Assembly (NCBI RefSeq): GCF_000024465.1
Contig: NC_014010.1
Span: 1,178,001-1,242,000, forward strand
DNA: 64,000 bases
From: Candidatus Puniceispirillum marinum IMCC1322
Lineage (GTDB): Bacteria > Pseudomonadota > Alphaproteobacteria > Puniceispirillales > Puniceispirillaceae
Direction of reading: 5' to 3'
Shown piece by piece: positions 1-64,000 of the stretch. Position 1 is the first letter of the stretch. Every line of letters starts with the position of its first letter. The notes below the pieces were generated by a model. It saw only the letters and a program-made list of their open reading frames with translations, did no database searches and was not told where the DNA came from. The position numbers and the translations under genes were made by a program.

Positions 1-1
1 C

Positions 2-571
2 ATGGAAGCGGAAAGTGAAGATTTGCTAGCCGCCATAGCAAAATTACGCGCCGCGATCAGCCAGTTGAACCGTGAAGGCCGTGAACGATTACTGGCCAGT
101 TTTGCCGAAGTGAATGGCCATTTCAAAGAATTATTCAAAAAGCTATTTGGCGGTGGCACTGCCGAATTACAGCTTACCGAAGCCGACGACCCCCTTGAAG
201 CTGGGCTGGAAATTATGGCTAGCCCGCCAGGCAAACGCCTGCAATCACTGTCGTTACTATCTGGCGGCGAACAGGCTTTGACAGCATTAGCCATCATTTT
301 TGCTGTATTTTTGACCAATCCAGCGCCAATTTGTGTGCTTGATGAGGTTGATGCCCCGCTTGACGATTCGAATGTAGCGCGTTTCTGCGACTTGCTTCGT
401 GATATTGTCGGCAAAACCGAGACCCGATTCCTTGTAATCACTCATCACCGTATGACCATGGCCCGTATGGATCGTCTATTCGGAATTACGATGGAACAGC
501 GTGGGCTGTCAAAACTGGTATCTGTCGATCTTCAAGCTGCCGAAAGAATGCGTGATACGGCGGTAGCTTAG
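2..571 (+). CDS. smc: Chromosome segregation protein SMC, C-terminal end (partial)
   Basis: This is the last 189 codons of a protein whose start lies before the window; the frame is open to the left edge. It shows the C-terminal half of an SMC ATPase head: the ABC signature [16 protein letters not shown] at about residues 87-102 of the visible part, then a Walker B strand with the SMC-type signature [15 protein letters not shown], and the D/H-loop region [14 protein letters not shown] dimers compact and segregate chromosomes with ScpA/ScpB. The GEQALTALA wording is typical of SMC rather than Rad50/RecN. Nearly 300 bases separate it from atpI, so it is probably not cotranscribed with the ATP synthase genes. 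Confidence 0.95.
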
Positions 572-667
572 CCTGATTTTGGTGTCTGAAAGACTGGTTA
601 AGTTAGCAACTTTTGCACCCCCCACAACACCCCCAGAAGCTGCGTCAATTTTGGCTCTATTGAATGC

Positions 668-697
668 TTGACAAAAGCCGATGCAGTCCCCTATTTT
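668..697 (+). promoter_or_regulatory. Candidate sigma70-type promoter for the F0 ATP synthase operon
   Basis: In the 294-base gap between smc and atpI there is a perfect TTGACA (668-673), an 18-base spacer and TATTTT (692-697). It would give a 5' leader of roughly 160 bases before the atpI start at 866. The rest of the gap holds C-rich runs near 617-632 and no convincing terminator or second gene. Prediction from consensus match only. Confidence 0.4.
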
Positions 698-865
698 GAG
701 CGCGTTTTAAGCGTGGCTGAACCATGTGCGTAATTGCATGAATTTGGCTACTCCCAAGCGAAAAGGTGCATTAGACAAACGACAGGAAACCTTCCTTATC
801 CAAGTTGGATAACGGTACAAACCCGCCTCTGTAATAGTGATGAGTCGGGGATCTGGAACTGCTGA

Positions 866-1240
866 ATGAGCGTTGATGATAATGAAGGCGGTGATAAGCG
901 CCTAAAAGATATCGAACGCCGCATCAATGCGATGCAACAGGAGACTCAGAAAGGTGACCAACCAAGCCGGTCTGCCCTTCCGAAAGGAATGGGGGCAATT
1001 ATGGGCCGGGTAGCAACCGAACTGGTTGCTGGTGTCATAGTCGGGGCTTTTATCGGATGGGCACTGGATAAATGGCTGGATACATCACCATTATTTCTAT
1101 TGGTGTTGTTTTTCTTAGGCGCCATTGCCGGCATGCTTAATGTGTGGCGTATTTTTACCGGTCGCGGTCTAGCGGCAGGTTATTTCGACGAGCATAAGCA
1201 GACGTCGGATACAGATAAGGAGCGAGAGAGGAATGAGTAA
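866..1240 (+). CDS. atpI: ATP synthase protein I (AtpI)
   Basis: A small membrane protein of 124 residues at the head of the F0 operon. AtpI-family proteins are thought to help assemble the c-ring and may affect Mg2+ supply; they are not part of the finished enzyme. The sequence has a charged N-terminal stretch (about 1-45), then two hydrophobic segments (about 50-70 with a GAFIGWALDKW pattern, and 75-95) joined by a short loop, and a charged tail. This arrangement, and its place directly before atpB with an 8-base overlap, identify it. The start is the ATG at 866, preceded by only a weak ribosome-binding site. Confidence 0.88.
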   Translation: MSVDDNEGGDKRLKDIERRINAMQQETQKGDQPSRSALPKGMGAIMGRVATELVAGVIVGAFIGWALDKWLDTSPLFLLVLFFLGAIAGMLNVWRIFTGRGLAAGYFDEHKQTSDTDKERERNE

Positions 1241-1994
1241 CTCTCAAGGAATGCATTCACCGGTCGCGCAATTTGAGATCAAGCCTATTTTTGATCTTTC
1301 AATTGGTGGTCAAGACGTCTCCTTTACCAATTCAAGCCTTTTCATGTTGCTCGCAATTGTGGTGAGCTCGGTTTTTCTGATTTCGGCGATGCGTAAGCGT
1401 GAACTGATCCCTGGCCGTATGCAGGGACTGGCCGAGATGATGTATGAGTTTGTCGCTGATATGGTGCGCAGCAATGTCGGTAATGAAGGCCGTCCTTACT
1501 TTCCATTTATTTTTACGCTGTTTGTGTTTTTGCTGTTCGGCAATTTGCTTGGTCTGATTCCCTATTCATACACATTCACATCACAGATAGTTGTGACATT
1601 CGTTATGGCAGCCTTCGTTTTCCTGGCGTTGACTGTACTCGCGCTGTTTAAGCATGGTCTGCATTTCTTCAGCTTCTTTGTACCTGCAGGTGCACCAAAG
1701 GCGCTGATACCGTTTCTGATTATTATTGAGGTGATCTCGTATTTTGTGCGCCCTGTCAGCCTTTCGGTTCGACTGTTCGCTAATATGCTTGCTGGTCACA
1801 CTATGCTGAAGGTATTTGCCGGTCTGGCAGTGATGATTTCAGGTGTTGGTGGCGCTGCTATGGCAGGGTCTATCTTCCCGTTTATCGCCCTGATTGGCCT
1901 GACCGGACTTGAAGTATTGGTGGCCGTGCTACAAGCCTATGTATTCACCATTTTGACATGTATGTATTTGAATGACGCTTTGCATCTTCACTAG
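1233..1994 (+). CDS. atpB: F0F1 ATP synthase subunit a
   Basis: Subunit a (253 residues) forms the proton half-channels against the c-ring in the inner membrane. The key helix is visible: SVRLFANMLAGH, with the essential arginine at residue 180 and the conserved N and H around it, and an acidic residue (E166) one helix-turn region earlier in IIIEVISYF. At least five hydrophobic segments follow a short N-terminal region. It overlaps atpI by eight bases, so translation is probably coupled. Length is normal for alphaproteobacteria. Atp genes for F1 are not nearby, matching the split F0/F1 arrangement of this class. Confidence 0.97.
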   Translation: MSNSQGMHSPVAQFEIKPIFDLSIGGQDVSFTNSSLFMLLAIVVSSVFLISAMRKRELIPGRMQGLAEMMYEFVADMVRSNVGNEGRPYFPFIFTLFVFLLFGNLLGLIPYSYTFTSQIVVTFVMAAFVFLALTVLALFKHGLHFFSFFVPAGAPKALIPFLIIIEVISYFVRPVSLSVRLFANMLAGHTMLKVFAGLAVMISGVGGAAMAGSIFPFIALIGLTGLEVLVAVLQAYVFTILTCMYLNDALHLH

Positions 1995-2078
1995 AAGATG
2001 AGGCGCAACGCATTCCGCTAGCGTAATCAATAGCGGTGTTGATTAATCGAACTGTTTAAACATGGAAGGACTATTAAA

Positions 2079-2306
2079 ATGGACGCAGAAGCTGCAAAAA
2101 TGATCGGTGCCGGTTTGGCCGTTATCGCTCTTCATGGTGTTGCCCTTGGTATTGGCAACATCTTTTCGGCACTTGTAACCTCTATTGCACGCAATCCTGC
2201 GGCACGTAGCGAAGTATTTGGCATCGGTATTCTTGGTTTTGCCTTGACCGAAGCTATTGCGCTGTTTGCTCTTGTTGTTGCGCTATTGCTATTGTTTGCT
2301 CTTTAA
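2079..2306 (+). CDS. atpE: F0F1 ATP synthase subunit c
   Basis: The 75-residue proteolipid that makes the rotor ring. It is a two-helix hairpin: helix 1 with the small-residue pattern [13 protein letters not shown], a polar loop ARNPAA around residues 37-42, and helix 2 with the ion-binding carboxylate E58 in [11 protein letters not shown]. The absence of the Q/T/S sodium-ligand pattern favours protons as the coupling ion (inference). A good ribosome-binding site (GGAAGGA) lies at 2063-2069. The 84-base gap after atpB could hold a translational enhancer, since c is made in excess. Confidence 0.97.
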
Positions 2307-2370
2307 AGGCAGGCCATTTCATTCCATGACTTGTCTGTCGGGATACTGGCAGACAAGCAAGGGGATATTA

Positions 2371-2976
2371 ATGAAGAACCAATTTAAAATATTGAAGTGC
2401 ATGTCAGTTGTTTCGACGATAACACTTGTCAGCCATTCTGCATTTGCCGCCGATGCTGGTAAGCCAGGTTTGCCGCAACTTGACGTCACAACATGGCCAT
2501 CTCAGATTTTCTGGCTTATTGTGCTGTTCGCGATTGGCTATGTCATCATGTCCCGTATCGTAACACCACGCATTGGCACTGTGCTTGAAGAACGTCGTAA
2601 ACGGCTTGATGATGATCTGGCTAAAGCCCGTGAATCAAGCGAAGATGCTGCCAAGATCCGTGCTGGCTACGAAGAAACACTGGAAACGGCCAGAGCAGAG
2701 GCCGCCGCATATGCCAAAGACGCCGCTGTCAAAGCGACACAAAGCGCAGAAGCTGCCAATGCCAAACTCAGCAAGAAGCTGGCAACCAAAGCGCAGGCGG
2801 CTGAAGCCAAGCTGGCAAAGGCGCGGTCTGAAGCTATGGAAAGTCTCAATGCTGTTGCTGTTGATGCCGCTATTGCCGCTACCCAGCATTTAACAGGCAT
2901 CAAGGCCACCAAAGCGCAAGCCGAAAAAACGGTCAAGTCACTGGCTAAAACGATGACCCCGCAGGAGAGTAACTGA
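2371..2976 (+). CDS. atpF': F0F1 ATP synthase subunit b' (second stalk subunit)
   Basis: One of two stalk subunits, as in alphaproteobacteria and cyanobacteria, which build the peripheral stator from a b/b' heterodimer. I chose the ATG at 2371 (201 residues), preceded by a purine-rich AAGGGG, rather than an earlier in-frame codon at 2257 that would lie inside atpE. Residues 1-26 look like a signal sequence ending in SHSAFA; a second hydrophobic segment (about 43-62) follows the conserved DVTTWPSQIFW. The rest is a charged, alanine-rich coiled coil. The stop overlaps the next start (TGATG). Confidence 0.93.
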   Translation: MKNQFKILKCMSVVSTITLVSHSAFAADAGKPGLPQLDVTTWPSQIFWLIVLFAIGYVIMSRIVTPRIGTVLEERRKRLDDDLAKARESSEDAAKIRAGYEETLETARAEAAAYAKDAAVKATQSAEAANAKLSKKLATKAQAAEAKLAKARSEAMESLNAVAVDAAIAATQHLTGIKATKAQAEKTVKSLAKTMTPQESN

Positions 2977-3464
2977 TGGAAGACGGTATCGTAATGGAGT
3001 CAGTCTGGGTTGCAGTTGCCTTTGTGTTTTTTGTTATACTGGTATGGAAAAAAGCGGGTGCGGTACTAGCCACTATGCTGGATGAACGTTCTGAAAAAAT
3101 CAGAGCTGATCTTGCAGAGGCAAAAGATCTGCGTGACGCAGCCATCACCGAATTGCATAATTATCAACGGCTTCATCGCGAAGCTGCCGATGAAGCAAAG
3201 GTAATCATCAAAAATGCCGAAATCACGGCTGAACGTATTCGCGAAACTGCTGAAAAGAACGCTAATGATGCCGTAAAACGGCGGGAAGCGCAGGCCACCG
3301 CTAAGATCAAGGCGGCTGAAGCCAATATGGTTGCCGAACTTCGGGAACGTGCAGCCAGTCTGGCTGTCGCCACCGCCACTGAAATTATCAGTAGCAAGCT
3401 GGACAAAGATGCCAGCCTGGCGATGATTGACGAAGCTGCGGCAGAAATCGAAAAGCTGAACTAG
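2976..3464 (+). CDS. atpF: F0F1 ATP synthase subunit b
   Basis: The second stalk subunit (162 residues). One N-terminal membrane helix (about residues 8-25, SVWVAVAFVFFVILVW) is followed by a long Ala/Glu/Lys-rich helix that would form a right-handed coiled coil with b' and reach F1. It starts within the b' stop codon (one shared base), so translation is coupled. It is the last gene of the F0 operon and is followed by a strong terminator. Confidence 0.95.
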   Translation: MEDGIVMESVWVAVAFVFFVILVWKKAGAVLATMLDERSEKIRADLAEAKDLRDAAITELHNYQRLHREAADEAKVIIKNAEITAERIRETAEKNANDAVKRREAQATAKIKAAEANMVAELRERAASLAVATATEIISSKLDKDASLAMIDEAAAEIEKLN

Positions 3465-3485
3465 ACCAGATCAAAACCCATATAT

Positions 3486-3511
3486 AAAAGGCGCCGCGCA
3501 GCGCCTTTTTA
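3486..3511. terminator. Bidirectional intrinsic terminator after atpF
   Basis: Stem GGCGC (3490-3494) and GCGCC (3501-3505) with a six-base loop; T-run on the plus strand from 3506 and an A-run (3486-3489) on the other side. It can end both the F0 operon and the convergent lipoprotein gene. Confidence 0.8.
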
Positions 3512-3530
3512 TTTGTCTTTGATTTATGAT

Positions 3531-4016
3531 TTAGTGATTTGGTTGCAAACTAAGAACGATACGGCCACCAACAGGCACCTCGAAGTCCATCTCAGCAACC
3601 GGATAGAGTTTAGCAACATCTTTATCAAAACCGTTGCGGTACCCAAACACATCGTTAGAGATCACGACATCATTAGCATCGAGAATAGCGGTCATCATGG
3701 GCACCGCCACGATATCTGCTAACGCATTCTGATTAAGATTACGTGATAATTTCAATCCTGCCTTAATTTCCATTTTAATTGTACCATCATTCTGCGCTTT
3801 GCAACTCGACCGTACACCGTTAAAGCGGACATCAACGATCTGCTTGCTTTCATCAGCCTGAACAAAGACACGGGCGCCTTCTTCTGGTGCAGTTACCGAT
3901 GGGCACACAACCACAGTATCTGATTTGGAACATGCCGCCATTGCCACGAACGAACATCCGAGCAAATAGCCAAACAGCCGCGAAGAGGAAAATAAAGAGG
4001 ATTTTAAGTGTTTCAT
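3531..4016 (-). CDS. Putative lipoprotein of unknown function
   Basis: A 161-residue protein with a basic N-terminus, a hydrophobic segment and a lipobox ending in the cysteine at residue 29 (FVAMAACS), so it is probably lipid-anchored. The mature part is short, with two other cysteines (VVVCPSV and SSCKAQN) that could form a disulfide, and looks beta-rich, with a phrase GGRIVLSLQP at the C-terminus. I do not recognise the family. It converges on atpF across a shared terminator and is divergent from ispH (70-base gap). No functional assignment is justified. Confidence 0.75.
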   Translation of the reverse strand: MKHLKSSLFSSSRLFGYLLGCSFVAMAACSKSDTVVVCPSVTAPEEGARVFVQADESKQIVDVRFNGVRSSCKAQNDGTIKMEIKAGLKLSRNLNQNALADIVAVPMMTAILDANDVVISNDVFGYRNGFDKDVAKLYPVAEMDFEVPVGGRIVLSLQPNH

Positions 4017-4086
4017 ATGTGCATTCTAACGTCTTTTTCACCTAACAGCAATTGACCTAATCGCCCTAATCGCGCATGAACAGTCT

Positions 4087-5043
4087 ATGGATATTAATGA
4101 AAAAGTAGCTACGAAAAAAATCATCCTTGCCGCACCTCGTGGATTTTGTGCCGGGGTAGATCGCGCGGTGCGTATTGTCGAGGTTGCGCTAGAGAAATAT
4201 GGTGCGCCCGTCTATGTACGACACGAGATTGTGCATAATAAAACCGTGGTTGATGATCTGGCCAATAAAGGCGCTGTATTTGTGCAGGAACTTGATGAGG
4301 TGCCTACAGGGGCGCCAGTGGTGTTTTCCGCGCATGGCGTTGCCAAAGCCGTTGTTGCCGAAGCCAAAGAGCATAATATGATTGCTGTTGATGCCACCTG
4401 CCCGCTGGTAACAAAAGTACATATCGAAGCCCAGCGCCATGCCGCCCAGAAACGGCATATTTTGCTGATCGGACATGCAGGCCACCCTGAAGTCGAAGGC
4501 ACAATGGGACAGGTTGCCGCCGATGAAATTACCCTGATTGAAACTGTTGAAGATGCCCAAAAGGTGATGCCACCAGATGATGCGGCGCTAGCTTTTGCAA
4601 CCCAGACCACATTGTCAGTTGATGATACAGCAGCCATCATTTCCGTTTTACAATTCCGCTTTCCTGACATCACAGGCCCTCGTGGCGAAGATATCTGCTA
4701 TGCCACAACAAATCGCCAGAATGCTGTCAAGGATATGGCCAAAGGGTTGGATCTGATGCTGGTGATTGGTGCTGAGAATTCTTCAAACTCACAACGCCTT
4801 GTCGAAGTTGCGTTACGAAGCGGTGCCAAACAGGCACGGTTGGTTGCCGATAAACATGCTGTTGATTGGGATATGGTCAAAAAAGCCACACATATCGGCA
4901 TTTCAGCAGGGGCATCTGCGCCTGAAATTCTGGTCAGCGATTTACTAGAGGCGATAAAATCACGATACGATATTGATGTTGTCGAGCATGGACATGTAAA
5001 AGAGAATATGACCTTTAAATTACCGTCCATTTTACAAAACTAA
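4087..5043 (+). CDS. ispH: 4-hydroxy-3-methylbut-2-enyl diphosphate reductase
   Basis: IspH (LytB, 318 residues) carries out the last step of the MEP isoprenoid pathway, turning HMBPP into IPP and DMAPP with an oxygen-sensitive iron-sulfur cluster. All three cluster cysteines are present: C21 ([13 protein letters not shown]), C105 ([12 protein letters not shown]) and C204 ([14 protein letters not shown]). The substrate-binding GHPEVEGT with the catalytic glutamate lies at about 132-139. Full length. It is followed 23 bases later by thrB and then rnhA, a gene order common in alphaproteobacteria. Confidence 0.97.
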
Positions 5044-5066
5044 TATCCAGGCAACAGAAGCATATC

Positions 5067-6032
5067 ATGGCCGTTTACACCGAAGTTGACGACACCACAT
5101 TGACAGAATTTCTGTCAAATTATGATATTGGCAGCGTTATCAGCTTTGCTGGCATTGCCGAAGGTGTTGAAAATTCCAATTATCTGTTACGCACGACGAA
5201 AGCGCATTTTATCCTGACGCTGTATGAAAAGCGTGTGCAAGCAGATGATTTACCATTTTTTGTCGAATTGATGGAACATCTGGCAGGCAAAGGGATGAAT
5301 TGCCCGCTGCCAGTTGCGGCCAAGGACGGTTCGGTTCTGTCGGAGATAATGGGGCGTCCCTGCGCAATTTTCACATTTCTTGATGGTACATCGTCGCGTT
5401 TCCCTAACCGGACTAAATGCCGTAATCTTGGCACCGCGCTTGCCCAATTACATATCAATGCTGAGGGTATTTCCAAAACACGCCCCAACGCGCTTGGACC
5501 CGAATCATGGAAGTCCCTGCTTGACTCTGTCGGTAGCCGAACCAATGAACTTGGTGATGATATGTTAATGCAGGTTGAAAAGCGGCTAGCGCATATTACC
5601 AGCAACTGGCCAAATGATCTGCCCCGCGGCATTATCCATGCTGATCTTTTCCCCAATAATGTATTGTTTATGGGTGATGATCTAACCGGATTGATCGATT
5701 TCTATTTTGCCTGTGAAGATATTCTTGCCTATGACATAGGCATCTGTCTGAATTCATGGTGTTTTGAGGCTGATGGCAGTTTTAACATGACCAAGTCGCG
5801 GGCGTTGATTAACGGCTATCAGTCAGTTCGGAAACTGAGTGATGACGAAATTAACAATATTCCTGTTCTGGCCGCCGGATCGGCAATGCGTTTCTTTCTA
5901 ACCCGGCTATATGACTGGATGAACACGCCAAAAGATGCGCTGGTCAGCCCAAAGGATCCAATGGAATATTGGTCTATATTGCGATTTCATCAATCAGTTT
6001 CGGGGCCTAGCGCCTATGGATTCTATCAATGA
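5067..6032 (+). CDS. thrB: Homoserine kinase (APH-fold type)
   Basis: Phosphorylates homoserine for threonine synthesis (321 residues). It belongs to the choline/aminoglycoside-kinase-like family, not the GHMP family of enterobacterial ThrB. Visible motifs are the catalytic loop [14 protein letters not shown] (about 190-203) and the metal-binding GLIDFYFA shortly after. The N-terminal VENSNYLL (about 32-39) is typical of the nucleotide lobe of this group. It overlaps rnhA by four bases (ATGA). The next pathway enzyme, threonine synthase, is encoded about 5 kb away on the other strand. Confidence 0.92.
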
Positions 6033-6466
6033 GCACTAGTGTGACGATCCATACCGACGGGTCATGCCTGAGCAATCCTGGCCCCGGCGGCTGGGCAGCG
6101 ATTCTGAATTGGCGGGGCACGGAAAAAGAATTATCAGGTAGTGTGGCCGATACGACCAACAATCGCATGGAATTGCAAGCCGCCATTGAAGGACTGAATG
6201 CGCTAAGCCGTCCAATGCAGGTCGAACTTCATACTGACAGCAAATATGTCATGAATGGCGTCACTGACTGGATGGCACGCTGGAAAGCAAATGGCTGGCG
6301 TACGGCGGCCAAGAAACCTGTCGCCAATCAGGATTTATGGGAACAGCTTGATGCGGCCACCCAACGTCATCAGATCACCTGGCATTGGGTTAAAGGTCAT
6401 GCAGGTAACGAACTCAATGAACGTTGTGACGTGCTGGCACGAAGCGCCGCCGAAAGCCTGAAGTGA
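6029..6466 (+). CDS. rnhA: Ribonuclease HI
   Basis: Cleaves the RNA strand of RNA-DNA hybrids. The full active site is present in 145 residues: D10 ([16 protein letters not shown]), E48 (NNRMELQA), D70 (LHTDSKY), H124 (VKGHAGN) and D134 (RCDVLA). It includes the basic handle region around [12 protein letters not shown] as in type 1 enzymes. Translationally coupled to thrB; the stop is eight bases from the convergent peroxiredoxin gene with no visible terminator between them. Confidence 0.96.
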
Positions 6467-6474
6467 ACTGGCGA

Positions 6475-6960
6475 CTAAGCGTTTAATGTTGCCAGAACAT
6501 TCTCGGCACTTGAAACTACAAATTCGCCCGGTTCTTCCATCAGCACATGCGTGACAAGCCCATTATCGACAATCATGGCACAACGTGTAGCGCGCTTGCC
6601 TAGGATCGCGCCCATATTGACCTCAATACCAAGCGCGCGTGAAAATGACCCGTCCATATCCGCTATCATGTCTATGATACCATCGGCCTGATTAGTTTCG
6701 CCCCACGCATGCATCACATGGGCGTCATTTATCGAAAGACAGGCGATTTTATCAATGCCAGCCTGCTTTAGCGCGTCAGCATGTTCAAGGTAACTAGGCA
6801 TATGTCTGGCCGAACAAGTGGGCGTAAAAGCCCCTGGCACAGCAAACATAACAACACGGCAATCCTTGAAATAATCATCCGTTGAAAACGCATTTATACC
6901 CTCATCAGATTTGATCTGAAAGTTTGCAGAAGGCATGTTCTGTCCGGCTACAATGGTCAT
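6475..6960 (-). CDS. Peroxiredoxin, Prx5-like
   Basis: A thiol peroxidase of 161 residues reducing hydrogen or organic peroxides. The peroxidatic cysteine is C49 in VPGAFTPTCSARHMPSY, the Prx5 (AhpC/TSA, redoxin) signature. C74 (KIACLS) and C127 (TRCAMI) are further cysteines; which of them, if any, resolves the disulfide is not clear. No glutaredoxin domain is fused. It stands alone, with an AT-rich leader of about 70 bases before the DsbD-like gene stop. Cytoplasmic, no signal peptide. Confidence 0.9.
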   Translation of the reverse strand: MTIVAGQNMPSANFQIKSDEGINAFSTDDYFKDCRVVMFAVPGAFTPTCSARHMPSYLEHADALKQAGIDKIACLSINDAHVMHAWGETNQADGIIDMIADMDGSFSRALGIEVNMGAILGKRATRCAMIVDNGLVTHVLMEEPGEFVVSSAENVLATLNA

Positions 6961-7032
6961 TATATAAGTCTTTCATATGTATATATTGATATACAGTCAC
7001 ACTAGTACAACGAACATGACCATAAATCAAAC

Positions 7033-9213
7033 CTAGTTGACACCTAATCCGGCTAAATCAAGATGTCTATCCACAATATCCGTCGTCAGCAATTCAGGCA
7101 GGATGATACCAGAAGGATGCGACGGGCTGAATATAGCATTAAAGGGGATACCAAAGCGGCCATATTGTGCCAAAAACCGCGATATATCACGATCAGGGCG
7201 TGTCCAATCGGCTTGCAACATGACCAGCTTACCCTGCTGTCGCGCTGTGCCTAGGCGTGCGGCAATCGCCGGATCATTTATAACAAACCGCTTATTTACC
7301 TTGCAGGTGATACACCAGTCAGCGGTTACATCAACAAAAACCACCTGCCCCTTGGCCAGATACATATCTATGCCTTTGACATGCCATGGTTGCCACGCCA
7401 CATCAACGCCAAGTATCGCCTCAGGTAATGGCTGTTCCGGCAAGTCTGGCGACATCATAATGGGCACAGCCAGTGCCGCAACCACCGTAAAGGACATGAT
7501 CAGACGGGCGATTCGAACCGTAAACCCGCGAAAGGCAACCAAGCCGAAGCCTAACACCAAAATAACCACGACAGCACGTGTTGCGTCAGACCCACCTAGC
7601 GTATGAAAAATAGTTAAAAGCCAAATCACTGTGCCGCCTAGGAATAAGGCCAGCACATATTTCATCGACACCATCCAACGGCCAGGCTTAGGCAAAAATG
7701 CAACCGCTTGCGGCCATAGCGCTAGCAACAGCCACGGCAATGCAAGGCCAAACCCCATAGCGGCAAAAATACCAACAAGCATGATATCATTACCTGTCAA
7801 GGCCGCCGTGATTGCGGTGCCAACAAAGGGCGCCGAACAGGGTGTAGCCAGTAAGGTTGCCAGCATGCCAGCCAGAAAATCTCCCGCGTAACCTGAGCCT
7901 GCACCAGCCGATAATCGCGAAACAAAAGCCGGTATCGGAACAGTCACCCGGTCAAGCATAATCAAAGCAAACAGGCTTATGACCAATGCCATGGCAATCA
8001 AAAATACCGGATTCTGGAATTGAATGCCCCAGCCAATTTGTGCCCCAGCATAGCGCAAGGTACCAAGGCCTGCCGCCAAGATCATAAAGCTGACCAAGAT
8101 GCCCGCGGCAGATGCTAGAAAACGTCGCCTTACATGACCTGCCGACATACCAGCCACCGATAATATCGATGTCACCTTGATCGCCAGAACAGGTAACACA
8201 CATGGCATCAGATTCAGAATAAGACCACCCAGAAACGCCGTAAACAAGATCGCGCCAAGTGCAAGTGAAGCGGTAGTCTGTGAGTCAGAATGTGTAACCT
8301 CAGACGCCGTACCAATGAATAATCGCGCCTCGGCAAGTTCAATATCACCTTTGCCAAGCCCCGCGCGTGATGGCTGGCCAACAACGGTCAATGTTACCGG
8401 CATGCCGATCATATTTTCAGGCAATGTGCCCTGCATGGCGATTCGGGCTGTCTGGCCATTCATCTCGGGTTTTTTAAATGCGACGCCATCAATGCCTTCG
8501 ACAAAAATATCCTCTATAGGTGCCGTTAGTGCCGCGAACCGGACATAGAGATTTTCCCTATCATGCCATATCGCCTGGGCGTTGATATTGGGGGCTGAAC
8601 CCGGCCGCGGAACTGCCGACGCATATTCGGCGATCATCTGCGTATGTATGGTCGGCATGGCGACGCCATTGGCTATATCAAGATCCAGCGTACCAGCAAG
8701 CGGAACACAGATATCCGCACAGACAAGCGCTTCAACATCAGCGGTTAGCTGTAGCGGTGTGCCGCTTATATGTCCAGCAAGCGAAATCGGCAGAACAACA
8801 TGTTCGGCATAGCCGAAATTATCAAAGCCAAAAGCATTAAATCTTTTGGGAGCTGGCCATGCGACCTGCGCCGACAAGGCTTTGTTAAAATTCTGATCCA
8901 GATTGATCGAGGGGGGAAGTCCTGCCTCACCCGGCGTGCGCCAATAAATCTTCCAGCCTGGTGCCATCCGGAATTCGAGCCCTAGTGGAATATTTTCCAA
9001 GCGCCCAGTACCGTCAACTGCCGAAATCAGCCGCATTTCAGCCATGGACGGATCGCCTATCCATATGCTATCCGCCGCATTGGCAGATGACGGCATAAAA
9101 ATAGATGGAATCAGAGTGATAAGCGCCATCAACAGATAGGTGACTTCGCGCTGGCATATATGCCAAACCGACAGGCTATATCTGTCTGATTTCAATGAAA
9201 GGCTGTTTTTCAT
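7033..9213 (-). CDS. DsbD/ScsB-type thiol:disulfide interchange protein
   Basis: A large inner-membrane reductant carrier that moves electrons from cytoplasmic thioredoxin to periplasmic proteins. Domains in order: signal segment ending near SSANAADS; an N-terminal periplasmic domain with a C-x3-C pair (LVCADICVPL); a hydrophobic core of about eight helices with the two membrane cysteines in LMPCVLPVLA and ATPCSAPFVG; and a C-terminal thioredoxin domain with CITC in TADWCITCKVN. This layout matches ScsB/DsbD. I prefer the ATG at 9213 (726 residues); a GTG at 9225 adds four codons. Likely roles are copper tolerance, cytochrome maturation or disulfide isomerase recycling; the sequence alone does not decide. 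Confidence 0.88.
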   Translation of the reverse strand: MKNSLSLKSDRYSLSVWHICQREVTYLLMALITLIPSIFMPSSANAADSIWIGDPSMAEMRLISAVDGTGRLENIPLGLEFRMAPGWKIYWRTPGEAGLPPSINLDQNFNKALSAQVAWPAPKRFNAFGFDNFGYAEHVVLPISLAGHISGTPLQLTADVEALVCADICVPLAGTLDLDIANGVAMPTIHTQMIAEYASAVPRPGSAPNINAQAIWHDRENLYVRFAALTAPIEDIFVEGIDGVAFKKPEMNGQTARIAMQGTLPENMIGMPVTLTVVGQPSRAGLGKGDIELAEARLFIGTASEVTHSDSQTTASLALGAILFTAFLGGLILNLMPCVLPVLAIKVTSILSVAGMSAGHVRRRFLASAAGILVSFMILAAGLGTLRYAGAQIGWGIQFQNPVFLIAMALVISLFALIMLDRVTVPIPAFVSRLSAGAGSGYAGDFLAGMLATLLATPCSAPFVGTAITAALTGNDIMLVGIFAAMGFGLALPWLLLALWPQAVAFLPKPGRWMVSMKYVLALFLGGTVIWLLTIFHTLGGSDATRAVVVILVLGFGLVAFRGFTVRIARLIMSFTVVAALAVPIMMSPDLPEQPLPEAILGVDVAWQPWHVKGIDMYLAKGQVVFVDVTADWCITCKVNKRFVINDPAIAARLGTARQQGKLVMLQADWTRPDRDISRFLAQYGRFGIPFNAIFSPSHPSGIILPELLTTDIVDRHLDLAGLGVN

Positions 9214-9325
9214 TAGCTGATCCACATGACCGACGCTTTAGGTAAAACTAGAATAGCTCTTTACCAATTATCCGATTAGCTGTCTAATCTAGATAAGACA
9301 TAAAACAAAGGAAACAAGCTGAACC

Positions 9326-9922
9326 GTGTCATCATCAAGCCCAGCTTCACCAAACACGATACACGCGCCTAAAGGATTACAAGGGCATTTACTGATTGCT
9401 GTACCGCAAATGCTTGATCCACGGTTTCAAAAAGCGGTTATTCTGATGTGCCAACATGACGATCAGTCAGCCATGGGATTTGTGATCAACCAGCAATCAG
9501 AAAAGCTTAATTTGGGTAGCCTATATGAAACACTTGAAATAGGCACCCCGCGCTTCTGCGCTGAACAACCTGTTTTCATTGGTGGCCCCGTTGATGGAAA
9601 TCGCGGCTTTGTTGTGCATTCACAAGATCATATGCTGCCCGAAAGTAACCCCATTACACATGAAATCGGCCTGACCACAAGCCTGGATATTCTGGAAGAT
9701 ATCAGCAATGGAACCGGACCATCGCAGTCGATTATCTCACTTGGCTATGCCGGATGGGGTGGCGGCCAGCTAGATGCCGAAATCGCCGCCAATGCATGGC
9801 TTACCCTGCCCGCATCACATGAGCTTGTGTTTGAGTGCAACACTGACGACATATGGGATGAAACCTATGCCGCGCTTGGCATTAACCCCGCGCATTATAC
9901 GGGCACGGCTGGTAACGCCTGA
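9326..9922 (+). CDS. YqgE/AlgH family protein
   Basis: A 198-residue UPF0301 protein starting at GTG 9326 with AAAGGAAA about 11 bases upstream. Family traits seen: GHLLIAVPQMLDPRFQKAVI near residues 20-39, MGFVINQQ, FIGGPVDGNRGFVVHS, and SLGYAGWGGGQLDAEIAANAW late in the protein. The family is widespread but its biochemical role is unclear; AlgH was linked to alginate regulation in Pseudomonas. Divergent from the DsbD-like gene and convergent with the M16 peptidase. Confidence 0.9.
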   Translation: MSSSSPASPNTIHAPKGLQGHLLIAVPQMLDPRFQKAVILMCQHDDQSAMGFVINQQSEKLNLGSLYETLEIGTPRFCAEQPVFIGGPVDGNRGFVVHSQDHMLPESNPITHEIGLTTSLDILEDISNGTGPSQSIISLGYAGWGGGQLDAEIAANAWLTLPASHELVFECNTDDIWDETYAALGINPAHYTGTAGNA

Positions 9923-9944
9923 AACACTAAATCTATCCGTTATA

Positions 9945-11210
9945 TTAAGCTGACAACGCCGCACTAAGCTGGCTATTGGACATGATATTGTCCGTTGGCC
10001 CAACCAGCGCTACAGCCGGGTCACCCGCCGCGATCAAATCGGCTGCCACTTTGCTAACCGCATCTGATGTGATCGCATCAATAGCATCAAGCAGATCACC
10101 ATCATCCTGTGGCTCACCAAATAAAGTGATCTGGCGCGCTAGCGCATCACCACATGCCGCGACCGACTCACGGCTCATCAACAGATTGGCACGGATTTGG
10201 GCTTTGGCGCGGGCAACTTCCTCATCCGTCACTTTTGCTGCGATAGCTGCCAGTTCGCCTGCTGAAACGCGAAGCATTTCATCAACCTTGTCAGCTGATG
10301 TGCCTGCATAAACGCCAAACACACCACAGTCGGAATAAAGCGTTGGAAAGGAAAAAATCGAATAACATAGTCCACGTTTTTCACGCACTTGCTGAAACAG
10401 ACGCGATGACATGCCACCACCGTAAAGCGTTGATAATGCCATTAAGGAAAAACGATCTGATGCGGTCGCTGATGGCGCTGGCAACCCAAAGATAACATGC
10501 GCCTGTTCAAGCTCACGTGTCAAAATACTGCGGCCAGCCTGCCAAGCCGGTCTATTCCGGGTGGCATGTTCGGCTGTTTTGATCGTCCCTATCGCATCTG
10601 TAATACGGCCAACAAGATCGTCATGATCAATTTTCCCTGCCGCGCAGACAAGCATCTGTCCGGCACCGTAATGCCGCTTCATGAAACCTGCCAGATCGCC
10701 CTGGGTGAAGGCCGAAACACTATCCACTGTACCTAATATAGGTCGGCCCAGCGTATGGCCACCATGCGTTGATTCAGCAAATAAATCAAAAACCATATCA
10801 TCCGGCGTATCAGCTGACTGGCCAATTTCCTGAATAATAACGCCGCGTTCACGTTCGATTTCATCTTCGGGCAAAGTCGAGCAGGTGAGAATATCAGCCA
10901 GAATATCGATGCCTAGATCAAGATGTTCAGGCAGTATCCTTACATAATAGGCTGTTTCTTCACGGCTGGTATGCGCATTCATGAAGCCGCCAACATCTTC
11001 AACCTCGGTGGCAATCGCCAGCGCATCACGGCTACTGGTGCCTTTGAAGGCCATATGTTCCAACATATGAGCGATGCCCTGTTCATTGTCCCGTTCATCA
11101 CGCGCACCAACCTGTACCCAGATACCAATCGAAATGGTTTGGGCATGTGGCATGGTCCGGGTTGCAACGCCTAAACCATTGGCGAGCGTGGTCAGCTTTG
11201 CGGCACTCAT
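9945..11210 (-). CDS. M16 zinc peptidase (processing-peptidase-like)
   Basis: A 421-residue inverzincin related to the mitochondrial processing peptidase beta subunit. The inverted zinc motif HxxEH is intact at residues 48-52 (GIAHMLEHMAFKG), with a downstream acidic ligand region ERERGVIIQEI. The glycine-rich loop region appears as TLYGGGMSSRLFQQVREKRGLCYS. It has only one copy of the two-domain half, as expected for dimeric bacterial forms. No signal peptide, so probably cytoplasmic. It starts within the thrC stop (ATGA overlap), an arrangement seen in many alphaproteobacteria. Confidence 0.93.
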   Translation of the reverse strand: MSAAKLTTLANGLGVATRTMPHAQTISIGIWVQVGARDERDNEQGIAHMLEHMAFKGTSSRDALAIATEVEDVGGFMNAHTSREETAYYVRILPEHLDLGIDILADILTCSTLPEDEIERERGVIIQEIGQSADTPDDMVFDLFAESTHGGHTLGRPILGTVDSVSAFTQGDLAGFMKRHYGAGQMLVCAAGKIDHDDLVGRITDAIGTIKTAEHATRNRPAWQAGRSILTRELEQAHVIFGLPAPSATASDRFSLMALSTLYGGGMSSRLFQQVREKRGLCYSIFSFPTLYSDCGVFGVYAGTSADKVDEMLRVSAGELAAIAAKVTDEEVARAKAQIRANLLMSRESVAACGDALARQITLFGEPQDDGDLLDAIDAITSDAVSKVAADLIAAGDPAVALVGPTDNIMSNSQLSAALSA

Positions 11211-12616
11211 ATGCTGCGTTTTTCCTGTAACACCAGCGCTTTTACAGCATCTGGTGTGGCATCGGCGAATAGCTGTTTTTCAGACCGTGACATCAGATCG
11301 GACAGATGCGTCGGCAAAGCTGGTGTTTCGCCTGTTGCCGAGGCGACAGCATCCTGAAATTTTGCCGGATGCGCGCAGGCCAGCGATATAACCGGTACAC
11401 CCGCCGGAATTGTGCCATCGGCCAGCGCCATTCGCGCCGCACCAACTCCAACCGCACTATGCGGATCAAGCACCATGTGATCAATAGTTGCGCTATGGCG
11501 TATTTCAGCAATCGTAGCTGCATCATCAAGCCGGTATCCAGCAAATATATTATGCGCCTCTTCTAGCACCGATGCGTCAACATCAAAGCGTCCGGTCTTG
11601 GCAAATGTAGCCATAGCCTCATTCACCGCATTACCATCACGCCCCAGCAATTCGAATAACAGCCGCTCAAAATTGCTTGATACCTGAATATCCATCGACG
11701 GGCTATGTGATGGGGCAACAGCTTCGCGCTGCATCGTACCGCTTTCAAAAAAGCGCGTTAGAATATCATTCTGATTCGACGCCACGATCAAGCGTTCAAC
11801 TGGCAAACCCATCTGCGCGGCTACATAGCCGGCAAACACATTGCCGAAGTTACCTGTTGGTACCGAAAAGGCGACTTTTATATCTGGCGCGCCTAGGCTA
11901 AGTGCCGATGAAAAATAATAGACTATCTGCGGCATCAAACGCGCCCAATTGATCGAATTAACCGCCGACAGATTTACCTGATCGCGGAATTCATGCGCGT
12001 TGAACAGCGTTTTAACAATATCCTGGCACGCATCAAAATCACTTGGCACAGCAACCGCATGCACACCTGGCGCATCCACCGATGTCATCTGACGTTGCTG
12101 AACTGGTGAAACACGGCCTTCAGGAAACAGAATGAATACGTCAACCGCATCACGTCCCTGAAAAGCCTCTAGCGCCGCCGAACCTGTATCGCCACTGGTA
12201 GCACCCAAAATAACAGCCTGCTTGCCATGTGCCTGCAAGGCGCGGTCAAAAGCGCGCGCCAGAAACTGCATCGCATAATCTTTAAAGGCAATGGTTGGGC
12301 CATGAAACAGCTCTAATACATGGATGTTATCATTCAGCTTTACCAAAGGGGCGATCGCCGGATCGTCAAACCCAGCATAGGCGTCACGCGCCATGCTTGT
12401 GAGTTCAGCCTGATCAATTTCACCCTCACAGAAAGGTGCCATGATCCGACCCGCTAGCTCGGTATAGGACAACCCCTGCATTGACCGGATTTCGTCGATA
12501 GAAAAGCGTGGCCATTCCGTTGGCAGATATAGCCCACCATCACGCGCAAGCCCACTCAGAAGCGCATCTTCAAAGCCTAACGGCCCGTCATTGCCCCGGG
12601 TGCTGATATACTGCAT
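11207..12616 (-). CDS. thrC: Threonine synthase
   Basis: PLP enzyme (469 residues) turning O-phosphohomoserine into threonine. The PLP lysine is K112 in HGPTIAFKDYAMQFL; GATSGDTGSAALEAF follows as the phosphate-binding region and FSVPTGNFGNVFAGY further on. It is the long, bacterial/yeast-type form with the N-terminal MQYISTRG. It overlaps SURF1 by one base (TAATG) and the M16 gene by four, so the three are probably one unit. Confidence 0.97.
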   Translation of the reverse strand: MQYISTRGNDGPLGFEDALLSGLARDGGLYLPTEWPRFSIDEIRSMQGLSYTELAGRIMAPFCEGEIDQAELTSMARDAYAGFDDPAIAPLVKLNDNIHVLELFHGPTIAFKDYAMQFLARAFDRALQAHGKQAVILGATSGDTGSAALEAFQGRDAVDVFILFPEGRVSPVQQRQMTSVDAPGVHAVAVPSDFDACQDIVKTLFNAHEFRDQVNLSAVNSINWARLMPQIVYYFSSALSLGAPDIKVAFSVPTGNFGNVFAGYVAAQMGLPVERLIVASNQNDILTRFFESGTMQREAVAPSHSPSMDIQVSSNFERLLFELLGRDGNAVNEAMATFAKTGRFDVDASVLEEAHNIFAGYRLDDAATIAEIRHSATIDHMVLDPHSAVGVGAARMALADGTIPAGVPVISLACAHPAKFQDAVASATGETPALPTHLSDLMSRSEKQLFADATPDAVKALVLQEKRSI

Positions 12617-13368
12617 TATGCGTCTCCGTCATCTTGCTTTGCCGCTGGGTTTGCGAATGTAAGACGCCCGGCCTGATGATGAAATGCCAGATATACAGCT
12701 AGCAAACCAAGCGCGATACCATACCATGTCATAGCATAGCTAAGATGTGCATTACGCAAATTCAGTTCGGTCTTCGCCGCGATTGGCAAGGTTACGACAT
12801 CGCTTGTACGCAAGCTATCCGCATAAAAGGCGGTGATACCACTATCAGCCAGTCCCAGATGCGTGATCATCTGTTGCGGGTTCACAGTAAACCAAAAGCC
12901 GTTGTCAGGCTCATTTTCAGGAACAAAATAGCCCTTTTGGCCAGGCATGCGTAAAATGGCATCAACCGTTACCTGACCTGATACTAGCGAAAAGGTTCGT
13001 TTCGCTGGATCACGATAATCCTCGGATACCCACCCCCGATTGACCATAATGATGCGGCCATCGGTCAATGTCATGGGCGTCACCACATGAAAACCAGCAT
13101 TACCTTCATAGGTCTTGCCTGTCATATATAATTCTTGGTCATGCGCAAAACTGCCGACAAGTTCAAGACGACGAAATTCATAGTCGTCGGTCAGCATATC
13201 AACCGCAGGCGGGGCTATGGCCGGCGCCAGTGACCGGGCTTCAAAGCTGCTGATAAGATCATTTTTCCATTGCAGGCGTTGCAACTGCCACGTGCCAAGC
13301 ATCAGCAAAACAGCAAAAGCTGGAATTGCCACAACACTCATCCAGAGAAAGGGACGGAATTTGATCAT
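12616..13368 (-). CDS. SURF1 family cytochrome oxidase biogenesis protein
   Basis: A 250-residue assembly factor for aa3 oxidase, thought to help heme a insertion into subunit I. It has the family plan: an N-terminal membrane helix (about 8-25), a large periplasmic middle part with RRLELVGSF, MVNRGWV and GYFVPENEPDNGFWFTV, and a second helix near the C-terminus (SYAMTWYGIALGLLAVYLAF). It sits just downstream of ctaE but beyond a terminator, so it may have its own promoter. Confidence 0.92.
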   Translation of the reverse strand: MIKFRPFLWMSVVAIPAFAVLLMLGTWQLQRLQWKNDLISSFEARSLAPAIAPPAVDMLTDDYEFRRLELVGSFAHDQELYMTGKTYEGNAGFHVVTPMTLTDGRIIMVNRGWVSEDYRDPAKRTFSLVSGQVTVDAILRMPGQKGYFVPENEPDNGFWFTVNPQQMITHLGLADSGITAFYADSLRTSDVVTLPIAAKTELNLRNAHLSYAMTWYGIALGLLAVYLAFHHQAGRLTFANPAAKQDDGDA

Positions 13369-13445
13369 GTAATACCTGTTACCATTCTATGCACATATCT
13401 ATAGATGCCTCATTATAAAGGCCGCTTTAGCATAAGTCGTGCAAT

Positions 13446-13476
13446 AAAAAAGGAGCGCTATTGCGTAAGCGCTCCT
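13446..13476 (-). terminator. Intrinsic terminator after ctaE
   Basis: Nine-base perfect stem (13451-13459 with 13468-13476) and eight-base loop; on the minus strand it is followed by a run of six T (13446-13451 read in reverse). It ends the cytochrome oxidase operon before SURF1. Confidence 0.85.
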
Positions 13477-13499
13477 CAAGACTTTTCAAGACATGGGGA

Positions 13500-14285
13500 T
13501 CACCCACCCCACCAATATATAGCAGCAAACAGAAACAGCCATACGACGTCAACAAAATGCCAATACCAAGCTGCTGCCTCGAAACCGAAATGCTGCTTTG
13601 GTGAGAAATGCCCCGCTGCACCACGGAACCAGCAAACCGCCAAGAACAAGGTGCCAACAATCACGTGAAAACCGTGAAAGCCTGTCGCCATATAGAACAC
13701 AGATGGATAAACACCATCGGTAAATCCAAATGGCGCATGCGAATATTCCAGCGCCTGCAAAGCGGTAAAGCTAATACCAAGCAATACTGTAAGGCCAAGA
13801 CCATTCATGAAATCCTTGCGGTTGCCATGCTGCATGGCGTGATGCGCCCACGTGACCGTACAACCCGACAGAAGCAGGATCAGCGTATTGATAAGCGGCA
13901 GATCAAACGGATCAAAAGTTGTGATCCCTTCTGGCGGCCAAATACCATCATTCGGAAACAGCGCGCGATCAAAGAACGCCCAAAAGAAAGCCACAAAAAA
14001 CATGATTTCAGACGCAATAAACAGCATCATGCCATAACGCATACCGATTTGAACAATTGGGGTATGGTGCCCCTGATATTCAGCTTCACGAATTATATCG
14101 CGCCACCACATGAACATGGTCAGTAACACCAAACCAAAGCCTACGCCCAATAGCGCTGTGCCATATGCAACTTCATGCATATACATCACGGCACCCATTG
14201 CCATCGTAAAGGCCGCTGCCGACCCCACTGCTGGCCACGGGCTAGCTTCTACAAGATGATACGGGTGTTTGTTTGCACCGCTCAT
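13500..14285 (-). CDS. ctaE: Cytochrome c oxidase subunit III
   Basis: Subunit III (261 residues from this start), a seven-helix protein that keeps the proton supply to subunit I stable. I choose ATG 14285 because AAGGAG lies seven bases before it; a start at 14309 would add eight codons. Motifs: HPYHLVEASPWP at the N-terminus, WWRDIIREAEYQGHHTP, MFFVAFFWAFFDRAL, and GFHGFHVIVGTLFL near the end. The next stop downstream is followed by a strong terminator. Confidence 0.96.
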   Translation of the reverse strand: MSGANKHPYHLVEASPWPAVGSAAAFTMAMGAVMYMHEVAYGTALLGVGFGLVLLTMFMWWRDIIREAEYQGHHTPIVQIGMRYGMMLFIASEIMFFVAFFWAFFDRALFPNDGIWPPEGITTFDPFDLPLINTLILLLSGCTVTWAHHAMQHGNRKDFMNGLGLTVLLGISFTALQALEYSHAPFGFTDGVYPSVFYMATGFHGFHVIVGTLFLAVCWFRGAAGHFSPKQHFGFEAAAWYWHFVDVVWLFLFAAIYWWGG

Positions 14286-14361
14286 TTTAGTCTCCTTATA
14301 ATCTGGCATCTACCATTTTAAGTAGCGCCACCTCACCACGACTATTTTAGTCTCTAATCAG

Positions 14362-14922
14362 TTAACCGTCTATCGCCGGAAAGAAAGTGTATGATAAAAT
14401 GATTTCATTCACATCCAGCGTATTCTCATCTTTTGCAATTTCGGGATCGACAAAGAACCGGACTGGCATATCAACCGACTCACCAGGCTGTAATGTCTGT
14501 TCAATGAAGCAAAAGCAATCAAGCTTCATAAAATACTGTCCGGCTTTGACCGGCGTTACATTAAATGTAGAAGTGCCAGTAGTCGGCACATCAGCCAGAT
14601 TAGTTGCCCGGTAGTTGATTACAATCTCTTCGCCAGGATTCAACGTGACCGGCTTATCAACAGGCACAAATGACCAATTCAGCGCCGGTATCACATTCGC
14701 ATCAAAGCGGACTTTTACAGGATGGTCATAAATTATATCGTCATTCACATTTTCGGCTATCTGCGTTGTGCCGCCATAGCCAGTTACCCTGCAAAACAGA
14801 TCGTAAAGTGGCACCGACGCATAAGCCAGCCCAACCATTGCCGCGACCAGCGCACCAAGGATAATGAGCATGCGCTTGTTACCCTTAGCTGGCGATGGTG
14901 CTGGAATCGTCCGCACAGTCAT
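14362..14922 (-). CDS. ctaG: Cytochrome c oxidase assembly protein CtaG (Cox11)
   Basis: Copper chaperone (186 residues) that delivers copper to the CuB site of subunit I. One N-terminal membrane anchor (about 18-38) leads into a periplasmic beta-sandwich. The copper-binding CFCF motif is present in KLDCFCFIEQTL, with the additional conserved cysteine in DLFCRVTGYGG just after the membrane helix. It shares four bases with the preceding 51-codon gene. Confidence 0.96.
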   Translation of the reverse strand: MTVRTIPAPSPAKGNKRMLIILGALVAAMVGLAYASVPLYDLFCRVTGYGGTTQIAENVNDDIIYDHPVKVRFDANVIPALNWSFVPVDKPVTLNPGEEIVINYRATNLADVPTTGTSTFNVTPVKAGQYFMKLDCFCFIEQTLQPGESVDMPVRFFVDPEIAKDENTLDVNEIILSYTFFPAIDG

Positions 14923-15074
14923 GACGCACCGCCAATTTTAACCAGTGTCAATACATAGAACAACACAACCAAACCGACGATAATGCCAAGCACGGCCAGA
15001 TTACGATCTCTGCGCATACGCTGCATCTCTTTGGCCGTTTTGGGTGTCGGGGCTTGTTGATCTAGCTTGTTCAT
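14919..15074 (-). CDS. Short one-helix protein between ctaB and ctaG (CoxF-like)
   Basis: A 51-codon frame that exactly fills the space between ctaB and ctaG. Its ATG overlaps the ctaB stop by four bases and its stop overlaps the ctaG start by four bases, which strongly supports translation. The product has a basic, charged N-terminus ([14 protein letters not shown] at 12-25) and one hydrophobic helix (about 26-45), ending in KIGGAS. Similar tiny membrane proteins (CoxF and relatives) are known in this position in other alphaproteobacteria; their role in oxidase assembly is not well defined. Assignment rests on position and shape. Confidence 0.8.
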
Positions 15075-15991
15075 AGCACCGAACCTGTCACAAAGTGATC
15101 AAGCACCAAACCAAGGAAAATCAGAAACAGATAGATGATTGAATAGGCAAACAGGCGCATCGCAAGAACATTGCTTTTGCTGGCCCAGATACGCCATGAC
15201 ATGGCAATAAATATAGCGCCAGCCACGGCAGCAAACGCACCATAAACCCATGACGCCATACCAATAAAGGACGGGATCACTGCCAAAGGCGCCAGTAGCA
15301 CCGCATAGATCAGTATCTGTTTACGGGTTTCGTCTTCACCCGCCACAACCGGTAACATCGGCACGCCAGCCGCTTTATAATCATCGTTTTTAACCAGCGC
15401 CAAAGCCCAGAAATGAGGCGGCGTCCAGATAAAGATAATGGCAAAAAGCAGGATTGGCTCGATTGAAACACCACCCGTAACCGCGGCCCACCCAATGACG
15501 GGGGGCAAAGCACCAGCCGCACCGCCAATGACAATATTCTGCGGGGTGCTTCGTTTCAGCCATACCGTATAGATAACGGCATAAAAAAAGATCGTGAAGG
15601 CAAGCAACCCCGCCGCAAGCCAGTTTGCCGCAAGGCCAAGCAACAAGACCGAAAACGCTGATACAACAAGGCCTAATGTCAAGGCTTCAGCAGGGATCAT
15701 AACCCCTGCCGGAATTGGACGGCTTTTTGTACGCGACATAACCGCATCAATGTCACGGTCATACCATTGGTTGATAGCACCAGAGGCACCAGCACCCGCA
15801 GCAATGGCAAATAAAGAGATCCCAAAAACAAGTGGGTGCAATGTTCCAGGTGCCAGATACATACCCGCAAAGCCGGTAAAAATCACCAGGCTCATAACCC
15901 GGGGCTTTAACAACGCCCAGAAGTCGCCAACCGACGGCCCGCTAAAGCCGTCGGCAGGTGACGCAATTTGATGATCCGATGTGACTGACAT
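15071..15991 (-). CDS. ctaB: Protoheme IX farnesyltransferase (heme O synthase)
   Basis: Membrane prenyltransferase (306 residues) making heme O from heme B and farnesyl diphosphate, the first step to heme A. The first aspartate-rich motif is [19 protein letters not shown]; the second region is [16 protein letters not shown]. About nine hydrophobic helices follow the short N-terminus. ATG 15991 is favoured by AGGAA five bases upstream. No heme A synthase (ctaA) is visible in this window. Confidence 0.96.
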
Positions 15992-16040
15992 CACGTTTCC
16001 TTTTTTACCATGACTAGCTTATGAGCCTGTCATGACAGGG

Positions 16041-18561
<2,521 letters not shown>

Positions 18562-18848
18562 GGATTTTTCTCCCAAAATATCGAGATCCGCAAAAGATCA
18601 ATAAGCATGCTCATAAATCATAATTCAATCTTTGAGCCCAGAATATTTAGACTGTTTCAACACAAGATGATAGCCCCGTGCGGCAGCCTGTCGCTATAAT
18701 TTTTTATCTTTTTTTCAGTTTTTGGCTTTTAAACCAAATTATGTGGGCACATACAATAATATGGTACATGGCTTTCCCTTGAAATTTAGCGCCTTCTGCC
18801 CCATTCTCTTGACACATACTCAGATCACCGATTCGTCAACATATAGCA

Positions 18849-20303
18849 ATGCTTGGACACAAAATGGATATGCTCGCTCAAACCAATGACATCTTTTTTA
18901 CCCGCACCGGACTTGATCCGGATCTTGCCGAGGCCATTGTGCGTGATGCCCTGGCTGGTGCTGATGATGGCGAGCTATTCATGGAAATGCGGCACTCTGA
19001 GTCATTAGTATTTGATGATGGTCGTTTGAAATCTGCCAGTTATGATCAGTCTAGCGGCTTTGGTCTGCGCGCGATTGCTGGTGAGGCACATGGCTATGCC
19101 CATGCAGGTGAGCTAAGCGAAGATGCGCTACGCCGAGCCGCCGCCAGTGTCAAAGCGGTGACCAGCGGTTATAATGGTAGCCTGTCTGTTGGCCCAGCGG
19201 CTGGTGCGAACCAGCCCCTCTATTCAGATGCGAATCCGCTTAACCATACGCCTTTCGAACATAAAGTAACGCTTCTACAGGAAATGGATGCCTATGCGCG
19301 CAGTGCCGACCCACGCGTTGTTCAGGTAAGCGCCAGCCTTGCTGGTTCATGGCAAGCTGTTCAAATCATGCGCAGCGACGGTGTACGTGTTGCCGATATT
19401 CGTCCGCTTGTCCGGCTAGGCGTTTCAGTCGTTGTTGAACAGAATGGCCGCATGGAATCAGGCGGTACTGGCGCCGGTGGGCGGGTAATGTTTACCGATT
19501 ATATGCAACCAGAGGTCTGGAAAGCGCAAATTGATGAAGCCTTGCGCATGGCGGTGCTGAATCTTGATTCGATTGCCGCACCAGCTGGCGAAATGGAAGT
19601 CGTTCTGGGATCTGGCTGGCCAGGCGTGATGTTGCATGAAGCCGTCGGTCATGGCCTGGAAGGTGACTTTAATCGCAAAGGCACATCTGTATTTAGTGGT
19701 CGTGTTGGCGAACAGGTTGCCTCAAAAGGTGTTACCGTTATCGATGATGGCACCATTAGCGATCGCCGGGGGTCTATCACCGTCGATGATGAAGGCACGC
19801 CCAGCAAACGCAATGTTCTGATCGAAGACGGTGTTCTAAAAGGCTATATGCAAGACAGGCAGAATGCCCGCCTTATGGGCGTTGAAGCAACCGGTAACGG
19901 CCGCCGGCAGTCCTATGAACATGCCCCCATGCCGCGGATGACTAATACCTATATGGAAAACGGTAAGGATGACCCTCAGGAAATCGTCGCCTCAATCAAA
20001 AAGGGTATTTATGCGGTGAATTTTGGCGGTGGTCAGGTCGATATCACCTCAGGCAAATTTGTTTTCTCGGCCGCGGAAGCTTATCTGGTTGAAAATGGAA
20101 AAATTGGTGCGCCTGTTAAAGGCGCAACCCTTATTGGCAATGGTCCAGACGCTATGTCAAAGATCAGCATGATCGGCAATGATACCGCCCTTGATAGCGG
20201 CATCGGCACATGCGGCAAGTCAGGCCAGAGCGTGCCTGTCGGCGTTGGTCAGCCAACCGTGAAAATGGGCGGTATTACTGTAGGTGGTACCGAAGCTGCC
20301 TAA
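18849..20303 (+). CDS. tldD: TldD metalloprotease subunit
   Basis: Catalytic half of the TldD/TldE protease (484 residues), which degrades unfolded peptides and matures some ribosomal peptides. The zinc site HExxxH is present in VMLHEAVGHGLEGDF near residue 265, and the C-terminal GGGQVDITSGKFVFS and GTCGKSGQSVPVGVGQP are family hallmarks. The start could be ATG 18849, 18864 or 18870; no ribosome-binding site decides. TTGACA at 18809-18814 is a possible -35 box, without a good -10. The partner tldE lies at 26.7 kb. It overlaps the convergent MFS gene by four bases. Confidence 0.95.
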   Translation: MLGHKMDMLAQTNDIFFTRTGLDPDLAEAIVRDALAGADDGELFMEMRHSESLVFDDGRLKSASYDQSSGFGLRAIAGEAHGYAHAGELSEDALRRAAASVKAVTSGYNGSLSVGPAAGANQPLYSDANPLNHTPFEHKVTLLQEMDAYARSADPRVVQVSASLAGSWQAVQIMRSDGVRVADIRPLVRLGVSVVVEQNGRMESGGTGAGGRVMFTDYMQPEVWKAQIDEALRMAVLNLDSIAAPAGEMEVVLGSGWPGVMLHEAVGHGLEGDFNRKGTSVFSGRVGEQVASKGVTVIDDGTISDRRGSITVDDEGTPSKRNVLIEDGVLKGYMQDRQNARLMGVEATGNGRRQSYEHAPMPRMTNTYMENGKDDPQEIVASIKKGIYAVNFGGGQVDITSGKFVFSAAEAYLVENGKIGAPVKGATLIGNGPDAMSKISMIGNDTALDSGIGTCGKSGQSVPVGVGQPTVKMGGITVGGTEAA

Positions 20304-21499
20304 TTGACTGCTGACGGTTGTGGACGTGCCAATTGCGTGACAATAACAAGCAAACAGACTGTCACGATTGTGCCAACACCAAAGGAATAATGTGCCCCAC
20401 CAAGCTCGTATAACGGGCCTGCAATGATCAGCCCCAGAACCTGCCCTAATGAGCCAAACCCCTGGACCGTACCAAGTGATCCGCCCATCACGTTTCTGCC
20501 TGCAATATTGCTGACAGCAGCGGTCAAAGACGGATTGCTAAGCGCATAGCCAAAACAGACGGCGGTTGTTGCGAGTAACATCTGGGCAAGTGGAAACGCA
20601 TTTCCAAAAAACATGTCCAGCGAGATCAGCACGGTCATGGCTTGCCCTGTACCCAGCAAAATAACGCCAATCGCAATTGTGCCAACCTCGCCAAATTTGC
20701 GAACAACCGGGTTAATCAGCCCCGCCTGCACCAGCACGATACAGACACCAACATAGGTGAATAACCAGCCGGTGGCCCTTGCGTCAAAATCAAGATAGTC
20801 TTTCAGCAAAAGAACAAAAGACGCTTCAACCTGTGCAAAAGCCAAATTAAGGCAAAAATAGGCAATCGCATAAAGTGCCAGTGGGCTTGTCAGAATATCA
20901 TGAATACGACGCATCAAAGGCGTGGTGATCTGATCTGTGTTTTTTATAGGTGCGGCAATCGAGGTCTCGCTGAGGCGTAATGCCAACCCAAAGGCAATTA
21001 TCGAAAACATAGCCGCCACAAGGAAAGGGGCCTGATGTAACGGCCCGTCACCTAGGCCACTCAGGAGACCGCCAAGCGCTGGCCCCGCAACAAACCCTGT
21101 GCCAATGGCCGCCCCAAGAAGCCCCATATATTTGGCACGTTCCTCTGCTTTCACACGATCAGCAATAATGGCCTGAATAACCCCGGTATTACCCGCAGCA
21201 AGACCAGCCAGAATTCGCGCGGCAAACATATGAAAAATTTCATTCGAAAAAGCGAACCAGATATGTGCCAAAGCACCAACTATCAACGATACAACCAGAA
21301 CTGAACGCCGGCCAATTCTGTCTGACAACCAACCCAGAATAGGGTTGGCAACAAACATCGCCAAAGCAAAGGAGGCAAGCAGGGCTGTCATCACCGTTGC
21401 CGACTGGCCAAGCGTATCAACAACGGTATAGGGCAGTATAGGTATCAATGCGCCTATACCGACAAAATTGATAAAAACAACAAGCAGAAGCGCAAACAT
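20300..21499 (-). CDS. MFS transporter, TetA/DHA1-like
   Basis: A 399-residue, twelve-helix major facilitator protein. The loop 2-3 signature is GWLSDRIGRRSVLVVSL, followed by a motif in helix 5 region GAAIGTGFVAGPALGG, which is typical of drug:proton antiporters such as TetA. The substrate is unknown; calling it a tetracycline exporter would go too far. It is probably monocistronic, 79 bases upstream of nothing coding in the same direction except gshA further on. Confidence 0.88.
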   Translation of the reverse strand: MFALLLVVFINFVGIGALIPILPYTVVDTLGQSATVMTALLASFALAMFVANPILGWLSDRIGRRSVLVVSLIVGALAHIWFAFSNEIFHMFAARILAGLAAGNTGVIQAIIADRVKAEERAKYMGLLGAAIGTGFVAGPALGGLLSGLGDGPLHQAPFLVAAMFSIIAFGLALRLSETSIAAPIKNTDQITTPLMRRIHDILTSPLALYAIAYFCLNLAFAQVEASFVLLLKDYLDFDARATGWLFTYVGVCIVLVQAGLINPVVRKFGEVGTIAIGVILLGTGQAMTVLISLDMFFGNAFPLAQMLLATTAVCFGYALSNPSLTAAVSNIAGRNVMGGSLGTVQGFGSLGQVLGLIIAGPLYELGGAHYSFGVGTIVTVCLLVIVTQLARPQPSAVN

Positions 21500-21578
21500 A
21501 TTTGTCCGTAATCTTTCTGGCTAGATATATAGGGCCGGCTTATGAAGGCGGTCTGCTATCAAGCGGGCTATCTGGCGA

Positions 21579-22943
21579 TTAATAGATATGCTCGATGAAG
21601 GCCGGGTCAACCGATTGATTCCATGCACCATCATAGCGGATCAACATTTCATCTGCATAGGTCTTTCGTGAACGCAAAATATTCTGTAACGGGCTCAAAA
21701 AGCCAGTTTCGTCATTACCACCACCATCCAGAATGGCACGACGATGCAGGCCAGCGCGTGCAATATCAACAAGTTGGGTCGCCAGGTCATAAACATCATA
21801 ATGTGCCAGCTTTCCCTTCAAACCGTCACGCGCCACCGAAAGTCTGGCTTCCATCACATCATTGGCGGTGATTGGTGCCGCAAGCGCCTCGGCAGCAGCC
21901 AATGATTCCGTATCATATAACAACCCTACCCAGAAAGCTGGCAAAGCACAGATATTGCCCCATGAGCCACCATCAGCACCACGCATTTCAAGAAACTGTT
22001 TCAGTCGCACTTCGGGAAACGCAGTGGTGATATGATCTTCAAAATCACCCATCGTTGGGGTTTGTCCCTCAAAACCTTCAAGTTTTCCCGCCATGAAATC
22101 ACGGAAAGATTTACCTGCAACATCCAGGTAATCATCGTCACGATGCAGAAAATACATCGGCACATCGAGAATATAATCAACCCACTGTTCATAGCCGAAC
22201 GCTGGATCAAACACACAAGCTGGCACGCCGCACCGATCATTATCCGTATCAGTCCAGACATGCGCGCGCGTCGAAACCAGCCCGGATGGCGCACCATCTT
22301 TGAATGGTGAATTGGCAAATAATGCTGTCGCCACAGGCTGAAGCGCCAGCGAGGTGCGAAATTTGCGCCGCATATCTTCTTCATCTGCATAGTCCAGATT
22401 GACCTGAACTGTACATGATCGCAGCATCATATCGAGGCCAAGCGAGCCGACTTTTGGCATATAGTCGCGCATGATTTTATAACGGCCTTTTGGCATCCAT
22501 TCGATATCATCACGCCCCCATTTGGGATTGAAACCAAGGCTGAGCATACCAATGCCAAGCGCATCACACACCGCGCGCATATGTTTCAGATGACGCCCTG
22601 TTTCGGCGCATGTCTGATGGAGATTCTCCAATGGCGCGCCTGAAAGCTCAAGCTGACCACCAGGTTCCAGCGTCACCGAGCCCCCTGCACCATCCTGAAT
22701 GCCTATGATATTGCCATGCTCCATGATTGGACGTGCTTTTTCACCAAGGCGCGCGCGCAGATTATTCAGCATGACGCGAACACCATTTTCACCATCATAG
22801 GTAACTGGACGCAAATCATTGCGGTAAAACAGAAATTTTTCATGCTCGGTGCCAATACGCCATGTATCAACGGATTTAGCACCTTCGGCAATCCAGTCAA
22901 TCATCTGTTGTTTGTCTGCAAGCGGCACACCGTTATCGGTCAT
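21579..22943 (-). CDS. gshA: Glutamate-cysteine ligase (plant/alphaproteobacterial type)
   Basis: First enzyme of glutathione synthesis (454 residues from this start). The ATG at 22943 has AAGGA about ten bases upstream; a longer frame to 23072 would run into rsmE and is unlikely. Motifs: WRIGTEHEKFLFY near residue 30, GGSVTLEPGGQLELSGAP near 90-107, and DMMLRSCTVQVNLDYADE, all of the class shared with plants. It lies 46 bases after rsmE, the usual neighbour in this class. Confidence 0.95.
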   Translation of the reverse strand: MTDNGVPLADKQQMIDWIAEGAKSVDTWRIGTEHEKFLFYRNDLRPVTYDGENGVRVMLNNLRARLGEKARPIMEHGNIIGIQDGAGGSVTLEPGGQLELSGAPLENLHQTCAETGRHLKHMRAVCDALGIGMLSLGFNPKWGRDDIEWMPKGRYKIMRDYMPKVGSLGLDMMLRSCTVQVNLDYADEEDMRRKFRTSLALQPVATALFANSPFKDGAPSGLVSTRAHVWTDTDNDRCGVPACVFDPAFGYEQWVDYILDVPMYFLHRDDDYLDVAGKSFRDFMAGKLEGFEGQTPTMGDFEDHITTAFPEVRLKQFLEMRGADGGSWGNICALPAFWVGLLYDTESLAAAEALAAPITANDVMEARLSVARDGLKGKLAHYDVYDLATQLVDIARAGLHRRAILDGGGNDETGFLSPLQNILRSRKTYADEMLIRYDGAWNQSVDPAFIEHIY

Positions 22944-22989
22944 GATTTTATCCTTGGCTAGTCTTATAAGTTGGTGGGTTGTTATATGT

Positions 22990-23751
22990 TTAACGCCAGT
23001 CACCACAAATTGCCTGATAGCAGGCCAGTGCCGCAATAGCTGCTGTGTCCGCACGTAAAATACGCGGTCCAAGTGAAGTTGTTAGACAATTATCAACTTG
23101 CGTCAAGACTTTACGCTCGGCTGGTGAAAAACCACCTTCGGGCCCAATCAGAATAGCGGCCTTTTTTGGGGGGTCAATGGCCGCGAGGGCCGTTGTTATA
23201 TTATGGTTTGCCGCGCCCGCACTGGCTTCGTCACACCAGATCAGCAAACGGTCATCTTCACGCTCGGCAAGCGCTGTTGCTAATTTTTCAAACTTCATGA
23301 TTCGGGCAACATCAAGACGCTCGGTCTGTTCAGCCGCTTCGATGGCATTGGCCGCGAGGCGCTCATCCTTGACCCGTGAAATCTGACAAAATTCAGTACG
23401 CACCGGCCAAATTCGGCTGGCACCAAGCTCGCTTGCTTTCTGCGCGATAAAATCAAGTCGTGCCTTTTTGACTGGCGCAAACAGCAACCATAAATCCGGA
23501 CTGTTGGTTTGTGGCCGCGTCTGATCGGTCAGGGCAATCTGCCCACCTTGCTTGTCAAGCGCGTCAATGACGCCATGCCATTCACCATCCTGTCCATTAA
23601 ACAGGGCAATGACTGTACCCAGTGGCAAACGCATGACATTGCCTAGATAATGCGCCTGTTCCTTGGTGACAGTCACAAAACCGCTAGCCTGTAATGGTGC
23701 GTCAACATAAAGGCGTGCTTTGGCTGGATGATTTTCCCGGATTACGTCCAT
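22990..23751 (-). CDS. rsmE: 16S rRNA (uracil-1498-N3)-methyltransferase
   Basis: SPOUT-type methyltransferase (253 residues from ATG 23751) modifying U1498 of 16S rRNA. It has the N-terminal PUA-like part (LYVDAPL, GTVIALFNGQDGEW) and the knotted C-terminal domain with the SAM-binding ILIGPEGGFSPAERK and SLGPRILRADTAAIAAL. An upstream in-frame start (23835) lacks any support and would add 28 atypical residues. An AAGGTGG lies 13 bases before the chosen ATG, slightly far. Confidence 0.94.
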   Translation of the reverse strand: MDVIRENHPAKARLYVDAPLQASGFVTVTKEQAHYLGNVMRLPLGTVIALFNGQDGEWHGVIDALDKQGGQIALTDQTRPQTNSPDLWLLFAPVKKARLDFIAQKASELGASRIWPVRTEFCQISRVKDERLAANAIEAAEQTERLDVARIMKFEKLATALAEREDDRLLIWCDEASAGAANHNITTALAAIDPPKKAAILIGPEGGFSPAERKVLTQVDNCLTTSLGPRILRADTAAIAALACYQAICGDWR

Positions 23752-23855
23752 TGGGTTTAAGTAGCCACCTTGAAAGAACAATTCAATATAGCAATTACGA
23801 AATATGCACAAAGTAGTGACTTGATAAGTCTGCACGAAGCCAATAATGGTAAATT

Positions 23856-24797
23856 ATGAACATGCATGAAACAGATACGCCGCAAGGTCATACCGACATA
23901 CAATTACTTGGCTGGTGGCAAAACCTGCCAAAAGGCTGGCACCCTTATGTCTATCTGGCGCGGTTAGATCGTCCGATTGGCTGGTGGCTTTTGCTATTGC
24001 CAGCATGGTGGGTGATTCCCGTTGCCAGCGCTGACAGCGGACAAATGGGTTTGCTGATGCTGTTATTCATGATTGGCGCCATTACCATGCGCGCTGCCGG
24101 TTGTGTGATCAATGATATGTGGGACAGAGATATCGACATAAAAATTCAACGGACACAATCGCGTCCGCTTGCGTCTGGCGCAATAAGTATGGGCATGGCA
24201 TTCATATTTCTTGTTTGCCTTGGCATTATCGGACTTGCTGTACTTGTTCAATTGCCACCAATGGCCATTTTCATCGGTATAGGATCCCTGCCATTGGTTG
24301 CATTATACCCGCTGGCCAAGCGGGTCACATGGTTTCCCCAATTTGTTCTCGGCCTGACCTTTGCATGGGGGGTGCCACTTGGTGTTGCCGCCGCTACGAA
24401 TCAGGCACCATCGCTATCATTCTGGTTGATATATGCCGGCAGCGTCGCCTGGGTTTTTGGCTATGATACGATTTATGCCGTTCAGGATATGGTTGATGAT
24501 CGCCAAAGCGGGGTCAAATCATCTGCCCTTGGCCTAGGAAAGAATTTGCATAAAGGCGTTGGTATTGCCTATGCGATTGCCATTTTACTATTATCAGCCG
24601 GTTTCTATATGACTATGGGTTTTGGCCTATGGTTTGTGGGTGTCAGCTTGATGGGGTTACATCTGGCACAACAGTTGCGCCAGCTTGACGCCGGTGATCC
24701 AGCCATGGCCTTGCGCCTGTTCAAATCAAACCGCAATGCCGGACTCATCCTGACCATCTTTGCTGTTGCCGACCATATGCTTCGTGTGGGTCTATAG
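23856..24797 (+). CDS. ubiA: 4-hydroxybenzoate octaprenyltransferase
   Basis: Membrane prenyltransferase of ubiquinone synthesis (313 residues). The first Asp-rich motif is NDMWDRDIDIKIQRTQSRP at 86-104, the second YDTIYAVQDMVDDRQSGVKS around 208-227. About eight hydrophobic helices. It is divergent from rsmE and overlaps the convergent unknown gene by six bases. The distinct first motif and PIGWWLLLLP near the start separate it from the heme O synthase in the same window. Confidence 0.95.
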   Translation: MNMHETDTPQGHTDIQLLGWWQNLPKGWHPYVYLARLDRPIGWWLLLLPAWWVIPVASADSGQMGLLMLLFMIGAITMRAAGCVINDMWDRDIDIKIQRTQSRPLASGAISMGMAFIFLVCLGIIGLAVLVQLPPMAIFIGIGSLPLVALYPLAKRVTWFPQFVLGLTFAWGVPLGVAAATNQAPSLSFWLIYAGSVAWVFGYDTIYAVQDMVDDRQSGVKSSALGLGKNLHKGVGIAYAIAILLLSAGFYMTMGFGLWFVGVSLMGLHLAQQLRQLDAGDPAMALRLFKSNRNAGLILTIFAVADHMLRVGL

Positions 24798-25658
24798 AAA
24801 CGCGTCCAGATTATCACATTCGATATCAATAACTGTCCAAGGCGCATTTGTTGCAAAAAGCGCATGTGCGGACAATATTTCACGAATGGTATCGCGCGCC
24901 GCTTTGTCGTTCCGCATGTCGGTCACAAAGGCGGCATGATCACGATCGTCATTATGCTGACATAGACGGCGCACAAAAGTGGTTGCTTCGGCTTGGGTGA
25001 AAGCAGAAAACTGGCGACCTGTAGCGTCAATCATAGGTAATGACGCTGGCATAGCTCCACCAATATCAAGCACACCCGCACGGGCGTTATAACCATATAG
25101 CGGGGTGATGGCGGGTACAACATGACCATCCGCTTCGGGGATATCCAGATGTGTGACAGCCCCTTCGTTAAAGCGGACATAATCATAGGCAACACCGACT
25201 GCCTCGGTTCGGTGCATTTCAGCCAGTTGGCTGGCATCAAGCCACGCCACATTCAGACGAACATCACATCCCTTGGATGGAAAAGCCGTACAAGGCACCG
25301 CACCATAATAGCCCAGCATCGCAACATGAACGATATCGCAATCATGCAGGATGGCAGGCGTCACCGGCACAACTGCATCTTTGCCAAATTTGCGCTGAAG
25401 CTGAACTGGCGCCCGGTTTGAGCCAACCGATAAAACAGCCGTACGCCCATTCAAAATTCCAGCGTCCCTTAAAGGATGCAAACGCCCAGCATCAAGGACA
25501 AAGGCACAAGATGGTGCATAATATGGATAGCGTAATGCACGATCAATCTCAGTTTGGTTGGGAAGATAAACCTCAACATCAAACTGCGGCGTATTATGTA
25601 CTCGCTGATCAGATAGTGTTGGATTATCAGACAAGGGCCGTATCTTCTGCAATGCCAA
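24792..25658 (-). CDS. Conserved-looking protein of unknown function
   Basis: A 288-residue soluble protein that I do not recognise. The phrase VLSVGSNRAPVQLQRKF (about 76-92) recalls the glycine-asparagine substrate loop of gamma-glutamylcyclotransferase folds, but the rest gives no support. Other features: paired cysteines in YYAPSCAF and AVPCTAF/SKGCDVR, and a C-terminal WTVIDIECDNLDAFL. Its ATG lies 32 bases inside argC, an unusually long overlap; later TTG codons (25652, 25634) are alternatives. Codon use resembles the neighbours, so it is likely a real gene, coupled to argC. Confidence 0.75.
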   Translation of the reverse strand: MALQKIRPLSDNPTLSDQRVHNTPQFDVEVYLPNQTEIDRALRYPYYAPSCAFVLDAGRLHPLRDAGILNGRTAVLSVGSNRAPVQLQRKFGKDAVVPVTPAILHDCDIVHVAMLGYYGAVPCTAFPSKGCDVRLNVAWLDASQLAEMHRTEAVGVAYDYVRFNEGAVTHLDIPEADGHVVPAITPLYGYNARAGVLDIGGAMPASLPMIDATGRQFSAFTQAEATTFVRRLCQHNDDRDHAAFVTDMRNDKAARDTIREILSAHALFATNAPWTVIDIECDNLDAFL

Positions 25659-26583
25659 GCGCGATATTCATATTCTGGACAGCCGCACCCGACGCCCCTT
25701 TGCCCAGATTATCAAGCCGTGCTGTTAACCAGAACTGGCTTTCATCCTTATTAGCGAAAACAAACAGCTCCATATCGTTGCGACCTGCCAGTGCATCGGC
25801 AGCCATGGTGGTCTGGCCAGCTAGGTCATTGGCACCAGCCGCACCCATAGCAATAAGGGCACTATCTGCATACCAGTCCCGTAGCAGATCATAAATTGCC
25901 GAGGCGGAAACGGGCACAGCTAACTGACTTGCATGAAGGGGTACATGCACCAGCATGCCCGCATAGAAATTACCAACAGATGGCATGAATAATGGCGCTT
26001 TATCGAGACCTGAATATAGCTGCATTTCGGGAACATGCTTGTGTTTCAAGTCCGTTGCATAAGCCAAATGCGGTGCCAGATCCCCCGCATCATGGAGCGC
26101 GATCATGGCGTTCCCACCACCGCTATAGCCACTGACTGCGGGAACCGTAATATCTGCATCAGCTGGAATTATTCCGGATTTTATCAAAGGCCGAAGCAAG
26201 GCAATCGCCCCTGTTGGATAACATCCGGGGTTTGAAATCCGCTTTGATGATGCCAATAAACGACGTTGCGCTGCGTCCATTTCGGCAAAGCCATATGCCC
26301 ATTCAGGGTCAGTCCGGTGCGCTGTTGACGCATCAATCAGACATATATCTATAGCATTGGCATCCATGCCATTGGCCGCAGTTGCCACTTCGATTGCGGC
26401 CACATCAGGCAGGCACAGAATTGTCACGTCTGCCTTGGCTATCATGTCGAGACGTGCTGACATATCCTTGCGCACCGCATCATCAAGATGCAGAATTTGC
26501 ACATGCGGATGCAGCGCCAATCTTGACGCCACTTTCAAGCCGGTTGTACCAGCTTCACCGTCGATGAAAACATTATAGCTCAT
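25627..26583 (-). CDS. argC: N-acetyl-gamma-glutamyl-phosphate reductase (type 2)
   Basis: Third step of arginine synthesis (318 residues). This is the short, type 2 form. The N-terminal nucleotide-binding stretch is IDGEAGTTGLKV (7-18), and the active-site cysteine is C121 in ISNPGCYPTGAIALL. The substrate region AVSGYSGGGNA follows. The stop lies inside the start of the unknown gene above. The other arg genes are not in this window. Confidence 0.95.
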   Translation of the reverse strand: MSYNVFIDGEAGTTGLKVASRLALHPHVQILHLDDAVRKDMSARLDMIAKADVTILCLPDVAAIEVATAANGMDANAIDICLIDASTAHRTDPEWAYGFAEMDAAQRRLLASSKRISNPGCYPTGAIALLRPLIKSGIIPADADITVPAVSGYSGGGNAMIALHDAGDLAPHLAYATDLKHKHVPEMQLYSGLDKAPLFMPSVGNFYAGMLVHVPLHASQLAVPVSASAIYDLLRDWYADSALIAMGAAGANDLAGQTTMAADALAGRNDMELFVFANKDESQFWLTARLDNLGKGASGAAVQNMNIALGIAEDTALV

Positions 26584-26691
26584 CGTGCATTAATAAACGG
26601 AAAAACAAAAAGCTTCAACCAATTCAATTTTTCAGACCCGCTTGGCCCTGGACAGTTGAAAACTTAACACGGGCGGGTTATCTGATAAGAC

Positions 26692-28029
26692 ATGAAAACA
26701 CATGAACAAAATCTAATTTCCGAACTTCTTGATGCTGCCAAAGCCGCAGGTGCCGATGGCGCCGACGCGACATTAGCTCGCGGAGAAGGTAATAGCGTCG
26801 ATATCCGCCTTGGCAAAGTCGAGGCGGCTGAACGATCCGAAGATTATGACGTCGGCATGCGCGTCTTTGTCGGGCAACGTACAGCATCGATCTCAACCAG
26901 CCAGCTTGATAGCGAAAATATCAAACAACTGGCAGAACGTGCTGTTGCCATGGCCAAGCTAGCACCCGAAGATCCCTATGTGCGGCTTGCCAACCTTGAT
27001 GAACTGGCATCGGAAATCCCCGAACTCGATATGTATGACGCAACGGAAACCAGCGTTGAGACATTAACAGAACGTGCCAAACAGGCGGAAGACGCCGCCC
27101 TGTCACATAAAGGCATTACAAATTCTGATGGCGCATCTGCCAGCTATGGTGTGGTCAATGTTCTGATCGCAACCAGTAACGGATTTTCAGCAAGCTATAA
27201 GCGGTCTTCATCTGGCGTTTCAGCCGTGGTCATCGCCGAACAAGACGGTCAGATGGAACGCGATTACGATTACAGTGCCGCTGTGTTTGCCGAAGATCTG
27301 GATGCGCCAGATGCCATCGGTCATAGTGCCGCGACCCGGACATTGTCACGGCTAGGCGCCAGCAAACCAAATACGGGACAATTTCCTGTGATTTACGACC
27401 AGCGTGTCTCATCATCGATTGTCAGCACATTAGCCGGTGCCATTAATGGGGCGGCAATCGCCCGCGGCACCAGCTTTCTAAAGGATAGCCTTGGTCAACA
27501 GATAGCCAGTAAAGGGTTGAATTTCATTGATGACCCGTTACGGCCACGCGGAATGGGGTCCCGCTTGTTTGATGGTGAAGGCCTGCCTGTAAGCCGGCGA
27601 TTGATGGTCGAAGATGGCGTTTTGACAGGCTGGTTTCTTGATCTTGCATCCGCAGCCAAGCTGGATATGACGCCTACTGGTAATGCGCGCCGGTCAATGG
27701 GGGGGGCGCCCTCACCGTCTGCCAGCAATTTTTACCTCGAAAATGGTTCCCTGTCGCGTGCCGCTATGATTGCCGATATCAAAGAAGGGTTTCTGGTAAC
27801 CGAAATGATGGGTAGTTCGGTTGATATGATCACGGGCGACTATAGCCGTGGTGCTGGTGGATTCTGGATTGTTGACGGTGCCATCACCGGCCCCGTTACC
27901 GAAGCCACCATCGCTGGCAATCTTAAAGATATGCTGATGGCCATAACGACAGCTAATGACATCGATATGCGTGACAGCATCGCCGCGCCGTCGCTGCGGA
28001 TTGATGGTATGATGGTTGCCGGATCATGA
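26692..28029 (+). CDS. tldE: TldE/PmbA, partner of the TldD protease
   Basis: A 445-residue paralogue of TldD that lacks the zinc-binding HExxxH and serves as the non-catalytic subunit. Family features are ANLRLGKVEAAERSEDYDVG-like N-terminal spacing, the middle VIYDQRVSSSIVSTLAGAINGAA, and the C-terminal TEMMGSSVDMITGDYSRGAGGFWI. It starts at ATG 26692, divergent from argC with about 108 bases between. It overlaps the phosphatase gene by four bases. Confidence 0.95.
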   Translation: MKTHEQNLISELLDAAKAAGADGADATLARGEGNSVDIRLGKVEAAERSEDYDVGMRVFVGQRTASISTSQLDSENIKQLAERAVAMAKLAPEDPYVRLANLDELASEIPELDMYDATETSVETLTERAKQAEDAALSHKGITNSDGASASYGVVNVLIATSNGFSASYKRSSSGVSAVVIAEQDGQMERDYDYSAAVFAEDLDAPDAIGHSAATRTLSRLGASKPNTGQFPVIYDQRVSSSIVSTLAGAINGAAIARGTSFLKDSLGQQIASKGLNFIDDPLRPRGMGSRLFDGEGLPVSRRLMVEDGVLTGWFLDLASAAKLDMTPTGNARRSMGGAPSPSASNFYLENGSLSRAAMIADIKEGFLVTEMMGSSVDMITGDYSRGAGGFWIVDGAITGPVTEATIAGNLKDMLMAITTANDIDMRDSIAAPSLRIDGMMVAGS

Positions 28030-28685
28030 AGTGGCTAGCCCCGCCGGTAAAGCGGCGCGGTGCCGCTGACTGGATTGACCTCATCCTGAAAGATCATGGT
28101 TTTTTGCGGCTGTTCTGGCATAACCGGCATGAAATAGCCCCAGGCATGTGGCGCGCCAATCAGCCTGGCCCTGTCGAGGTCAGCAGAATCGCCGCCAGCG
28201 GCATCAAAACAATCATAAATTTACGCGGACCACGAGATGATGGTGTCTGGCAGTTAGAGGCCGAGGCATGTGCCAAAGCTGGCATTACCCTGCTTGATTT
28301 TACCGCACGTTCGCGCGCCGCGCCGGACAAGGCCATGCTTCATGACGCCAAAGCCATTTTCAAAGCCATCGAAAAACCAGCATTGATGCATTGCAAATCA
28401 GGTGCCGACCGCGCCGGATTAATGTCTGCCCTATATATGCTGGTTGCCGAGGAGCGCCCCGCGCGCGAAGCAGCCAAGCAATTGGCCTGGAAATACGGGC
28501 ATGTCAAGCAAGCCAAAACCGGTCTGCTTGATGTTTTTTTCAAAGCCTATTTCCCCTATGAAGATCAGGGTATGGCATTTTATGACTGGGTCGATAATAT
28601 CTATGATCCCGAAGCCATGCTGGCCGAATTCCGATCACAAGGCTGGGCAGACCGCCTTATCGACAGCGTTCTGCGCCGCGAATAG
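28026..28685 (+). CDS. Dual-specificity/tyrosine phosphatase-like protein
   Basis: A 219-residue protein with the cysteine phosphatase loop HCKSGADR at 122-129 (C123 nucleophile, R129 phosphate-binding) in ALMHCKSGADRAGLMSALYML, and an upstream general-acid candidate in DFTARSRAAPD (about 91-101). The early phrase RANQPGPVEVSRIAASGIKTIINLRGP is typical of the bacterial DSP-like family. The substrate is unknown: protein, inositol phosphate or a lipid A intermediate are all possible. Its start overlaps the tldE stop (ATGA), and it converges on the msbA block. Confidence 0.88.
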   Translation: MKWLAPPVKRRGAADWIDLILKDHGFLRLFWHNRHEIAPGMWRANQPGPVEVSRIAASGIKTIINLRGPRDDGVWQLEAEACAKAGITLLDFTARSRAAPDKAMLHDAKAIFKAIEKPALMHCKSGADRAGLMSALYMLVAEERPAREAAKQLAWKYGHVKQAKTGLLDVFFKAYFPYEDQGMAFYDWVDNIYDPEAMLAEFRSQGWADRLIDSVLRRE

Positions 28686-28700
28686 GGCTAGCTGTATAAT

Positions 28701-30470
28701 TTACTTATCAGAAAAGAACTGAAGCGCGCATAAACGTGCATAAAGGCCATCTTTGGCGATCAGATCATCATGCGTGCCAGTTTCGGTAATACCGCCATCT
28801 TCCATCACCAGAATCATATCGGCATTGCGTACGGTCGCCAACCGGTGCGCGACCACTAATGTGGTGCGTCCTTTTTGCAAACGTTCAAGCGCGGTTTGCA
28901 CCTGTTTCTCCGAGGCGGCGTCCAGCGCGGCGGTGGCTTCATCAAGTAACAGAATGGGCGCGTCTTTTAGCATCGCTCTGGCGATCGAGATACGTTGCCG
29001 TTGGCCACCTGACAGGCGGTTACCCATAGCCCCAACCTGCGTTTGATAAGCATCTGGTAGCGCCATTATGAAATCATGTGCGGCGGCATCTTTGGCGGCA
29101 ATGATAATGTCTTCGTCGGTGGCATCAGGTCGGCCAAAAGCTATATTTGCCGCTACGGTGTCTTCAAACAGAACCGCTTCTTGGCTGACCAACGCTATAT
29201 TGGCCCGCAGGCTTTCGAGTGTCAGATTGCGGATATCCTGGCCATTCACCGTAATCACACCCGCGCTGACATCATAAAAACGCGGCAACAAATTGATAAT
29301 CGTTGTCTTGCCAGCCCCGCTGGGCCCGACCAAGGCAACAGTCTGGCCTGCTGACGCGGTGAAACTCACATCACGTAATGCGGTTTCTTTTCCATAGGTG
29401 AAATCAACCTTGTCAAAACTGATGACTCCCTTATCGCCTTTACCAGCCTGAATGGTTTTGGCATTAGGCGCATCGGTTATCAATTTGGGAATATCAAGCA
29501 ATGACAGAATGCGCTCGGCGGCGGCCAGCGCTTCCTGCGTCACCGCATTCAAGGTGCCAATGCCGCGCACAGGTTGTACCAGCATGATCAGGGTGGTGAT
29601 AAAGGCGATGACATCACCAACCTGCATATCGCCATTGGCAACACGCCAACCAGCCAACGCAACAACACCACCAACAGCAAGACCACCGATGACCTCAAGA
29701 ATGGGGTCAATCATCGCGCGTCCGGTTAACAAGGCAACAAGCCGGGCAAACAGACCATCAAAAGCAACTGAAGTCCGTTTGATTTCGGCATTTTCCATCT
29801 GATAGGCTTTGACCATACGCACACCTTGCAATGTTTCGGCCAGCAGTGAGGTCACGCCTTCCATATGTGATTGCAGATTGCCCGAAGCTTTACGCTGGCG
29901 ATTACCAATGCGGATGATAGGCTGGATAGCGATTGGATAGACCGCCATGACTATGAGTGTCATCAGCCAGTCAAGATAGATCATCGCCCCAATCAGCACG
30001 ATCACGGTCAACGCATCTCGTACCAGATTGTTGGCCAGCCGGACAAAGGCTTCACGCACCAGATTAAGGTCATTCATGATCCGTGACATGAAGGTACCAG
30101 CCGGTTCGCGTGTCACCACCGATAGGTCGGCCTCGATCAGACTTTTTGCCATATCCTTTTGCAAATCGGTTGTCACCCGCAAAGCCAGTTTATTGACCTG
30201 AACCGTTTGCGCGAACAGCGCGCCACCTTTTAACAAGGCCAGCAGGATAATAATGGGAGGGGCATACAGGATCACTTCTCCAGCGCGGCCATCAGCCAAT
30301 GCGTTGAAAATATATTTGGTCAAAAGCGGATAAGCTGCCGCCGTCGCTGCGACAAAGGCCATCAAGACCACTGTGCCTGCCAGTTGGCCGCGATAGCGCC
30401 GCACCCAGCCTTGCCATATGCGGTTAAATATCTTGCGGTTTAGCCCTCGCTTTTGGTTGGTCTCAGACAT
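28701..30470 (-). CDS. msbA: ABC transporter, lipid A flippase type (MsbA-like)
   Basis: Full half-transporter of 589 residues with a six-helix membrane domain (about 1-330) and an ATPase domain. Walker A GPSGAGKTT, Q-loop LVSQEAVLFEDTV, signature LSGGQRQRISIARA, Walker B ILLLDEATAALD and H-loop VAHRLATV are all present. Lipid A export is inferred from the neighbouring heptosyltransferase and waaA/lpxK block; other exporters of this family cannot be excluded from sequence alone. It lies five bases after the glycosyltransferase. Confidence 0.88.
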   Translation of the reverse strand: MSETNQKRGLNRKIFNRIWQGWVRRYRGQLAGTVVLMAFVAATAAAYPLLTKYIFNALADGRAGEVILYAPPIIILLALLKGGALFAQTVQVNKLALRVTTDLQKDMAKSLIEADLSVVTREPAGTFMSRIMNDLNLVREAFVRLANNLVRDALTVIVLIGAMIYLDWLMTLIVMAVYPIAIQPIIRIGNRQRKASGNLQSHMEGVTSLLAETLQGVRMVKAYQMENAEIKRTSVAFDGLFARLVALLTGRAMIDPILEVIGGLAVGGVVALAGWRVANGDMQVGDVIAFITTLIMLVQPVRGIGTLNAVTQEALAAAERILSLLDIPKLITDAPNAKTIQAGKGDKGVISFDKVDFTYGKETALRDVSFTASAGQTVALVGPSGAGKTTIINLLPRFYDVSAGVITVNGQDIRNLTLESLRANIALVSQEAVLFEDTVAANIAFGRPDATDEDIIIAAKDAAAHDFIMALPDAYQTQVGAMGNRLSGGQRQRISIARAMLKDAPILLLDEATAALDAASEKQVQTALERLQKGRTTLVVAHRLATVRNADMILVMEDGGITETGTHDDLIAKDGLYARLCALQFFSDK

Positions 30471-30475
30471 TAAAT

Positions 30476-31546
30476 CTATCCACCATGCTGTGGCGGCAAA
30501 AGTTCCGAAATTGCCGTCGCCACCCTTTCAGGCGTAATCGTATCAATTTGTCCCGGAATGCCAATTTTTTCCTCTTCAACACAAACAGCTAGAATATTGG
30601 GACTGTATGTCAAAGGCTCCGACTGTGCAAACAGGCCAATTGATGGCGTGCCCGCCACCGCCGATAGATTCAGCAGACTGGTGTCATTGCCGGCATAGCA
30701 AATGGCACGGACAAACAGGGCAATGGCAACATCCAGCTTATTGGTACAGCTAATCACGCCGGTTGTATCGCTAAGATGAGACAACACCGCATCAATGATT
30801 GGCTGTTCCGACGGGGCACCCATCAAGCCTATATGAATATCAGGCCGGTTATGCCGCATCTGCGATACAAGCTTGGCAAAGTTTTCAACTGACCAGCGCC
30901 GGTCAGGATGCATCGCCCCCACACCTAGGATTATGAACGGGCTTTTCCCTTTCTTGTCGATCCCAACATGATGTGCCGCCAGAAATTTGTCTGCTTCGTT
31001 AAAGGCATAATCGGTTGGCGTGATCTGCCAGCTGGTTGTAACCGGTGCAAATCCATTTATATCAGCAAAGATCGCCATCTTGCGGGTCGGATGCTGATGG
31101 CGTGCTGACTTTGGCAGAAAATATCCCCGATTCAGCCAACGTGACTGGCCACCAATGCCGTAACCAAAACGGGCGGGGATTCCTGCCAGCCACGCGGCAA
31201 GGGCATAGGTGGGGCTATGATGCATGATAACAACCTGATCAACGCCCACTTGGCGAAAGCGCTGTGCCAGCCGCCACAGACCCATAATGCCGTCATGCTG
31301 ACCGCGTGTCCCGCGCTGTGATCTGTCAATATCCAGAATTTCGACAACACCGGGGGTTTTGGCGAATAACACCGATGCCTGAACTGTTGGTTTGGTGGCC
31401 AGAATGACATCATAAAATTCGGCTAGGTGATCAATCCACGGCTTGTGCCAGACCATATCACCTATGCCAACAAGTGGCTGTATCACAAGCAATCGGCGGC
31501 GGGGCATCCCCTCTTCGGGAGTTTCAAGTCGCAATAAAGACGTCAT
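30476..31546 (-). CDS. Glycosyltransferase family 9 (heptosyltransferase-like)
   Basis: A GT-B enzyme of 356 residues resembling ADP-heptose:LPS heptosyltransferases. Hints are the N-terminal RRRLLVIQPLVGIGDMVWHKP, the mid-protein IILGVGAMHPDRRWSVENFAKLV (nucleotide-sugar region) and the late NDTSLLNLSAVAGTPSIGLF, which matches the conserved D-S/T-G-x-x-H/N-like region of GT9. ATG 31546 is chosen over an upstream TTG at 31597. Likely acts on the LPS core together with msbA (same operon). The donor sugar is not certain. Confidence 0.82.
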   Translation of the reverse strand: MTSLLRLETPEEGMPRRRLLVIQPLVGIGDMVWHKPWIDHLAEFYDVILATKPTVQASVLFAKTPGVVEILDIDRSQRGTRGQHDGIMGLWRLAQRFRQVGVDQVVIMHHSPTYALAAWLAGIPARFGYGIGGQSRWLNRGYFLPKSARHQHPTRKMAIFADINGFAPVTTSWQITPTDYAFNEADKFLAAHHVGIDKKGKSPFIILGVGAMHPDRRWSVENFAKLVSQMRHNRPDIHIGLMGAPSEQPIIDAVLSHLSDTTGVISCTNKLDVAIALFVRAICYAGNDTSLLNLSAVAGTPSIGLFAQSEPLTYSPNILAVCVEEEKIGIPGQIDTITPERVATAISELLPPQHGG

Positions 31547-31725
31547 AGATATATAAAACCAATCCCAATTCGGTGGCGGCGATAACTGTAATGTCAAAGT
31601 TTCGCAAATTTGCTATAAATAACAGTACCGCAGACAGGTCTTAATAGGCTATTTCTATATTTATTCCTAGCTATTTGCCATCTGGCCTATGCTTGTTACA
31701 CATCTTAACCGAACCCGGCATACTT

Positions 31726-32406
31726 ATGTTCAAACGCTTTATCCGAAATAAATTTGTCATATGGTGCCTAAGCTGGGTTGTTGCCGGCATTATTGCGTCG
31801 ATCATGATCACCACACGCTGGAAAACGGTCAATCGTCAACTTGCCGACCAGATATTGAATAACCATAATGGCTTTGTTTTGGTTTTATGGCACGAGCGCA
31901 TTTTTGCCGTGCCATGGCTATGGCCGAGACGGCACCCGATGTATGTTCTGCAATCACCACATGCTGATGGACAGCTCATGTCCTATACTGTCAACCGCAT
32001 GGGAATCCGCACAGTGTGGGGCAGTTCAAACCGCAACGCCATTTCCGGTTTACGCGGGTTAAAGCGTGTTCTTGATCGGGGTCAAATTGCTACCATTACA
32101 CCCGATGGCCCGCGTGGCCCAGCCCGCAAGCTAGCAATCGGGCCTGTTGCGCTGGCCGCAATGGCAGGCAAGCCTGTGGTGCCTATATGCTGGGCTGTTG
32201 ATCGTTATTGGCGCGCACCAGGTTGGGATGGTACGATCATTCCCAAGCCATTTGCCCGTGGGCGCTTTATCTGGGGTGATCCAATCGATGTGCCAAAAGG
32301 TGATCGTGATACGATGGAAACTAGCCGGGTAGAGATTGAGACCGCCATGAATGACCTTGCCGATAGAGCCGATCGCCTGTTCGCCGAGGAGGATGGCCTG
32401 CGTTGA
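31726..32406 (+). CDS. Lysophospholipid acyltransferase-like protein (DUF374)
   Basis: A 226-residue membrane-anchored protein. A hydrophobic helix sits at about 10-30, followed by VLVLWHERIFAVPW (the H of an HxxxxD/E-like motif), SPHADGQLMSY, TITPDGPRGPARKLAIG and ALAAMAGKPVVPICW. DUF374 proteins adjoin waaA and lpxK in many alphaproteobacteria and are suspected to acylate lipid A or modify an LPS precursor; no activity is established for this one. ATG 31726 is preferred to a TTG at 31675. It shares bases with the waaA start. Confidence 0.85.
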   Translation: MFKRFIRNKFVIWCLSWVVAGIIASIMITTRWKTVNRQLADQILNNHNGFVLVLWHERIFAVPWLWPRRHPMYVLQSPHADGQLMSYTVNRMGIRTVWGSSNRNAISGLRGLKRVLDRGQIATITPDGPRGPARKLAIGPVALAAMAGKPVVPICWAVDRYWRAPGWDGTIIPKPFARGRFIWGDPIDVPKGDRDTMETSRVEIETAMNDLADRADRLFAEEDGLR

Positions 32407-33689
32407 TATCATTGCGTCTATATAATTTTTTATGGACATGCCTGTATCCTGTTATCGGATTGCTACTGGCACGGCGCGCGCGGGCTGGCAAGGAAGACAT
32501 AACCCGCCTTGGTGAGCGCTATGGGCGCTATACCAAAACATATCAGCGTGGAAGTATATGGCTACATGCTGTCAGCGTCGGGGAAACGATTGCCGCCTTG
32601 GCACTGGCTGATGCCCTTCATGATGAACATAATGACCACCCCCCGATTATCATCACCACCAATACCCTTTCAGCGGCGCAGATGATCGCCCGTGCCAAGA
32701 CGCGCGCCCCGATCACGCATATCTATCAGCCGCTTGATCATGCTGCCTTTATTGATCGCTTCCTGGATATGTTTTCCCCACAGGTTGCCATTTTTATGGA
32801 ATCAGACTTTTGGCCCAACCTTGTTACCCGCACTGCCGCCCGTCATATCCCAGTCATATTTGCATCAGCGCAATTATCACAAAAAGCCGTCATATCATGG
32901 CGGCGCCAGACCAGCATCGCGCGCCAGATATTTGGATGCGCTGATTTAATATTGGCCGTTGATGAAGATCAGCAACAGCATTTTATCACTCTAGGCGCAA
33001 CAGCGTCTAAAGTGCATGTCGGCGGATCGCTAAAAATGACGCCGGCAAACCTGTCTATTGATGCTGATCTGCAAAAACTCATCCTTAACGCCAGCGGTAA
33101 ACGCGCCATATTTCTGGCCGCTTCAACACATGAAGGCGAGGACGAAGCCGCCATTGCTGTTGCCCAACAACATGCTGATAAAATACTGACAATCATCGCA
33201 CCGCGACATCCCGAACGCGGTGATGCGATCGCCGCTATGGCACATGCGTCGCTGGGGCAAGCCATGCCACAACGAAGCAAAGGGCAAACGCCAGACAGCC
33301 AAACAGCACTTTATGTGCTAGATAGTCTGGGCGAAATGGGGAGCGTTTTTGACCTTGCCGATGTTGTGTTTCTGGGTGGGTCACTGGTGCCAAATGGCGG
33401 GCATAACCCGCTGGAACCTGCCAGCTTTGGCGTACCTATCATCACTGGCACACATATTTTTAAAAATGAAGCCGAATTTAATGCACTTTTCCGTTGTGAT
33501 ATTATTCACATGATTGATCAGCCAGATGATCTGGGCGCGATGGTTACTTCTGTGCTATCGTGTGATTCACGCAAAAAGCAACAGCAAGCCGCGGCGGCAA
33601 AAAACTATGTTGAAAGCGCCCGCCAACGCCCGCTTAAAGTTGCACGAATGATTTTTGCAGTGGTCAATGCCAAGGCAGTGGATAGATGA
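32403..33689 (+). CDS. waaA: 3-deoxy-D-manno-octulosonic acid transferase
   Basis: Adds Kdo to lipid IVA (428 residues). It starts at TTG 32403 within the previous stop. Motifs: RLGERYGRY near 38-46, IWLHAVSVGETIAA, FMESDFWPNL, and ADVVFLGGSLVPNGGHNPLEPASFG (the end of the GT-B site). Full length, with a short N-terminal membrane helix. Whether it adds one or two Kdo residues cannot be read from sequence. Overlaps lpxK by four bases. Confidence 0.95.
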   Translation: MISLRLYNFLWTCLYPVIGLLLARRARAGKEDITRLGERYGRYTKTYQRGSIWLHAVSVGETIAALALADALHDEHNDHPPIIITTNTLSAAQMIARAKTRAPITHIYQPLDHAAFIDRFLDMFSPQVAIFMESDFWPNLVTRTAARHIPVIFASAQLSQKAVISWRRQTSIARQIFGCADLILAVDEDQQQHFITLGATASKVHVGGSLKMTPANLSIDADLQKLILNASGKRAIFLAASTHEGEDEAAIAVAQQHADKILTIIAPRHPERGDAIAAMAHASLGQAMPQRSKGQTPDSQTALYVLDSLGEMGSVFDLADVVFLGGSLVPNGGHNPLEPASFGVPIITGTHIFKNEAEFNALFRCDIIHMIDQPDDLGAMVTSVLSCDSRKKQQQAAAAKNYVESARQRPLKVARMIFAVVNAKAVDR

Positions 33690-34690
33690 TTAAAACACCT
33701 GAATTCTGGAATAATAAGGGGATCGTATCTACCGCCCTGTTGCCGTTTGCCGCCGTCTGGGCGACAGCAACGTATCTGCGTGATCGTCTTGCAAAGCAGG
33801 TCAGCGCCGCTTTACCAGTGATCTGTATCGGCAATCTAAGCGCAGGCGGCACGGGCAAAACCCCACTTGTATCACTTTTATATGACCGCCTCATCGAAGC
33901 TGGGATGCACCCCGTTATTTTAAGCCGGGGATATGGCGGGTCGCAAAAAGGGCCATTATGGGTGGATGGCACCATTCATACAGCCGCCGATTGTGGCGAC
34001 GAGCCGCTAATGCTTGCTGAAGGGCGTGACGTGATCATTGGGCGCGATCGGGTTGTGGCGGCCCAGGCCATTTCAAATCGTGGTATTCACGATATAATCC
34101 TGATGGATGACGGCTTACAGCATCCTTATGTGAAGAAAGATATGACTATTGGCGTTTTTGACGGTTCCGTCGGTATAGGTAATGGCAGGCTTTTACCTGC
34201 CGGCCCGATGCGCGTCGGCTTTGAAAATGGCCTAGCCAGTCTTGATATTGTTTTTATCAACGGTAATGATGAGCATGAGTTAACTGCGGCAATAGATGGC
34301 CGCGTGCCCATCATGACCGGAACGGTTGTTGCCGACCAGACAATCATCACCGATCTTGACGAGACACCCTTATTGGCATTTGCCGGCATTGCCCGCCCTC
34401 AGCGTTTTTTCCGCACCCTTGAAAAAGTCGGAGGTGTTGTTGTGCAAAGTCTGGCATTTGCCGATCATCACCCTTACACGCAAAGTGACCTCACCCGTTT
34501 ACAGGAAGATTCAATCCGGCTTGGTGCCAGCTTGATCACCACGCAAAAAGACTGGATTCGTCTGCCTGCCGAATGGCGTGAACGGATTTCATTTATGCCA
34601 ATCACCATGCAGACTGACAGCATTGACGACTTGCTGGGGCGCATCAAGGCAGTTGCCGCCTCAAAAATGCGTGACAATATAAATGTCTGA
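33686..34690 (+). CDS. lpxK: Tetraacyldisaccharide 4'-kinase
   Basis: Phosphorylates the lipid A disaccharide at 4' (334 residues). A P-loop appears in IGNLSAGGTGKTPLVSLL (about 48-65), then ILSRGYGG and a DDGLQHPYVKKDM motif that marks the family. N-terminal hydrophobic stretch (about 10-26) for membrane attachment. Start ATG 33686 overlaps the waaA stop (ATGA); its end overlaps the next acyltransferase by eight bases. Confidence 0.96.
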   Translation: MIKTPEFWNNKGIVSTALLPFAAVWATATYLRDRLAKQVSAALPVICIGNLSAGGTGKTPLVSLLYDRLIEAGMHPVILSRGYGGSQKGPLWVDGTIHTAADCGDEPLMLAEGRDVIIGRDRVVAAQAISNRGIHDIILMDDGLQHPYVKKDMTIGVFDGSVGIGNGRLLPAGPMRVGFENGLASLDIVFINGNDEHELTAAIDGRVPIMTGTVVADQTIITDLDETPLLAFAGIARPQRFFRTLEKVGGVVVQSLAFADHHPYTQSDLTRLQEDSIRLGASLITTQKDWIRLPAEWRERISFMPITMQTDSIDDLLGRIKAVAASKMRDNINV

Positions 34691-35579
34691 TCCATTACCC
34701 AAGGTCATTTTGCGTTTGATACGTCAGATAATCTTCTGGCCGTTAGAAGCGTTGCTGGTCTTTATTCTGTTCGGAACAGCGCGCATTCTGCCCGTAGCCA
34801 TTGCTAGTGTCTGTATGGGGCTGGTTATGTCACTATTGGGGCCATTAACCCCATGGCATAAGCGCGCACGGCGTAACCTTGTCTATGCCATGCCGCATTT
34901 ATCATACGCCAAACAAAGCCAGATTTTACGAGGCATGTGGATGAATCTGGGGCGTGTTATTGGCGAATATCCGCATATCAACAAACTTGTCGATAAAGGC
35001 TATGTCGAATTTATCGGACAGGAACATATCCGCGATGTTGAAACGGGTGGTTTTCTGATCAGCGCCCATATGAGCAACTGGGAGTTAGGTCCCTTTGCCG
35101 CGCGCAGCGTCGGTAAAAAAGTGGCGGCCATTTATCGCCCACTCAACAATCCGTTTCTGGCTGGGTTGCTCGCGCGGCGCCAGCGCACCTTTGGCGGCGA
35201 AATGTTCCCAAAGGGCCGTGAAGCCGCATTAGGCATGATAAGCGCCATTCGTAAAAAACAGTTCATGTGTTTGCTTATTGATCAGAAGTTACGCGAGGGC
35301 ATGGCGGTTCCCTTTTTCGGGCATCCGGCAAACACGCCGATTGGCCACATCAAAGTCGCCATCAAAAAAAAGGTGCCTATTTTCTATGTGCAAATGGTGC
35401 GGATATCTGGTTGCCATTTCCGGCTGACGATTTCACCTGTCATCGATTTGCCAGATCATGACGATGATGACAGCGTTCTTGAGGCCGCAACCGCAATCAA
35501 CAAGACCATCGAAGACTGGATTACCCAACATCCTGAACAATGGTTCTGGCCGCATCGCCGCTGGACTAAAGATATTTAG
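34683..35579 (+). CDS. Late lipid A acyltransferase (LpxL/HtrB-like)
   Basis: A 298-residue membrane acyltransferase adding secondary acyl chains to lipid A. The catalytic HX4E motif is HMSNWE in FLISAHMSNWELGPFA (about 119-134); further conserved parts are AAIYRPLNNP, ALGMISAIRKKQFMCLLIDQK and PFFGHPANTP. N-terminal hydrophobic segment about 12-40. The final gene of the DUF374-waaA-lpxK operon, ending 11 bases from the convergent xseA. Which acyl chain it uses is unknown. Confidence 0.92.
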   Translation: MSDPLPKVILRLIRQIIFWPLEALLVFILFGTARILPVAIASVCMGLVMSLLGPLTPWHKRARRNLVYAMPHLSYAKQSQILRGMWMNLGRVIGEYPHINKLVDKGYVEFIGQEHIRDVETGGFLISAHMSNWELGPFAARSVGKKVAAIYRPLNNPFLAGLLARRQRTFGGEMFPKGREAALGMISAIRKKQFMCLLIDQKLREGMAVPFFGHPANTPIGHIKVAIKKKVPIFYVQMVRISGCHFRLTISPVIDLPDHDDDDSVLEAATAINKTIEDWITQHPEQWFWPHRRWTKDI

Positions 35580-35590
35580 ATCGGGGATGC

Positions 35591-37069
35591 CTAGAACAAG
35601 CTGTCCTGTTTGGTATCTTTTGTAGCGGAAGGTTTGGCGGTAGCTTTTTTTGCCGGTTTAGCCGGCTTATGCACCACATGGTCAACACCGTCCGGGTCAA
35701 GCAATGCCTGACGGCTAGCATCGGCAAAACGTAAGGTAACTTCGGCGCCTTGCGGCGCGTCAATAGCACGTTTTAGCGGCGTGCCTTCGGCATCGATGAC
35801 CAGCGCAAACCCGCGATCCAGAACACGTTCAAATGAATGCGCATCCAGCAGTTTTCCGGCAGAATTAACAGCTTGTTCATGTCGCTCGATCATCTGCCCA
35901 AACCTATTGGCAAGACGGTCTGATAACCGGGTGAAATGCCCACTCATTTCGGCAAGTCTTGTCTCTGGTGGGCGTAATCGTCCAGCCAGGCCGGATAAAT
36001 CAAGCCGTCGGGCGGCTAGCGCCCGTTCCAGCGCGGTGTTAAGACCAGCTAGCGCATAATCAAGCATCTGCCCACGACGGGCAATCATCTCAGCTGGATC
36101 AAGCAACCCACGGGCAGCCATGCGCACAAGCTGGTTCGCTGTTTCCAGCCGCTGGCTGATACCTCGTTTCAATCGGGCTTCGGTCTCACTTATATAAGCC
36201 GCAAGGTCAGCATGTACAGGCACCGCCAGTTCGGCTGCTGCGGTTGGCGTTGGGGCGCGCAAATCAGCGACAAAATCAATCAATGTTGTATCGGTTTCAT
36301 GCCCGATTGCCGAAATCACCGGCAAGGAACAATCGGCAACCGCGCGGACAACTTCTTCTTCATTGAATGCCCATAAATCTTCCAGCGCGCCACCACCACG
36401 CGCAACGATCAATATATCAGGGCGCGGGATCGCTCCATTGGCTGGCATCGCATCAAATCCACGAATGGCCGCGGCGACCTGCCCTGCTGCGTTTTTGCCC
36501 TGAACAAGCGTGCCCCAGACCAGAACATGCACGCCGAAACGTGCGTTGAGGCGATGAAGAATATCCCGGATAACCGCACCTGTTGGGCTGGTAATCACGC
36601 CAATAGTCGTTGGCATCTCGGGAATTGGTCGCTTGCGGTCTGCATCGAAAAGCCCTTCGGCCGCCAGCATACGGCGGCGTTCCTCGAGCATTTTCAACAT
36701 CGCACCTTCGCCAGCTATTTCCATCTGATTGACAACAATCTGATATTTGGATTGACCGGGATAGGTGGTCAACTTGCCCGAACAGATAACCTCGAGCCCC
36801 TCTTCAGGCTGAACCTGCAAATTTCCAGCTACCGTTTTCCAGCATACCGCCGCCAAGGTAGATCGGTCATCTTTCAAGGTAAAATAGATATGGCCAGATG
36901 GTGCCCGCGTCGGTCGTGAAATTTCCGCCCGCACCCGCACATAGTCAAATGCCCCTTCAACCGTAGCCTTGACGCGTTTGGATAATTCACCAATCGTCAT
37001 ATAGGGTGCGTTATCGCCTGCAGAGGCGGCATTATTCTGGCTGGTGTAAATATCGTTAGATTCGGTCAT
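35591..37069 (-). CDS. xseA: Exodeoxyribonuclease VII large subunit
   Basis: Nuclease subunit of 492 residues. It has an N-terminal OB fold (TIGELSKRVKATVEGAFDYVRV onward), the family-specific IGVITSPTGAVIRDILHRL and DILIVARGGGALEDLWAFNEE, a long coiled-coil (about 290-390) and a C-terminal Lys/Ala/Thr-rich tail (KPAKPAKKATAKPSATKD). The small subunit xseB is not in the window. ATG 37069 has GAAGAG eight bases upstream; ATG 37084 is possible. Divergent from purD. Confidence 0.95.
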   Translation of the reverse strand: MTESNDIYTSQNNAASAGDNAPYMTIGELSKRVKATVEGAFDYVRVRAEISRPTRAPSGHIYFTLKDDRSTLAAVCWKTVAGNLQVQPEEGLEVICSGKLTTYPGQSKYQIVVNQMEIAGEGAMLKMLEERRRMLAAEGLFDADRKRPIPEMPTTIGVITSPTGAVIRDILHRLNARFGVHVLVWGTLVQGKNAAGQVAAAIRGFDAMPANGAIPRPDILIVARGGGALEDLWAFNEEEVVRAVADCSLPVISAIGHETDTTLIDFVADLRAPTPTAAAELAVPVHADLAAYISETEARLKRGISQRLETANQLVRMAARGLLDPAEMIARRGQMLDYALAGLNTALERALAARRLDLSGLAGRLRPPETRLAEMSGHFTRLSDRLANRFGQMIERHEQAVNSAGKLLDAHSFERVLDRGFALVIDAEGTPLKRAIDAPQGAEVTLRFADASRQALLDPDGVDHVVHKPAKPAKKATAKPSATKDTKQDSLF

Positions 37070-37142
37070 CGGGGTCTCTTCCATATAATGCCCATTCTAT
37101 GGCATATTGGCGCGTCCGCAACTCCAAAGGAAACAAAGCAAG

Positions 37143-38399
37143 ATGAAAATTCTACTGATCGGTGGTGGTGGACGCGAACATGCGCTTGCCCGATCAATTG
37201 CCGACTCACCACTCGTCACCGATTTACGTATCGCACCTGGCAATCCTGGCATGGAAGGGCTTGGCACACTTATTCAGATCAAAGCAGACGATTATGACGC
37301 CTTGTTCGATTACGCCGTAAACGAAGCCGTTGATCTGGTTGTTATCGGCCCTGAAGCTCCGCTTGTGGCCGGACTGGCTGACCGTCTGCAAGATGCCGGT
37401 ATTCGTGCCTTTGGTCCATCGGCGGCGGCGGCGCAACTCGAAGGGTCAAAAGAATTTGCGCGTGATTTCTGCACGCGTCATAACATTCCGCAACCGGCCT
37501 TTTTTGCTGCGCAGGATAAAGACTCTGCATATCGGCATATTGATGCTATGAACGGATTTTGCGTGGTCAAGGCCGATGGGCTTGCGGCTGGAAAAGGCGT
37601 TGTTGTCGCCGATACAGCCGATGAGGCAAAGGCCGCCGTCGATGCCATGCTAGGCGGCCAGTTTGGCGATGCCAGCAAAACCATTCTGATCGAAGAACGG
37701 ATAACCGGCCCCGAAGCCTCGCTTTTTGCATTGCTTGATGGTGGCGATGCCCTTTATATGGCCAGCGCCCAAGATCATAAGCGCGCCTATGACGGCGATA
37801 AAGGCCCGAACACCGGTGGCATGGGGGCAATATCACCATCACCGCGGCTTGATGACGCGCTGATTGAACAGGTGATGGATCAGGTTGTTCGCCCGCTTGC
37901 ACGTGGTATGGCAGATGAAGGCATTCCCTATCAGGGTGTTCTTTATGTCGGTTTGATGCTGACGGCAACAGGTCCGCAAGTGATCGAATTCAACTGCCGC
38001 TTTGGCGATCCCGAAGCACAGGTTATTCTGCCACGCCTTAAAACCGATATCATCACCGCCATGCTGGCGGCGACCGATGGCGGGCTTGGCCATTTTGATA
38101 TGCGCTGGGACGACGCCAATGCCGTGACGGTGGTCATGGCAACTAAGGGCTATCCGGGGGCTTATGACAAAGGCAGCGCTATCAATAATAGTGAAAGTGA
38201 CGACCCAGATTGTATAATCTTTCATGCGGGAACCGCCCGCGATGAGCATGGCCAGCTTATTGCCACAGGTGGCCGCGTACTGGCTGTAACCGGCATGGGT
38301 GATAATGCCGCAATAGCCCGCCAAAAGGCCTATGAGGCCGTTGCCAAAATAGACTGGCCAGAAGGATTTTATCGCAGCGATATTGCCGCTGATAGCTAG
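37143..38399 (+). CDS. purD: Phosphoribosylamine-glycine ligase
   Basis: Second step of purine synthesis (418 residues). It begins with the Rossmann-like [16 protein letters not shown], contains ATP-grasp parts [17 protein letters not shown] and the purD signature [14 protein letters not shown], plus [13 protein letters not shown]. The start at 37143 fits AAAGGAAA about ten bases upstream; the longer frame from 37107 has no such support. It overlaps tadA by four bases at the 3' end. Confidence 0.97.
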
Positions 38400-38845
38400 C
38401 GTTTCGCAGCAAAAAAGTCGGATAGCATGATACTGGCCGCCTGTTCGGACAGGCCGCCATAGACTTCTGGACGATGGTTGCAACTTGGATGGTCGAAATA
38501 GCGGATGCCTGATTCAACCGCCCCAGCCTTTGCGTCATAGGCGGCAAAATAGACCCGCCTTAATCGCGCATGCGCAATCGCGCCTGCACACATCGCGCAA
38601 GGTTCCAGTGTGACCCATAGATCATAGCCATCAAGCCGCGATCCACCGGTTTTGGCCAGGGCCGCATTGATCGCCAGAATTTCAGCATGATGCAGGGCAT
38701 TGCCGTCACGCACCATACGGTTTGACTCAAGCGCAACCACAGTTCCATCAGGCGCAACAATGGCTGCCGCAACAGGCACATCACCGGCCTTGGCCGCATC
38801 ATGCGCCGCCGCCAGCAAATCATCCATTAGGCTTTTTTTCATCAT
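38396..38845 (-). CDS. tadA: tRNA-specific adenosine deaminase
   Basis: Deaminates the wobble adenosine of tRNA-Arg to inosine (149 residues). The zinc site is complete: HAE with H53 and catalytic E55, and PCxxC with C83 and C86 in TLEPCAMCAGAI. ATG 38845 has AGGA seven bases upstream; the long frame starting at 39121 would overlap rluB by more than 200 bases and is rejected. Divergent from rluB. Confidence 0.96.
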   Translation of the reverse strand: MMKKSLMDDLLAAAHDAAKAGDVPVAAAIVAPDGTVVALESNRMVRDGNALHHAEILAINAALAKTGGSRLDGYDLWVTLEPCAMCAGAIAHARLRRVYFAAYDAKAGAVESGIRYFDHPSCNHRPEVYGGLSEQAASIMLSDFFAAKR

Positions 38846-38908
38846 CAAACAGTCCTGACACAGAAGATAATTGTTTCCAAGCCTCGTTTTTAAGATTATG
38901 TCATCGAT

Positions 38909-39847
38909 ATGGCTAGTAACGAAACATTTACGCTTGATAAAAAAAGCGACAGCGAACGCATTGCCAAGCGCATTGCCCGGGCGGGGGTCTGCTCGCGCCG
39001 CGAAGCCGAGGCGCGTATCAATGAAGGCCGTGTCAAAGTAAATGGCAAGGTCATCACCAGCCCCGTGTTGAATGTATCTGACACTGACCGGATCAATGTT
39101 GATGGACAGGCATTGCCACATCGTGAACCAGCTAAATTATGGCGCTATTATAAACCACGTGGACTGGTAGTCAGCGACCGCGACGAAAAAGACCGTGAAA
39201 CGATTTTTGATCATCTGCCAGCCTCACTGCCACGCGTGATGACCGTTGGCCGGCTGGACATTGATTCTGAAGGATTGCTGTTATTGACCAATGATGGTGA
39301 TCTTGCGCGTCATCTTGAGCTACCAGCAACCGGCTGGAGTCGCAAATACCGGGTGCGGGTTCAAGGCCATGTGAATGAAGCTGCACTGGCACCGCTTGAA
39401 AAAGGCATCACCATTGACGGTGTGCGCTATGGACGTATTGTCGCAAATCTTGACCGGCAGATGCAAAGCAATGCGTGGTTAACTGTTGCCATCCGCGAAG
39501 GCAAAAACCGCGAAGTACGCCGTATCATGGAACATCTTGGTCATAAGGTTAGCCGCCTTATCCGGGTATCCTATGGACCGTTTCAGCTAGGTGATATGAG
39601 TGACGGCGATGTCGAGCAAATACGAGCCCGTGTTTTATCAGATCAACTTGGCTTGACCGATCCTGAAGATGATGGTCATGCGACCGCCAAACCGCGTCTG
39701 CGCGCAAAACCAAGCATGAAACGATCAGGTGGCGGACGCTATAAAGGGAAAACGAGTTCATCACAACAAGACGATAAACGAGGCAAGGATGCGCATAATC
39801 GGGGGCCGTCATCGCGGCACAAAACTGGCCAATCTGGGCGGCGATAA
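38909..39847 (+). CDS. rluB: 23S rRNA pseudouridine synthase (RluB/RsuA family)
   Basis: Modifies uridine in 23S rRNA (312 residues). An N-terminal S4 RNA-binding domain (RIARAGVCSRREAEARINEG, residues 21-40) is followed by the catalytic domain with D117 in VGRLDIDSEGLLLLT and GKNREVRRIMEHLG. The C-terminal 60 or so residues are a basic, low-complexity tail (KPSMKRSGGGRYKGK and onward). The tail overlaps the rsmD start by 59 bases, an unusually deep overlap. RluB is likelier than RluE/F or RsuA by length, but the choice is not proven. Confidence 0.9.
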   Translation: MASNETFTLDKKSDSERIAKRIARAGVCSRREAEARINEGRVKVNGKVITSPVLNVSDTDRINVDGQALPHREPAKLWRYYKPRGLVVSDRDEKDRETIFDHLPASLPRVMTVGRLDIDSEGLLLLTNDGDLARHLELPATGWSRKYRVRVQGHVNEAALAPLEKGITIDGVRYGRIVANLDRQMQSNAWLTVAIREGKNREVRRIMEHLGHKVSRLIRVSYGPFQLGDMSDGDVEQIRARVLSDQLGLTDPEDDGHATAKPRLRAKPSMKRSGGGRYKGKTSSSQQDDKRGKDAHNRGPSSRHKTGQSGRR

Positions 39848-40358
39848 AACCCGCCCCACTGCCGATCGTGTGCGTGAGAATCTGTTCAATATTTTGGCTG
39901 GTGGTAACTATGGTGAACAGCTGAAAGATGCCCATGTGCTTGATCTTTTTTCTGGTACTGGTGCTTTGGGGCTTGAAGCTTTGTCACGTGGCGCGCGCAC
40001 TGCCTGCTTTGTCGAAAAAGACCATAATGCCCTGTCTGTATTACGTGCCAACATCGCCCGCCTGAAACAACAAAACAGCTGTATGGTTATTGCCGGAAAC
40101 GCCTTGTCATTAACAGGAATTCGTGGCGATAAAGCCAGCTTGGTTTTGGCCGATGCCCCCTATGGCACTGGTGACGGTTTGCTGGCAGTCGTACATATGA
40201 TGACTGTCGGGGCGGTGGCAACAGATGCCTTGATCGTCGTTGAAACGGCAAAAGCTGAAACACTCGACGCGGATGTGATGCAGACGCACCAACTTACATG
40301 CCATGAAAGCCGCACCTATGGAAAGGCCGCGCTTCATTTCCTAACCAAAGTCGGTTAA
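39789..40358 (+). CDS. rsmD: 16S rRNA (guanine-966-N2)-methyltransferase
   Basis: SAM-dependent methyltransferase of 189 residues for G966 in 16S rRNA. It starts MRIIGGRHRGTKLA; an RBS (GAGG, 39779-39782 region) supports ATG 39789 over an earlier frame start at 39729. SAM motif LDLFSGTGALGLEALSRGA at 51-69. The catalytic motif, usually DPPY or NPPY, reads D122-A-P-Y125. Conserved TRPTADRVRENLFNIL is present. Ends two bases before the mutL stop on the other strand. Confidence 0.93.
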   Translation: MRIIGGRHRGTKLANLGGDKTRPTADRVRENLFNILAGGNYGEQLKDAHVLDLFSGTGALGLEALSRGARTACFVEKDHNALSVLRANIARLKQQNSCMVIAGNALSLTGIRGDKASLVLADAPYGTGDGLLAVVHMMTVGAVATDALIVVETAKAETLDADVMQTHQLTCHESRTYGKAALHFLTKVG

Positions 40359-40359
40359 C

Positions 40360-42198
40360 TTATTTGCGGCCAAATAGGGTTTCAATTTCGGTCAAGCTAA
40401 GGCTTACCCATGTTGGGCGGCCATGATTGCATTGCCCCGAACGTGGCGTGACTTCCATTTCGCGCAAAAGCGCATTCATCTCGTCACCATTCAAAATACG
40501 CCCTGCGCGTACCGAACCGTGACAGGATACCGTAGCCAGCACATGATTTATTCGATCCTCAAGGCTGGTACTATCGCCCAGTTCGATCAATTCTTCAGCA
40601 ATATCCTGAACCAGCTGAACAACATTCGGATTGCCAAGCATGGCTGGCACATCACGAACCACCACCGCGCCAACACCGAAATTTTCAACTGTTAGCCCCA
40701 TTTTCCCCAACATGTCGGCAGCATCTAGGACGGCTTCGCAATGATGCTCTTGCATATTGATGACTTCAGGCAGTAACAACGCCTGCGATGGCACACCGGT
40801 TTCGGCCATGGCCGCTTTCATCCGTTCCATCACCAGCCGTTCATGTGCTGCATGCTGGTCGATAATGGCAATGCCATCTTCAGTTTCAGCTACGATATAG
40901 GTTTTGTGCAACTGGGCTTTGGCTGCGCCAAGTAAATTATGGCGGGCCGATTCATCTGCTTCATTTATGTCTATCTGGCGTGCGGCTGGCGGCGCTTCGA
41001 CAGGCGATTGCCACATATGCGCTGATGCTGGTGGAGCAGGCTGATAATGCGCACGCGGCCCTGAAGCAACATGACTGATGCCGCGCGCCCCGCTACCACC
41101 CGCGGTAAACCCAGAAAATGACGACGACGACGACGACGACGATGATGATGATGACAGCCGCGCCAATGCCTGTTGTCCGCCTTCGGATGTTGCCTGTATG
41201 CCGGCATCTTCGAGCCGTGCCCTGATACCGCCAACAAGCAGGCCACGCACCGCCGCCGCGTCCTTGAAACGAACTTCGGCCTTGGCCGGATGCACATTCA
41301 CATCAACATCTTCAGGTGGGAGGCTAATAAATAATGCGCACATTGGGTGGCGACCACGCGGCAAGGTATCGCCATAGCCAGCCCGCACCGCACCAAGAAG
41401 TGAGCGGTCATTGATCGGACGGCCATTCACAAACAAAAAGACATGTCCGGTTGTCGGACGATTCATTGTTGGCAGGCCAACCAGCCCGGTCAGGGTAATT
41501 CGGTCTCGTACCGCATCCATTTCAGCCGCTTCATCTGCAAATGACTGTCCCATGATCGCTGACAGGCGTCGTTTTAATCCAGCGGCGCCCGGCAAACACG
41601 CATCAAGCCTTATCAAGCTTCGACCATCATTACTAAGGTCAAAAGCAACTGTTGGCCATGCCATCGCCAAACGCTTGACCATGTCAACGCATTGGCCTTG
41701 TTCGGTTCGTTCCGTTTTGAGAAATTTCAGACGCGCAGGGACAGCTTTGAAAAGCTGGTTGACTGCAATCATGCTGCCCTGTTTCAGGGCTGCCGGTTCG
41801 GGGTCATGCACATGACCAGCATCAACTACAAGGCGCCAGGCATGATCCATATCGGCCATAATTGACGTAAGGGATAGACGCGATACAGCACCAATTGACG
41901 GCAAGGCTTCACCCCTGAAGCCTAGTGCTTTGATATGCACCAGATTGTCATCTGGCAGTTTTGATGTCGCATGGCGCTGGACAGCGAGTTTTATATCGTC
42001 AAGCGACATGCCTGAACCATCATCCGTGACGATGATTTCGTCAATGCCGCCGCGCTTGAGTGTGATACTGATTTTGCCAGCACCCGCATCAAGCGCATTT
42101 TCAACCAGCTCTTTGAGCGCACTTGCTGGTCGTTCGACAACTTCACCCGCAGCTATCTGATTAACGAGCCGATCCGGCAATTGCCTGATACGGGTCAT
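40360..42198 (-). CDS. mutL: DNA mismatch repair protein MutL
   Basis: Mismatch repair ATPase of 612 residues. The GHKL ATPase domain starts RQLPDRLVNQIAAGEVVERP with ELVENALDAGA and DDGSGM; FRGEALPSI follows. The C-terminal domain has the endonuclease motif DQHAAHERLVME (DQHA-x2-E-x4-E), plus CNHGRPTW near the end, so this MutL probably nicks DNA itself, as in species without MutH. The linker contains an 11-serine run encoded by a trinucleotide tract. ATG 42198 fits a GAGG five bases upstream. Confidence 0.97.
   Translation of the reverse strand: MTRIRQLPDRLVNQIAAGEVVERPASALKELVENALDAGAGKISITLKRGGIDEIIVTDDGSGMSLDDIKLAVQRHATSKLPDDNLVHIKALGFRGEALPSIGAVSRLSLTSIMADMDHAWRLVVDAGHVHDPEPAALKQGSMIAVNQLFKAVPARLKFLKTERTEQGQCVDMVKRLAMAWPTVAFDLSNDGRSLIRLDACLPGAAGLKRRLSAIMGQSFADEAAEMDAVRDRITLTGLVGLPTMNRPTTGHVFLFVNGRPINDRSLLGAVRAGYGDTLPRGRHPMCALFISLPPEDVDVNVHPAKAEVRFKDAAAVRGLLVGGIRARLEDAGIQATSEGGQQALARLSSSSSSSSSSSSFSGFTAGGSGARGISHVASGPRAHYQPAPPASAHMWQSPVEAPPAARQIDINEADESARHNLLGAAKAQLHKTYIVAETEDGIAIIDQHAAHERLVMERMKAAMAETGVPSQALLLPEVINMQEHHCEAVLDAADMLGKMGLTVENFGVGAVVVRDVPAMLGNPNVVQLVQDIAEELIELGDSTSLEDRINHVLATVSCHGSVRAGRILNGDEMNALLREMEVTPRSGQCNHGRPTWVSLSLTEIETLFGRK
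41120..41155. repeat. Trinucleotide microsatellite inside mutL
   Basis: On the plus strand seven GAC, four GAT and one GAC triplet in a row. On the coding (minus) strand this gives about eleven serines (TCA/TCG codons) in the linker between the ATPase and dimerisation domains. Length changes by whole triplets would keep the frame. Confidence 0.95.
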
Positions 42199-42208
42199 CA
42201 TCACCTCG

Positions 42209-42751
42209 CTACTTGATCAGAACAGGCGTGTCACTTAGCGGATCAATGCCCATCGTTTCGCCATCAGTTGGCAATTGGTTATTGCGCATGGTTTCGCGCA
42301 GGCGTGAATCTTCAGCCATTTTGTCAAGCACGGGCCCAATATCAGGCACACCGCCGAACAAGGTCTGGATTGGCAACCGCTTTTCCAGCTGGATGCCATA
42401 AGTTTCTTCATCAATTTTGGTGCGAATATCAGGTATAATCGACGCAAAATCAAATATGGCTTCATAACCAGTCGTTTGCTGATCCGGCGCACCAAATATC
42501 GAAGCGGCGGCTTGGGTGGCACTCAAACCAGCCAGATTATTTTCTTCCTGTTCTTTAATATCTTTCGGGCGATCAGCAAATCCGGGCGGTAAAGACAAAG
42601 GCGGACGAACAACAACCTGAAATTCATCTGGGGTTGATTTTTCCGTGCCAATAGCACGGCGGACATCCGAACATCCGGCAACACCCAATAACATCGAGGC
42701 GGCAATCATAAGTCCGAAAAAGTGGCTCGCTCGACCTAACATAAAAGTCAT
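42209..42751 (-). CDS. DUF3035 lipoprotein, BamF-like
   Basis: A 180-residue lipoprotein with a lipobox at C27 (LLGVAGCSDV). The mature part has DEFQVVVRPPLSLPPGFADRP (about 42-62), which marks DUF3035; members are called BamF and associate with the outer-membrane beta-barrel assembly machine in Caulobacter. That function is by family analogy. It lies between lspA, the signal peptidase that would process it, and mutL, and starts inside the lspA stop. Confidence 0.85.
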   Translation of the reverse strand: MTFMLGRASHFFGLMIAASMLLGVAGCSDVRRAIGTEKSTPDEFQVVVRPPLSLPPGFADRPKDIKEQEENNLAGLSATQAAASIFGAPDQQTTGYEAIFDFASIIPDIRTKIDEETYGIQLEKRLPIQTLFGGVPDIGPVLDKMAEDSRLRETMRNNQLPTDGETMGIDPLSDTPVLIK

Positions 42752-43251
42752 GTCTCTTTGTTCTCCTGTTCAAAAAATAGGCTGACTATCCACAAAACCG
42801 CGCCTATCGAAATTGTAATATCTGCCACATTAAAAGCGGGCCAATGCCAACCAGCCACATGCAGATCTATAAAATCAACAACTTGCCCAAAACGCAACCT
42901 GTCAATTGCATTTCCTATCGCGCCGCCAACTATGGCACCGCCAGCATATCTCTGGATCCGCGTCAGTGACGTTGCTGACCATAAAAACCAGATGGCCACC
43001 AGCAACGCAAGCACCGCCAGACCAAAGCGTACAATCATGCCGCCATCAGCCAGCAATCCAAAGCTCATGCCACTGTTCCATACTGGCACCATATTCAGAA
43101 ATGGCAAAATAACAATCCGGACAGGCGGGAAAAAAATCCAATCAAGCATGAATTGCTTTGACCATTGATCGGCCACAATAATGACAAAGGCAATAGTCAA
43201 AATCGTCATTGCCTGGCGCGTCATAAGTCGTGCATGAATCAATGCTAGCAT
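42748..43251 (-). CDS. lspA: Lipoprotein signal peptidase
   Basis: Cleaves lipoprotein signal peptides in the inner membrane (167 residues). The catalytic aspartates are D117 (GNAIDRL) and D144 (FNVADITISIG), with DQWSK and four hydrophobic helices as in the family. GAGG lies five bases before the ATG. It overlaps the DUF3035 gene by four bases; ileS is upstream across a 46-base gap, an order known from many bacteria. Confidence 0.97.
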   Translation of the reverse strand: MLALIHARLMTRQAMTILTIAFVIIVADQWSKQFMLDWIFFPPVRIVILPFLNMVPVWNSGMSFGLLADGGMIVRFGLAVLALLVAIWFLWSATSLTRIQRYAGGAIVGGAIGNAIDRLRFGQVVDFIDLHVAGWHWPAFNVADITISIGAVLWIVSLFFEQENKET

Positions 43252-43297
43252 TCTAACCTCGGCTTCGCTTTACACCAGGCTGGGTTACACATAAGGA

Positions 43298-46099
43298 TCA
43301 AGACACCACATCGCTACAGCGACCACAGATACCACCGTCTGTCGTTACATCAGGCAAGATTTTCCAACACCGCGCACATTTGCCACCATCTGCCTTGGCA
43401 AAGACAACAGCCACATCGTCAATCCCCTCCATACGAAACGCCCCAGCCGGTGCTGGCGCGTCAGTTACTTTGGCATCCGAGGTAATAAATAATGCCGCAG
43501 AATCCATATCGGCAAAAATGGCTGCGTTATCAGTAGATATATGAACAATCGGTGCCGCCTGAAGCGACGAGCCTATTTCGCCATCATTTCGCGCCGCTTC
43601 AAGCGCACTCATGACCACCTGACGTGTTTTGCGGATAGCTGACCAGCGGGTTGCAACGTCCGCATTGCGCCATTCGGCAGGCACTGCATCATAGCTACGC
43701 AGATGTACCGAATTTTCCGGATCGCCAACCCGCGACTGCCAGGCTTCTTCAGCCGTGAAACACAGGATAGGTGCCAGCCACGCCGTAAGCCGGTCAAAAA
43801 TCTCGGCCATAACCGTACGGCAGGCGCGGCGCGCGATCGAATCTGGATCATCGCAATAGAGCCGGTCTTTTCGAATTTCAAAATAGAACGCCGATAAATC
43901 GCTGTTACAGAGCGTATGAAGCTCGGTGAAAATGCCGTGAAAATCGTAATTTTCCGTCATTTTGCGGATGTTGGCATCAATTTCGGCAAGGCGGTTCAGA
44001 ACCCAGCGTTCAAGGTCTGGCATATCGGCATAATCAACACGTTCGGCATCGTCAAACCCATCAAGCGCGCCAAGCAGATAGCGCAAGGTGTTACGGAACC
44101 GGCGATAATTGTCAGTCATGCGCTGGATGATTTCATTACCGATTCGCAGGTCGTTATAATAATCAGAGCTGACCACCCAAAGACGCAGAATATCAGCACC
44201 ATTCTGTTCCATTATTTTTTGCGGTGTTATGACATTGCCCAGCGATTTGGACATTTTACGGCCTTGCTCATCCAGCACAAAGCCATGCGTCAGTACGCCT
44301 TTATAGGGTGCCTTGCCACGCGTACTGCATGATTGAAGCAATGATGAATGAAACCAGCCGCGATGCTGATCCGACCCTTCGAGATATAGATCTGCCGGAC
44401 TTTCCAGATCGTCACGGTTTTCCAGCACAAAGGCATGCGTCGATCCAGAATCAAACCAGACATCCAGAATGTCTGTTACTTTTTCGTAATCTTCAACCGC
44501 ATAATCTTGACCTAAAAAACGCTCATCAGGCGAGGAGAACCAGCAATCTGCCCCTTCATCACGCATGGCCTCGACAATCCGGTCATGCACCTTTTGATCA
44601 CGTAAGGGTTCGCCAGTGGTTTTATTCACATAGATTGTCAGTGGCACACCCCATGCGCGCTGGCGACTAAGGCACCAGTCAGGGCGCTGGGCAATCATCG
44701 CGGTTAACCGGTTCTGGCCAGCTGGCGGATAAAAGGCGGTCTTAGACAAGGCATCAAGCGCTGTTGCGCGTAACCCATGCGATTCCATCGACACAAACCA
44801 TTGCGCCGTATTCCGATACACCAAAGGTGCCTTTGACCGCCATGAATGAGGATAGGAATGGGTTTGCTTGCCAATCGCAATGACACCACCTCGTTCAGCC
44901 ATCATATCGGCAATTTTCTGATTATCACGAAGCACATGCATACCTGCAAATAGCGGCAGATGTGGCATGATTTTGCCATCTTCGGCAACCGTATCAGGTA
45001 CCGGAATACCATGCTCAAGATGCGCTAATTCATAATCTTCAACACCATGCCCAGGCGCCGTATGGACAAAACCCGTGCCTTGCTCGGTAGTGACAAACTC
45101 ACCAGCAAACATCGGCACGTCATGATCATAGCCATCATCAGCAAGCGGATGGGCACAAATGGTACCAGCAAGGCTGGCACCGTCAATTTCGGCTATAATG
45201 TCATGTGCTGTCACCCCAACTTCAGCAACAAAATTATCCAGAAGATCCGCCGCAACACAGACAAGATCGTCCGTCTTGGCAATCGATCCCGCGGCCAGCT
45301 CGGTCAGTTTAATCACCAGATATCTGATATCATTTCCATAGGCGAGGGCGCGGTTACCCGGCATTGTCCATGGTGTCGTTGTCCAGATGATGATACTGGC
45401 ACCTTCGATGGCAGGCGTTGATGCTGTTTTAACTGGAAACCGTGCATGAATTGTAACCGATGTATGATCCTCATATTCGATTTCGGCTTCGGCAAGTGCC
45501 GTTTTTTCAACTGGCGACCACATGACCGGCTTGGTCCCCCGATAGAGGCTTCCATCCATCAAGATTTTGCCCAGTTCAGCCGCGATCGTTGCTTCAGATT
45601 CATAGGCCATCGTCGTATAGGGGTTATCCCAGTCACCAAGCACACCAAGGCGCTGAAACTCTTCAGACTGAACGCCAAGCCAATGCGCGGCAAAGTCACG
45701 ACATTCCTGACGGAACTCGGCAACGGGCACTTCATCCTTATCTTTGCCTTTTTTGCGATATTGCTCTTCAATCTTCCATTCGATTGGCAGGCCATGACAA
45801 TCCCAACCCGGAACGTAATTGGCATCCTTGCCAAGCATCGATTGTGAACGATTGACAACATCTTTCAAAATCTTGTTCAGCGCATGGCCAATATGAAGCT
45901 GGCCATTTGCATATGGCGGGCCATCATGCAGAACAAATTTTTCAGCACCCTGACGAGCTGCGCGCAATTTATTATACAGGTCTATTTTCTGCCAGCTTTC
46001 CAGAATAGCCGGTTCACGTTTTGGTAATCCGGCACGCATCGGAAATTCAGTACGTGGTAAAAATACTGTATCTTTATAATTTATCTTTTGCTCAGTCAT
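43298..46099 (-). CDS. ileS: Isoleucyl-tRNA synthetase
   Basis: Class I synthetase of 933 residues. HIGH motif in PYANGQLHIGHALNKILKD near 62-80, KMSKS in GRKMSKSLGNVITP, an editing domain (TTTPWTMPGNRALAY) in between, and a C-terminal zinc finger CARCWKILPDV and CGRCSDV. This is the bacterial, mupirocin-sensitive-type layout by eye; I cannot verify sensitivity. Probable operon with lspA and the lipoprotein downstream, and ribF 60 bases upstream. Confidence 0.98.
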   Translation of the reverse strand: MTEQKINYKDTVFLPRTEFPMRAGLPKREPAILESWQKIDLYNKLRAARQGAEKFVLHDGPPYANGQLHIGHALNKILKDVVNRSQSMLGKDANYVPGWDCHGLPIEWKIEEQYRKKGKDKDEVPVAEFRQECRDFAAHWLGVQSEEFQRLGVLGDWDNPYTTMAYESEATIAAELGKILMDGSLYRGTKPVMWSPVEKTALAEAEIEYEDHTSVTIHARFPVKTASTPAIEGASIIIWTTTPWTMPGNRALAYGNDIRYLVIKLTELAAGSIAKTDDLVCVAADLLDNFVAEVGVTAHDIIAEIDGASLAGTICAHPLADDGYDHDVPMFAGEFVTTEQGTGFVHTAPGHGVEDYELAHLEHGIPVPDTVAEDGKIMPHLPLFAGMHVLRDNQKIADMMAERGGVIAIGKQTHSYPHSWRSKAPLVYRNTAQWFVSMESHGLRATALDALSKTAFYPPAGQNRLTAMIAQRPDWCLSRQRAWGVPLTIYVNKTTGEPLRDQKVHDRIVEAMRDEGADCWFSSPDERFLGQDYAVEDYEKVTDILDVWFDSGSTHAFVLENRDDLESPADLYLEGSDQHRGWFHSSLLQSCSTRGKAPYKGVLTHGFVLDEQGRKMSKSLGNVITPQKIMEQNGADILRLWVVSSDYYNDLRIGNEIIQRMTDNYRRFRNTLRYLLGALDGFDDAERVDYADMPDLERWVLNRLAEIDANIRKMTENYDFHGIFTELHTLCNSDLSAFYFEIRKDRLYCDDPDSIARRACRTVMAEIFDRLTAWLAPILCFTAEEAWQSRVGDPENSVHLRSYDAVPAEWRNADVATRWSAIRKTRQVVMSALEAARNDGEIGSSLQAAPIVHISTDNAAIFADMDSAALFITSDAKVTDAPAPAGAFRMEGIDDVAVVFAKADGGKCARCWKILPDVTTDGGICGRCSDVVS

Positions 46100-46159
46100 T
46101 CGATATAGCTTTCACTTCGAGGCTTTGAATTTGGATAATCAGGCAATGCCTGGAATACA

Positions 46160-47143
46160 TTAGGCGATCTTTTGGGTGGCTGGTAAGATTTGCCGTGCAT
46201 CGGCAGCGTCTTTGGCAATTTGTACTTTCAATTCTTCAAGACCGGAGAATTTACGCTCGGCACGCAAAAAGGATTTCAACCGGACTGACAGCCGGCGCCC
46301 ATAAATGTCGCCATCATAGTCAAATAAATGCGTTTCGCATAACACGTCACGCGTCTCGAAAGTAGGTCGAATGCCAATATTGGCAACACCATTTGCGATA
46401 AATTGTCCGTCTGATGTTCCGTTATCTTCAAAAACCTGAACGGCATAAACACCAAACGCCGGATGAAGCAGATTGCCAAGCGAAATATTAGCTGTCGGGA
46501 AACCGATTGTGCGTCCACGTTTGTCGCCTGTCTGCACAATCCCCGAGATAGCCCAGTCATGTCCGAGCATGGCCGCCGCATGTTCAGGGGCACCTGCCTG
46601 TAAAGCCGCACGTATCCGGCTTGATGAAATAATGATCGAATTATCATCAACAAGAAGTGGCACGGTAGTAGCCGAAATATGCGCCATACGGCCAATCTCA
46701 TTGATCGTATCAATGTCGCCGCCACGCCCATGACCAAAGGCAAAATCACTTCCGGCAAACAGCTGGACAACGCCCAAAGCCGGCAGAATATCGGTAACAA
46801 AGACTTTAGCGTCGGTACGGCGAAGCGCGTCATCAAAAGTCACATGGATGATTTGATCGACAGCGAGTTGCCCCAGCAAACGATCCTTTTCATGACGGTC
46901 AGCCAGATGAAACGGGATATCATCCTGACGGAAAAACTCACGCGGATGCGGATCAAAAGTGATCACAGCTGGCGTTAAGTCATGCGTGGCTGCATGGATA
47001 CAGGCGGCCTGAATCACTTTCTGGTGGCCACGATGCACACCATCAAAATTGCCAATAGCGGCACTCAGGCGCATGTCACGCAATGCCGGGTCGCCAACAG
47101 CCCAGTCGATAACATTTACAAAAGTGGAATCATCTTGTTTCAT
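46160..47143 (-). CDS. ribF: Bifunctional riboflavin kinase/FAD synthetase
   Basis: Makes FMN and FAD from riboflavin (327 residues). N-terminal nucleotidyltransferase: AAIGNFDGVHRGHQKVI near 29-45 and FGHGRGGDIDTI; the ISSSRIRAAL motif follows. C-terminal kinase: RGRTIGFPTANISLG. No FMN riboswitch-like leader is apparent in the 200 bases upstream (47144-47345). It is upstream of ileS, a frequent arrangement. Confidence 0.95.
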   Translation of the reverse strand: MKQDDSTFVNVIDWAVGDPALRDMRLSAAIGNFDGVHRGHQKVIQAACIHAATHDLTPAVITFDPHPREFFRQDDIPFHLADRHEKDRLLGQLAVDQIIHVTFDDALRRTDAKVFVTDILPALGVVQLFAGSDFAFGHGRGGDIDTINEIGRMAHISATTVPLLVDDNSIIISSSRIRAALQAGAPEHAAAMLGHDWAISGIVQTGDKRGRTIGFPTANISLGNLLHPAFGVYAVQVFEDNGTSDGQFIANGVANIGIRPTFETRDVLCETHLFDYDGDIYGRRLSVRLKSFLRAERKFSGLEELKVQIAKDAADARQILPATQKIA

Positions 47144-47354
47144 AGGGCGGCACTATATCGCTTAACGCACCGAAATTTCAACGGTTTTAGCAAGTTTTTG
47201 CCCTGTCAGGCCAATCCAACATATTATTCAGATATTATCCGGAAAATAACGAACAATATCGCATGGTAACGGGGTTTGCACATGTATCATAATTCTGTAA
47301 CCTGTTCAGCAGATATGGATATATTGTGCTTTTCATTTTGAAATAGTGCAGAAC

Positions 47355-48257
47355 ATGGCAGACATTTCAAATATGACAGATATTTCGATTGATAGTATAA
47401 GCGCGTCACTTGGTATTGCTTCATTTTTAAATGAGCAGGCAATTTCAGTCGCTGTAGCCTATTCGGTTCAGTTAACAGCTGGTATTTTGACGCTGATTAT
47501 TGGCATCTGGCTCTCAGGTAAAGCCGGACGCATGACACGCACCTACCTATCGCGTTTTGATAAGCTCGATAAAACCATTGTGCCTTTGCTGGGGGCGCTG
47601 GTTCGTTATACGGGACTGACCCTTACATTGGTTGTGTCACTGGGTAAATTTGGCGTTGAAACAACATCCATTATCGCGGTTCTTGGTGCGGCTGGCCTGG
47701 CGATTGGCCTGGCCTTGCAAGGCACTTTGTCTAACGTCGCCTCTGGTTTAATGCTGTTGTTTCTGCGGCCGTTCAAAACAGGTGACTGGATTGAAGTTGC
47801 TGGCGTATCGGGCACAGTGCGCGAGATAGGGCTGTTCACAACGGTAATCGATACGTTCGATAATGTTTATAACAGTGTTCCTAATTCAGCCATCTGGTCA
47901 TCAAATATCATCAATCATGCCCGTTATGGCACGCGCCGCCTCGATCTTGATATCGGAATCAGCTATGAAAGTTCGCTTGATGATGCCGAAACCGCGATGA
48001 TGGAACTGGCAAAGGATCCACGGGTTTTGCAAGACCCTCCTCCGCGTTTCATCGTTGTGTCCTATGGAGATAGCGCGATCATTGTGCGTTTGCGCACTTA
48101 CGCAACATATGATGATTTTTTCGATCTTAACTGGGATTTACATCGGCGGCTCAAAGATGCGCTCACTGAATATGATATCGAAATTCCGTTCCCACAACGT
48201 GTTGTAAGACATATCTATGATGACCGAGATATAAACCGTGACGAAGATTCCGCCTAA
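47355..48257 (+). CDS. mscS: Small-conductance mechanosensitive channel (MscS family)
   Basis: A channel of 300 residues that opens on osmotic downshock. Three membrane segments (about 26-50, 72-93, 98-128) end in the pore helix GAAGLAIGLALQGTLSNVASG, then the MscS beta-domain FKTGDWIEVAGVSGTVREIGLF and the C-terminal cage. ATG 47355 is preferred to a GTG at 47346. It overlaps the chaC-like gene by 20 bases, so the two are probably co-transcribed. Confidence 0.93.
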   Translation: MADISNMTDISIDSISASLGIASFLNEQAISVAVAYSVQLTAGILTLIIGIWLSGKAGRMTRTYLSRFDKLDKTIVPLLGALVRYTGLTLTLVVSLGKFGVETTSIIAVLGAAGLAIGLALQGTLSNVASGLMLLFLRPFKTGDWIEVAGVSGTVREIGLFTTVIDTFDNVYNSVPNSAIWSSNIINHARYGTRRLDLDIGISYESSLDDAETAMMELAKDPRVLQDPPPRFIVVSYGDSAIIVRLRTYATYDDFFDLNWDLHRRLKDALTEYDIEIPFPQRVVRHIYDDRDINRDEDSA

Positions 48258-48951
48258 TCAGGAAAAATCACATAAGATTACCCGTGCATCGCTGGCCGAT
48301 GGCGCCGTTGCACGCATGGCAGCCGAACGTGACGGTGACAAGACGATCGTTGTTAGTGATGACGATCTGATAAAGTCACGCCAGCAATTTATTCCCGATA
48401 ATTATGATTGCGATGATATCTGGGTTTTCGGGTATGGCAGCCTTATTTTCAACCCAGTCATGGAACATTCCAAGCGTCTTTTTGCCCGTGTCTATGGGCA
48501 TCATCGCCGCTTTTGCTTATGGACGCAGATTGGCCGGGGATCCCCCGATTTTCCGGGACTGGTTCTGGCGCTAGATAGAGGTGGATCATGTCCGGGGGTA
48601 GCTTTCAAATTACCGTGCGACATTGCCATTGCTGAGCTTGATCTATTGTGGAAGCGCGAAATGATTACGCTAGCTTATCGCCCAAGATGGTTAAAATTGC
48701 ATACGGAAGATGGCATCAAACATGGCATCGGCTTTGTCGTCGATCCTGATCGTCCGGTTTTTGCCCCCCGCATGACCTTTGATGAAACAGCGCATGTCAT
48801 TGCCAATGCCGAAGGCTTTCTTGGCCCATGCCATGATTACCTGTTTAACACGCTTCATGGGCTTCATGAGCTTGGCATATCGGACCCCACAATGGAAAAA
48901 CTTGCAGCCAAAGTTGAACATAAGCTTGCTTCGCCGGATCATATTCGCTAG
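48238..48951 (+). CDS. ChaC-like gamma-glutamylcyclotransferase
   Basis: A 237-residue protein of the ChaC group that cleaves glutathione to 5-oxoproline and Cys-Gly. The substrate loop VFGYGSLIFNP at about 62-72 is diagnostic; YGHHRRFCLWTQIGRGSPDFPGLVLALDRGG follows and a conserved acidic catalytic region WKREM. A start at GTG 48238 overlaps mscS; an internal ATG at 48316 is possible. Fits with gshA elsewhere in the window as the other end of glutathione turnover. Confidence 0.88.
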   Translation: MTKIPPNQEKSHKITRASLADGAVARMAAERDGDKTIVVSDDDLIKSRQQFIPDNYDCDDIWVFGYGSLIFNPVMEHSKRLFARVYGHHRRFCLWTQIGRGSPDFPGLVLALDRGGSCPGVAFKLPCDIAIAELDLLWKREMITLAYRPRWLKLHTEDGIKHGIGFVVDPDRPVFAPRMTFDETAHVIANAEGFLGPCHDYLFNTLHGLHELGISDPTMEKLAAKVEHKLASPDHIR

Positions 48952-48971
48952 GAAAGCGATGTCGGGATTGT

Positions 48972-49057
48972 GCGGCTGTGGCGGAATGGTAGACGCGGCG
49001 GATTCAAAATCCGCTCCTGGTGACAGGGTGGGGGTTCAAGTCCCTTCAGCCGTACCA
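48972..49057 (+). tRNA. tRNA-Leu (anticodon CAA)
   Basis: An 86-base class II tRNA with genomically encoded CCA (49055-49057). Anticodon stem gcgga/tccgc encloses the loop TTCAAAA, giving anticodon CAA for leucine UUG. A long variable arm (ctcctgg...cagggtg) is present, as in tRNA-Leu, and the T-arm loop is TTCAAGT. The acceptor stem is standard except that G1 pairs with U72 (wobble). No integrase or attachment-site repeat follows it. Confidence 0.95.
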
Positions 49058-49077
49058 CCTCGACAAAGGCATTTTTA

Positions 49078-49677
49078 ATGATATCCACATCTATATTTTC
49101 ATCATCAATAGCATGGGCAAAGGCTGCCTATGACCGTGGATTGAAGACCGCAGGCACCCCTTTTGCCACACGCTTTATGCTGGCGTTTGCTGTTCTGGAA
49201 TCAATCATCATCCCTATACCTGTCGATCCGCTTTTGGTAGCGGTGGTTCTGGCCAAACCGATGAAGTGGCTACGCATGGCCTTGGCATGTACATTGGCAT
49301 CGGTGATCGGCGGCGGCGGTGGATGGGCATTAGGTGCCATTCTTGGCCTTGGGATACACGATATTCTGGCGATGTTTCCCGAAAAGCTGGCTGCGCCAAC
49401 CGCTTTTGCCGCGGTCGAAGCGGGGTTTGCCAGCTGGGGACTAATTCTTGTTTTTATTGGCGCTTTTTCCCCCCTTCCCTATAAAGTGATCGCCGTGAGT
49501 GCAGGCCTATTGGGATTTGGGCTTTTACCTTTCCTACTTGTATCACTTGTCGGACGGGGTTTACGATTCATCATTGTTGCGGCTATTGCCCGCCATCATG
49601 GTGACCCTAAGACTGTTATTGGCCTTCTCTCGCTTCTTATTGGACTGATTGTTGGTGGAATATGGTTAACGCATTAA
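49078..49677 (+). CDS. YqaA/DedA-like membrane protein (VTT domain)
   Basis: A 199-residue membrane protein of the SNARE-associated (VTT/DedA) superfamily. The core shows ESIIIPIPVDPLLVAVVLAKP, GGGGGWALGAILG, and IGAFSPLPYKVIAVSAG, with the helical re-entrant pattern expected. The family has been linked to lipid scrambling and membrane homeostasis; a precise role here is not known. It lies 20 bases after the tRNA and overlaps dsbB by 16 bases. Confidence 0.88.
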   Translation: MISTSIFSSSIAWAKAAYDRGLKTAGTPFATRFMLAFAVLESIIIPIPVDPLLVAVVLAKPMKWLRMALACTLASVIGGGGGWALGAILGLGIHDILAMFPEKLAAPTAFAAVEAGFASWGLILVFIGAFSPLPYKVIAVSAGLLGFGLLPFLLVSLVGRGLRFIIVAAIARHHGDPKTVIGLLSLLIGLIVGGIWLTH

Positions 49678-50201
49678 AGACCAGAATAATGATATTAAGT
49701 GCATGGATGACAATCAATCGTGGGCTTGGTTTTACCTGTGCCATAGCGACCTGTTTGCTGGCAGGTGCATTTGCTTTTGAATATCTGGGTGGGTTGAGGC
49801 CTTGCAATATGTGTATCTGGCAACGGTGGCCACATGCTATCGTCATTCTAATGTCATTGTTTGGTTTGCGTGGCTTTGCCCCTAGCGCGATGATGGGGCT
49901 TATTGCCATCACCGCCGCCATTAGCGTTGGGTTAGGCGGGTTCCATGCTGGTGTCGAATGGCAGCTGTGGCAAGGGCCAAGTGGATGCACGGCCGCTTTG
50001 CAAAGCAATATGGCAGTGACCGATCTGGTTGATCAGCTACTGGCGACACCCGTTGTCAGGTGCGACGAAGTAGCATGGTCATTTTTGGGTATTTCAATGG
50101 CAGGATGGAATGCGATCTTTAGTTTAGATATGTTCTTGATCGCACTGCTCGCCATGCTTGGGCGAGACAATATCAAAAACCAGAATCCAGGAACCCGTTA
50201 A
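49662..50201 (+). CDS. dsbB: Disulfide bond formation protein B
   Basis: Inner-membrane oxidase (179 residues) that recharges DsbA and passes electrons to quinones. Four hydrophobic helices; the first cysteine pair is CNMC in RPCNMCIWQRWPH, the second pair is in GPSGCTAALQ and VVRCDEVAW. The ATG at 49662 lies inside the yqaA gene (16-base overlap). dsbA is not in the window; the DsbD/ScsB-type protein at 7-9 kb provides the reducing branch. Confidence 0.92.
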   Translation: MVNALKTRIMILSAWMTINRGLGFTCAIATCLLAGAFAFEYLGGLRPCNMCIWQRWPHAIVILMSLFGLRGFAPSAMMGLIAITAAISVGLGGFHAGVEWQLWQGPSGCTAALQSNMAVTDLVDQLLATPVVRCDEVAWSFLGISMAGWNAIFSLDMFLIALLAMLGRDNIKNQNPGTR

Positions 50202-50204
50202 AAC

Positions 50205-50732
50205 ATGACAAAAACACATACAAGCCGATCAGATATTGACCGTTATCTTCGAGTTGACCATGCTGGCGAGCGCGCGGCTCAGCAAATTTATAAAGGCCAG
50301 CTGGCGATCATGAAAAATCACGCGATGGGGCCCGAGATCCAGCATATGATGGAACAGGAAGTCGAACATCTTGAAGCCTTTGAAACACTCTTGAACGAAC
50401 GCCAAGTCCGGCCATCATTGCTTGACCCTTTGTGGGGTGCGGCTGGCTTTGCACTTGGTGTCGCTACCGCGGCTATGGGACCTAAAGCTGCCATGGCATG
50501 CACCATCGCTGTTGAGGAGGTTATCGGCGAGCATTATCAGAAGCAGGCCGAGAATCTGGGTGAAGATGAAGCAAGCTTGAAAAAGATTGTTGAAAAATTT
50601 CGTGATGACGAACTCGAGCATCGTGATATTGCCATCGATCATGACGGTGAAAATGCTAAACATTACGACATGCTACGTGCCGTTATTCAGCGCGGATGTC
50701 GTACCGCCATCAAGGTCGCCGAAAAAATCTAG
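50205..50732 (+). CDS. coq7: 3-demethoxyubiquinol 3-hydroxylase (Coq7)
   Basis: Di-iron hydroxylase of ubiquinone synthesis (175 residues). The ferritin-like carboxylate/histidine set is visible: VDHAGERAAQQIY, EQEVEHLEAF, TIAVEEVIGEHY and DDELEHRDIAI, i.e. the E/ExxH pattern repeated twice. Alphaproteobacterial Coq7 lengths match. Together with ubiA earlier it completes two steps of the pathway in this window. It overlaps the convergent HNH gene by four bases. Confidence 0.94.
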   Translation: MTKTHTSRSDIDRYLRVDHAGERAAQQIYKGQLAIMKNHAMGPEIQHMMEQEVEHLEAFETLLNERQVRPSLLDPLWGAAGFALGVATAAMGPKAAMACTIAVEEVIGEHYQKQAENLGEDEASLKKIVEKFRDDELEHRDIAIDHDGENAKHYDMLRAVIQRGCRTAIKVAEKI

Positions 50733-51295
50733 CTCTCATCCTGCTGTAATTCGCTATCCCAATATAGATAGTCACGCCATGACTCATGCAGATAGTTAGG
50801 CGGAAACCCGCGCCCATTTTCCTGTAGCTGCCAGACATTCGGTGCTGTTGGCGCTGATAATGGATACATATTGCATTGCTTGGGTAATTTATTTGCTTTA
50901 CGCAGATTGCACGGACTGCATGCAGCCACCACATTTGCCCATGTTGTCCGCCCGCCTTTTGATCGCGGAATCACATGATCAAATGTAAGCTCTGAAGCGG
51001 GCAAGCCTGTTCCACAATATTGACAGCTAAACCGGTCACGCAGGAATACGTTAAAGCGGGTAAAAGCTGGATTACGCATCTGCGGCACATACTCTTTTAA
51101 GGCAATCACCGAAGGCAGGTTTATTTGCATGCTGGGCGAACTGATCTGCTGATCATATTCGGATATTATAGTCACGCGCTCTAGGCAGACCGCTTTTACT
51201 GCATCCTGCCATGACCACAGGGAAAGCGGAAAATAGTTTAAAGGTCGAAAATCTGCATTCAGAACCAAAGCTGGTGCGAAACTGCCTGCATTCAT
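50729..51295 (-). CDS. HNH endonuclease family protein
   Basis: A 188-residue protein with a zinc-finger HNH domain: CQYCG (about 100-104), DHVIPRSKGG and CSPCNLRKANK with the two CxxC pairs and the catalytic H-N-H. The N-terminal 90 residues (ALVLNADFRPLNYFPL, LWSWQDAVKAVCLERV) are typical of a chromosomal HNH family widespread in alphaproteobacteria, whose function is not known to me. ATG 51295 has a GAGGATGAG-like site upstream. Not near a mobile element, so a housekeeping repair-like role is possible. Confidence 0.85.
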   Translation of the reverse strand: MNAGSFAPALVLNADFRPLNYFPLSLWSWQDAVKAVCLERVTIISEYDQQISSPSMQINLPSVIALKEYVPQMRNPAFTRFNVFLRDRFSCQYCGTGLPASELTFDHVIPRSKGGRTTWANVVAACSPCNLRKANKLPKQCNMYPLSAPTAPNVWQLQENGRGFPPNYLHESWRDYLYWDSELQQDES

Positions 51296-51443
51296 AATCT
51301 CATCCTCAATATTACCAGATATCAAAACAGTAGTTGGTGATTATGAGAACACGTCCATGCGGATATGACAACCCCGTGATACCATATGTAGAAGCTATAA
51401 CCGCAAAGATATCTAAATATTGTGATTATGTCACAAAACGCAA

Positions 51444-52109
51444 CTAAGCAGGTAGATGCAAAGCGAGAAAATCTATCGCCGCTGTCAAAGCATCGGCGTC
51501 AATTCCATGGCCAAGACCTTCGCGGGGCACACGTGTAACTGCCACGCCAATATCTTTCAGTATATCTGCCGAAACATCCATCATTTCGAACGGCACAACC
51601 AGATCCTGTGTGCCATGAATAAGCTGTATTGGAGGCAAGCTTTGCCGATCATCTTCGGTCAAAGCCATCAGATCATCATATACCAGAAGCGCCCCAGAAA
51701 AACTGACTATAGCTCTCGGTTTTGCTTCCATTCGAAGCCCACAATGCAGGCTCATCATCCCACCTTGTGAAAAACCGGTCAGCGCAATGGCATTAAATTC
51801 AAGCTCCAACTCGTTTGCCGCCGCTGTAATGGCCGCCTCGATCACTGGCGCCGCAACAACCGGACCCGTGACTCTATCTTCAATGTCAAACCATTGGCGT
51901 CCCGCAGGGTTCATACTACAAAGTTCGGGTGCATGCGGCACAAAGAAGGCCGCCCCCGGAAACCGTAACGAAAATGGATAGGCAAGATCAGCAAGGTCAT
52001 TGCCATCTGCACCCCAGCCATGAAGCATGACGATCAAGCTTGACGGTTTACCCCCGCGTGCGGGATCGACAAAAGGCCCTGATAGCTCTCCAAAGCGGCG
52101 ATCTGCCAT
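51444..52109 (-). CDS. Carboxylesterase/phospholipase (alpha/beta hydrolase)
   Basis: A 221-residue hydrolase. The oxyanion region is LHGWGADGNDLADL near 29-42, the nucleophile elbow is GFSQGG (about 116-121), and the acid and histidine are in GTQDLVVPFEMM and GLGHGIDADAL. It is like the acyl-protein thioesterase/YpfH-type family. Physiological substrate unknown. The preceding gap to the HNH gene (51296-51443) shows no clear site. Confidence 0.88.
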   Translation of the reverse strand: MADRRFGELSGPFVDPARGGKPSSLIVMLHGWGADGNDLADLAYPFSLRFPGAAFFVPHAPELCSMNPAGRQWFDIEDRVTGPVVAAPVIEAAITAAANELELEFNAIALTGFSQGGMMSLHCGLRMEAKPRAIVSFSGALLVYDDLMALTEDDRQSLPPIQLIHGTQDLVVPFEMMDVSADILKDIGVAVTRVPREGLGHGIDADALTAAIDFLALHLPA

Positions 52110-52194
52110 GCTATACTCCTATATTAGATACAATGATCTATCTATATATTAACGCCAAGAACAAGCCAACAAGTACCCTCTACTGCAAGGATTG

Positions 52195-53091
52195 ATGCAT
52201 ATGATTACCCGATTTGCACCAAGCCCGACTGGCGCCCTACATCTTGGTCATATATATGCGGCTAAGGTTGCCCATGATATAGCCAAAGCGCATGGCGGCC
52301 ATTTTCATCTACGGATCGACGATCTTGACACTACACGATGCCGCCCTGACTTTGTCGATGCCATTTATGATGATCTTCGCTGGGCTGGGTTGGGCTGGCG
52401 TGGCACAGTGTCATTTCAGTCTGACAGGCACACGCATTATGCCAAAGCCATATCCCAATTACGCGACATGAATCTGTTATATCCCTGTTATCTGACGCGT
52501 CGTGAACTTGCCAGCATGACGCAGGCACCACATGGCACAGCAGACATCACCAACCCTATCATGCCAATCAACACCGACAGACTGATCACGGACAGCGAAC
52601 AGAAACGCCGAGCTACTGATGGCCAGCAGGCCGCCTGGCGATTACGCATGGATGCCGCGATAAAATACGCAAATGCGCATACAGGCATCCATTCGCCGCT
52701 AATCTGGCGGGAATATGCGCTTTCTGCCGATGCTGGCCCAAAGCAAGCGACGCCCGAAATATTTGGTGATGTCATAATCGCCCGCAAGGACTTGGGCAGT
52801 TCATATCACTTGGCCGTTGTCATCGATGATATGCTTGATAATGTGAGCTTGGTTACGCGCGGCGTTGACCTACAATCGTCAACGCATCTGCACCGCCTTC
52901 TGCAAGCCCTGCTGGACATACCAACACCCAACTATCTGCATCACCCGCTTGTCACAGATTCCAGCGATAAACGACTTGCCAAACGAGATAAGGCACAGGC
53001 CGTTGCAGCCTTGCGAAACAGTGGTATGAGTGCCGAATCAATGATGTCTATTTTACCAGCTCTGCCGGATTACGAATCTGTCGGCATTTAA
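52195..53091 (+). CDS. gluQ: Glutamyl-Q tRNA(Asp) synthetase
   Basis: Charges glutamate onto queuosine of tRNA-Asp (about 298 residues). It resembles the catalytic half of glutamyl-tRNA synthetase: RFAPSPTGALHLGHIYAAK (the HIGH motif), LRIDDLDTTRCRPDF, and a KMSKS equivalent in DKRLAKRDKAQA. The anticodon-binding domain is missing, as normal for GluQ. The four zinc cysteines of E. coli GluQ are not all obvious. ATG 52195 or 52201 both fit an AAGGA. Ends before a region with no gene but a small RNA candidate. Confidence 0.92.
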   Translation: MHMITRFAPSPTGALHLGHIYAAKVAHDIAKAHGGHFHLRIDDLDTTRCRPDFVDAIYDDLRWAGLGWRGTVSFQSDRHTHYAKAISQLRDMNLLYPCYLTRRELASMTQAPHGTADITNPIMPINTDRLITDSEQKRRATDGQQAAWRLRMDAAIKYANAHTGIHSPLIWREYALSADAGPKQATPEIFGDVIIARKDLGSSYHLAVVIDDMLDNVSLVTRGVDLQSSTHLHRLLQALLDIPTPNYLHHPLVTDSSDKRLAKRDKAQAVAALRNSGMSAESMMSILPALPDYESVGI

Positions 53092-53168
53092 GCGCATATC
53101 GACGTCGTTCAAAATAATATCATGTAAAAATTTGCTTAAAATATAAGTAAATAGGACAAAAAATCACA

Positions 53169-53197
53169 TTGATAATTAAAATAAGAGAAAATAGATG
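53169..53197 (+). promoter_or_regulatory. Promoter-like sequence for the small RNA candidate
   Basis: TTGATA (53169-53174), a 17-base spacer and TAGATG (53192-53197). The -35 is one off consensus, the -10 three off. It would start transcription near 53204, just ahead of the structured region. Consensus match only; A/T-rich surroundings raise the false-positive risk. Confidence 0.35.
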
Positions 53198-53203
53198 AAA
53201 TTC

Positions 53204-53315
53204 CATATGGAGGGGTTGACTAGTACGTTTAACTCCACCATATCTGCGGTGCACAACGATTGTTTGTGCATTTCCTCCCTAAACTTGGTCGTGAGCTTGC
53301 TCACGACTTTTTTTT
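53204..53315 (+). ncRNA. Candidate structured small RNA with a CCUCCC motif
   Basis: About 112 bases between gluQ and a convergent MFS gene, with no good protein. Seen directly: GGAGG (53209-53213) complementary to CCTCC (53274-53278); GGGGTT (53212-53217) with AACTCC (53231-53236); a perfect seven-base stem TGCACAA (53250-53256)/TTGTGCA (53264-53270) with a seven-base loop; then a strong terminator hairpin. CCUCCC (53274-53279) would be free or toggle with GGAGG, and could pair with Shine-Dalgarno sequences of target mRNAs, as in AbcR and CcsR-type sRNAs (analogy only). It could also be the 3' end of the gluQ transcript. The rest of the gap (53092-53203, 53316-53419) shows nothing else. Confidence 0.55.
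53288..53315 (+). terminator. Strong intrinsic terminator of the small RNA candidate
   Basis: Perfect inverted repeat of nine bases, GTCGTGAGC (53288-53296) and GCTCACGAC (53299-53307), followed by eight T (53308-53315). Oriented only for plus-strand transcripts. Confidence 0.9.
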
Positions 53316-53419
53316 GTCCAAAATCTATAGGTACAGCCTCACTGTTTTGCCTAATCCATTTATATTTCAACAGGGGGCCGTCAGATCATCAAGAATAATC
53401 GTGATAGTTAAATTTGGTG

Positions 53420-54607
53420 CTACGCCTGTGTGTTTTGATATCTATGGCTAACCAGCCATACAACTGAACACATAAGCAAGAAAACTGGCAAAGATGCGGC
53501 CAGAACCATCACTTCCCAGCCCAATTGACTATGCACCACACCAGCGATAAGCGAGGCTGAAGCAACAAGAATTGTCATTGTGAGGTCAGCAACACCCTGG
53601 ACACGCCCACGCTCTTCCGGATTGGCAACCTGTGCCACCAAAGAACTGCCACCGATATATAAGAAATTCCAGCCTATACCCAGTAAAAATAAGGCCCCAA
53701 AATAATGCCAGAAATCATCTCCCATCAGAGCCAGTATGATCACAGCAACATAGGCCAAAACACCAGATCCCAGAATTCGGCTGACACCATAACGGGCAAT
53801 GAGGTTGCCGGTAAAAAATGAGGGCGCAAACATCGCTACAACATGCCATTGAATAATCGACGCATTAGCCGACGTGCCAAGCTGGCTTACATTGACCACC
53901 TGTAATGGCGTTGCTGTCATCAGATAGCTCATCAGGGCATAACCAAGTGCCGCACAGAACATGCCAATCAGAAATATCGGCATCCGCAAAAAGATACTAA
54001 TTGGGCGCCCTGCATATAACCGTTGTTCAGGCTTGGGAATCTTAACACCAAAAATGAAAAGAAGGGACACAAGCTGAACAAGCGAGGCGGTAAAGAAACA
54101 ACCTGCATATAGTGCGTCAGGCACCAAATCGACTGTATTGCGGGCAATTTCAGGCCCTAAAAAAGCCGCAACCAACCCCCCAGTCAGCACCCATGATATG
54201 GCTCGTGGTTTATCTTCAGGCGCGGCACTATCCGCAGCGGCATAACGATAGAACCCCGCACAAGCCAATGAAAATCCAAGCCCCATCGATGCCACGCAGA
54301 AGAATATATAGTGATGCAAAACAATAGCCACGGCTTGCGATAAGGTCGATAGAACCGCCACACAAACGCCCAACATAAATAGCGGGCGTCGGCCATATCG
54401 TGACATCAGCAAAGAAACCGGCAATGTTGACAACATCGACATTACAAACATCAAAGATAATGGCAAAGTTGACAGCCATGCAACAGGCGCCAATATGCTA
54501 CCGACCAATGCTGTATTGATCATATTCACATTCATGGTTGTCATTGAGAGTGCCTGCGCACAAGTCAGTCTGAGTACATTCTTGTGATTATGCGTCAGAT
54601 TTACCAT
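53420..54607 (-). CDS. MFS transporter
   Basis: A 395-residue, about twelve-helix major facilitator protein, separate in sequence from the one at 20.3 kb. The loop 2-3 motif is LLMSRYGRRPLFMLGV, and helix 4-5 shows GLGFSLACAGFYRYAAADSAAPEDKPRAISWVL. The C-terminal half includes GIGWNFLYIGGSSLVAQVANPEERGRVQGVADL, a DHA1-like feature. Substrate unknown. It is 74 bases downstream of the Fur-family gene, with which it may be co-expressed, but no clear operator was seen. Confidence 0.87.
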   Translation of the reverse strand: MVNLTHNHKNVLRLTCAQALSMTTMNVNMINTALVGSILAPVAWLSTLPLSLMFVMSMLSTLPVSLLMSRYGRRPLFMLGVCVAVLSTLSQAVAIVLHHYIFFCVASMGLGFSLACAGFYRYAAADSAAPEDKPRAISWVLTGGLVAAFLGPEIARNTVDLVPDALYAGCFFTASLVQLVSLLFIFGVKIPKPEQRLYAGRPISIFLRMPIFLIGMFCAALGYALMSYLMTATPLQVVNVSQLGTSANASIIQWHVVAMFAPSFFTGNLIARYGVSRILGSGVLAYVAVIILALMGDDFWHYFGALFLLGIGWNFLYIGGSSLVAQVANPEERGRVQGVADLTMTILVASASLIAGVVHSQLGWEVMVLAASLPVFLLMCSVVWLVSHRYQNTQA

Positions 54608-54681
54608 TGCACAGACGGCTCAGGCTTATCTAGGTCAGTGGCCGTGAATCCAGACCAGAAAAACTGTGAAAACAACCCCAC

Positions 54682-55089
54682 CTAGGACTTCAACTTCCGA
54701 CCAAAAAGTTCAAGTCGGTGGTCAACTAGCTCGTAACCCATTTCACGGGCAACCTGTTCTTTGAGCGCTTCTAATTCAGCATGGTAAAATTCAATTACAT
54801 CACCTGTTTCCACATCAACCAGATGCTCATGATGTTCGCCTGATTCTTCATAGCGTGCGCGGCCATCGCCAAATTCAATACGGTCAATGACACCAGCTTC
54901 TTCAAGTAATTTGACGGTTCTATAAACGGTAGCAATCGAAATCGTGTCGTCGTCTTGCACAGCACGACGATAGAGTTGATCGACATCGGGATGATCTTCG
55001 GACTCTTCAATAACGCCAACAATAATTTGGCGTTGGCTTGTCATGCGTATTCCCTTCGCCAGGCATTTTTCCATCAATGTAGTTGACAT
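54682..55089 (-). CDS. Fur-family transcriptional regulator (no Cys zinc site)
   Basis: A 135-residue Fur-type repressor from ATG 55089 (a longer frame to 55155 has no support). The winged helix shows RMTSQRQIIVGVIEES near 15-30 and HPDVDQLYRRAVQDDDTISIATVYRTVKLLEEAGVI. The metal region is GEHHEHLVDVETGDVIEF. The paired cysteines that hold a structural zinc in many Fur proteins are absent; only one cysteine (C9) remains. This is seen in Fur/Mur of alphaproteobacteria. The metal sensed (iron or manganese) is not known from sequence. Confidence 0.9.
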   Translation of the reverse strand: MSTTLMEKCLAKGIRMTSQRQIIVGVIEESEDHPDVDQLYRRAVQDDDTISIATVYRTVKLLEEAGVIDRIEFGDGRARYEESGEHHEHLVDVETGDVIEFYHAELEALKEQVAREMGYELVDHRLELFGRKLKS

Positions 55090-55167
55090 ATGCGTCTCAT
55101 TTTCTAGCAGGTTATTGATACTATAGGCGTTTACAACACCGTTATCCACCCCCAATTAGATCGGCTA

Positions 55168-55974
55168 TTATGCGTCATCCTCAAGCGCATCCTCATCATC
55201 AGATTCGCCGTTTGCTTCATAAGCACGCCGATCTTGCTGAAATTTTACTGCGGCTATTGGCATGCTGATAATATAAACAAGCGCCAATCCCAGATACGTA
55301 ATCCAGGGCTGTGTTACAATGCCGGCGCCTAGTAACCCAACTACAGCTAGAATCGGCAAGACACTTCCAACGGGAAGTTTAACACGTTTACCGGCAAAGG
55401 TAGGGAGCGCGGTAACAGCACCTACACCAATGAGGATCAGCCAGCCAGATACATAGACCGCGTCACGTACCCAAGGCAGATTTAATTCGAGATCAAGACA
55501 AATCGGAACCAAGACAAGGAATGCCGCCGCCGGAGCAGGAATGCCTGTGAAATAATTCTTTGCATATATCGGCGGGTTAGGTAATTCCGAGTCAAAGCGC
55601 GCCAACCGTAACGCAATCGAGATCGCATAAAATAAGGTCGCGCCCCATGCCAGATTGCCATAATCTTGCAACGCCCATAAATATAGCGACAAAGCAGGCA
55701 CCACACCAAAGACAACAAGATCTGACAGGCTATCAAGAGCCGCACCAAATGCGCTAGATGTCTGAAATTTACGCGCTGCGCGTCCATCGAGGGCATCAAA
55801 AACAGCGGCCAAGGCGATAAGCACAATTACGCCAGCCCAACGGCCATCCAAAGCAAAACGAAGAGCTGTTAACCCCGATACAAAACCACCAATCGTGAGC
55901 ATGTTCGGAAGCAGCCAATAGATCGATACTGACCGAAAGCGACGCTTATGCGGGCCTGTATTGGCAGCACTCAC
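55168..55974 (-). CDS. pssA: CDP-diacylglycerol-serine O-phosphatidyltransferase
   Basis: Makes phosphatidylserine (268 residues). The CDP-alcohol motif D-x2-D-G-x2-A-R-x8-G-x3-D-x3-D is present as DALDGRAARKF, then GAALDSLSDLV. About eight hydrophobic helices and an acidic C-terminal tail (SDDEDALEDDA). It overlaps psd by four bases, so the two enzymes that produce phosphatidylethanolamine are coupled. Confidence 0.95.
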   Translation of the reverse strand: MSAANTGPHKRRFRSVSIYWLLPNMLTIGGFVSGLTALRFALDGRWAGVIVLIALAAVFDALDGRAARKFQTSSAFGAALDSLSDLVVFGVVPALSLYLWALQDYGNLAWGATLFYAISIALRLARFDSELPNPPIYAKNYFTGIPAPAAAFLVLVPICLDLELNLPWVRDAVYVSGWLILIGVGAVTALPTFAGKRVKLPVGSVLPILAVVGLLGAGIVTQPWITYLGLALVYIISMPIAAVKFQQDRRAYEANGESDDEDALEDDA

Positions 55975-56678
55975 CTAACTGTCCCCGCATCAGGCTCATT
56001 ATAATGTCCAGCCAGATCGGCAATAACGGTTTCACCAGCTATGGTGCGTTGGCCTGCCAGAACAGTCACTGGCGTTGAGGAGGGAAGCCACACATCGACA
56101 CGGCTACCAAAGCGAATGATTCCATATTGCTGTCCCACATTCAGGTGATCGCCCACAGCGGCTTCCAGAATGATTCGGCGCGCCACCAGTCCAGCAATTT
56201 GCACAACGCCAATCTGTTGTCCGCTTTCGGTTTCCATAACCATATTCTGGCGTTCATTCTGTTCGGATGCCTTATCAAGACTAGCATTCAAAAACGCCCC
56301 TTCATGATAGGCTGTTTCAATAACCTTACCTGCTACCGGCGCGCGGTTCACATGCACATCAAATACATTCATGAAAATTGAAACACGCCGCCACTCACCC
56401 GCAGGAAGTGCCAAGTCAGCAGGCACATTTTCAATACCTGTAGATAGAACACGGCCATCAGCCGGAGATATAACCAGATTATCCGTAATCGGTGTCACAC
56501 GGCGCGGATTTCGGAAGAAATAGACGCACCAGAGTGAAAGCAGGCACCCCGGCAAGACAAATAACGTCCAGAAATAAGTGATAATGCCACTTGCCAGCAC
56601 AAACAGAAAAATAAAGGGCCAGCCAGCCGGATGAATCGGAACCAGCAATGCCTCTTTCGTGCTTTTTATAATATTCAT
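55971..56678 (-). CDS. psd: Phosphatidylserine decarboxylase (short form)
   Basis: A pyruvoyl enzyme of 235 residues. The self-cleavage site is the Gly-Ser in GIIRFGSRVDVWLPS (about 194-208), giving a small alpha chain with the pyruvoyl group; this FGSR form is typical of the short Psd class. N-terminal hydrophobic anchor (about 17-47). First gene of the psd-pssA pair; two near-identical palindromes lie just upstream (56705-56750). Confidence 0.94.
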   Translation of the reverse strand: MNIIKSTKEALLVPIHPAGWPFIFLFVLASGIITYFWTLFVLPGCLLSLWCVYFFRNPRRVTPITDNLVISPADGRVLSTGIENVPADLALPAGEWRRVSIFMNVFDVHVNRAPVAGKVIETAYHEGAFLNASLDKASEQNERQNMVMETESGQQIGVVQIAGLVARRIILEAAVGDHLNVGQQYGIIRFGSRVDVWLPSSTPVTVLAGQRTIAGETVIADLAGHYNEPDAGTVR

Positions 56679-56704
56679 ATCTTTGGTGCACTCTTATGGG
56701 TAAA

Positions 56705-56750
56705 GGACAAATGTCCAGTTAAAATAGGATACCAGCATAGACAAATGTCT
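56705..56750. promoter_or_regulatory. Twin palindromes upstream of psd (possible operator pair)
   Basis: GGACAAATGTCC (56705-56716) and AGACAAATGTCT (56739-56750) share the ten-base core GACAAATGTC and each has five-base inverted arms around AA. Their starts are 34 bases apart, about three helical turns. On the psd strand a weak promoter (TTGTCT inside the upstream palindrome, TTAACT about 16 bases on) falls between them. No regulator is assigned. Confidence 0.4.
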
Positions 56751-56847
56751 TGCGACAGTCACCCGCCAATCAATGGCTATGGCGATAAACTGAATAACAG
56801 TCATAGCACATATTAGCCCAGAATTTCGTCAGTTTGTTTTCATGCGT

Positions 56848-58038
56848 TTAGTCGTCAGTTGACGTCAACGATGTTTGCGCGGCCTTGGCATCTTCTGGTG
56901 CAATCAAACCACGTGCCAATAAATCATCGAGTTTACTGTTCAGCGCACCACGACTTAACAATCGAGGTGCCGCAAGCCCATCAACACGTATTTGAATAGC
57001 CGTGTTTTCACCATCATTTGACGCCTCATGCGCAGTACCGTTCAGATATCTATGCGCATCGCCATTCAGGGTTTTCCCATGGTGGCCAGTTTGATGGCCA
57101 GTTTGATGCCCATTTATCATGCTACCACCCACCGTATAGATAGGAGGTGACGTTTCTATCACTTTGTCATTTGCGTTATCAATTGGGGCATTTGAAACAG
57201 GCTCCCCATCACCAGTAGATAATTCATCAGCTATTGGGGCGTTGTCTTTATGTTTATGATCACTGGCTTCAGATGGTTGGACATCAGACCCTGTTATGTC
57301 TTCATCTGTTTCATTGCCTATCGATGTGGCATTTTCTTTAGGTACGGACACTGATTCTTTTGACGCAGACACTGATGGCGTACGCTCAATAATTGGCAGC
57401 ACCGTCTCTGCTATGGCTGTTGCTGACGACAAAGACGGTGATTGCGGTGGTGCTTTGATGGCAGATGGACGCACATTTAACAGCGCAAGCTGATTATTGT
57501 GGCCACGTTGGGTTACAATTTGGGGGTTTGCGCCTGTCATACGTGCAATAAATTCGTTCACCAGTATCGTTTGCCACTGACAAGCCTCTATCTCCCAAGG
57601 GCGCAAATGCCAGGGAAATTCATCCAGCAATGGAAATTTGTCACCAAGCCAGCTGACCGAATGTGACATATGCCTGACTTTATCAGATTTCACCGTGCAG
57701 GTGCGCATCCTGAGGCGCCGATTCAATACCTGCGAAAGATGCACAATTTCATGCGCGATCACTTCAAGTGCGTCTTTGACCCCAGCCGCAGTTGAAACCG
57801 ACATTTCAAAGGCTGATGGCAAAGTTGCGCCAAAGACACCTGGTCTTTCCGACAACATATCCCGCGTCAATGGCATACGGATAGGACGGTTAGCAACGTC
57901 AATGAGTAAGGTGATCGCTTTCTGCTGCTTTGGTGTAAGCAACCGGTCAGCAAAATAGTGCGCGGCGGCAATAATCAACTCTTCTTCACCAGCTGGCAAA
58001 TTTATTGCAATAATTTCAATATTTTTTTGCTTTGCCAT
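56848..58038 (-). CDS. Putative zinc metallopeptidase with disordered tail
   Basis: A 396-residue protein from ATG 58038. The N-terminal domain (about 1-170) carries HEIVH at 96-100 (VIAHEIVHLSQVLN) and a possible third zinc ligand in PWEIEACQWQ (E149 or E151), the layout of gluzincin-like peptidases, including those found in some phages. Residues about 175-345 are acidic, polar and low in complexity, rich in S, T, N, D, E, with HQTGHQTGHH. The C-terminal 45 residues (RLLSRGALNSKLDDLLARGLIAPEDAK) form a short helical domain. No signal peptide. I do not know the family or the substrate; divergent from the CMD-like gene. Confidence 0.72.
   Translation of the reverse strand: MAKQKNIEIIAINLPAGEEELIIAAAHYFADRLLTPKQQKAITLLIDVANRPIRMPLTRDMLSERPGVFGATLPSAFEMSVSTAAGVKDALEVIAHEIVHLSQVLNRRLRMRTCTVKSDKVRHMSHSVSWLGDKFPLLDEFPWHLRPWEIEACQWQTILVNEFIARMTGANPQIVTQRGHNNQLALLNVRPSAIKAPPQSPSLSSATAIAETVLPIIERTPSVSASKESVSVPKENATSIGNETDEDITGSDVQPSEASDHKHKDNAPIADELSTGDGEPVSNAPIDNANDKVIETSPPIYTVGGSMINGHQTGHQTGHHGKTLNGDAHRYLNGTAHEASNDGENTAIQIRVDGLAAPRLLSRGALNSKLDDLLARGLIAPEDAKAAQTSLTSTDD
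57083..57106. repeat. Twelve-base tandem repeat in the metallopeptidase gene
   Basis: TGGCCAGTTTGA occurs twice in a row, giving the HQTG-HQTG duplication in the disordered region; frame is kept. Confidence 0.85.
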
Positions 58039-58144
58039 CACTTTGTAAACCTATTCTTTAATAATTCGAGATTATCACAGCATAATCAGGAGTACAGTTA
58101 TTTGCTTATTACCCACTTGTATATGGGTTTACCTTAACTTTAAA

Positions 58145-58190
58145 GTGATTACGGGAAAGCACTTTATGTGGGTCTAGCTTTTGTAATCAC
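58145..58190. repeat. Inverted repeat in the divergent gap 58039-58339
   Basis: GTGATTAC (58145-58152) and GTAATCAC (58183-58190) are perfect inverted copies, with a nested AAAGC/GCTTT pair (58156-58160, 58177-58181) inside. A 46-base imperfect hairpin or a split operator is possible. The rest of the 300-base gap between the metallopeptidase and the CMD-like gene is A/T-rich and holds a TTAA-N7-TTAA at 58270-58284. Confidence 0.5.
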
Positions 58191-58339
58191 TAATGAATTT
58201 TGCGAACGAGTGCCCAAAATGATTTTTCAACCAGCGTCGTCCAGCAGACACAAACATCACAATAATGTCTTAACAGTATCTTAAAAATTGGAATTTTGTT
58301 AACAATCTAATGACTGTTTATTAACCGGAAGGGTGCCAC

Positions 58340-58723
58340 ATGGACAACAACATGTTTGAAAAGGGTCTAGCGCAACGCAAAGCAACGCTGGGCGCAGAAT
58401 ATGTCGAAAATGTAATGGCCAATGCTGATGATTTCATGAAACCGTTTCAGGAAGCCATGACGGCTTGGTGCTGGGGCTTTGGTTGGGGTGATGATGCGAT
58501 TGACGCCAAAACCCGATCCATGATGAATCTTGCCATGATTGGCGCGCTTGGGAAAATGCATGAATGGGAACTTCATTGCCGCGGGGCCATGCGCAATGGC
58601 GTATCGAAAGAAGAAATTCGGGCGATTATTCATGTCATCGGTATTTATTGTGGCGTTCCACAGGCTCTTGAATGTTTTCGCGCTGCTAATAAAGCCATCG
58701 CCGACTATGAAAATGAAAAATAG
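58340..58723 (+). CDS. Carboxymuconolactone decarboxylase family protein
   Basis: A 127-residue protein of the CMD/AhpD superfamily. The family helix pattern is WELHCRGAMRNGVSKEEIRAIIHVIGIYCGVPQALE (residues 74-109, with H78, C79 and C102). The classic AhpD CxxC is absent, so it resembles PcaC-like members more than alkyl hydroperoxidase. True 4-carboxymuconolactone activity is not shown, and no other pca genes are nearby. GGAAGGG precedes ATG 58340. Confidence 0.82.
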   Translation: MDNNMFEKGLAQRKATLGAEYVENVMANADDFMKPFQEAMTAWCWGFGWGDDAIDAKTRSMMNLAMIGALGKMHEWELHCRGAMRNGVSKEEIRAIIHVIGIYCGVPQALECFRAANKAIADYENEK

Positions 58724-58959
58724 TCGAAAAATCTGTAATAATTATGTAAACAATCATTTGAAATGTTGATAAAAACGTAAAAAACATAATAAAAACACCG
58801 TATATACTATCTAGCGCATATAATTTATGGACTTATGCGTTAATATAAGAGACTTTGTTACTGACTATGAAATTATACCTGTCATTAAGGAACCATGTTA
58901 AAACATTGATTGACGTGAAAAGATTGTGTAAAAAATGTCAGGTAAAGGAGCATAAACTT

Positions 58960-60156
58960 ATGCAACAGATTAAGAGCCTTTTAGTTGCCAGTGTGTTCGC
59001 TATCGGCGCGCAAAGCGCTATGGCTGGCGGTTTGCCCGAGACAAAATCGACTGATTCAACAAGTGCAGGTTCAGGCAATACGCAAGCAGCAACCACATCG
59101 GCCACCACTACAGCCGCAAGTGAAAGCGCAACTTCAGCGTCAACAAGTTCCAGTAGCACATCTGGATCTAGCGCCAATACTGCACAAACAGACGTCGCAA
59201 ACACAAGCACACAAGCTACCGAAACATCGGATTACGATGAGACAGAAAACGGTACCGTGTTTGTCGCAATCGAAGATGACCCACTGATTGTTGATGCGTC
59301 TGCTATTATGGATGATGATGGCATGGGCAACGTCCAGGTTCAGTGGCAGATTTCTAAAGATGGTAAAGCATGGATGAATTTGACAGGTGCTGTTCACCAG
59401 TCATTCACTCCACGAGAGATCCATGTTGGCAAACGCTTGCGGGTGCAAATTTCATATGTTGACGGTCAAGGCAATCTGGAAACGCTTATCAGCCCGCCTT
59501 CAACCAAGGTTCAGAATGTAAATGACAAACCTATTGGTTCGCCGCAACTGGCTGGCAATGCTCGCGAAGAAGATGCACTGGTTGTTGATACCAGTCTGAT
59601 TGCTGATGAAGATGGTGTCGGCACATATGCCATTATCTGGCAGCGCTCAAGCACAAAGACCGAATGGCAGGCCTTTCCTGAGTCTGTAGGTGAGGTGCTT
59701 CAGCTAACTCAGGCACATGTTGGCTATTCTTATCGCGCCGTTGTATCCTATATTGATAGCCACGGCACCCGCGAACTATTGATTACCAACCCATCTGAAA
59801 CGGTTGTTAATGTTGATGATCCGGTCGAAGGCGAAGTCCTGTTGGCTGGTGAAGCGTCTGAAGGTGCGGTTCTAACCGCCAACACAGCGCGCGTATCCGA
59901 TGAAGACGGCATTGCCAGTATGACTGTTGGGTGGGAAGCATCTAAAGATGGCCGAAATTGGCGGGCGATTGAAACAGGTGGCGCCAGTCAACTACGCTTA
60001 TCGCAAGCCCTTGTCGACAAGCAGGTTCGTGCCCGCGTTAGTGTTGTTGACATATTCGGCATTGAAACGGTTATCTTCAGCCAGGCAACCAACACGGTTA
60101 AAAACGTGAATAATAAGCCAGCTGGAACGATTTTTGTCAAAAGGGTTGGCGGCTAA
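58960..60156 (+). CDS. Secreted protein with three tandem Ig-like/cadherin-like repeats
   Basis: A 398-residue protein from ATG 58960, chosen for AAAGGAG nine bases upstream. Signal peptide 1-22 (IGAQSAMA), then a Ser/Thr/Ala-rich low-complexity linker (about 28-95), then three repeats at 98-191, 192-288 and 289-386. Each carries an acidic D-x-D-G turn (DDDGMG, DEDGVG, DEDGIA), a W-Q/E-x-S core and an ending NVNDKP/NVDDP/NVNNKP. These resemble repeats of large marine RTX adhesins, but no RTX nonapeptides or T1SS signal are visible. The C-terminus PAGTIFVKRVGG looks like the start of a fourth repeat cut short. Function unknown; surface or periplasmic binding is likely. Confidence 0.8.
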   Translation: MQQIKSLLVASVFAIGAQSAMAGGLPETKSTDSTSAGSGNTQAATTSATTTAASESATSASTSSSSTSGSSANTAQTDVANTSTQATETSDYDETENGTVFVAIEDDPLIVDASAIMDDDGMGNVQVQWQISKDGKAWMNLTGAVHQSFTPREIHVGKRLRVQISYVDGQGNLETLISPPSTKVQNVNDKPIGSPQLAGNAREEDALVVDTSLIADEDGVGTYAIIWQRSSTKTEWQAFPESVGEVLQLTQAHVGYSYRAVVSYIDSHGTRELLITNPSETVVNVDDPVEGEVLLAGEASEGAVLTANTARVSDEDGIASMTVGWEASKDGRNWRAIETGGASQLRLSQALVDKQVRARVSVVDIFGIETVIFSQATNTVKNVNNKPAGTIFVKRVGG

Positions 60157-60185
60157 AGCCATATAAATTCTGATATCAAATGCCA

Positions 60186-60220
60186 AACTGTCCATATCAT
60201 TATATGGGCAGTTTTCTTTT
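60186..60220 (+). terminator. Intrinsic terminator after the repeat protein
   Basis: Twelve-base stem AACTGTCCATAT (60186-60197) with ATATGGGCAGTT (60202-60213; one G-T pair), four-base loop, then TT-C-TTTT. Confidence 0.88.
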
Positions 60221-60297
60221 GCACTACCATCTGACTGTGCTGCTATTGATGATTCACTTCATGGCATTTACAGAAATATGCCTAAAATAGCGAATTT

Positions 60298-60327
60298 TTG
60301 ATTTTTTGCTTTGACTATTTTTATAAT
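60298..60327 (+). promoter_or_regulatory. Candidate promoter for the orphan 94-codon gene
   Basis: TTGATT (60298-60303), 18 bases, TATAAT (60322-60327, perfect). Start would be near 60335, giving a 125-base leader that holds a 40-codon frame. The rest of the 304-base gap 60157-60460 contains the terminator above and A/T-rich sequence. Confidence 0.45.
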
Positions 60328-60347
60328 GGGTACACACTATATACAGT

Positions 60348-60470
60348 ATGAAGCATGTTAATTCACATCTAGGTGTTGATTACAAGCGTCTTAAACGCCT
60401 CTGGGCTTCTGCTATCGTCACAACCTCACATATGACTGCTATCGCTAATGGAGCTTTGCCATGCGACTGA
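60348..60470 (+). CDS. Possible 40-codon leader frame
   Basis: ATG 60348 opens a 40-codon frame that ends at 60470, ten bases into the next gene. It has a basic middle (DYKRLKRLW) and a hydrophobic part, but no ribosome-binding site. It would be almost leaderless from the promoter above and could couple translation to the next gene, or be chance. Low confidence. Confidence 0.25.
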   Translation: MKHVNSHLGVDYKRLKRLWASAIVTTSHMTAIANGALPCD

Positions 60471-60745
60471 CTGACCGCGACCCTCGGACGGAATGTGCCA
60501 TCATTCCCTTTCAACGTCCACATCAGGACACTGACAGCGTCACCATCAGCAATATTGCTGCCGTCATTGCGGTAACGGTTTTGCATAATTGCGATATGTC
60601 CCCAGAAGAAAAATTAATAAGCATTATTGAGGCCAGCGGTGAAGCTGAAATACTCGATGCTGTTGATGGTATTGAGGCCTTTTCCGAATGTGATGAAGCT
60701 TTTAATGGTGCCGTAAACGACAATGAACGGATAAGCATCGTCTAG
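60461..60745 (+). CDS. Orphan 94-residue protein
   Basis: A small acidic protein that I do not recognise. GGAG lies seven bases before ATG 60461, which supports it. The N-terminus is polar, the middle (about 30-45) moderately hydrophobic (NIAAVIAVTVLHNC), the C-terminal half is Glu/Asp-rich (SIIEASGEAEILDAVDGIEAFSECDEAF) with two cysteines in all after the first (C12, C44, C77). Not a membrane protein by eye. Strand choice is supported by the RBS, since overlapping frames on the other strand lack one. Confidence 0.55.
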   Translation: MRLTDRDPRTECAIIPFQRPHQDTDSVTISNIAAVIAVTVLHNCDMSPEEKLISIIEASGEAEILDAVDGIEAFSECDEAFNGAVNDNERISIV

Positions 60746-60788
60746 GTCTGGTTCACATTCATCACATAGGCCAATCTAGCCGCTTAAC

Positions 60789-61718
60789 CTATAGAAAATG
60801 GGTCATCATCAATACCCATAAAGGTATCCCAATTGCCGCCACCAGTGTCTGTACGGTAATAATTTCTGCCATCAACGGTGCATCACCGCCAAGTTCCTGC
60901 GCGAGGGTGAATGATGACGTTGCCGTAGGGGCCACGGCCAAAACAACCAACACCAGCAAAACATCTTTATCCAGCCCAAGAGCCATACCCACAAGCATCA
61001 TCACCACCGGCAAAACCAGCAGTTTGGCAAGCACCGCAAGAACCAACGCCGCAGAATGCGCCCGCAAAGCCGAGATACGGATTGAGGCACCAACACATAA
61101 TAATAGCATCGGCAAGGCCGCACTGCCGAGAATGTCCGCCGCGCCAAAAATGAAACTAGGAACCGGAATTGATAAGACATTAACGATACCACCAAGAATA
61201 ATTGCGCCCATAAGGGGATTGCGGGCTAATTCAGATGTGATAGCCCGGCCAAGATGCGCATCCTGAGCACCATCTCTAAGCAGGAAAATAATAATCACGG
61301 CAAAAATATTGGATATAGGCACCAGTACCGCCACCGCGATAGCCCCAATTTCAAGCGCGGCAACGCCAAAAGCACCTTGAACAAATGCCAGCATCAAAAA
61401 CCCATTATGGCGCAAACCAGCCTGTACCAGAGAAGATGTTGCGGGGCCATTCGCGCCGATTAACCGGCCTGCTAGAAAACCGTAAACAACCATGACAGAC
61501 GCCGCAATGAGCAGCGTCAGACTAAAAGGCAGAATAAAGGCGGCCGACAGGCTCGCCGTTGAGGTCAGATTAAACAACAATCCTGGAAATAATATCCAGT
61601 AGCAAATTTTAGACAAACCATCCCAAAAAGAAACGGGCACAAATGCCCGCATCTTGATTAAATGTCCTACCACAACCAAAAGCAGTACTGATAGGATTGT
61701 CGAAATCATGGCGCTCAT
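60789..61718 (-). CDS. AEC family transporter (auxin efflux carrier-like)
   Basis: A 309-residue permease with about ten hydrophobic helices in two halves. The family pattern appears as SFWDGLSKICYWILFPGLLF near residues 30-50, LVQAGLRHNGFLMLAFVQGAFG in the middle, and a C-terminal APTATSSFTLAQELGGDAPLMAEIITVQTL. AEC members move organic acids such as malate or malonate in bacteria; the substrate here is unknown. Stop lies 44 bases from the convergent orphan gene; bioY is 27 bases upstream. Confidence 0.88.
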   Translation of the reverse strand: MSAMISTILSVLLLVVVGHLIKMRAFVPVSFWDGLSKICYWILFPGLLFNLTSTASLSAAFILPFSLTLLIAASVMVVYGFLAGRLIGANGPATSSLVQAGLRHNGFLMLAFVQGAFGVAALEIGAIAVAVLVPISNIFAVIIIFLLRDGAQDAHLGRAITSELARNPLMGAIILGGIVNVLSIPVPSFIFGAADILGSAALPMLLLCVGASIRISALRAHSAALVLAVLAKLLVLPVVMMLVGMALGLDKDVLLVLVVLAVAPTATSSFTLAQELGGDAPLMAEIITVQTLVAAIGIPLWVLMMTHFL

Positions 61719-61744
61719 TCAATTATGCCCGCCAAAAAGGGAAA

Positions 61745-62377
61745 CTAGGCATTATCACCTGAATCATTACCAAGCTTTTTAATGGCTTTCCAGGCAAATG
61801 GCATTAGGCCAGCCGCAATAACAGCTTTCAGCACATCGCCATAAAGAAACGGCACTACACCATGAATGACAGCTTTTTCAAAACCAATCATCATGCTTAG
61901 CCAGGCAACACCAAACACATAGATAACAGCCGTACCTATCAACATTGCAACTGCTGTTGAAAGGATGCTTCTACCCATGCCACGTTCGGCCAGAAAACCA
62001 AGCGTGACAGCCGCCATCAGAAAGCCTGCCAGATAACCACCGGTTGGCCCAAACATATACAGCGCTCCCGCGGCACCATTAGCAAATACAGGCAAGCCCA
62101 TTGCGCCTTCAAAAAGATAAAGAGCAACCGCGCTTCCAGCCATCCGGGGGCCATAGGTCATACCAATCAAAAGAATGGCAAGCGTTTGTCCTGTTACCGG
62201 AACCGGATACATGGGAACGGCAATTTGTGCGGCCAAGGCAATGAAAAGGCTGCCAACAATGACCATCACTAGCTTGGTAAAACCTGTCCGCATGGTATCA
62301 TCTGCAAACCGATCACCTAAAAGGGCCGTAGCCAATGTCTCAAAACGTGCGGTCTGTAATTGCGTTGGCGCAGTCAT
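61745..62377 (-). CDS. bioY: Biotin transporter BioY
   Basis: The membrane S-component of biotin uptake (210 residues), six hydrophobic helices. Typical stretches: AAQIAVPMYPVPVTGQTLAILLIG, GPRMAGSAVALYLFEGAMGLPVFANGAAG, and FGPTGGYLAGFLMAA. AAGGAG sits six bases before ATG 62377, whereas the longer start at 62383 has no space for it. No bioM/bioN ATPase/transmembrane partner is adjacent, so it may use a shared ECF module or work alone. Confidence 0.94.
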   Translation of the reverse strand: MTAPTQLQTARFETLATALLGDRFADDTMRTGFTKLVMVIVGSLFIALAAQIAVPMYPVPVTGQTLAILLIGMTYGPRMAGSAVALYLFEGAMGLPVFANGAAGALYMFGPTGGYLAGFLMAAVTLGFLAERGMGRSILSTAVAMLIGTAVIYVFGVAWLSMMIGFEKAVIHGVVPFLYGDVLKAVIAAGLMPFAWKAIKKLGNDSGDNA

Positions 62378-62409
62378 ATTCATCTCCTTAACGGCGTTGA
62401 TCTGGCGCT

Positions 62410-62437
62410 AGTATAGAGTCAAACAATTAGAAAACAA
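62410..62437 (-). promoter_or_regulatory. Promoter for bioY
   Basis: On the minus strand TTGTTT (62437-62432), a 16-base spacer and TATACT (62415-62410); leader about 26 bases to ATG 62377. No BioR-type TTATMKATAA operator is seen here. Confidence 0.5.
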
Positions 62438-62591
62438 GCCACTGACGCACCTGCATATATTCTGCCATATTCGCATATAACCGTTTCATCTGGAAACTAA
62501 GTTGCGCACATCAAGGCAACAAGCTACATAACTCTCTAGAATCACATTTCATTATCAAACTAAGCACGACTAAATTTTAGGAATTATTGCA

Positions 62592-63881
62592 ATGCTCGAA
62601 ACATTATTTGGCCTGAAAGCCGCCGCGACTTCAGTTCGCACCGAAGTTCTAGCTGGCCTAAGCACTTTTTTAACTATGTCTTTCATCATTGCCGTCAATC
62701 CGATGATTCTTGCCGATGCAGGCATTCCTTTTGAAGCTGGCTTCGTAGCGACGATTATCGCTACAACGGTTGGCACGGCCATTATGGCATTCTGGGCTAA
62801 GTGGCCAGTCGCGGTGGCACCCGGTATGGGTTTGAATGCCTATTTTGCCTATGGGTTGGTGCTCGGCCAGCAGTTTTCTTGGCAGCAGGCACTCACCGCC
62901 GTGTTTGTTGCCTCGTTACTATTTTTCCTATTTTCACTTAGCAAAGCCCGAAGCTGGCTTATTGGTGCCATTCCCACATCGATGCAGGTTGGTATCACCG
63001 CCGGTATTGGCCTGTTTCTGGCCATGATTGGACTGCAAAGCATGGGGCTGGTTGCGGCTGATCCTGATACCATCGTGCGGCTTGGCGCGGTAAATGCGCC
63101 TGAACTCCTGTTGGCACTTGCCGGACTTGTTCTGATGGCTGGTTTGCAAGCCCGAGGAATAGCTGGTTCAATTCTGATCAGCATTATAGTGCTGAGTGTC
63201 ATTGGTTGGGTCAGTGGCCTTGCCGAATTTGGCGGCATCATCTCTACCTCAGTGCCAACAGCTAGCGCAGCGTTCCAGCTCGATTTTTCAGTACTAACGT
63301 CATTTGCATTCCTGTCAGTTGTCTTTGTCCTGTTCTTTCTCGACTTTTTTGATACCACTGGCACCTTGACTGCCATCGCTGACCTTAGCGGAAAACGCAA
63401 GGCTGATGGTTCCATTGATAATCTGGACCGTGCCGTGCTTGCTGATACGGGGGCAAGTATTGTGGGTAGTCTTATGGGCACATCAAGCATGACCACCTAC
63501 ATGGAAAGCGCAACTGGCATAAAGGCGGGTGGACGCACTGGTCTCACAGCATTGGTTGTCGCCATCCTGTTTCTTTTCTGCTTGTTATTACAACCCCTGT
63601 TCGCCTCAATTCCGGGCTTTGCAACGGCACCGGCGCTCGTGTTTGTCGCGGCGGCTTTCCTGCAACCGCTACGAAACATTGACTGGGATGATGCTGTTGT
63701 TGGCATACCCGTATTACTTACCACATTGATCATGCCTTTGACATTTTCGATTGCGGCTGGCATTGCCATTGGGTTTCTCGCCTATATCGCCATCCATGTG
63801 ATTGCCGGGCGGTCCCGAAATCTGAATGCTGGCATTATCATTATTGGTCTGTTCGGGGCATTGTGGTTGATCGCCAATTAG
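62592..63881 (+). CDS. NCS2 family permease, AzgA-like (hypoxanthine/guanine)
   Basis: A 429-residue permease of the AzgA/GhxP group importing purine bases by proton symport. Hallmarks: the N-terminal SVRTEVLAGLSTFLTMSFIIAVNP, APGMGLNAYFAYG, TAGIGLFLAMIGLQ, FFLDFFDTTGTLTAIADLSG, and GTSSMTTYMESATGIKAGGRTGLTA. About 12-14 helices. AGGA lies nine bases before the ATG. Divergent from bioY; its stop overlaps the next, convergent frame by four bases. Confidence 0.92.
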   Translation: MLETLFGLKAAATSVRTEVLAGLSTFLTMSFIIAVNPMILADAGIPFEAGFVATIIATTVGTAIMAFWAKWPVAVAPGMGLNAYFAYGLVLGQQFSWQQALTAVFVASLLFFLFSLSKARSWLIGAIPTSMQVGITAGIGLFLAMIGLQSMGLVAADPDTIVRLGAVNAPELLLALAGLVLMAGLQARGIAGSILISIIVLSVIGWVSGLAEFGGIISTSVPTASAAFQLDFSVLTSFAFLSVVFVLFFLDFFDTTGTLTAIADLSGKRKADGSIDNLDRAVLADTGASIVGSLMGTSSMTTYMESATGIKAGGRTGLTALVVAILFLFCLLLQPLFASIPGFATAPALVFVAAAFLQPLRNIDWDDAVVGIPVLLTTLIMPLTFSIAAGIAIGFLAYIAIHVIAGRSRNLNAGIIIIGLFGALWLIAN

Positions 63882-64000
63882 CTGTTAGTTAGCTGGCCGA
63901 GAATACTTTTAAGGCAATCAAATGGCGCAATCACCGCATAGCCATCTCCGGCACCCGCGGTGATTGTAATATCTTCATCCAAGACACGGTTTGAAATACC
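63878..64000 (-). CDS. 3' end of an unidentified gene (partial)
   Basis: Forty open codons run from the right edge of the window to a stop at 63878-63880 on the minus strand, with no internal stop. The tail reads ITAGAGDGYAVIAPFDCLKSI near its C-terminus. The tight four-base overlap with the permease stop is typical of real convergent genes here. I do not recognise the product. Confidence 0.6.
   Translation of the reverse strand, partial: GISNRVLDEDITITAGAGDGYAVIAPFDCLKSILGQLTNS

Follow-up and report, generated by a model that had tools for sequence, protein, structure and literature searches.

The stretch between gluQ and a convergent MFS gene in the SAR116 bacterium Candidatus Puniceispirillum marinum IMCC1322 holds a compact run of pairing elements, which raises the question of what kind of RNA, if any, is made there and how its synthesis is controlled. 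A first-pass annotation of the 64,000-nt piece of DNA analyzed here (the window) had proposed a stand-alone small RNA with an anti-Shine-Dalgarno motif, two competing folds, and a layout matching no class that it recognized. The genome comprises 2,753,527 bases in one contig. In window coordinates, gluQ (GluQRS by NCBIfam NF004315) occupies 52192-53091 on the + strand and the MFS gene 53420-54607 on the - strand. Every sequence element named in that annotation is present at the position it gave; these elements and the features that we assign are listed here.

53169-53174: TTGATA, the -35 element proposed in the first-pass annotation
53192-53197: TAGATG, the -10 element proposed in the first-pass annotation
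53209-53215: GGAGGGG
53212-53217 and 53231-53236: the GGGGTT/AACTCC pair
53215-53220, + strand: -35 element GTTGAC (TTGAC at 53216-53220), from the ortholog alignment, the anchored profile, and further loci
53238-53243, + strand: -10 element CCATAT, separated from GTTGAC by a 17-nt spacer, from the ortholog profile
53239-53259, strand not applicable: PhaR/AniA-type palindrome CATATCTGCGGTGCACAACGA over the -10 element and the predicted start, from a matrix match; putative function
53249-53315, + strand: predicted alphaR8 sRNA of ~67 nt, its 5' end placed (+/- 3 nt) from the -10 element
53250-53270, + strand: seven-pair hairpin directly 5' of the 10-mer (53250-53256 with 53264-53270), from covariation
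53271-53280, + strand: family 10-mer UUUCCUCCCU, unpaired, the predicted mRNA/anti-Shine-Dalgarno seed
53274-53279: CCTCCC
53287-53315, + strand: Rho-independent terminator, nine pairs (53287-53295/53300-53308) and eight T (53308-53315)

Comparison assigns the locus to the alphaR8 family

A relaxed-threshold Rfam search of 341 nt matched RF00519 (suhB/MmgR, "Makes More Granules Regulator") to 53255-53322 over the whole model, with 38.8 bits and E=1e-6; this score lies just below the gathering cut-off of 41, which is a reporting threshold, and at gathering thresholds a tRNA is the only report in the whole window. The parts follow in the same order as in the model, whose first stem aligns to gaps here. 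Three alphaR8 traits are found at the locus: an exact copy of the internal single-stranded 10-mer UUUCCUCCCU, unpaired in the predicted fold; a covarying helix upstream of it; and a 3' Rho-independent terminator. Linkage to an N-formylglutamate amidohydrolase (FGase) gene, a common alphaR8 feature that is neither universal nor defining, is absent. Judged by its sequence, the locus is a genuine independent small-RNA gene and a member of an already known family, RF00519 supplying the class that the first-pass annotation had missed; the idea of a stand-alone sRNA exposing an anti-Shine-Dalgarno motif is borne out. Our survey of the openly accessible literature returned no report of alphaR8 in SAR116, and we claim no priority for the family in this lineage.

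Like SisA-D of Caulobacter crescentus, as described in PMC12559287, the RNA carries a single-stranded UUUCCUCCCU 3' of a weak hairpin and ahead of a terminator, and an Hfq gene is present here too (G000:C1:234422-234610, G000 being the window genome). sisA and most single alphaR8 copies adjoin an FGase gene in that source, whereas gluQ is the neighbor here, and in place of the SisA-D set there is one clear copy with one weak second copy. The RF00519 core is common to this RNA and MmgR of Sinorhizobium meliloti (PMC7143759 and PMC12542648), and both have a PhaR/AniA-type operator at the promoter, with TTGTGCACCGCAG shared (PMC12542648). We predict two hairpins in ~67 nt here, whereas MmgR has three stem-loops in 77 nt.

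CCUCCC had earlier been likened to the motifs of AbcR (alphar15) and CcsR-type sRNAs, and the likeness extends to the way of working, through a CU-rich anti-Shine-Dalgarno motif; partial homology of alphar15 to the SuhB model, noted in PMC7143759, also favors such a kinship. The likeness does not extend to family membership. Only suhB, SorY (22.3 bits, cut-off 111), and IMES-4 (22.0 bits, cut-off 48) scored in the Rfam search at E up to 5, with the AbcR family not among them. AbcR has two CU-rich motifs in three stem-loops, whereas a single motif and two predicted hairpins are found here together with the exact alphaR8 10-mer, and the gene neighborhood differs. We therefore consider an AbcR or CcsR-type sRNA most improbable.

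The two hairpins covary

Structural conservation was measured in an alignment (A1) of 42 of the 43 gluQ-linked loci, with repeat fetches of one site dropped from the rows, L028 left out after failing the core filter, and the gluQ match confirmed in all 42. The stretch 53195-53315 folds more stably than expected (z -4.27), and the 67-nt RNA at 53249-53315 alone reaches -21.5 kcal/mol (z -4.62); terminator-like sites as such are no commoner here than chance predicts (1, with 1.4 expected from shuffles). The hairpin at 53250-53270 and the terminator, whose pairs were taken for the covariation count as 53288-53296/53299-53307, are paired in 90.6% of 668 cells compared with 79.0% in shuffles. Together they have 12 pairs changed on both sides (8.8 in shuffles), 85 such cells (23.8), and a covariation score of 0.440 (0.221) that 0 of 500 shuffles reach; slid versions score 0.06-0.12. 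Taken singly, the hairpin 5' of the 10-mer is paired in 85.0% of cells with 6 of 7 pairs changed on both sides, and the terminator in 94.9% with 6 of 9. In predicted folds the 10-mer is unpaired with a mean probability above 0.8 in 41 of the 42 orthologs, the lowest value being 0.61.

A conserved promoter motif precedes the predicted start

With the profile anchored on TTGAC, which is present in 42/42 aligned orthologs, all five letters carry 2.00 bits, and C-A-T-A-T at +23 to +27 of TTGAC recurs in 36, 40, 37, 34, and 35 of the 42 (1.0-1.7 bits). Column information is 0.11-0.22 bits (means of ten) from 90 to 31 nt upstream of TTGAC, and a somewhat conserved stretch lies 29-25 nt upstream (0.59-0.99 bits). 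Once later loci are added, TTGAC is found in 45 of 46 distinct gluQ-linked loci: three of the four newcomers (L080, L097, L098, and L106, all outside the pair and operator counts) have it and L080 has TTGATT, and the alphaR8 copies lacking a gluQ neighbor that were checked alongside have no TTGAC. The alphaproteobacterial promoter consensus is CTTGAC-N17-CTATAT, to which GTTGAC-N17-CCATAT in the window is close. From these comparisons we take 53215-53243 to be conserved promoter DNA that belongs to the sRNA gene itself; its position puts the predicted RNA start near 53249 and the length at ~67 nt. In 17 of the 42 orthologs (for example L006 and L030, but not in the window) GTCA stands at exactly -10 from TTGAC; the resulting GTCA-N7-TGAC inverted repeat over the -35 element is a possible further operator.

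The same bases had been read as RNA, in a longer transcript starting from TTGATA-N17-TAGATG whose GGAGGGG would either pair with CCUCCC or sit in a GGGGTT/AACTCC stem, thus giving two competing states. The window sequence does allow both pairings, and the longer form has a good predicted fold, although even this fold leaves CCUCCC mostly open. The columns of the proposed promoter carry 0.07-0.19 bits at TTGATA and 0.08-0.47 bits at TAGATG, and neither hexamer occurs near its place in the other orthologs (0/41). The GGGGTT/AACTCC stem is paired in 39.4% of cells, compared with 41.0% in shuffles; for GGAGG/CCUCC the figure is 33.3%, and among the 42 orthologs this pairing has no double-sided changes and no covariation. 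GGAGGGG lies just upstream of the -35 element, its last base being the first -35 base, and GGGGTT/AACTCC spans the -35 element and spacer. The two-state switch is unsupported because its bases lie in or just upstream of the promoter and neither pairing is conserved, and we regard it as having very little chance of being correct. A check of conservation and covariation suggested in the first-pass annotation thus comes out in favor of the terminator and the helix preceding the 10-mer, but against both 5' pairings.

Distribution and gene neighborhood

With an E-value limit of 0.001, RF00519 has matches in 52 of the 101 order genomes, 26 of them above the cut-off; in the class it is found in 159 of 289 genomes; the 49 order genomes with no such match include all those of the group f4. 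In 60 first-fetched loci, a set that includes the window's own locus and repeat fetches of one site, gluQ stands beside the RNA in 59 and the MFS gene in 54, and gluQ adjoins the RNA in 25 of the 26 order loci above the cut-off. Within 1.5 kb of the RNA, gluQ was found at 0 of 30 class loci, which are the best-scoring ones and include some close relatives; the linkage to gluQ therefore looks specific to the SAR116 side. A search with a promoter-plus-core pattern found 46 named stretches, several from "SAR116 cluster bacterium" and "Candidatus Puniceispirillum sp.", and the pattern also occurs in Azospirillum, Methylobacterium, and two clostridial MAGs.

These neighborhoods bear on the origin of the RNA, which might alternatively derive from the 3' end of the gluQ transcript, by cleavage or read-through, with the terminator serving gluQ. 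The two are on the same strand, only 123 nt separate the gluQ stop codon from the -35 element, no other terminator-like site was found in between, and the linkage to gluQ is conserved. Against this, a dedicated conserved promoter lies directly upstream of the RNA, and the 30 best class loci have no gluQ within 1.5 kb. We consider it improbable that gluQ is the main source; transcription running on from gluQ as far as this terminator may coexist with that from the sRNA gene's own promoter.

The alphaR8 family usually adjoins an FGase gene (PMC12559287). Here the three FGase genes of the genome are more than 170 kb from the sRNA, and with imperfect queries (one was translated with 11 stops, another with 3) FGase was found beside the RNA in 0 of the 60 first-fetched loci and in at least 10 of the 30 class loci. 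The genome also has a second, weaker alphaR8-like copy at G000:C1:2151350-2151416 (-) (L083/L091; 27.5 bits, E 0.0015), between genes that by eye appear SDR- and cupin-like, in which the 10-mer is altered to UUUUCUCCCU; similar second copies are seen in relatives (L067-L070, L073, and L079).

A predicted PhaR/AniA-type operator at the promoter

In gel shifts, PhaR of S. meliloti binds a PhaR/AniA site in the mmgR promoter, and it is reported to repress mmgR (PMC12542648). We built a matrix from 18 S. meliloti "Efficient" PhaR sites published in that work, leaving out two of the four exoH sites and acyP, whose site is that of rpoE8 read from the opposite strand. Its best match among 63,980 window positions is 53239-53259 (12.8; next best 12.4), a rank that holds without mmgR's own site in the matrix, and of 300 column-permuted matrices none had its best match there and one reached the local score. 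The palindrome WNWD2NYGCRNYGCRNH2WNW is found at the promoter by hand comparison, its core TGCGGTGCA fitting and two arm letters departing. One half of it doubles as the 5' hairpin arm of the RNA, which accounts for part of the palindrome's conservation, though not for that of the TGCGG half.

A PhaR-type site occupies the same promoter position in only 17 of the 42 orthologs. At class loci a site lies within 150 nt upstream in 26 of 30, compared with 17 of 569 control stretches, and 6 of the 8 loci formed by the weak second copy and its counterparts in relatives have no such site. By analogy with mmgR, the alphaR8 sRNA is probably under PhaR-type control. What is new here is that the window's best PhaR/AniA-type operator, as predicted from sequence, lies on an sRNA promoter in a genome without a PhaC_N match.

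In 16 of the 17 orthologs with the first palindrome (L002-L007, L009, L010, L012, L015, L016, L019, L050, L051, L059, and L065), a second, higher-scoring one lies 148-154 bp downstream of it, past the terminator, in the gap between two convergent genes, a place with no known gene start. The window is the exception, with a decayed counterpart at 53412-53432 (score -5.1). The second palindrome occurs in 0 of 25 orthologs without the first (searched 120-300 nt from TTGAC, threshold 12), and weaker matrix matches of 12-17 are scattered elsewhere in some loci. Co-occurrence of the two is strong when relatedness is ignored (Fisher p 1e-10); a gluQ tree has six changes of the first site, and in the three independent pairs on supported branches the second follows in 2 of 3, so coupled evolution is not significant (sign test p 0.5). 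A role for the second operator as the promoter of another RNA was dropped, as no consistent -35/-10 was seen by eye on either strand. Several loci also have a further palindrome, TNGAAA-N7-TTTCNA (by eye), between the two operators.

DNA looping may be one reading of the two-operator arrangement. We tentatively suggest, as a possibility that is rather doubtful, that PhaR-type repression of an alphaR8 sRNA goes far back in alphaproteobacteria and survives here without a PHB synthase, and that it has expanded in relatives to two operators, an arrangement pointing to repression of a tiny RNA gene by DNA looping and to a carbon cue distinct from PHB granules.

The seed and its candidate targets

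In Caulobacter, the 10-mer region of alphaR8 RNAs was shown to base-pair, with Hfq, both with the sponge CrfA and with an mRNA (PMC12559287). In the window genome, UUUCCUCCCU has a single exact copy and its full complement is found nowhere, so that the genome holds no perfect 10-mer target and no CrfA-type sponge with an exact 10-mer complement; a control pattern with the 10-mer letters reversed also occurs just once, and the rarity is thus no clear depletion. Outside the sRNA, GGGAGGAAA occurs at four sites, two of them directly before start codons: at G000:C1:2305836-2305844 (-) (L125), before a gene for an NMT1/SsuA-like ABC substrate-binding protein whose SsuA model match is below cut-off, and at 348664-348672 (-) (L121), before that of a peroxidase-related enzyme. 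The two candidate duplexes have energies of -19.5 and -17.9 kcal/mol, compared with a best of -19.2 and a median of -12.0 for window genes (n=63), which were roughly called and scanned over a somewhat longer stretch. A target prediction with CCUCCC, as the first-pass annotation had suggested, therefore yields two sites at start codons but energies that hardly differ from the best of the window genes, and because these do not stand out, the SsuA-like and peroxidase-related targets are leads only.

In S. meliloti, MmgR keeps PHB accumulation in check (PMC7143759). No PhaC_N gene was found in the window genome with one profile, which found one in 1 of 14 control genomes (Caulobacter); we therefore dropped PHB regulation as in MmgR, and the RNA is unlikely to act on PHB here in the way known from rhizobia.

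The IMES-4 model (RF02037) scored on the strand opposite the sRNA, at 22.0 bits and an E-value of 0.2, which is not above chance. We considered and dropped the idea that IMES-4 is alphaR8 read backwards, as the true IMES-4 of genome G265 has a terminator on its own strand. The loop GGGAGGAAAUGCAC of that RNA (L061:1501-1580 (-)) is an exact 14-nt complement of the window sRNA, and the RNA resembles a CrfA-type sponge or a ribosome-binding-site mimic. As a CrfA-like sponge of alphaR8 it was rejected: a search of G265 with RF00519 at E up to 1 found nothing, and by eye the remaining eight TTTCCTCCC sites of that genome do not look like alphaR8. RF02037 occurs in 1 of 289 class genomes, and its 20-nt exact core had no match in viral contigs.

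Discussion

We hold it very likely that this locus is an alphaR8 sRNA gene of a SAR116 bacterium, with its own promoter, an RNA of ~67 nt, repression through Hfq and an anti-Shine-Dalgarno seed, and PhaR/AniA-type control; the gene, promoter motif, and hairpins come from comparison and the exposed 10-mer from folding, and we infer the Hfq action and the PhaR step. The first-pass annotation made a sound observation with the wrong model for the 5' half, and the RNA is an ordinary, well-conserved alphaR8 sRNA.

A housekeeping-type promoter, GTTGAC-N17-CCATAT, would give rise to the RNA of ~67 nt, consisting of one hairpin, the single-stranded UUUCCUCCCU, and a terminator. By analogy with characterized family members, the sRNA probably acts with Hfq as an anti-Shine-Dalgarno RNA that blocks translation of selected genes, and the 10-mer would pair with GGGAGGA-type ribosome-binding sites of mRNAs for transport and metabolism to repress them. 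As for mmgR, transcription would be repressed by a regulator of the PhaR/AniA type bound at the palindrome that covers the -10 element and start, and because of this putative repression the sRNA would respond to carbon status.

These findings bring the marine SAR116 lineage into the study of alphaR8 sRNAs, which has so far been centered on Sinorhizobium and Caulobacter, and make a concrete predicted promoter, length, and seed available for the SAR116 RNA. They also illustrate how a promoter can be mistaken for a regulatory RNA stem if only a single sequence is read. If a PhaR-type operator is indeed used here without a PHB synthase, the ligand of PhaR and its purpose outside PHB metabolism would become testable.
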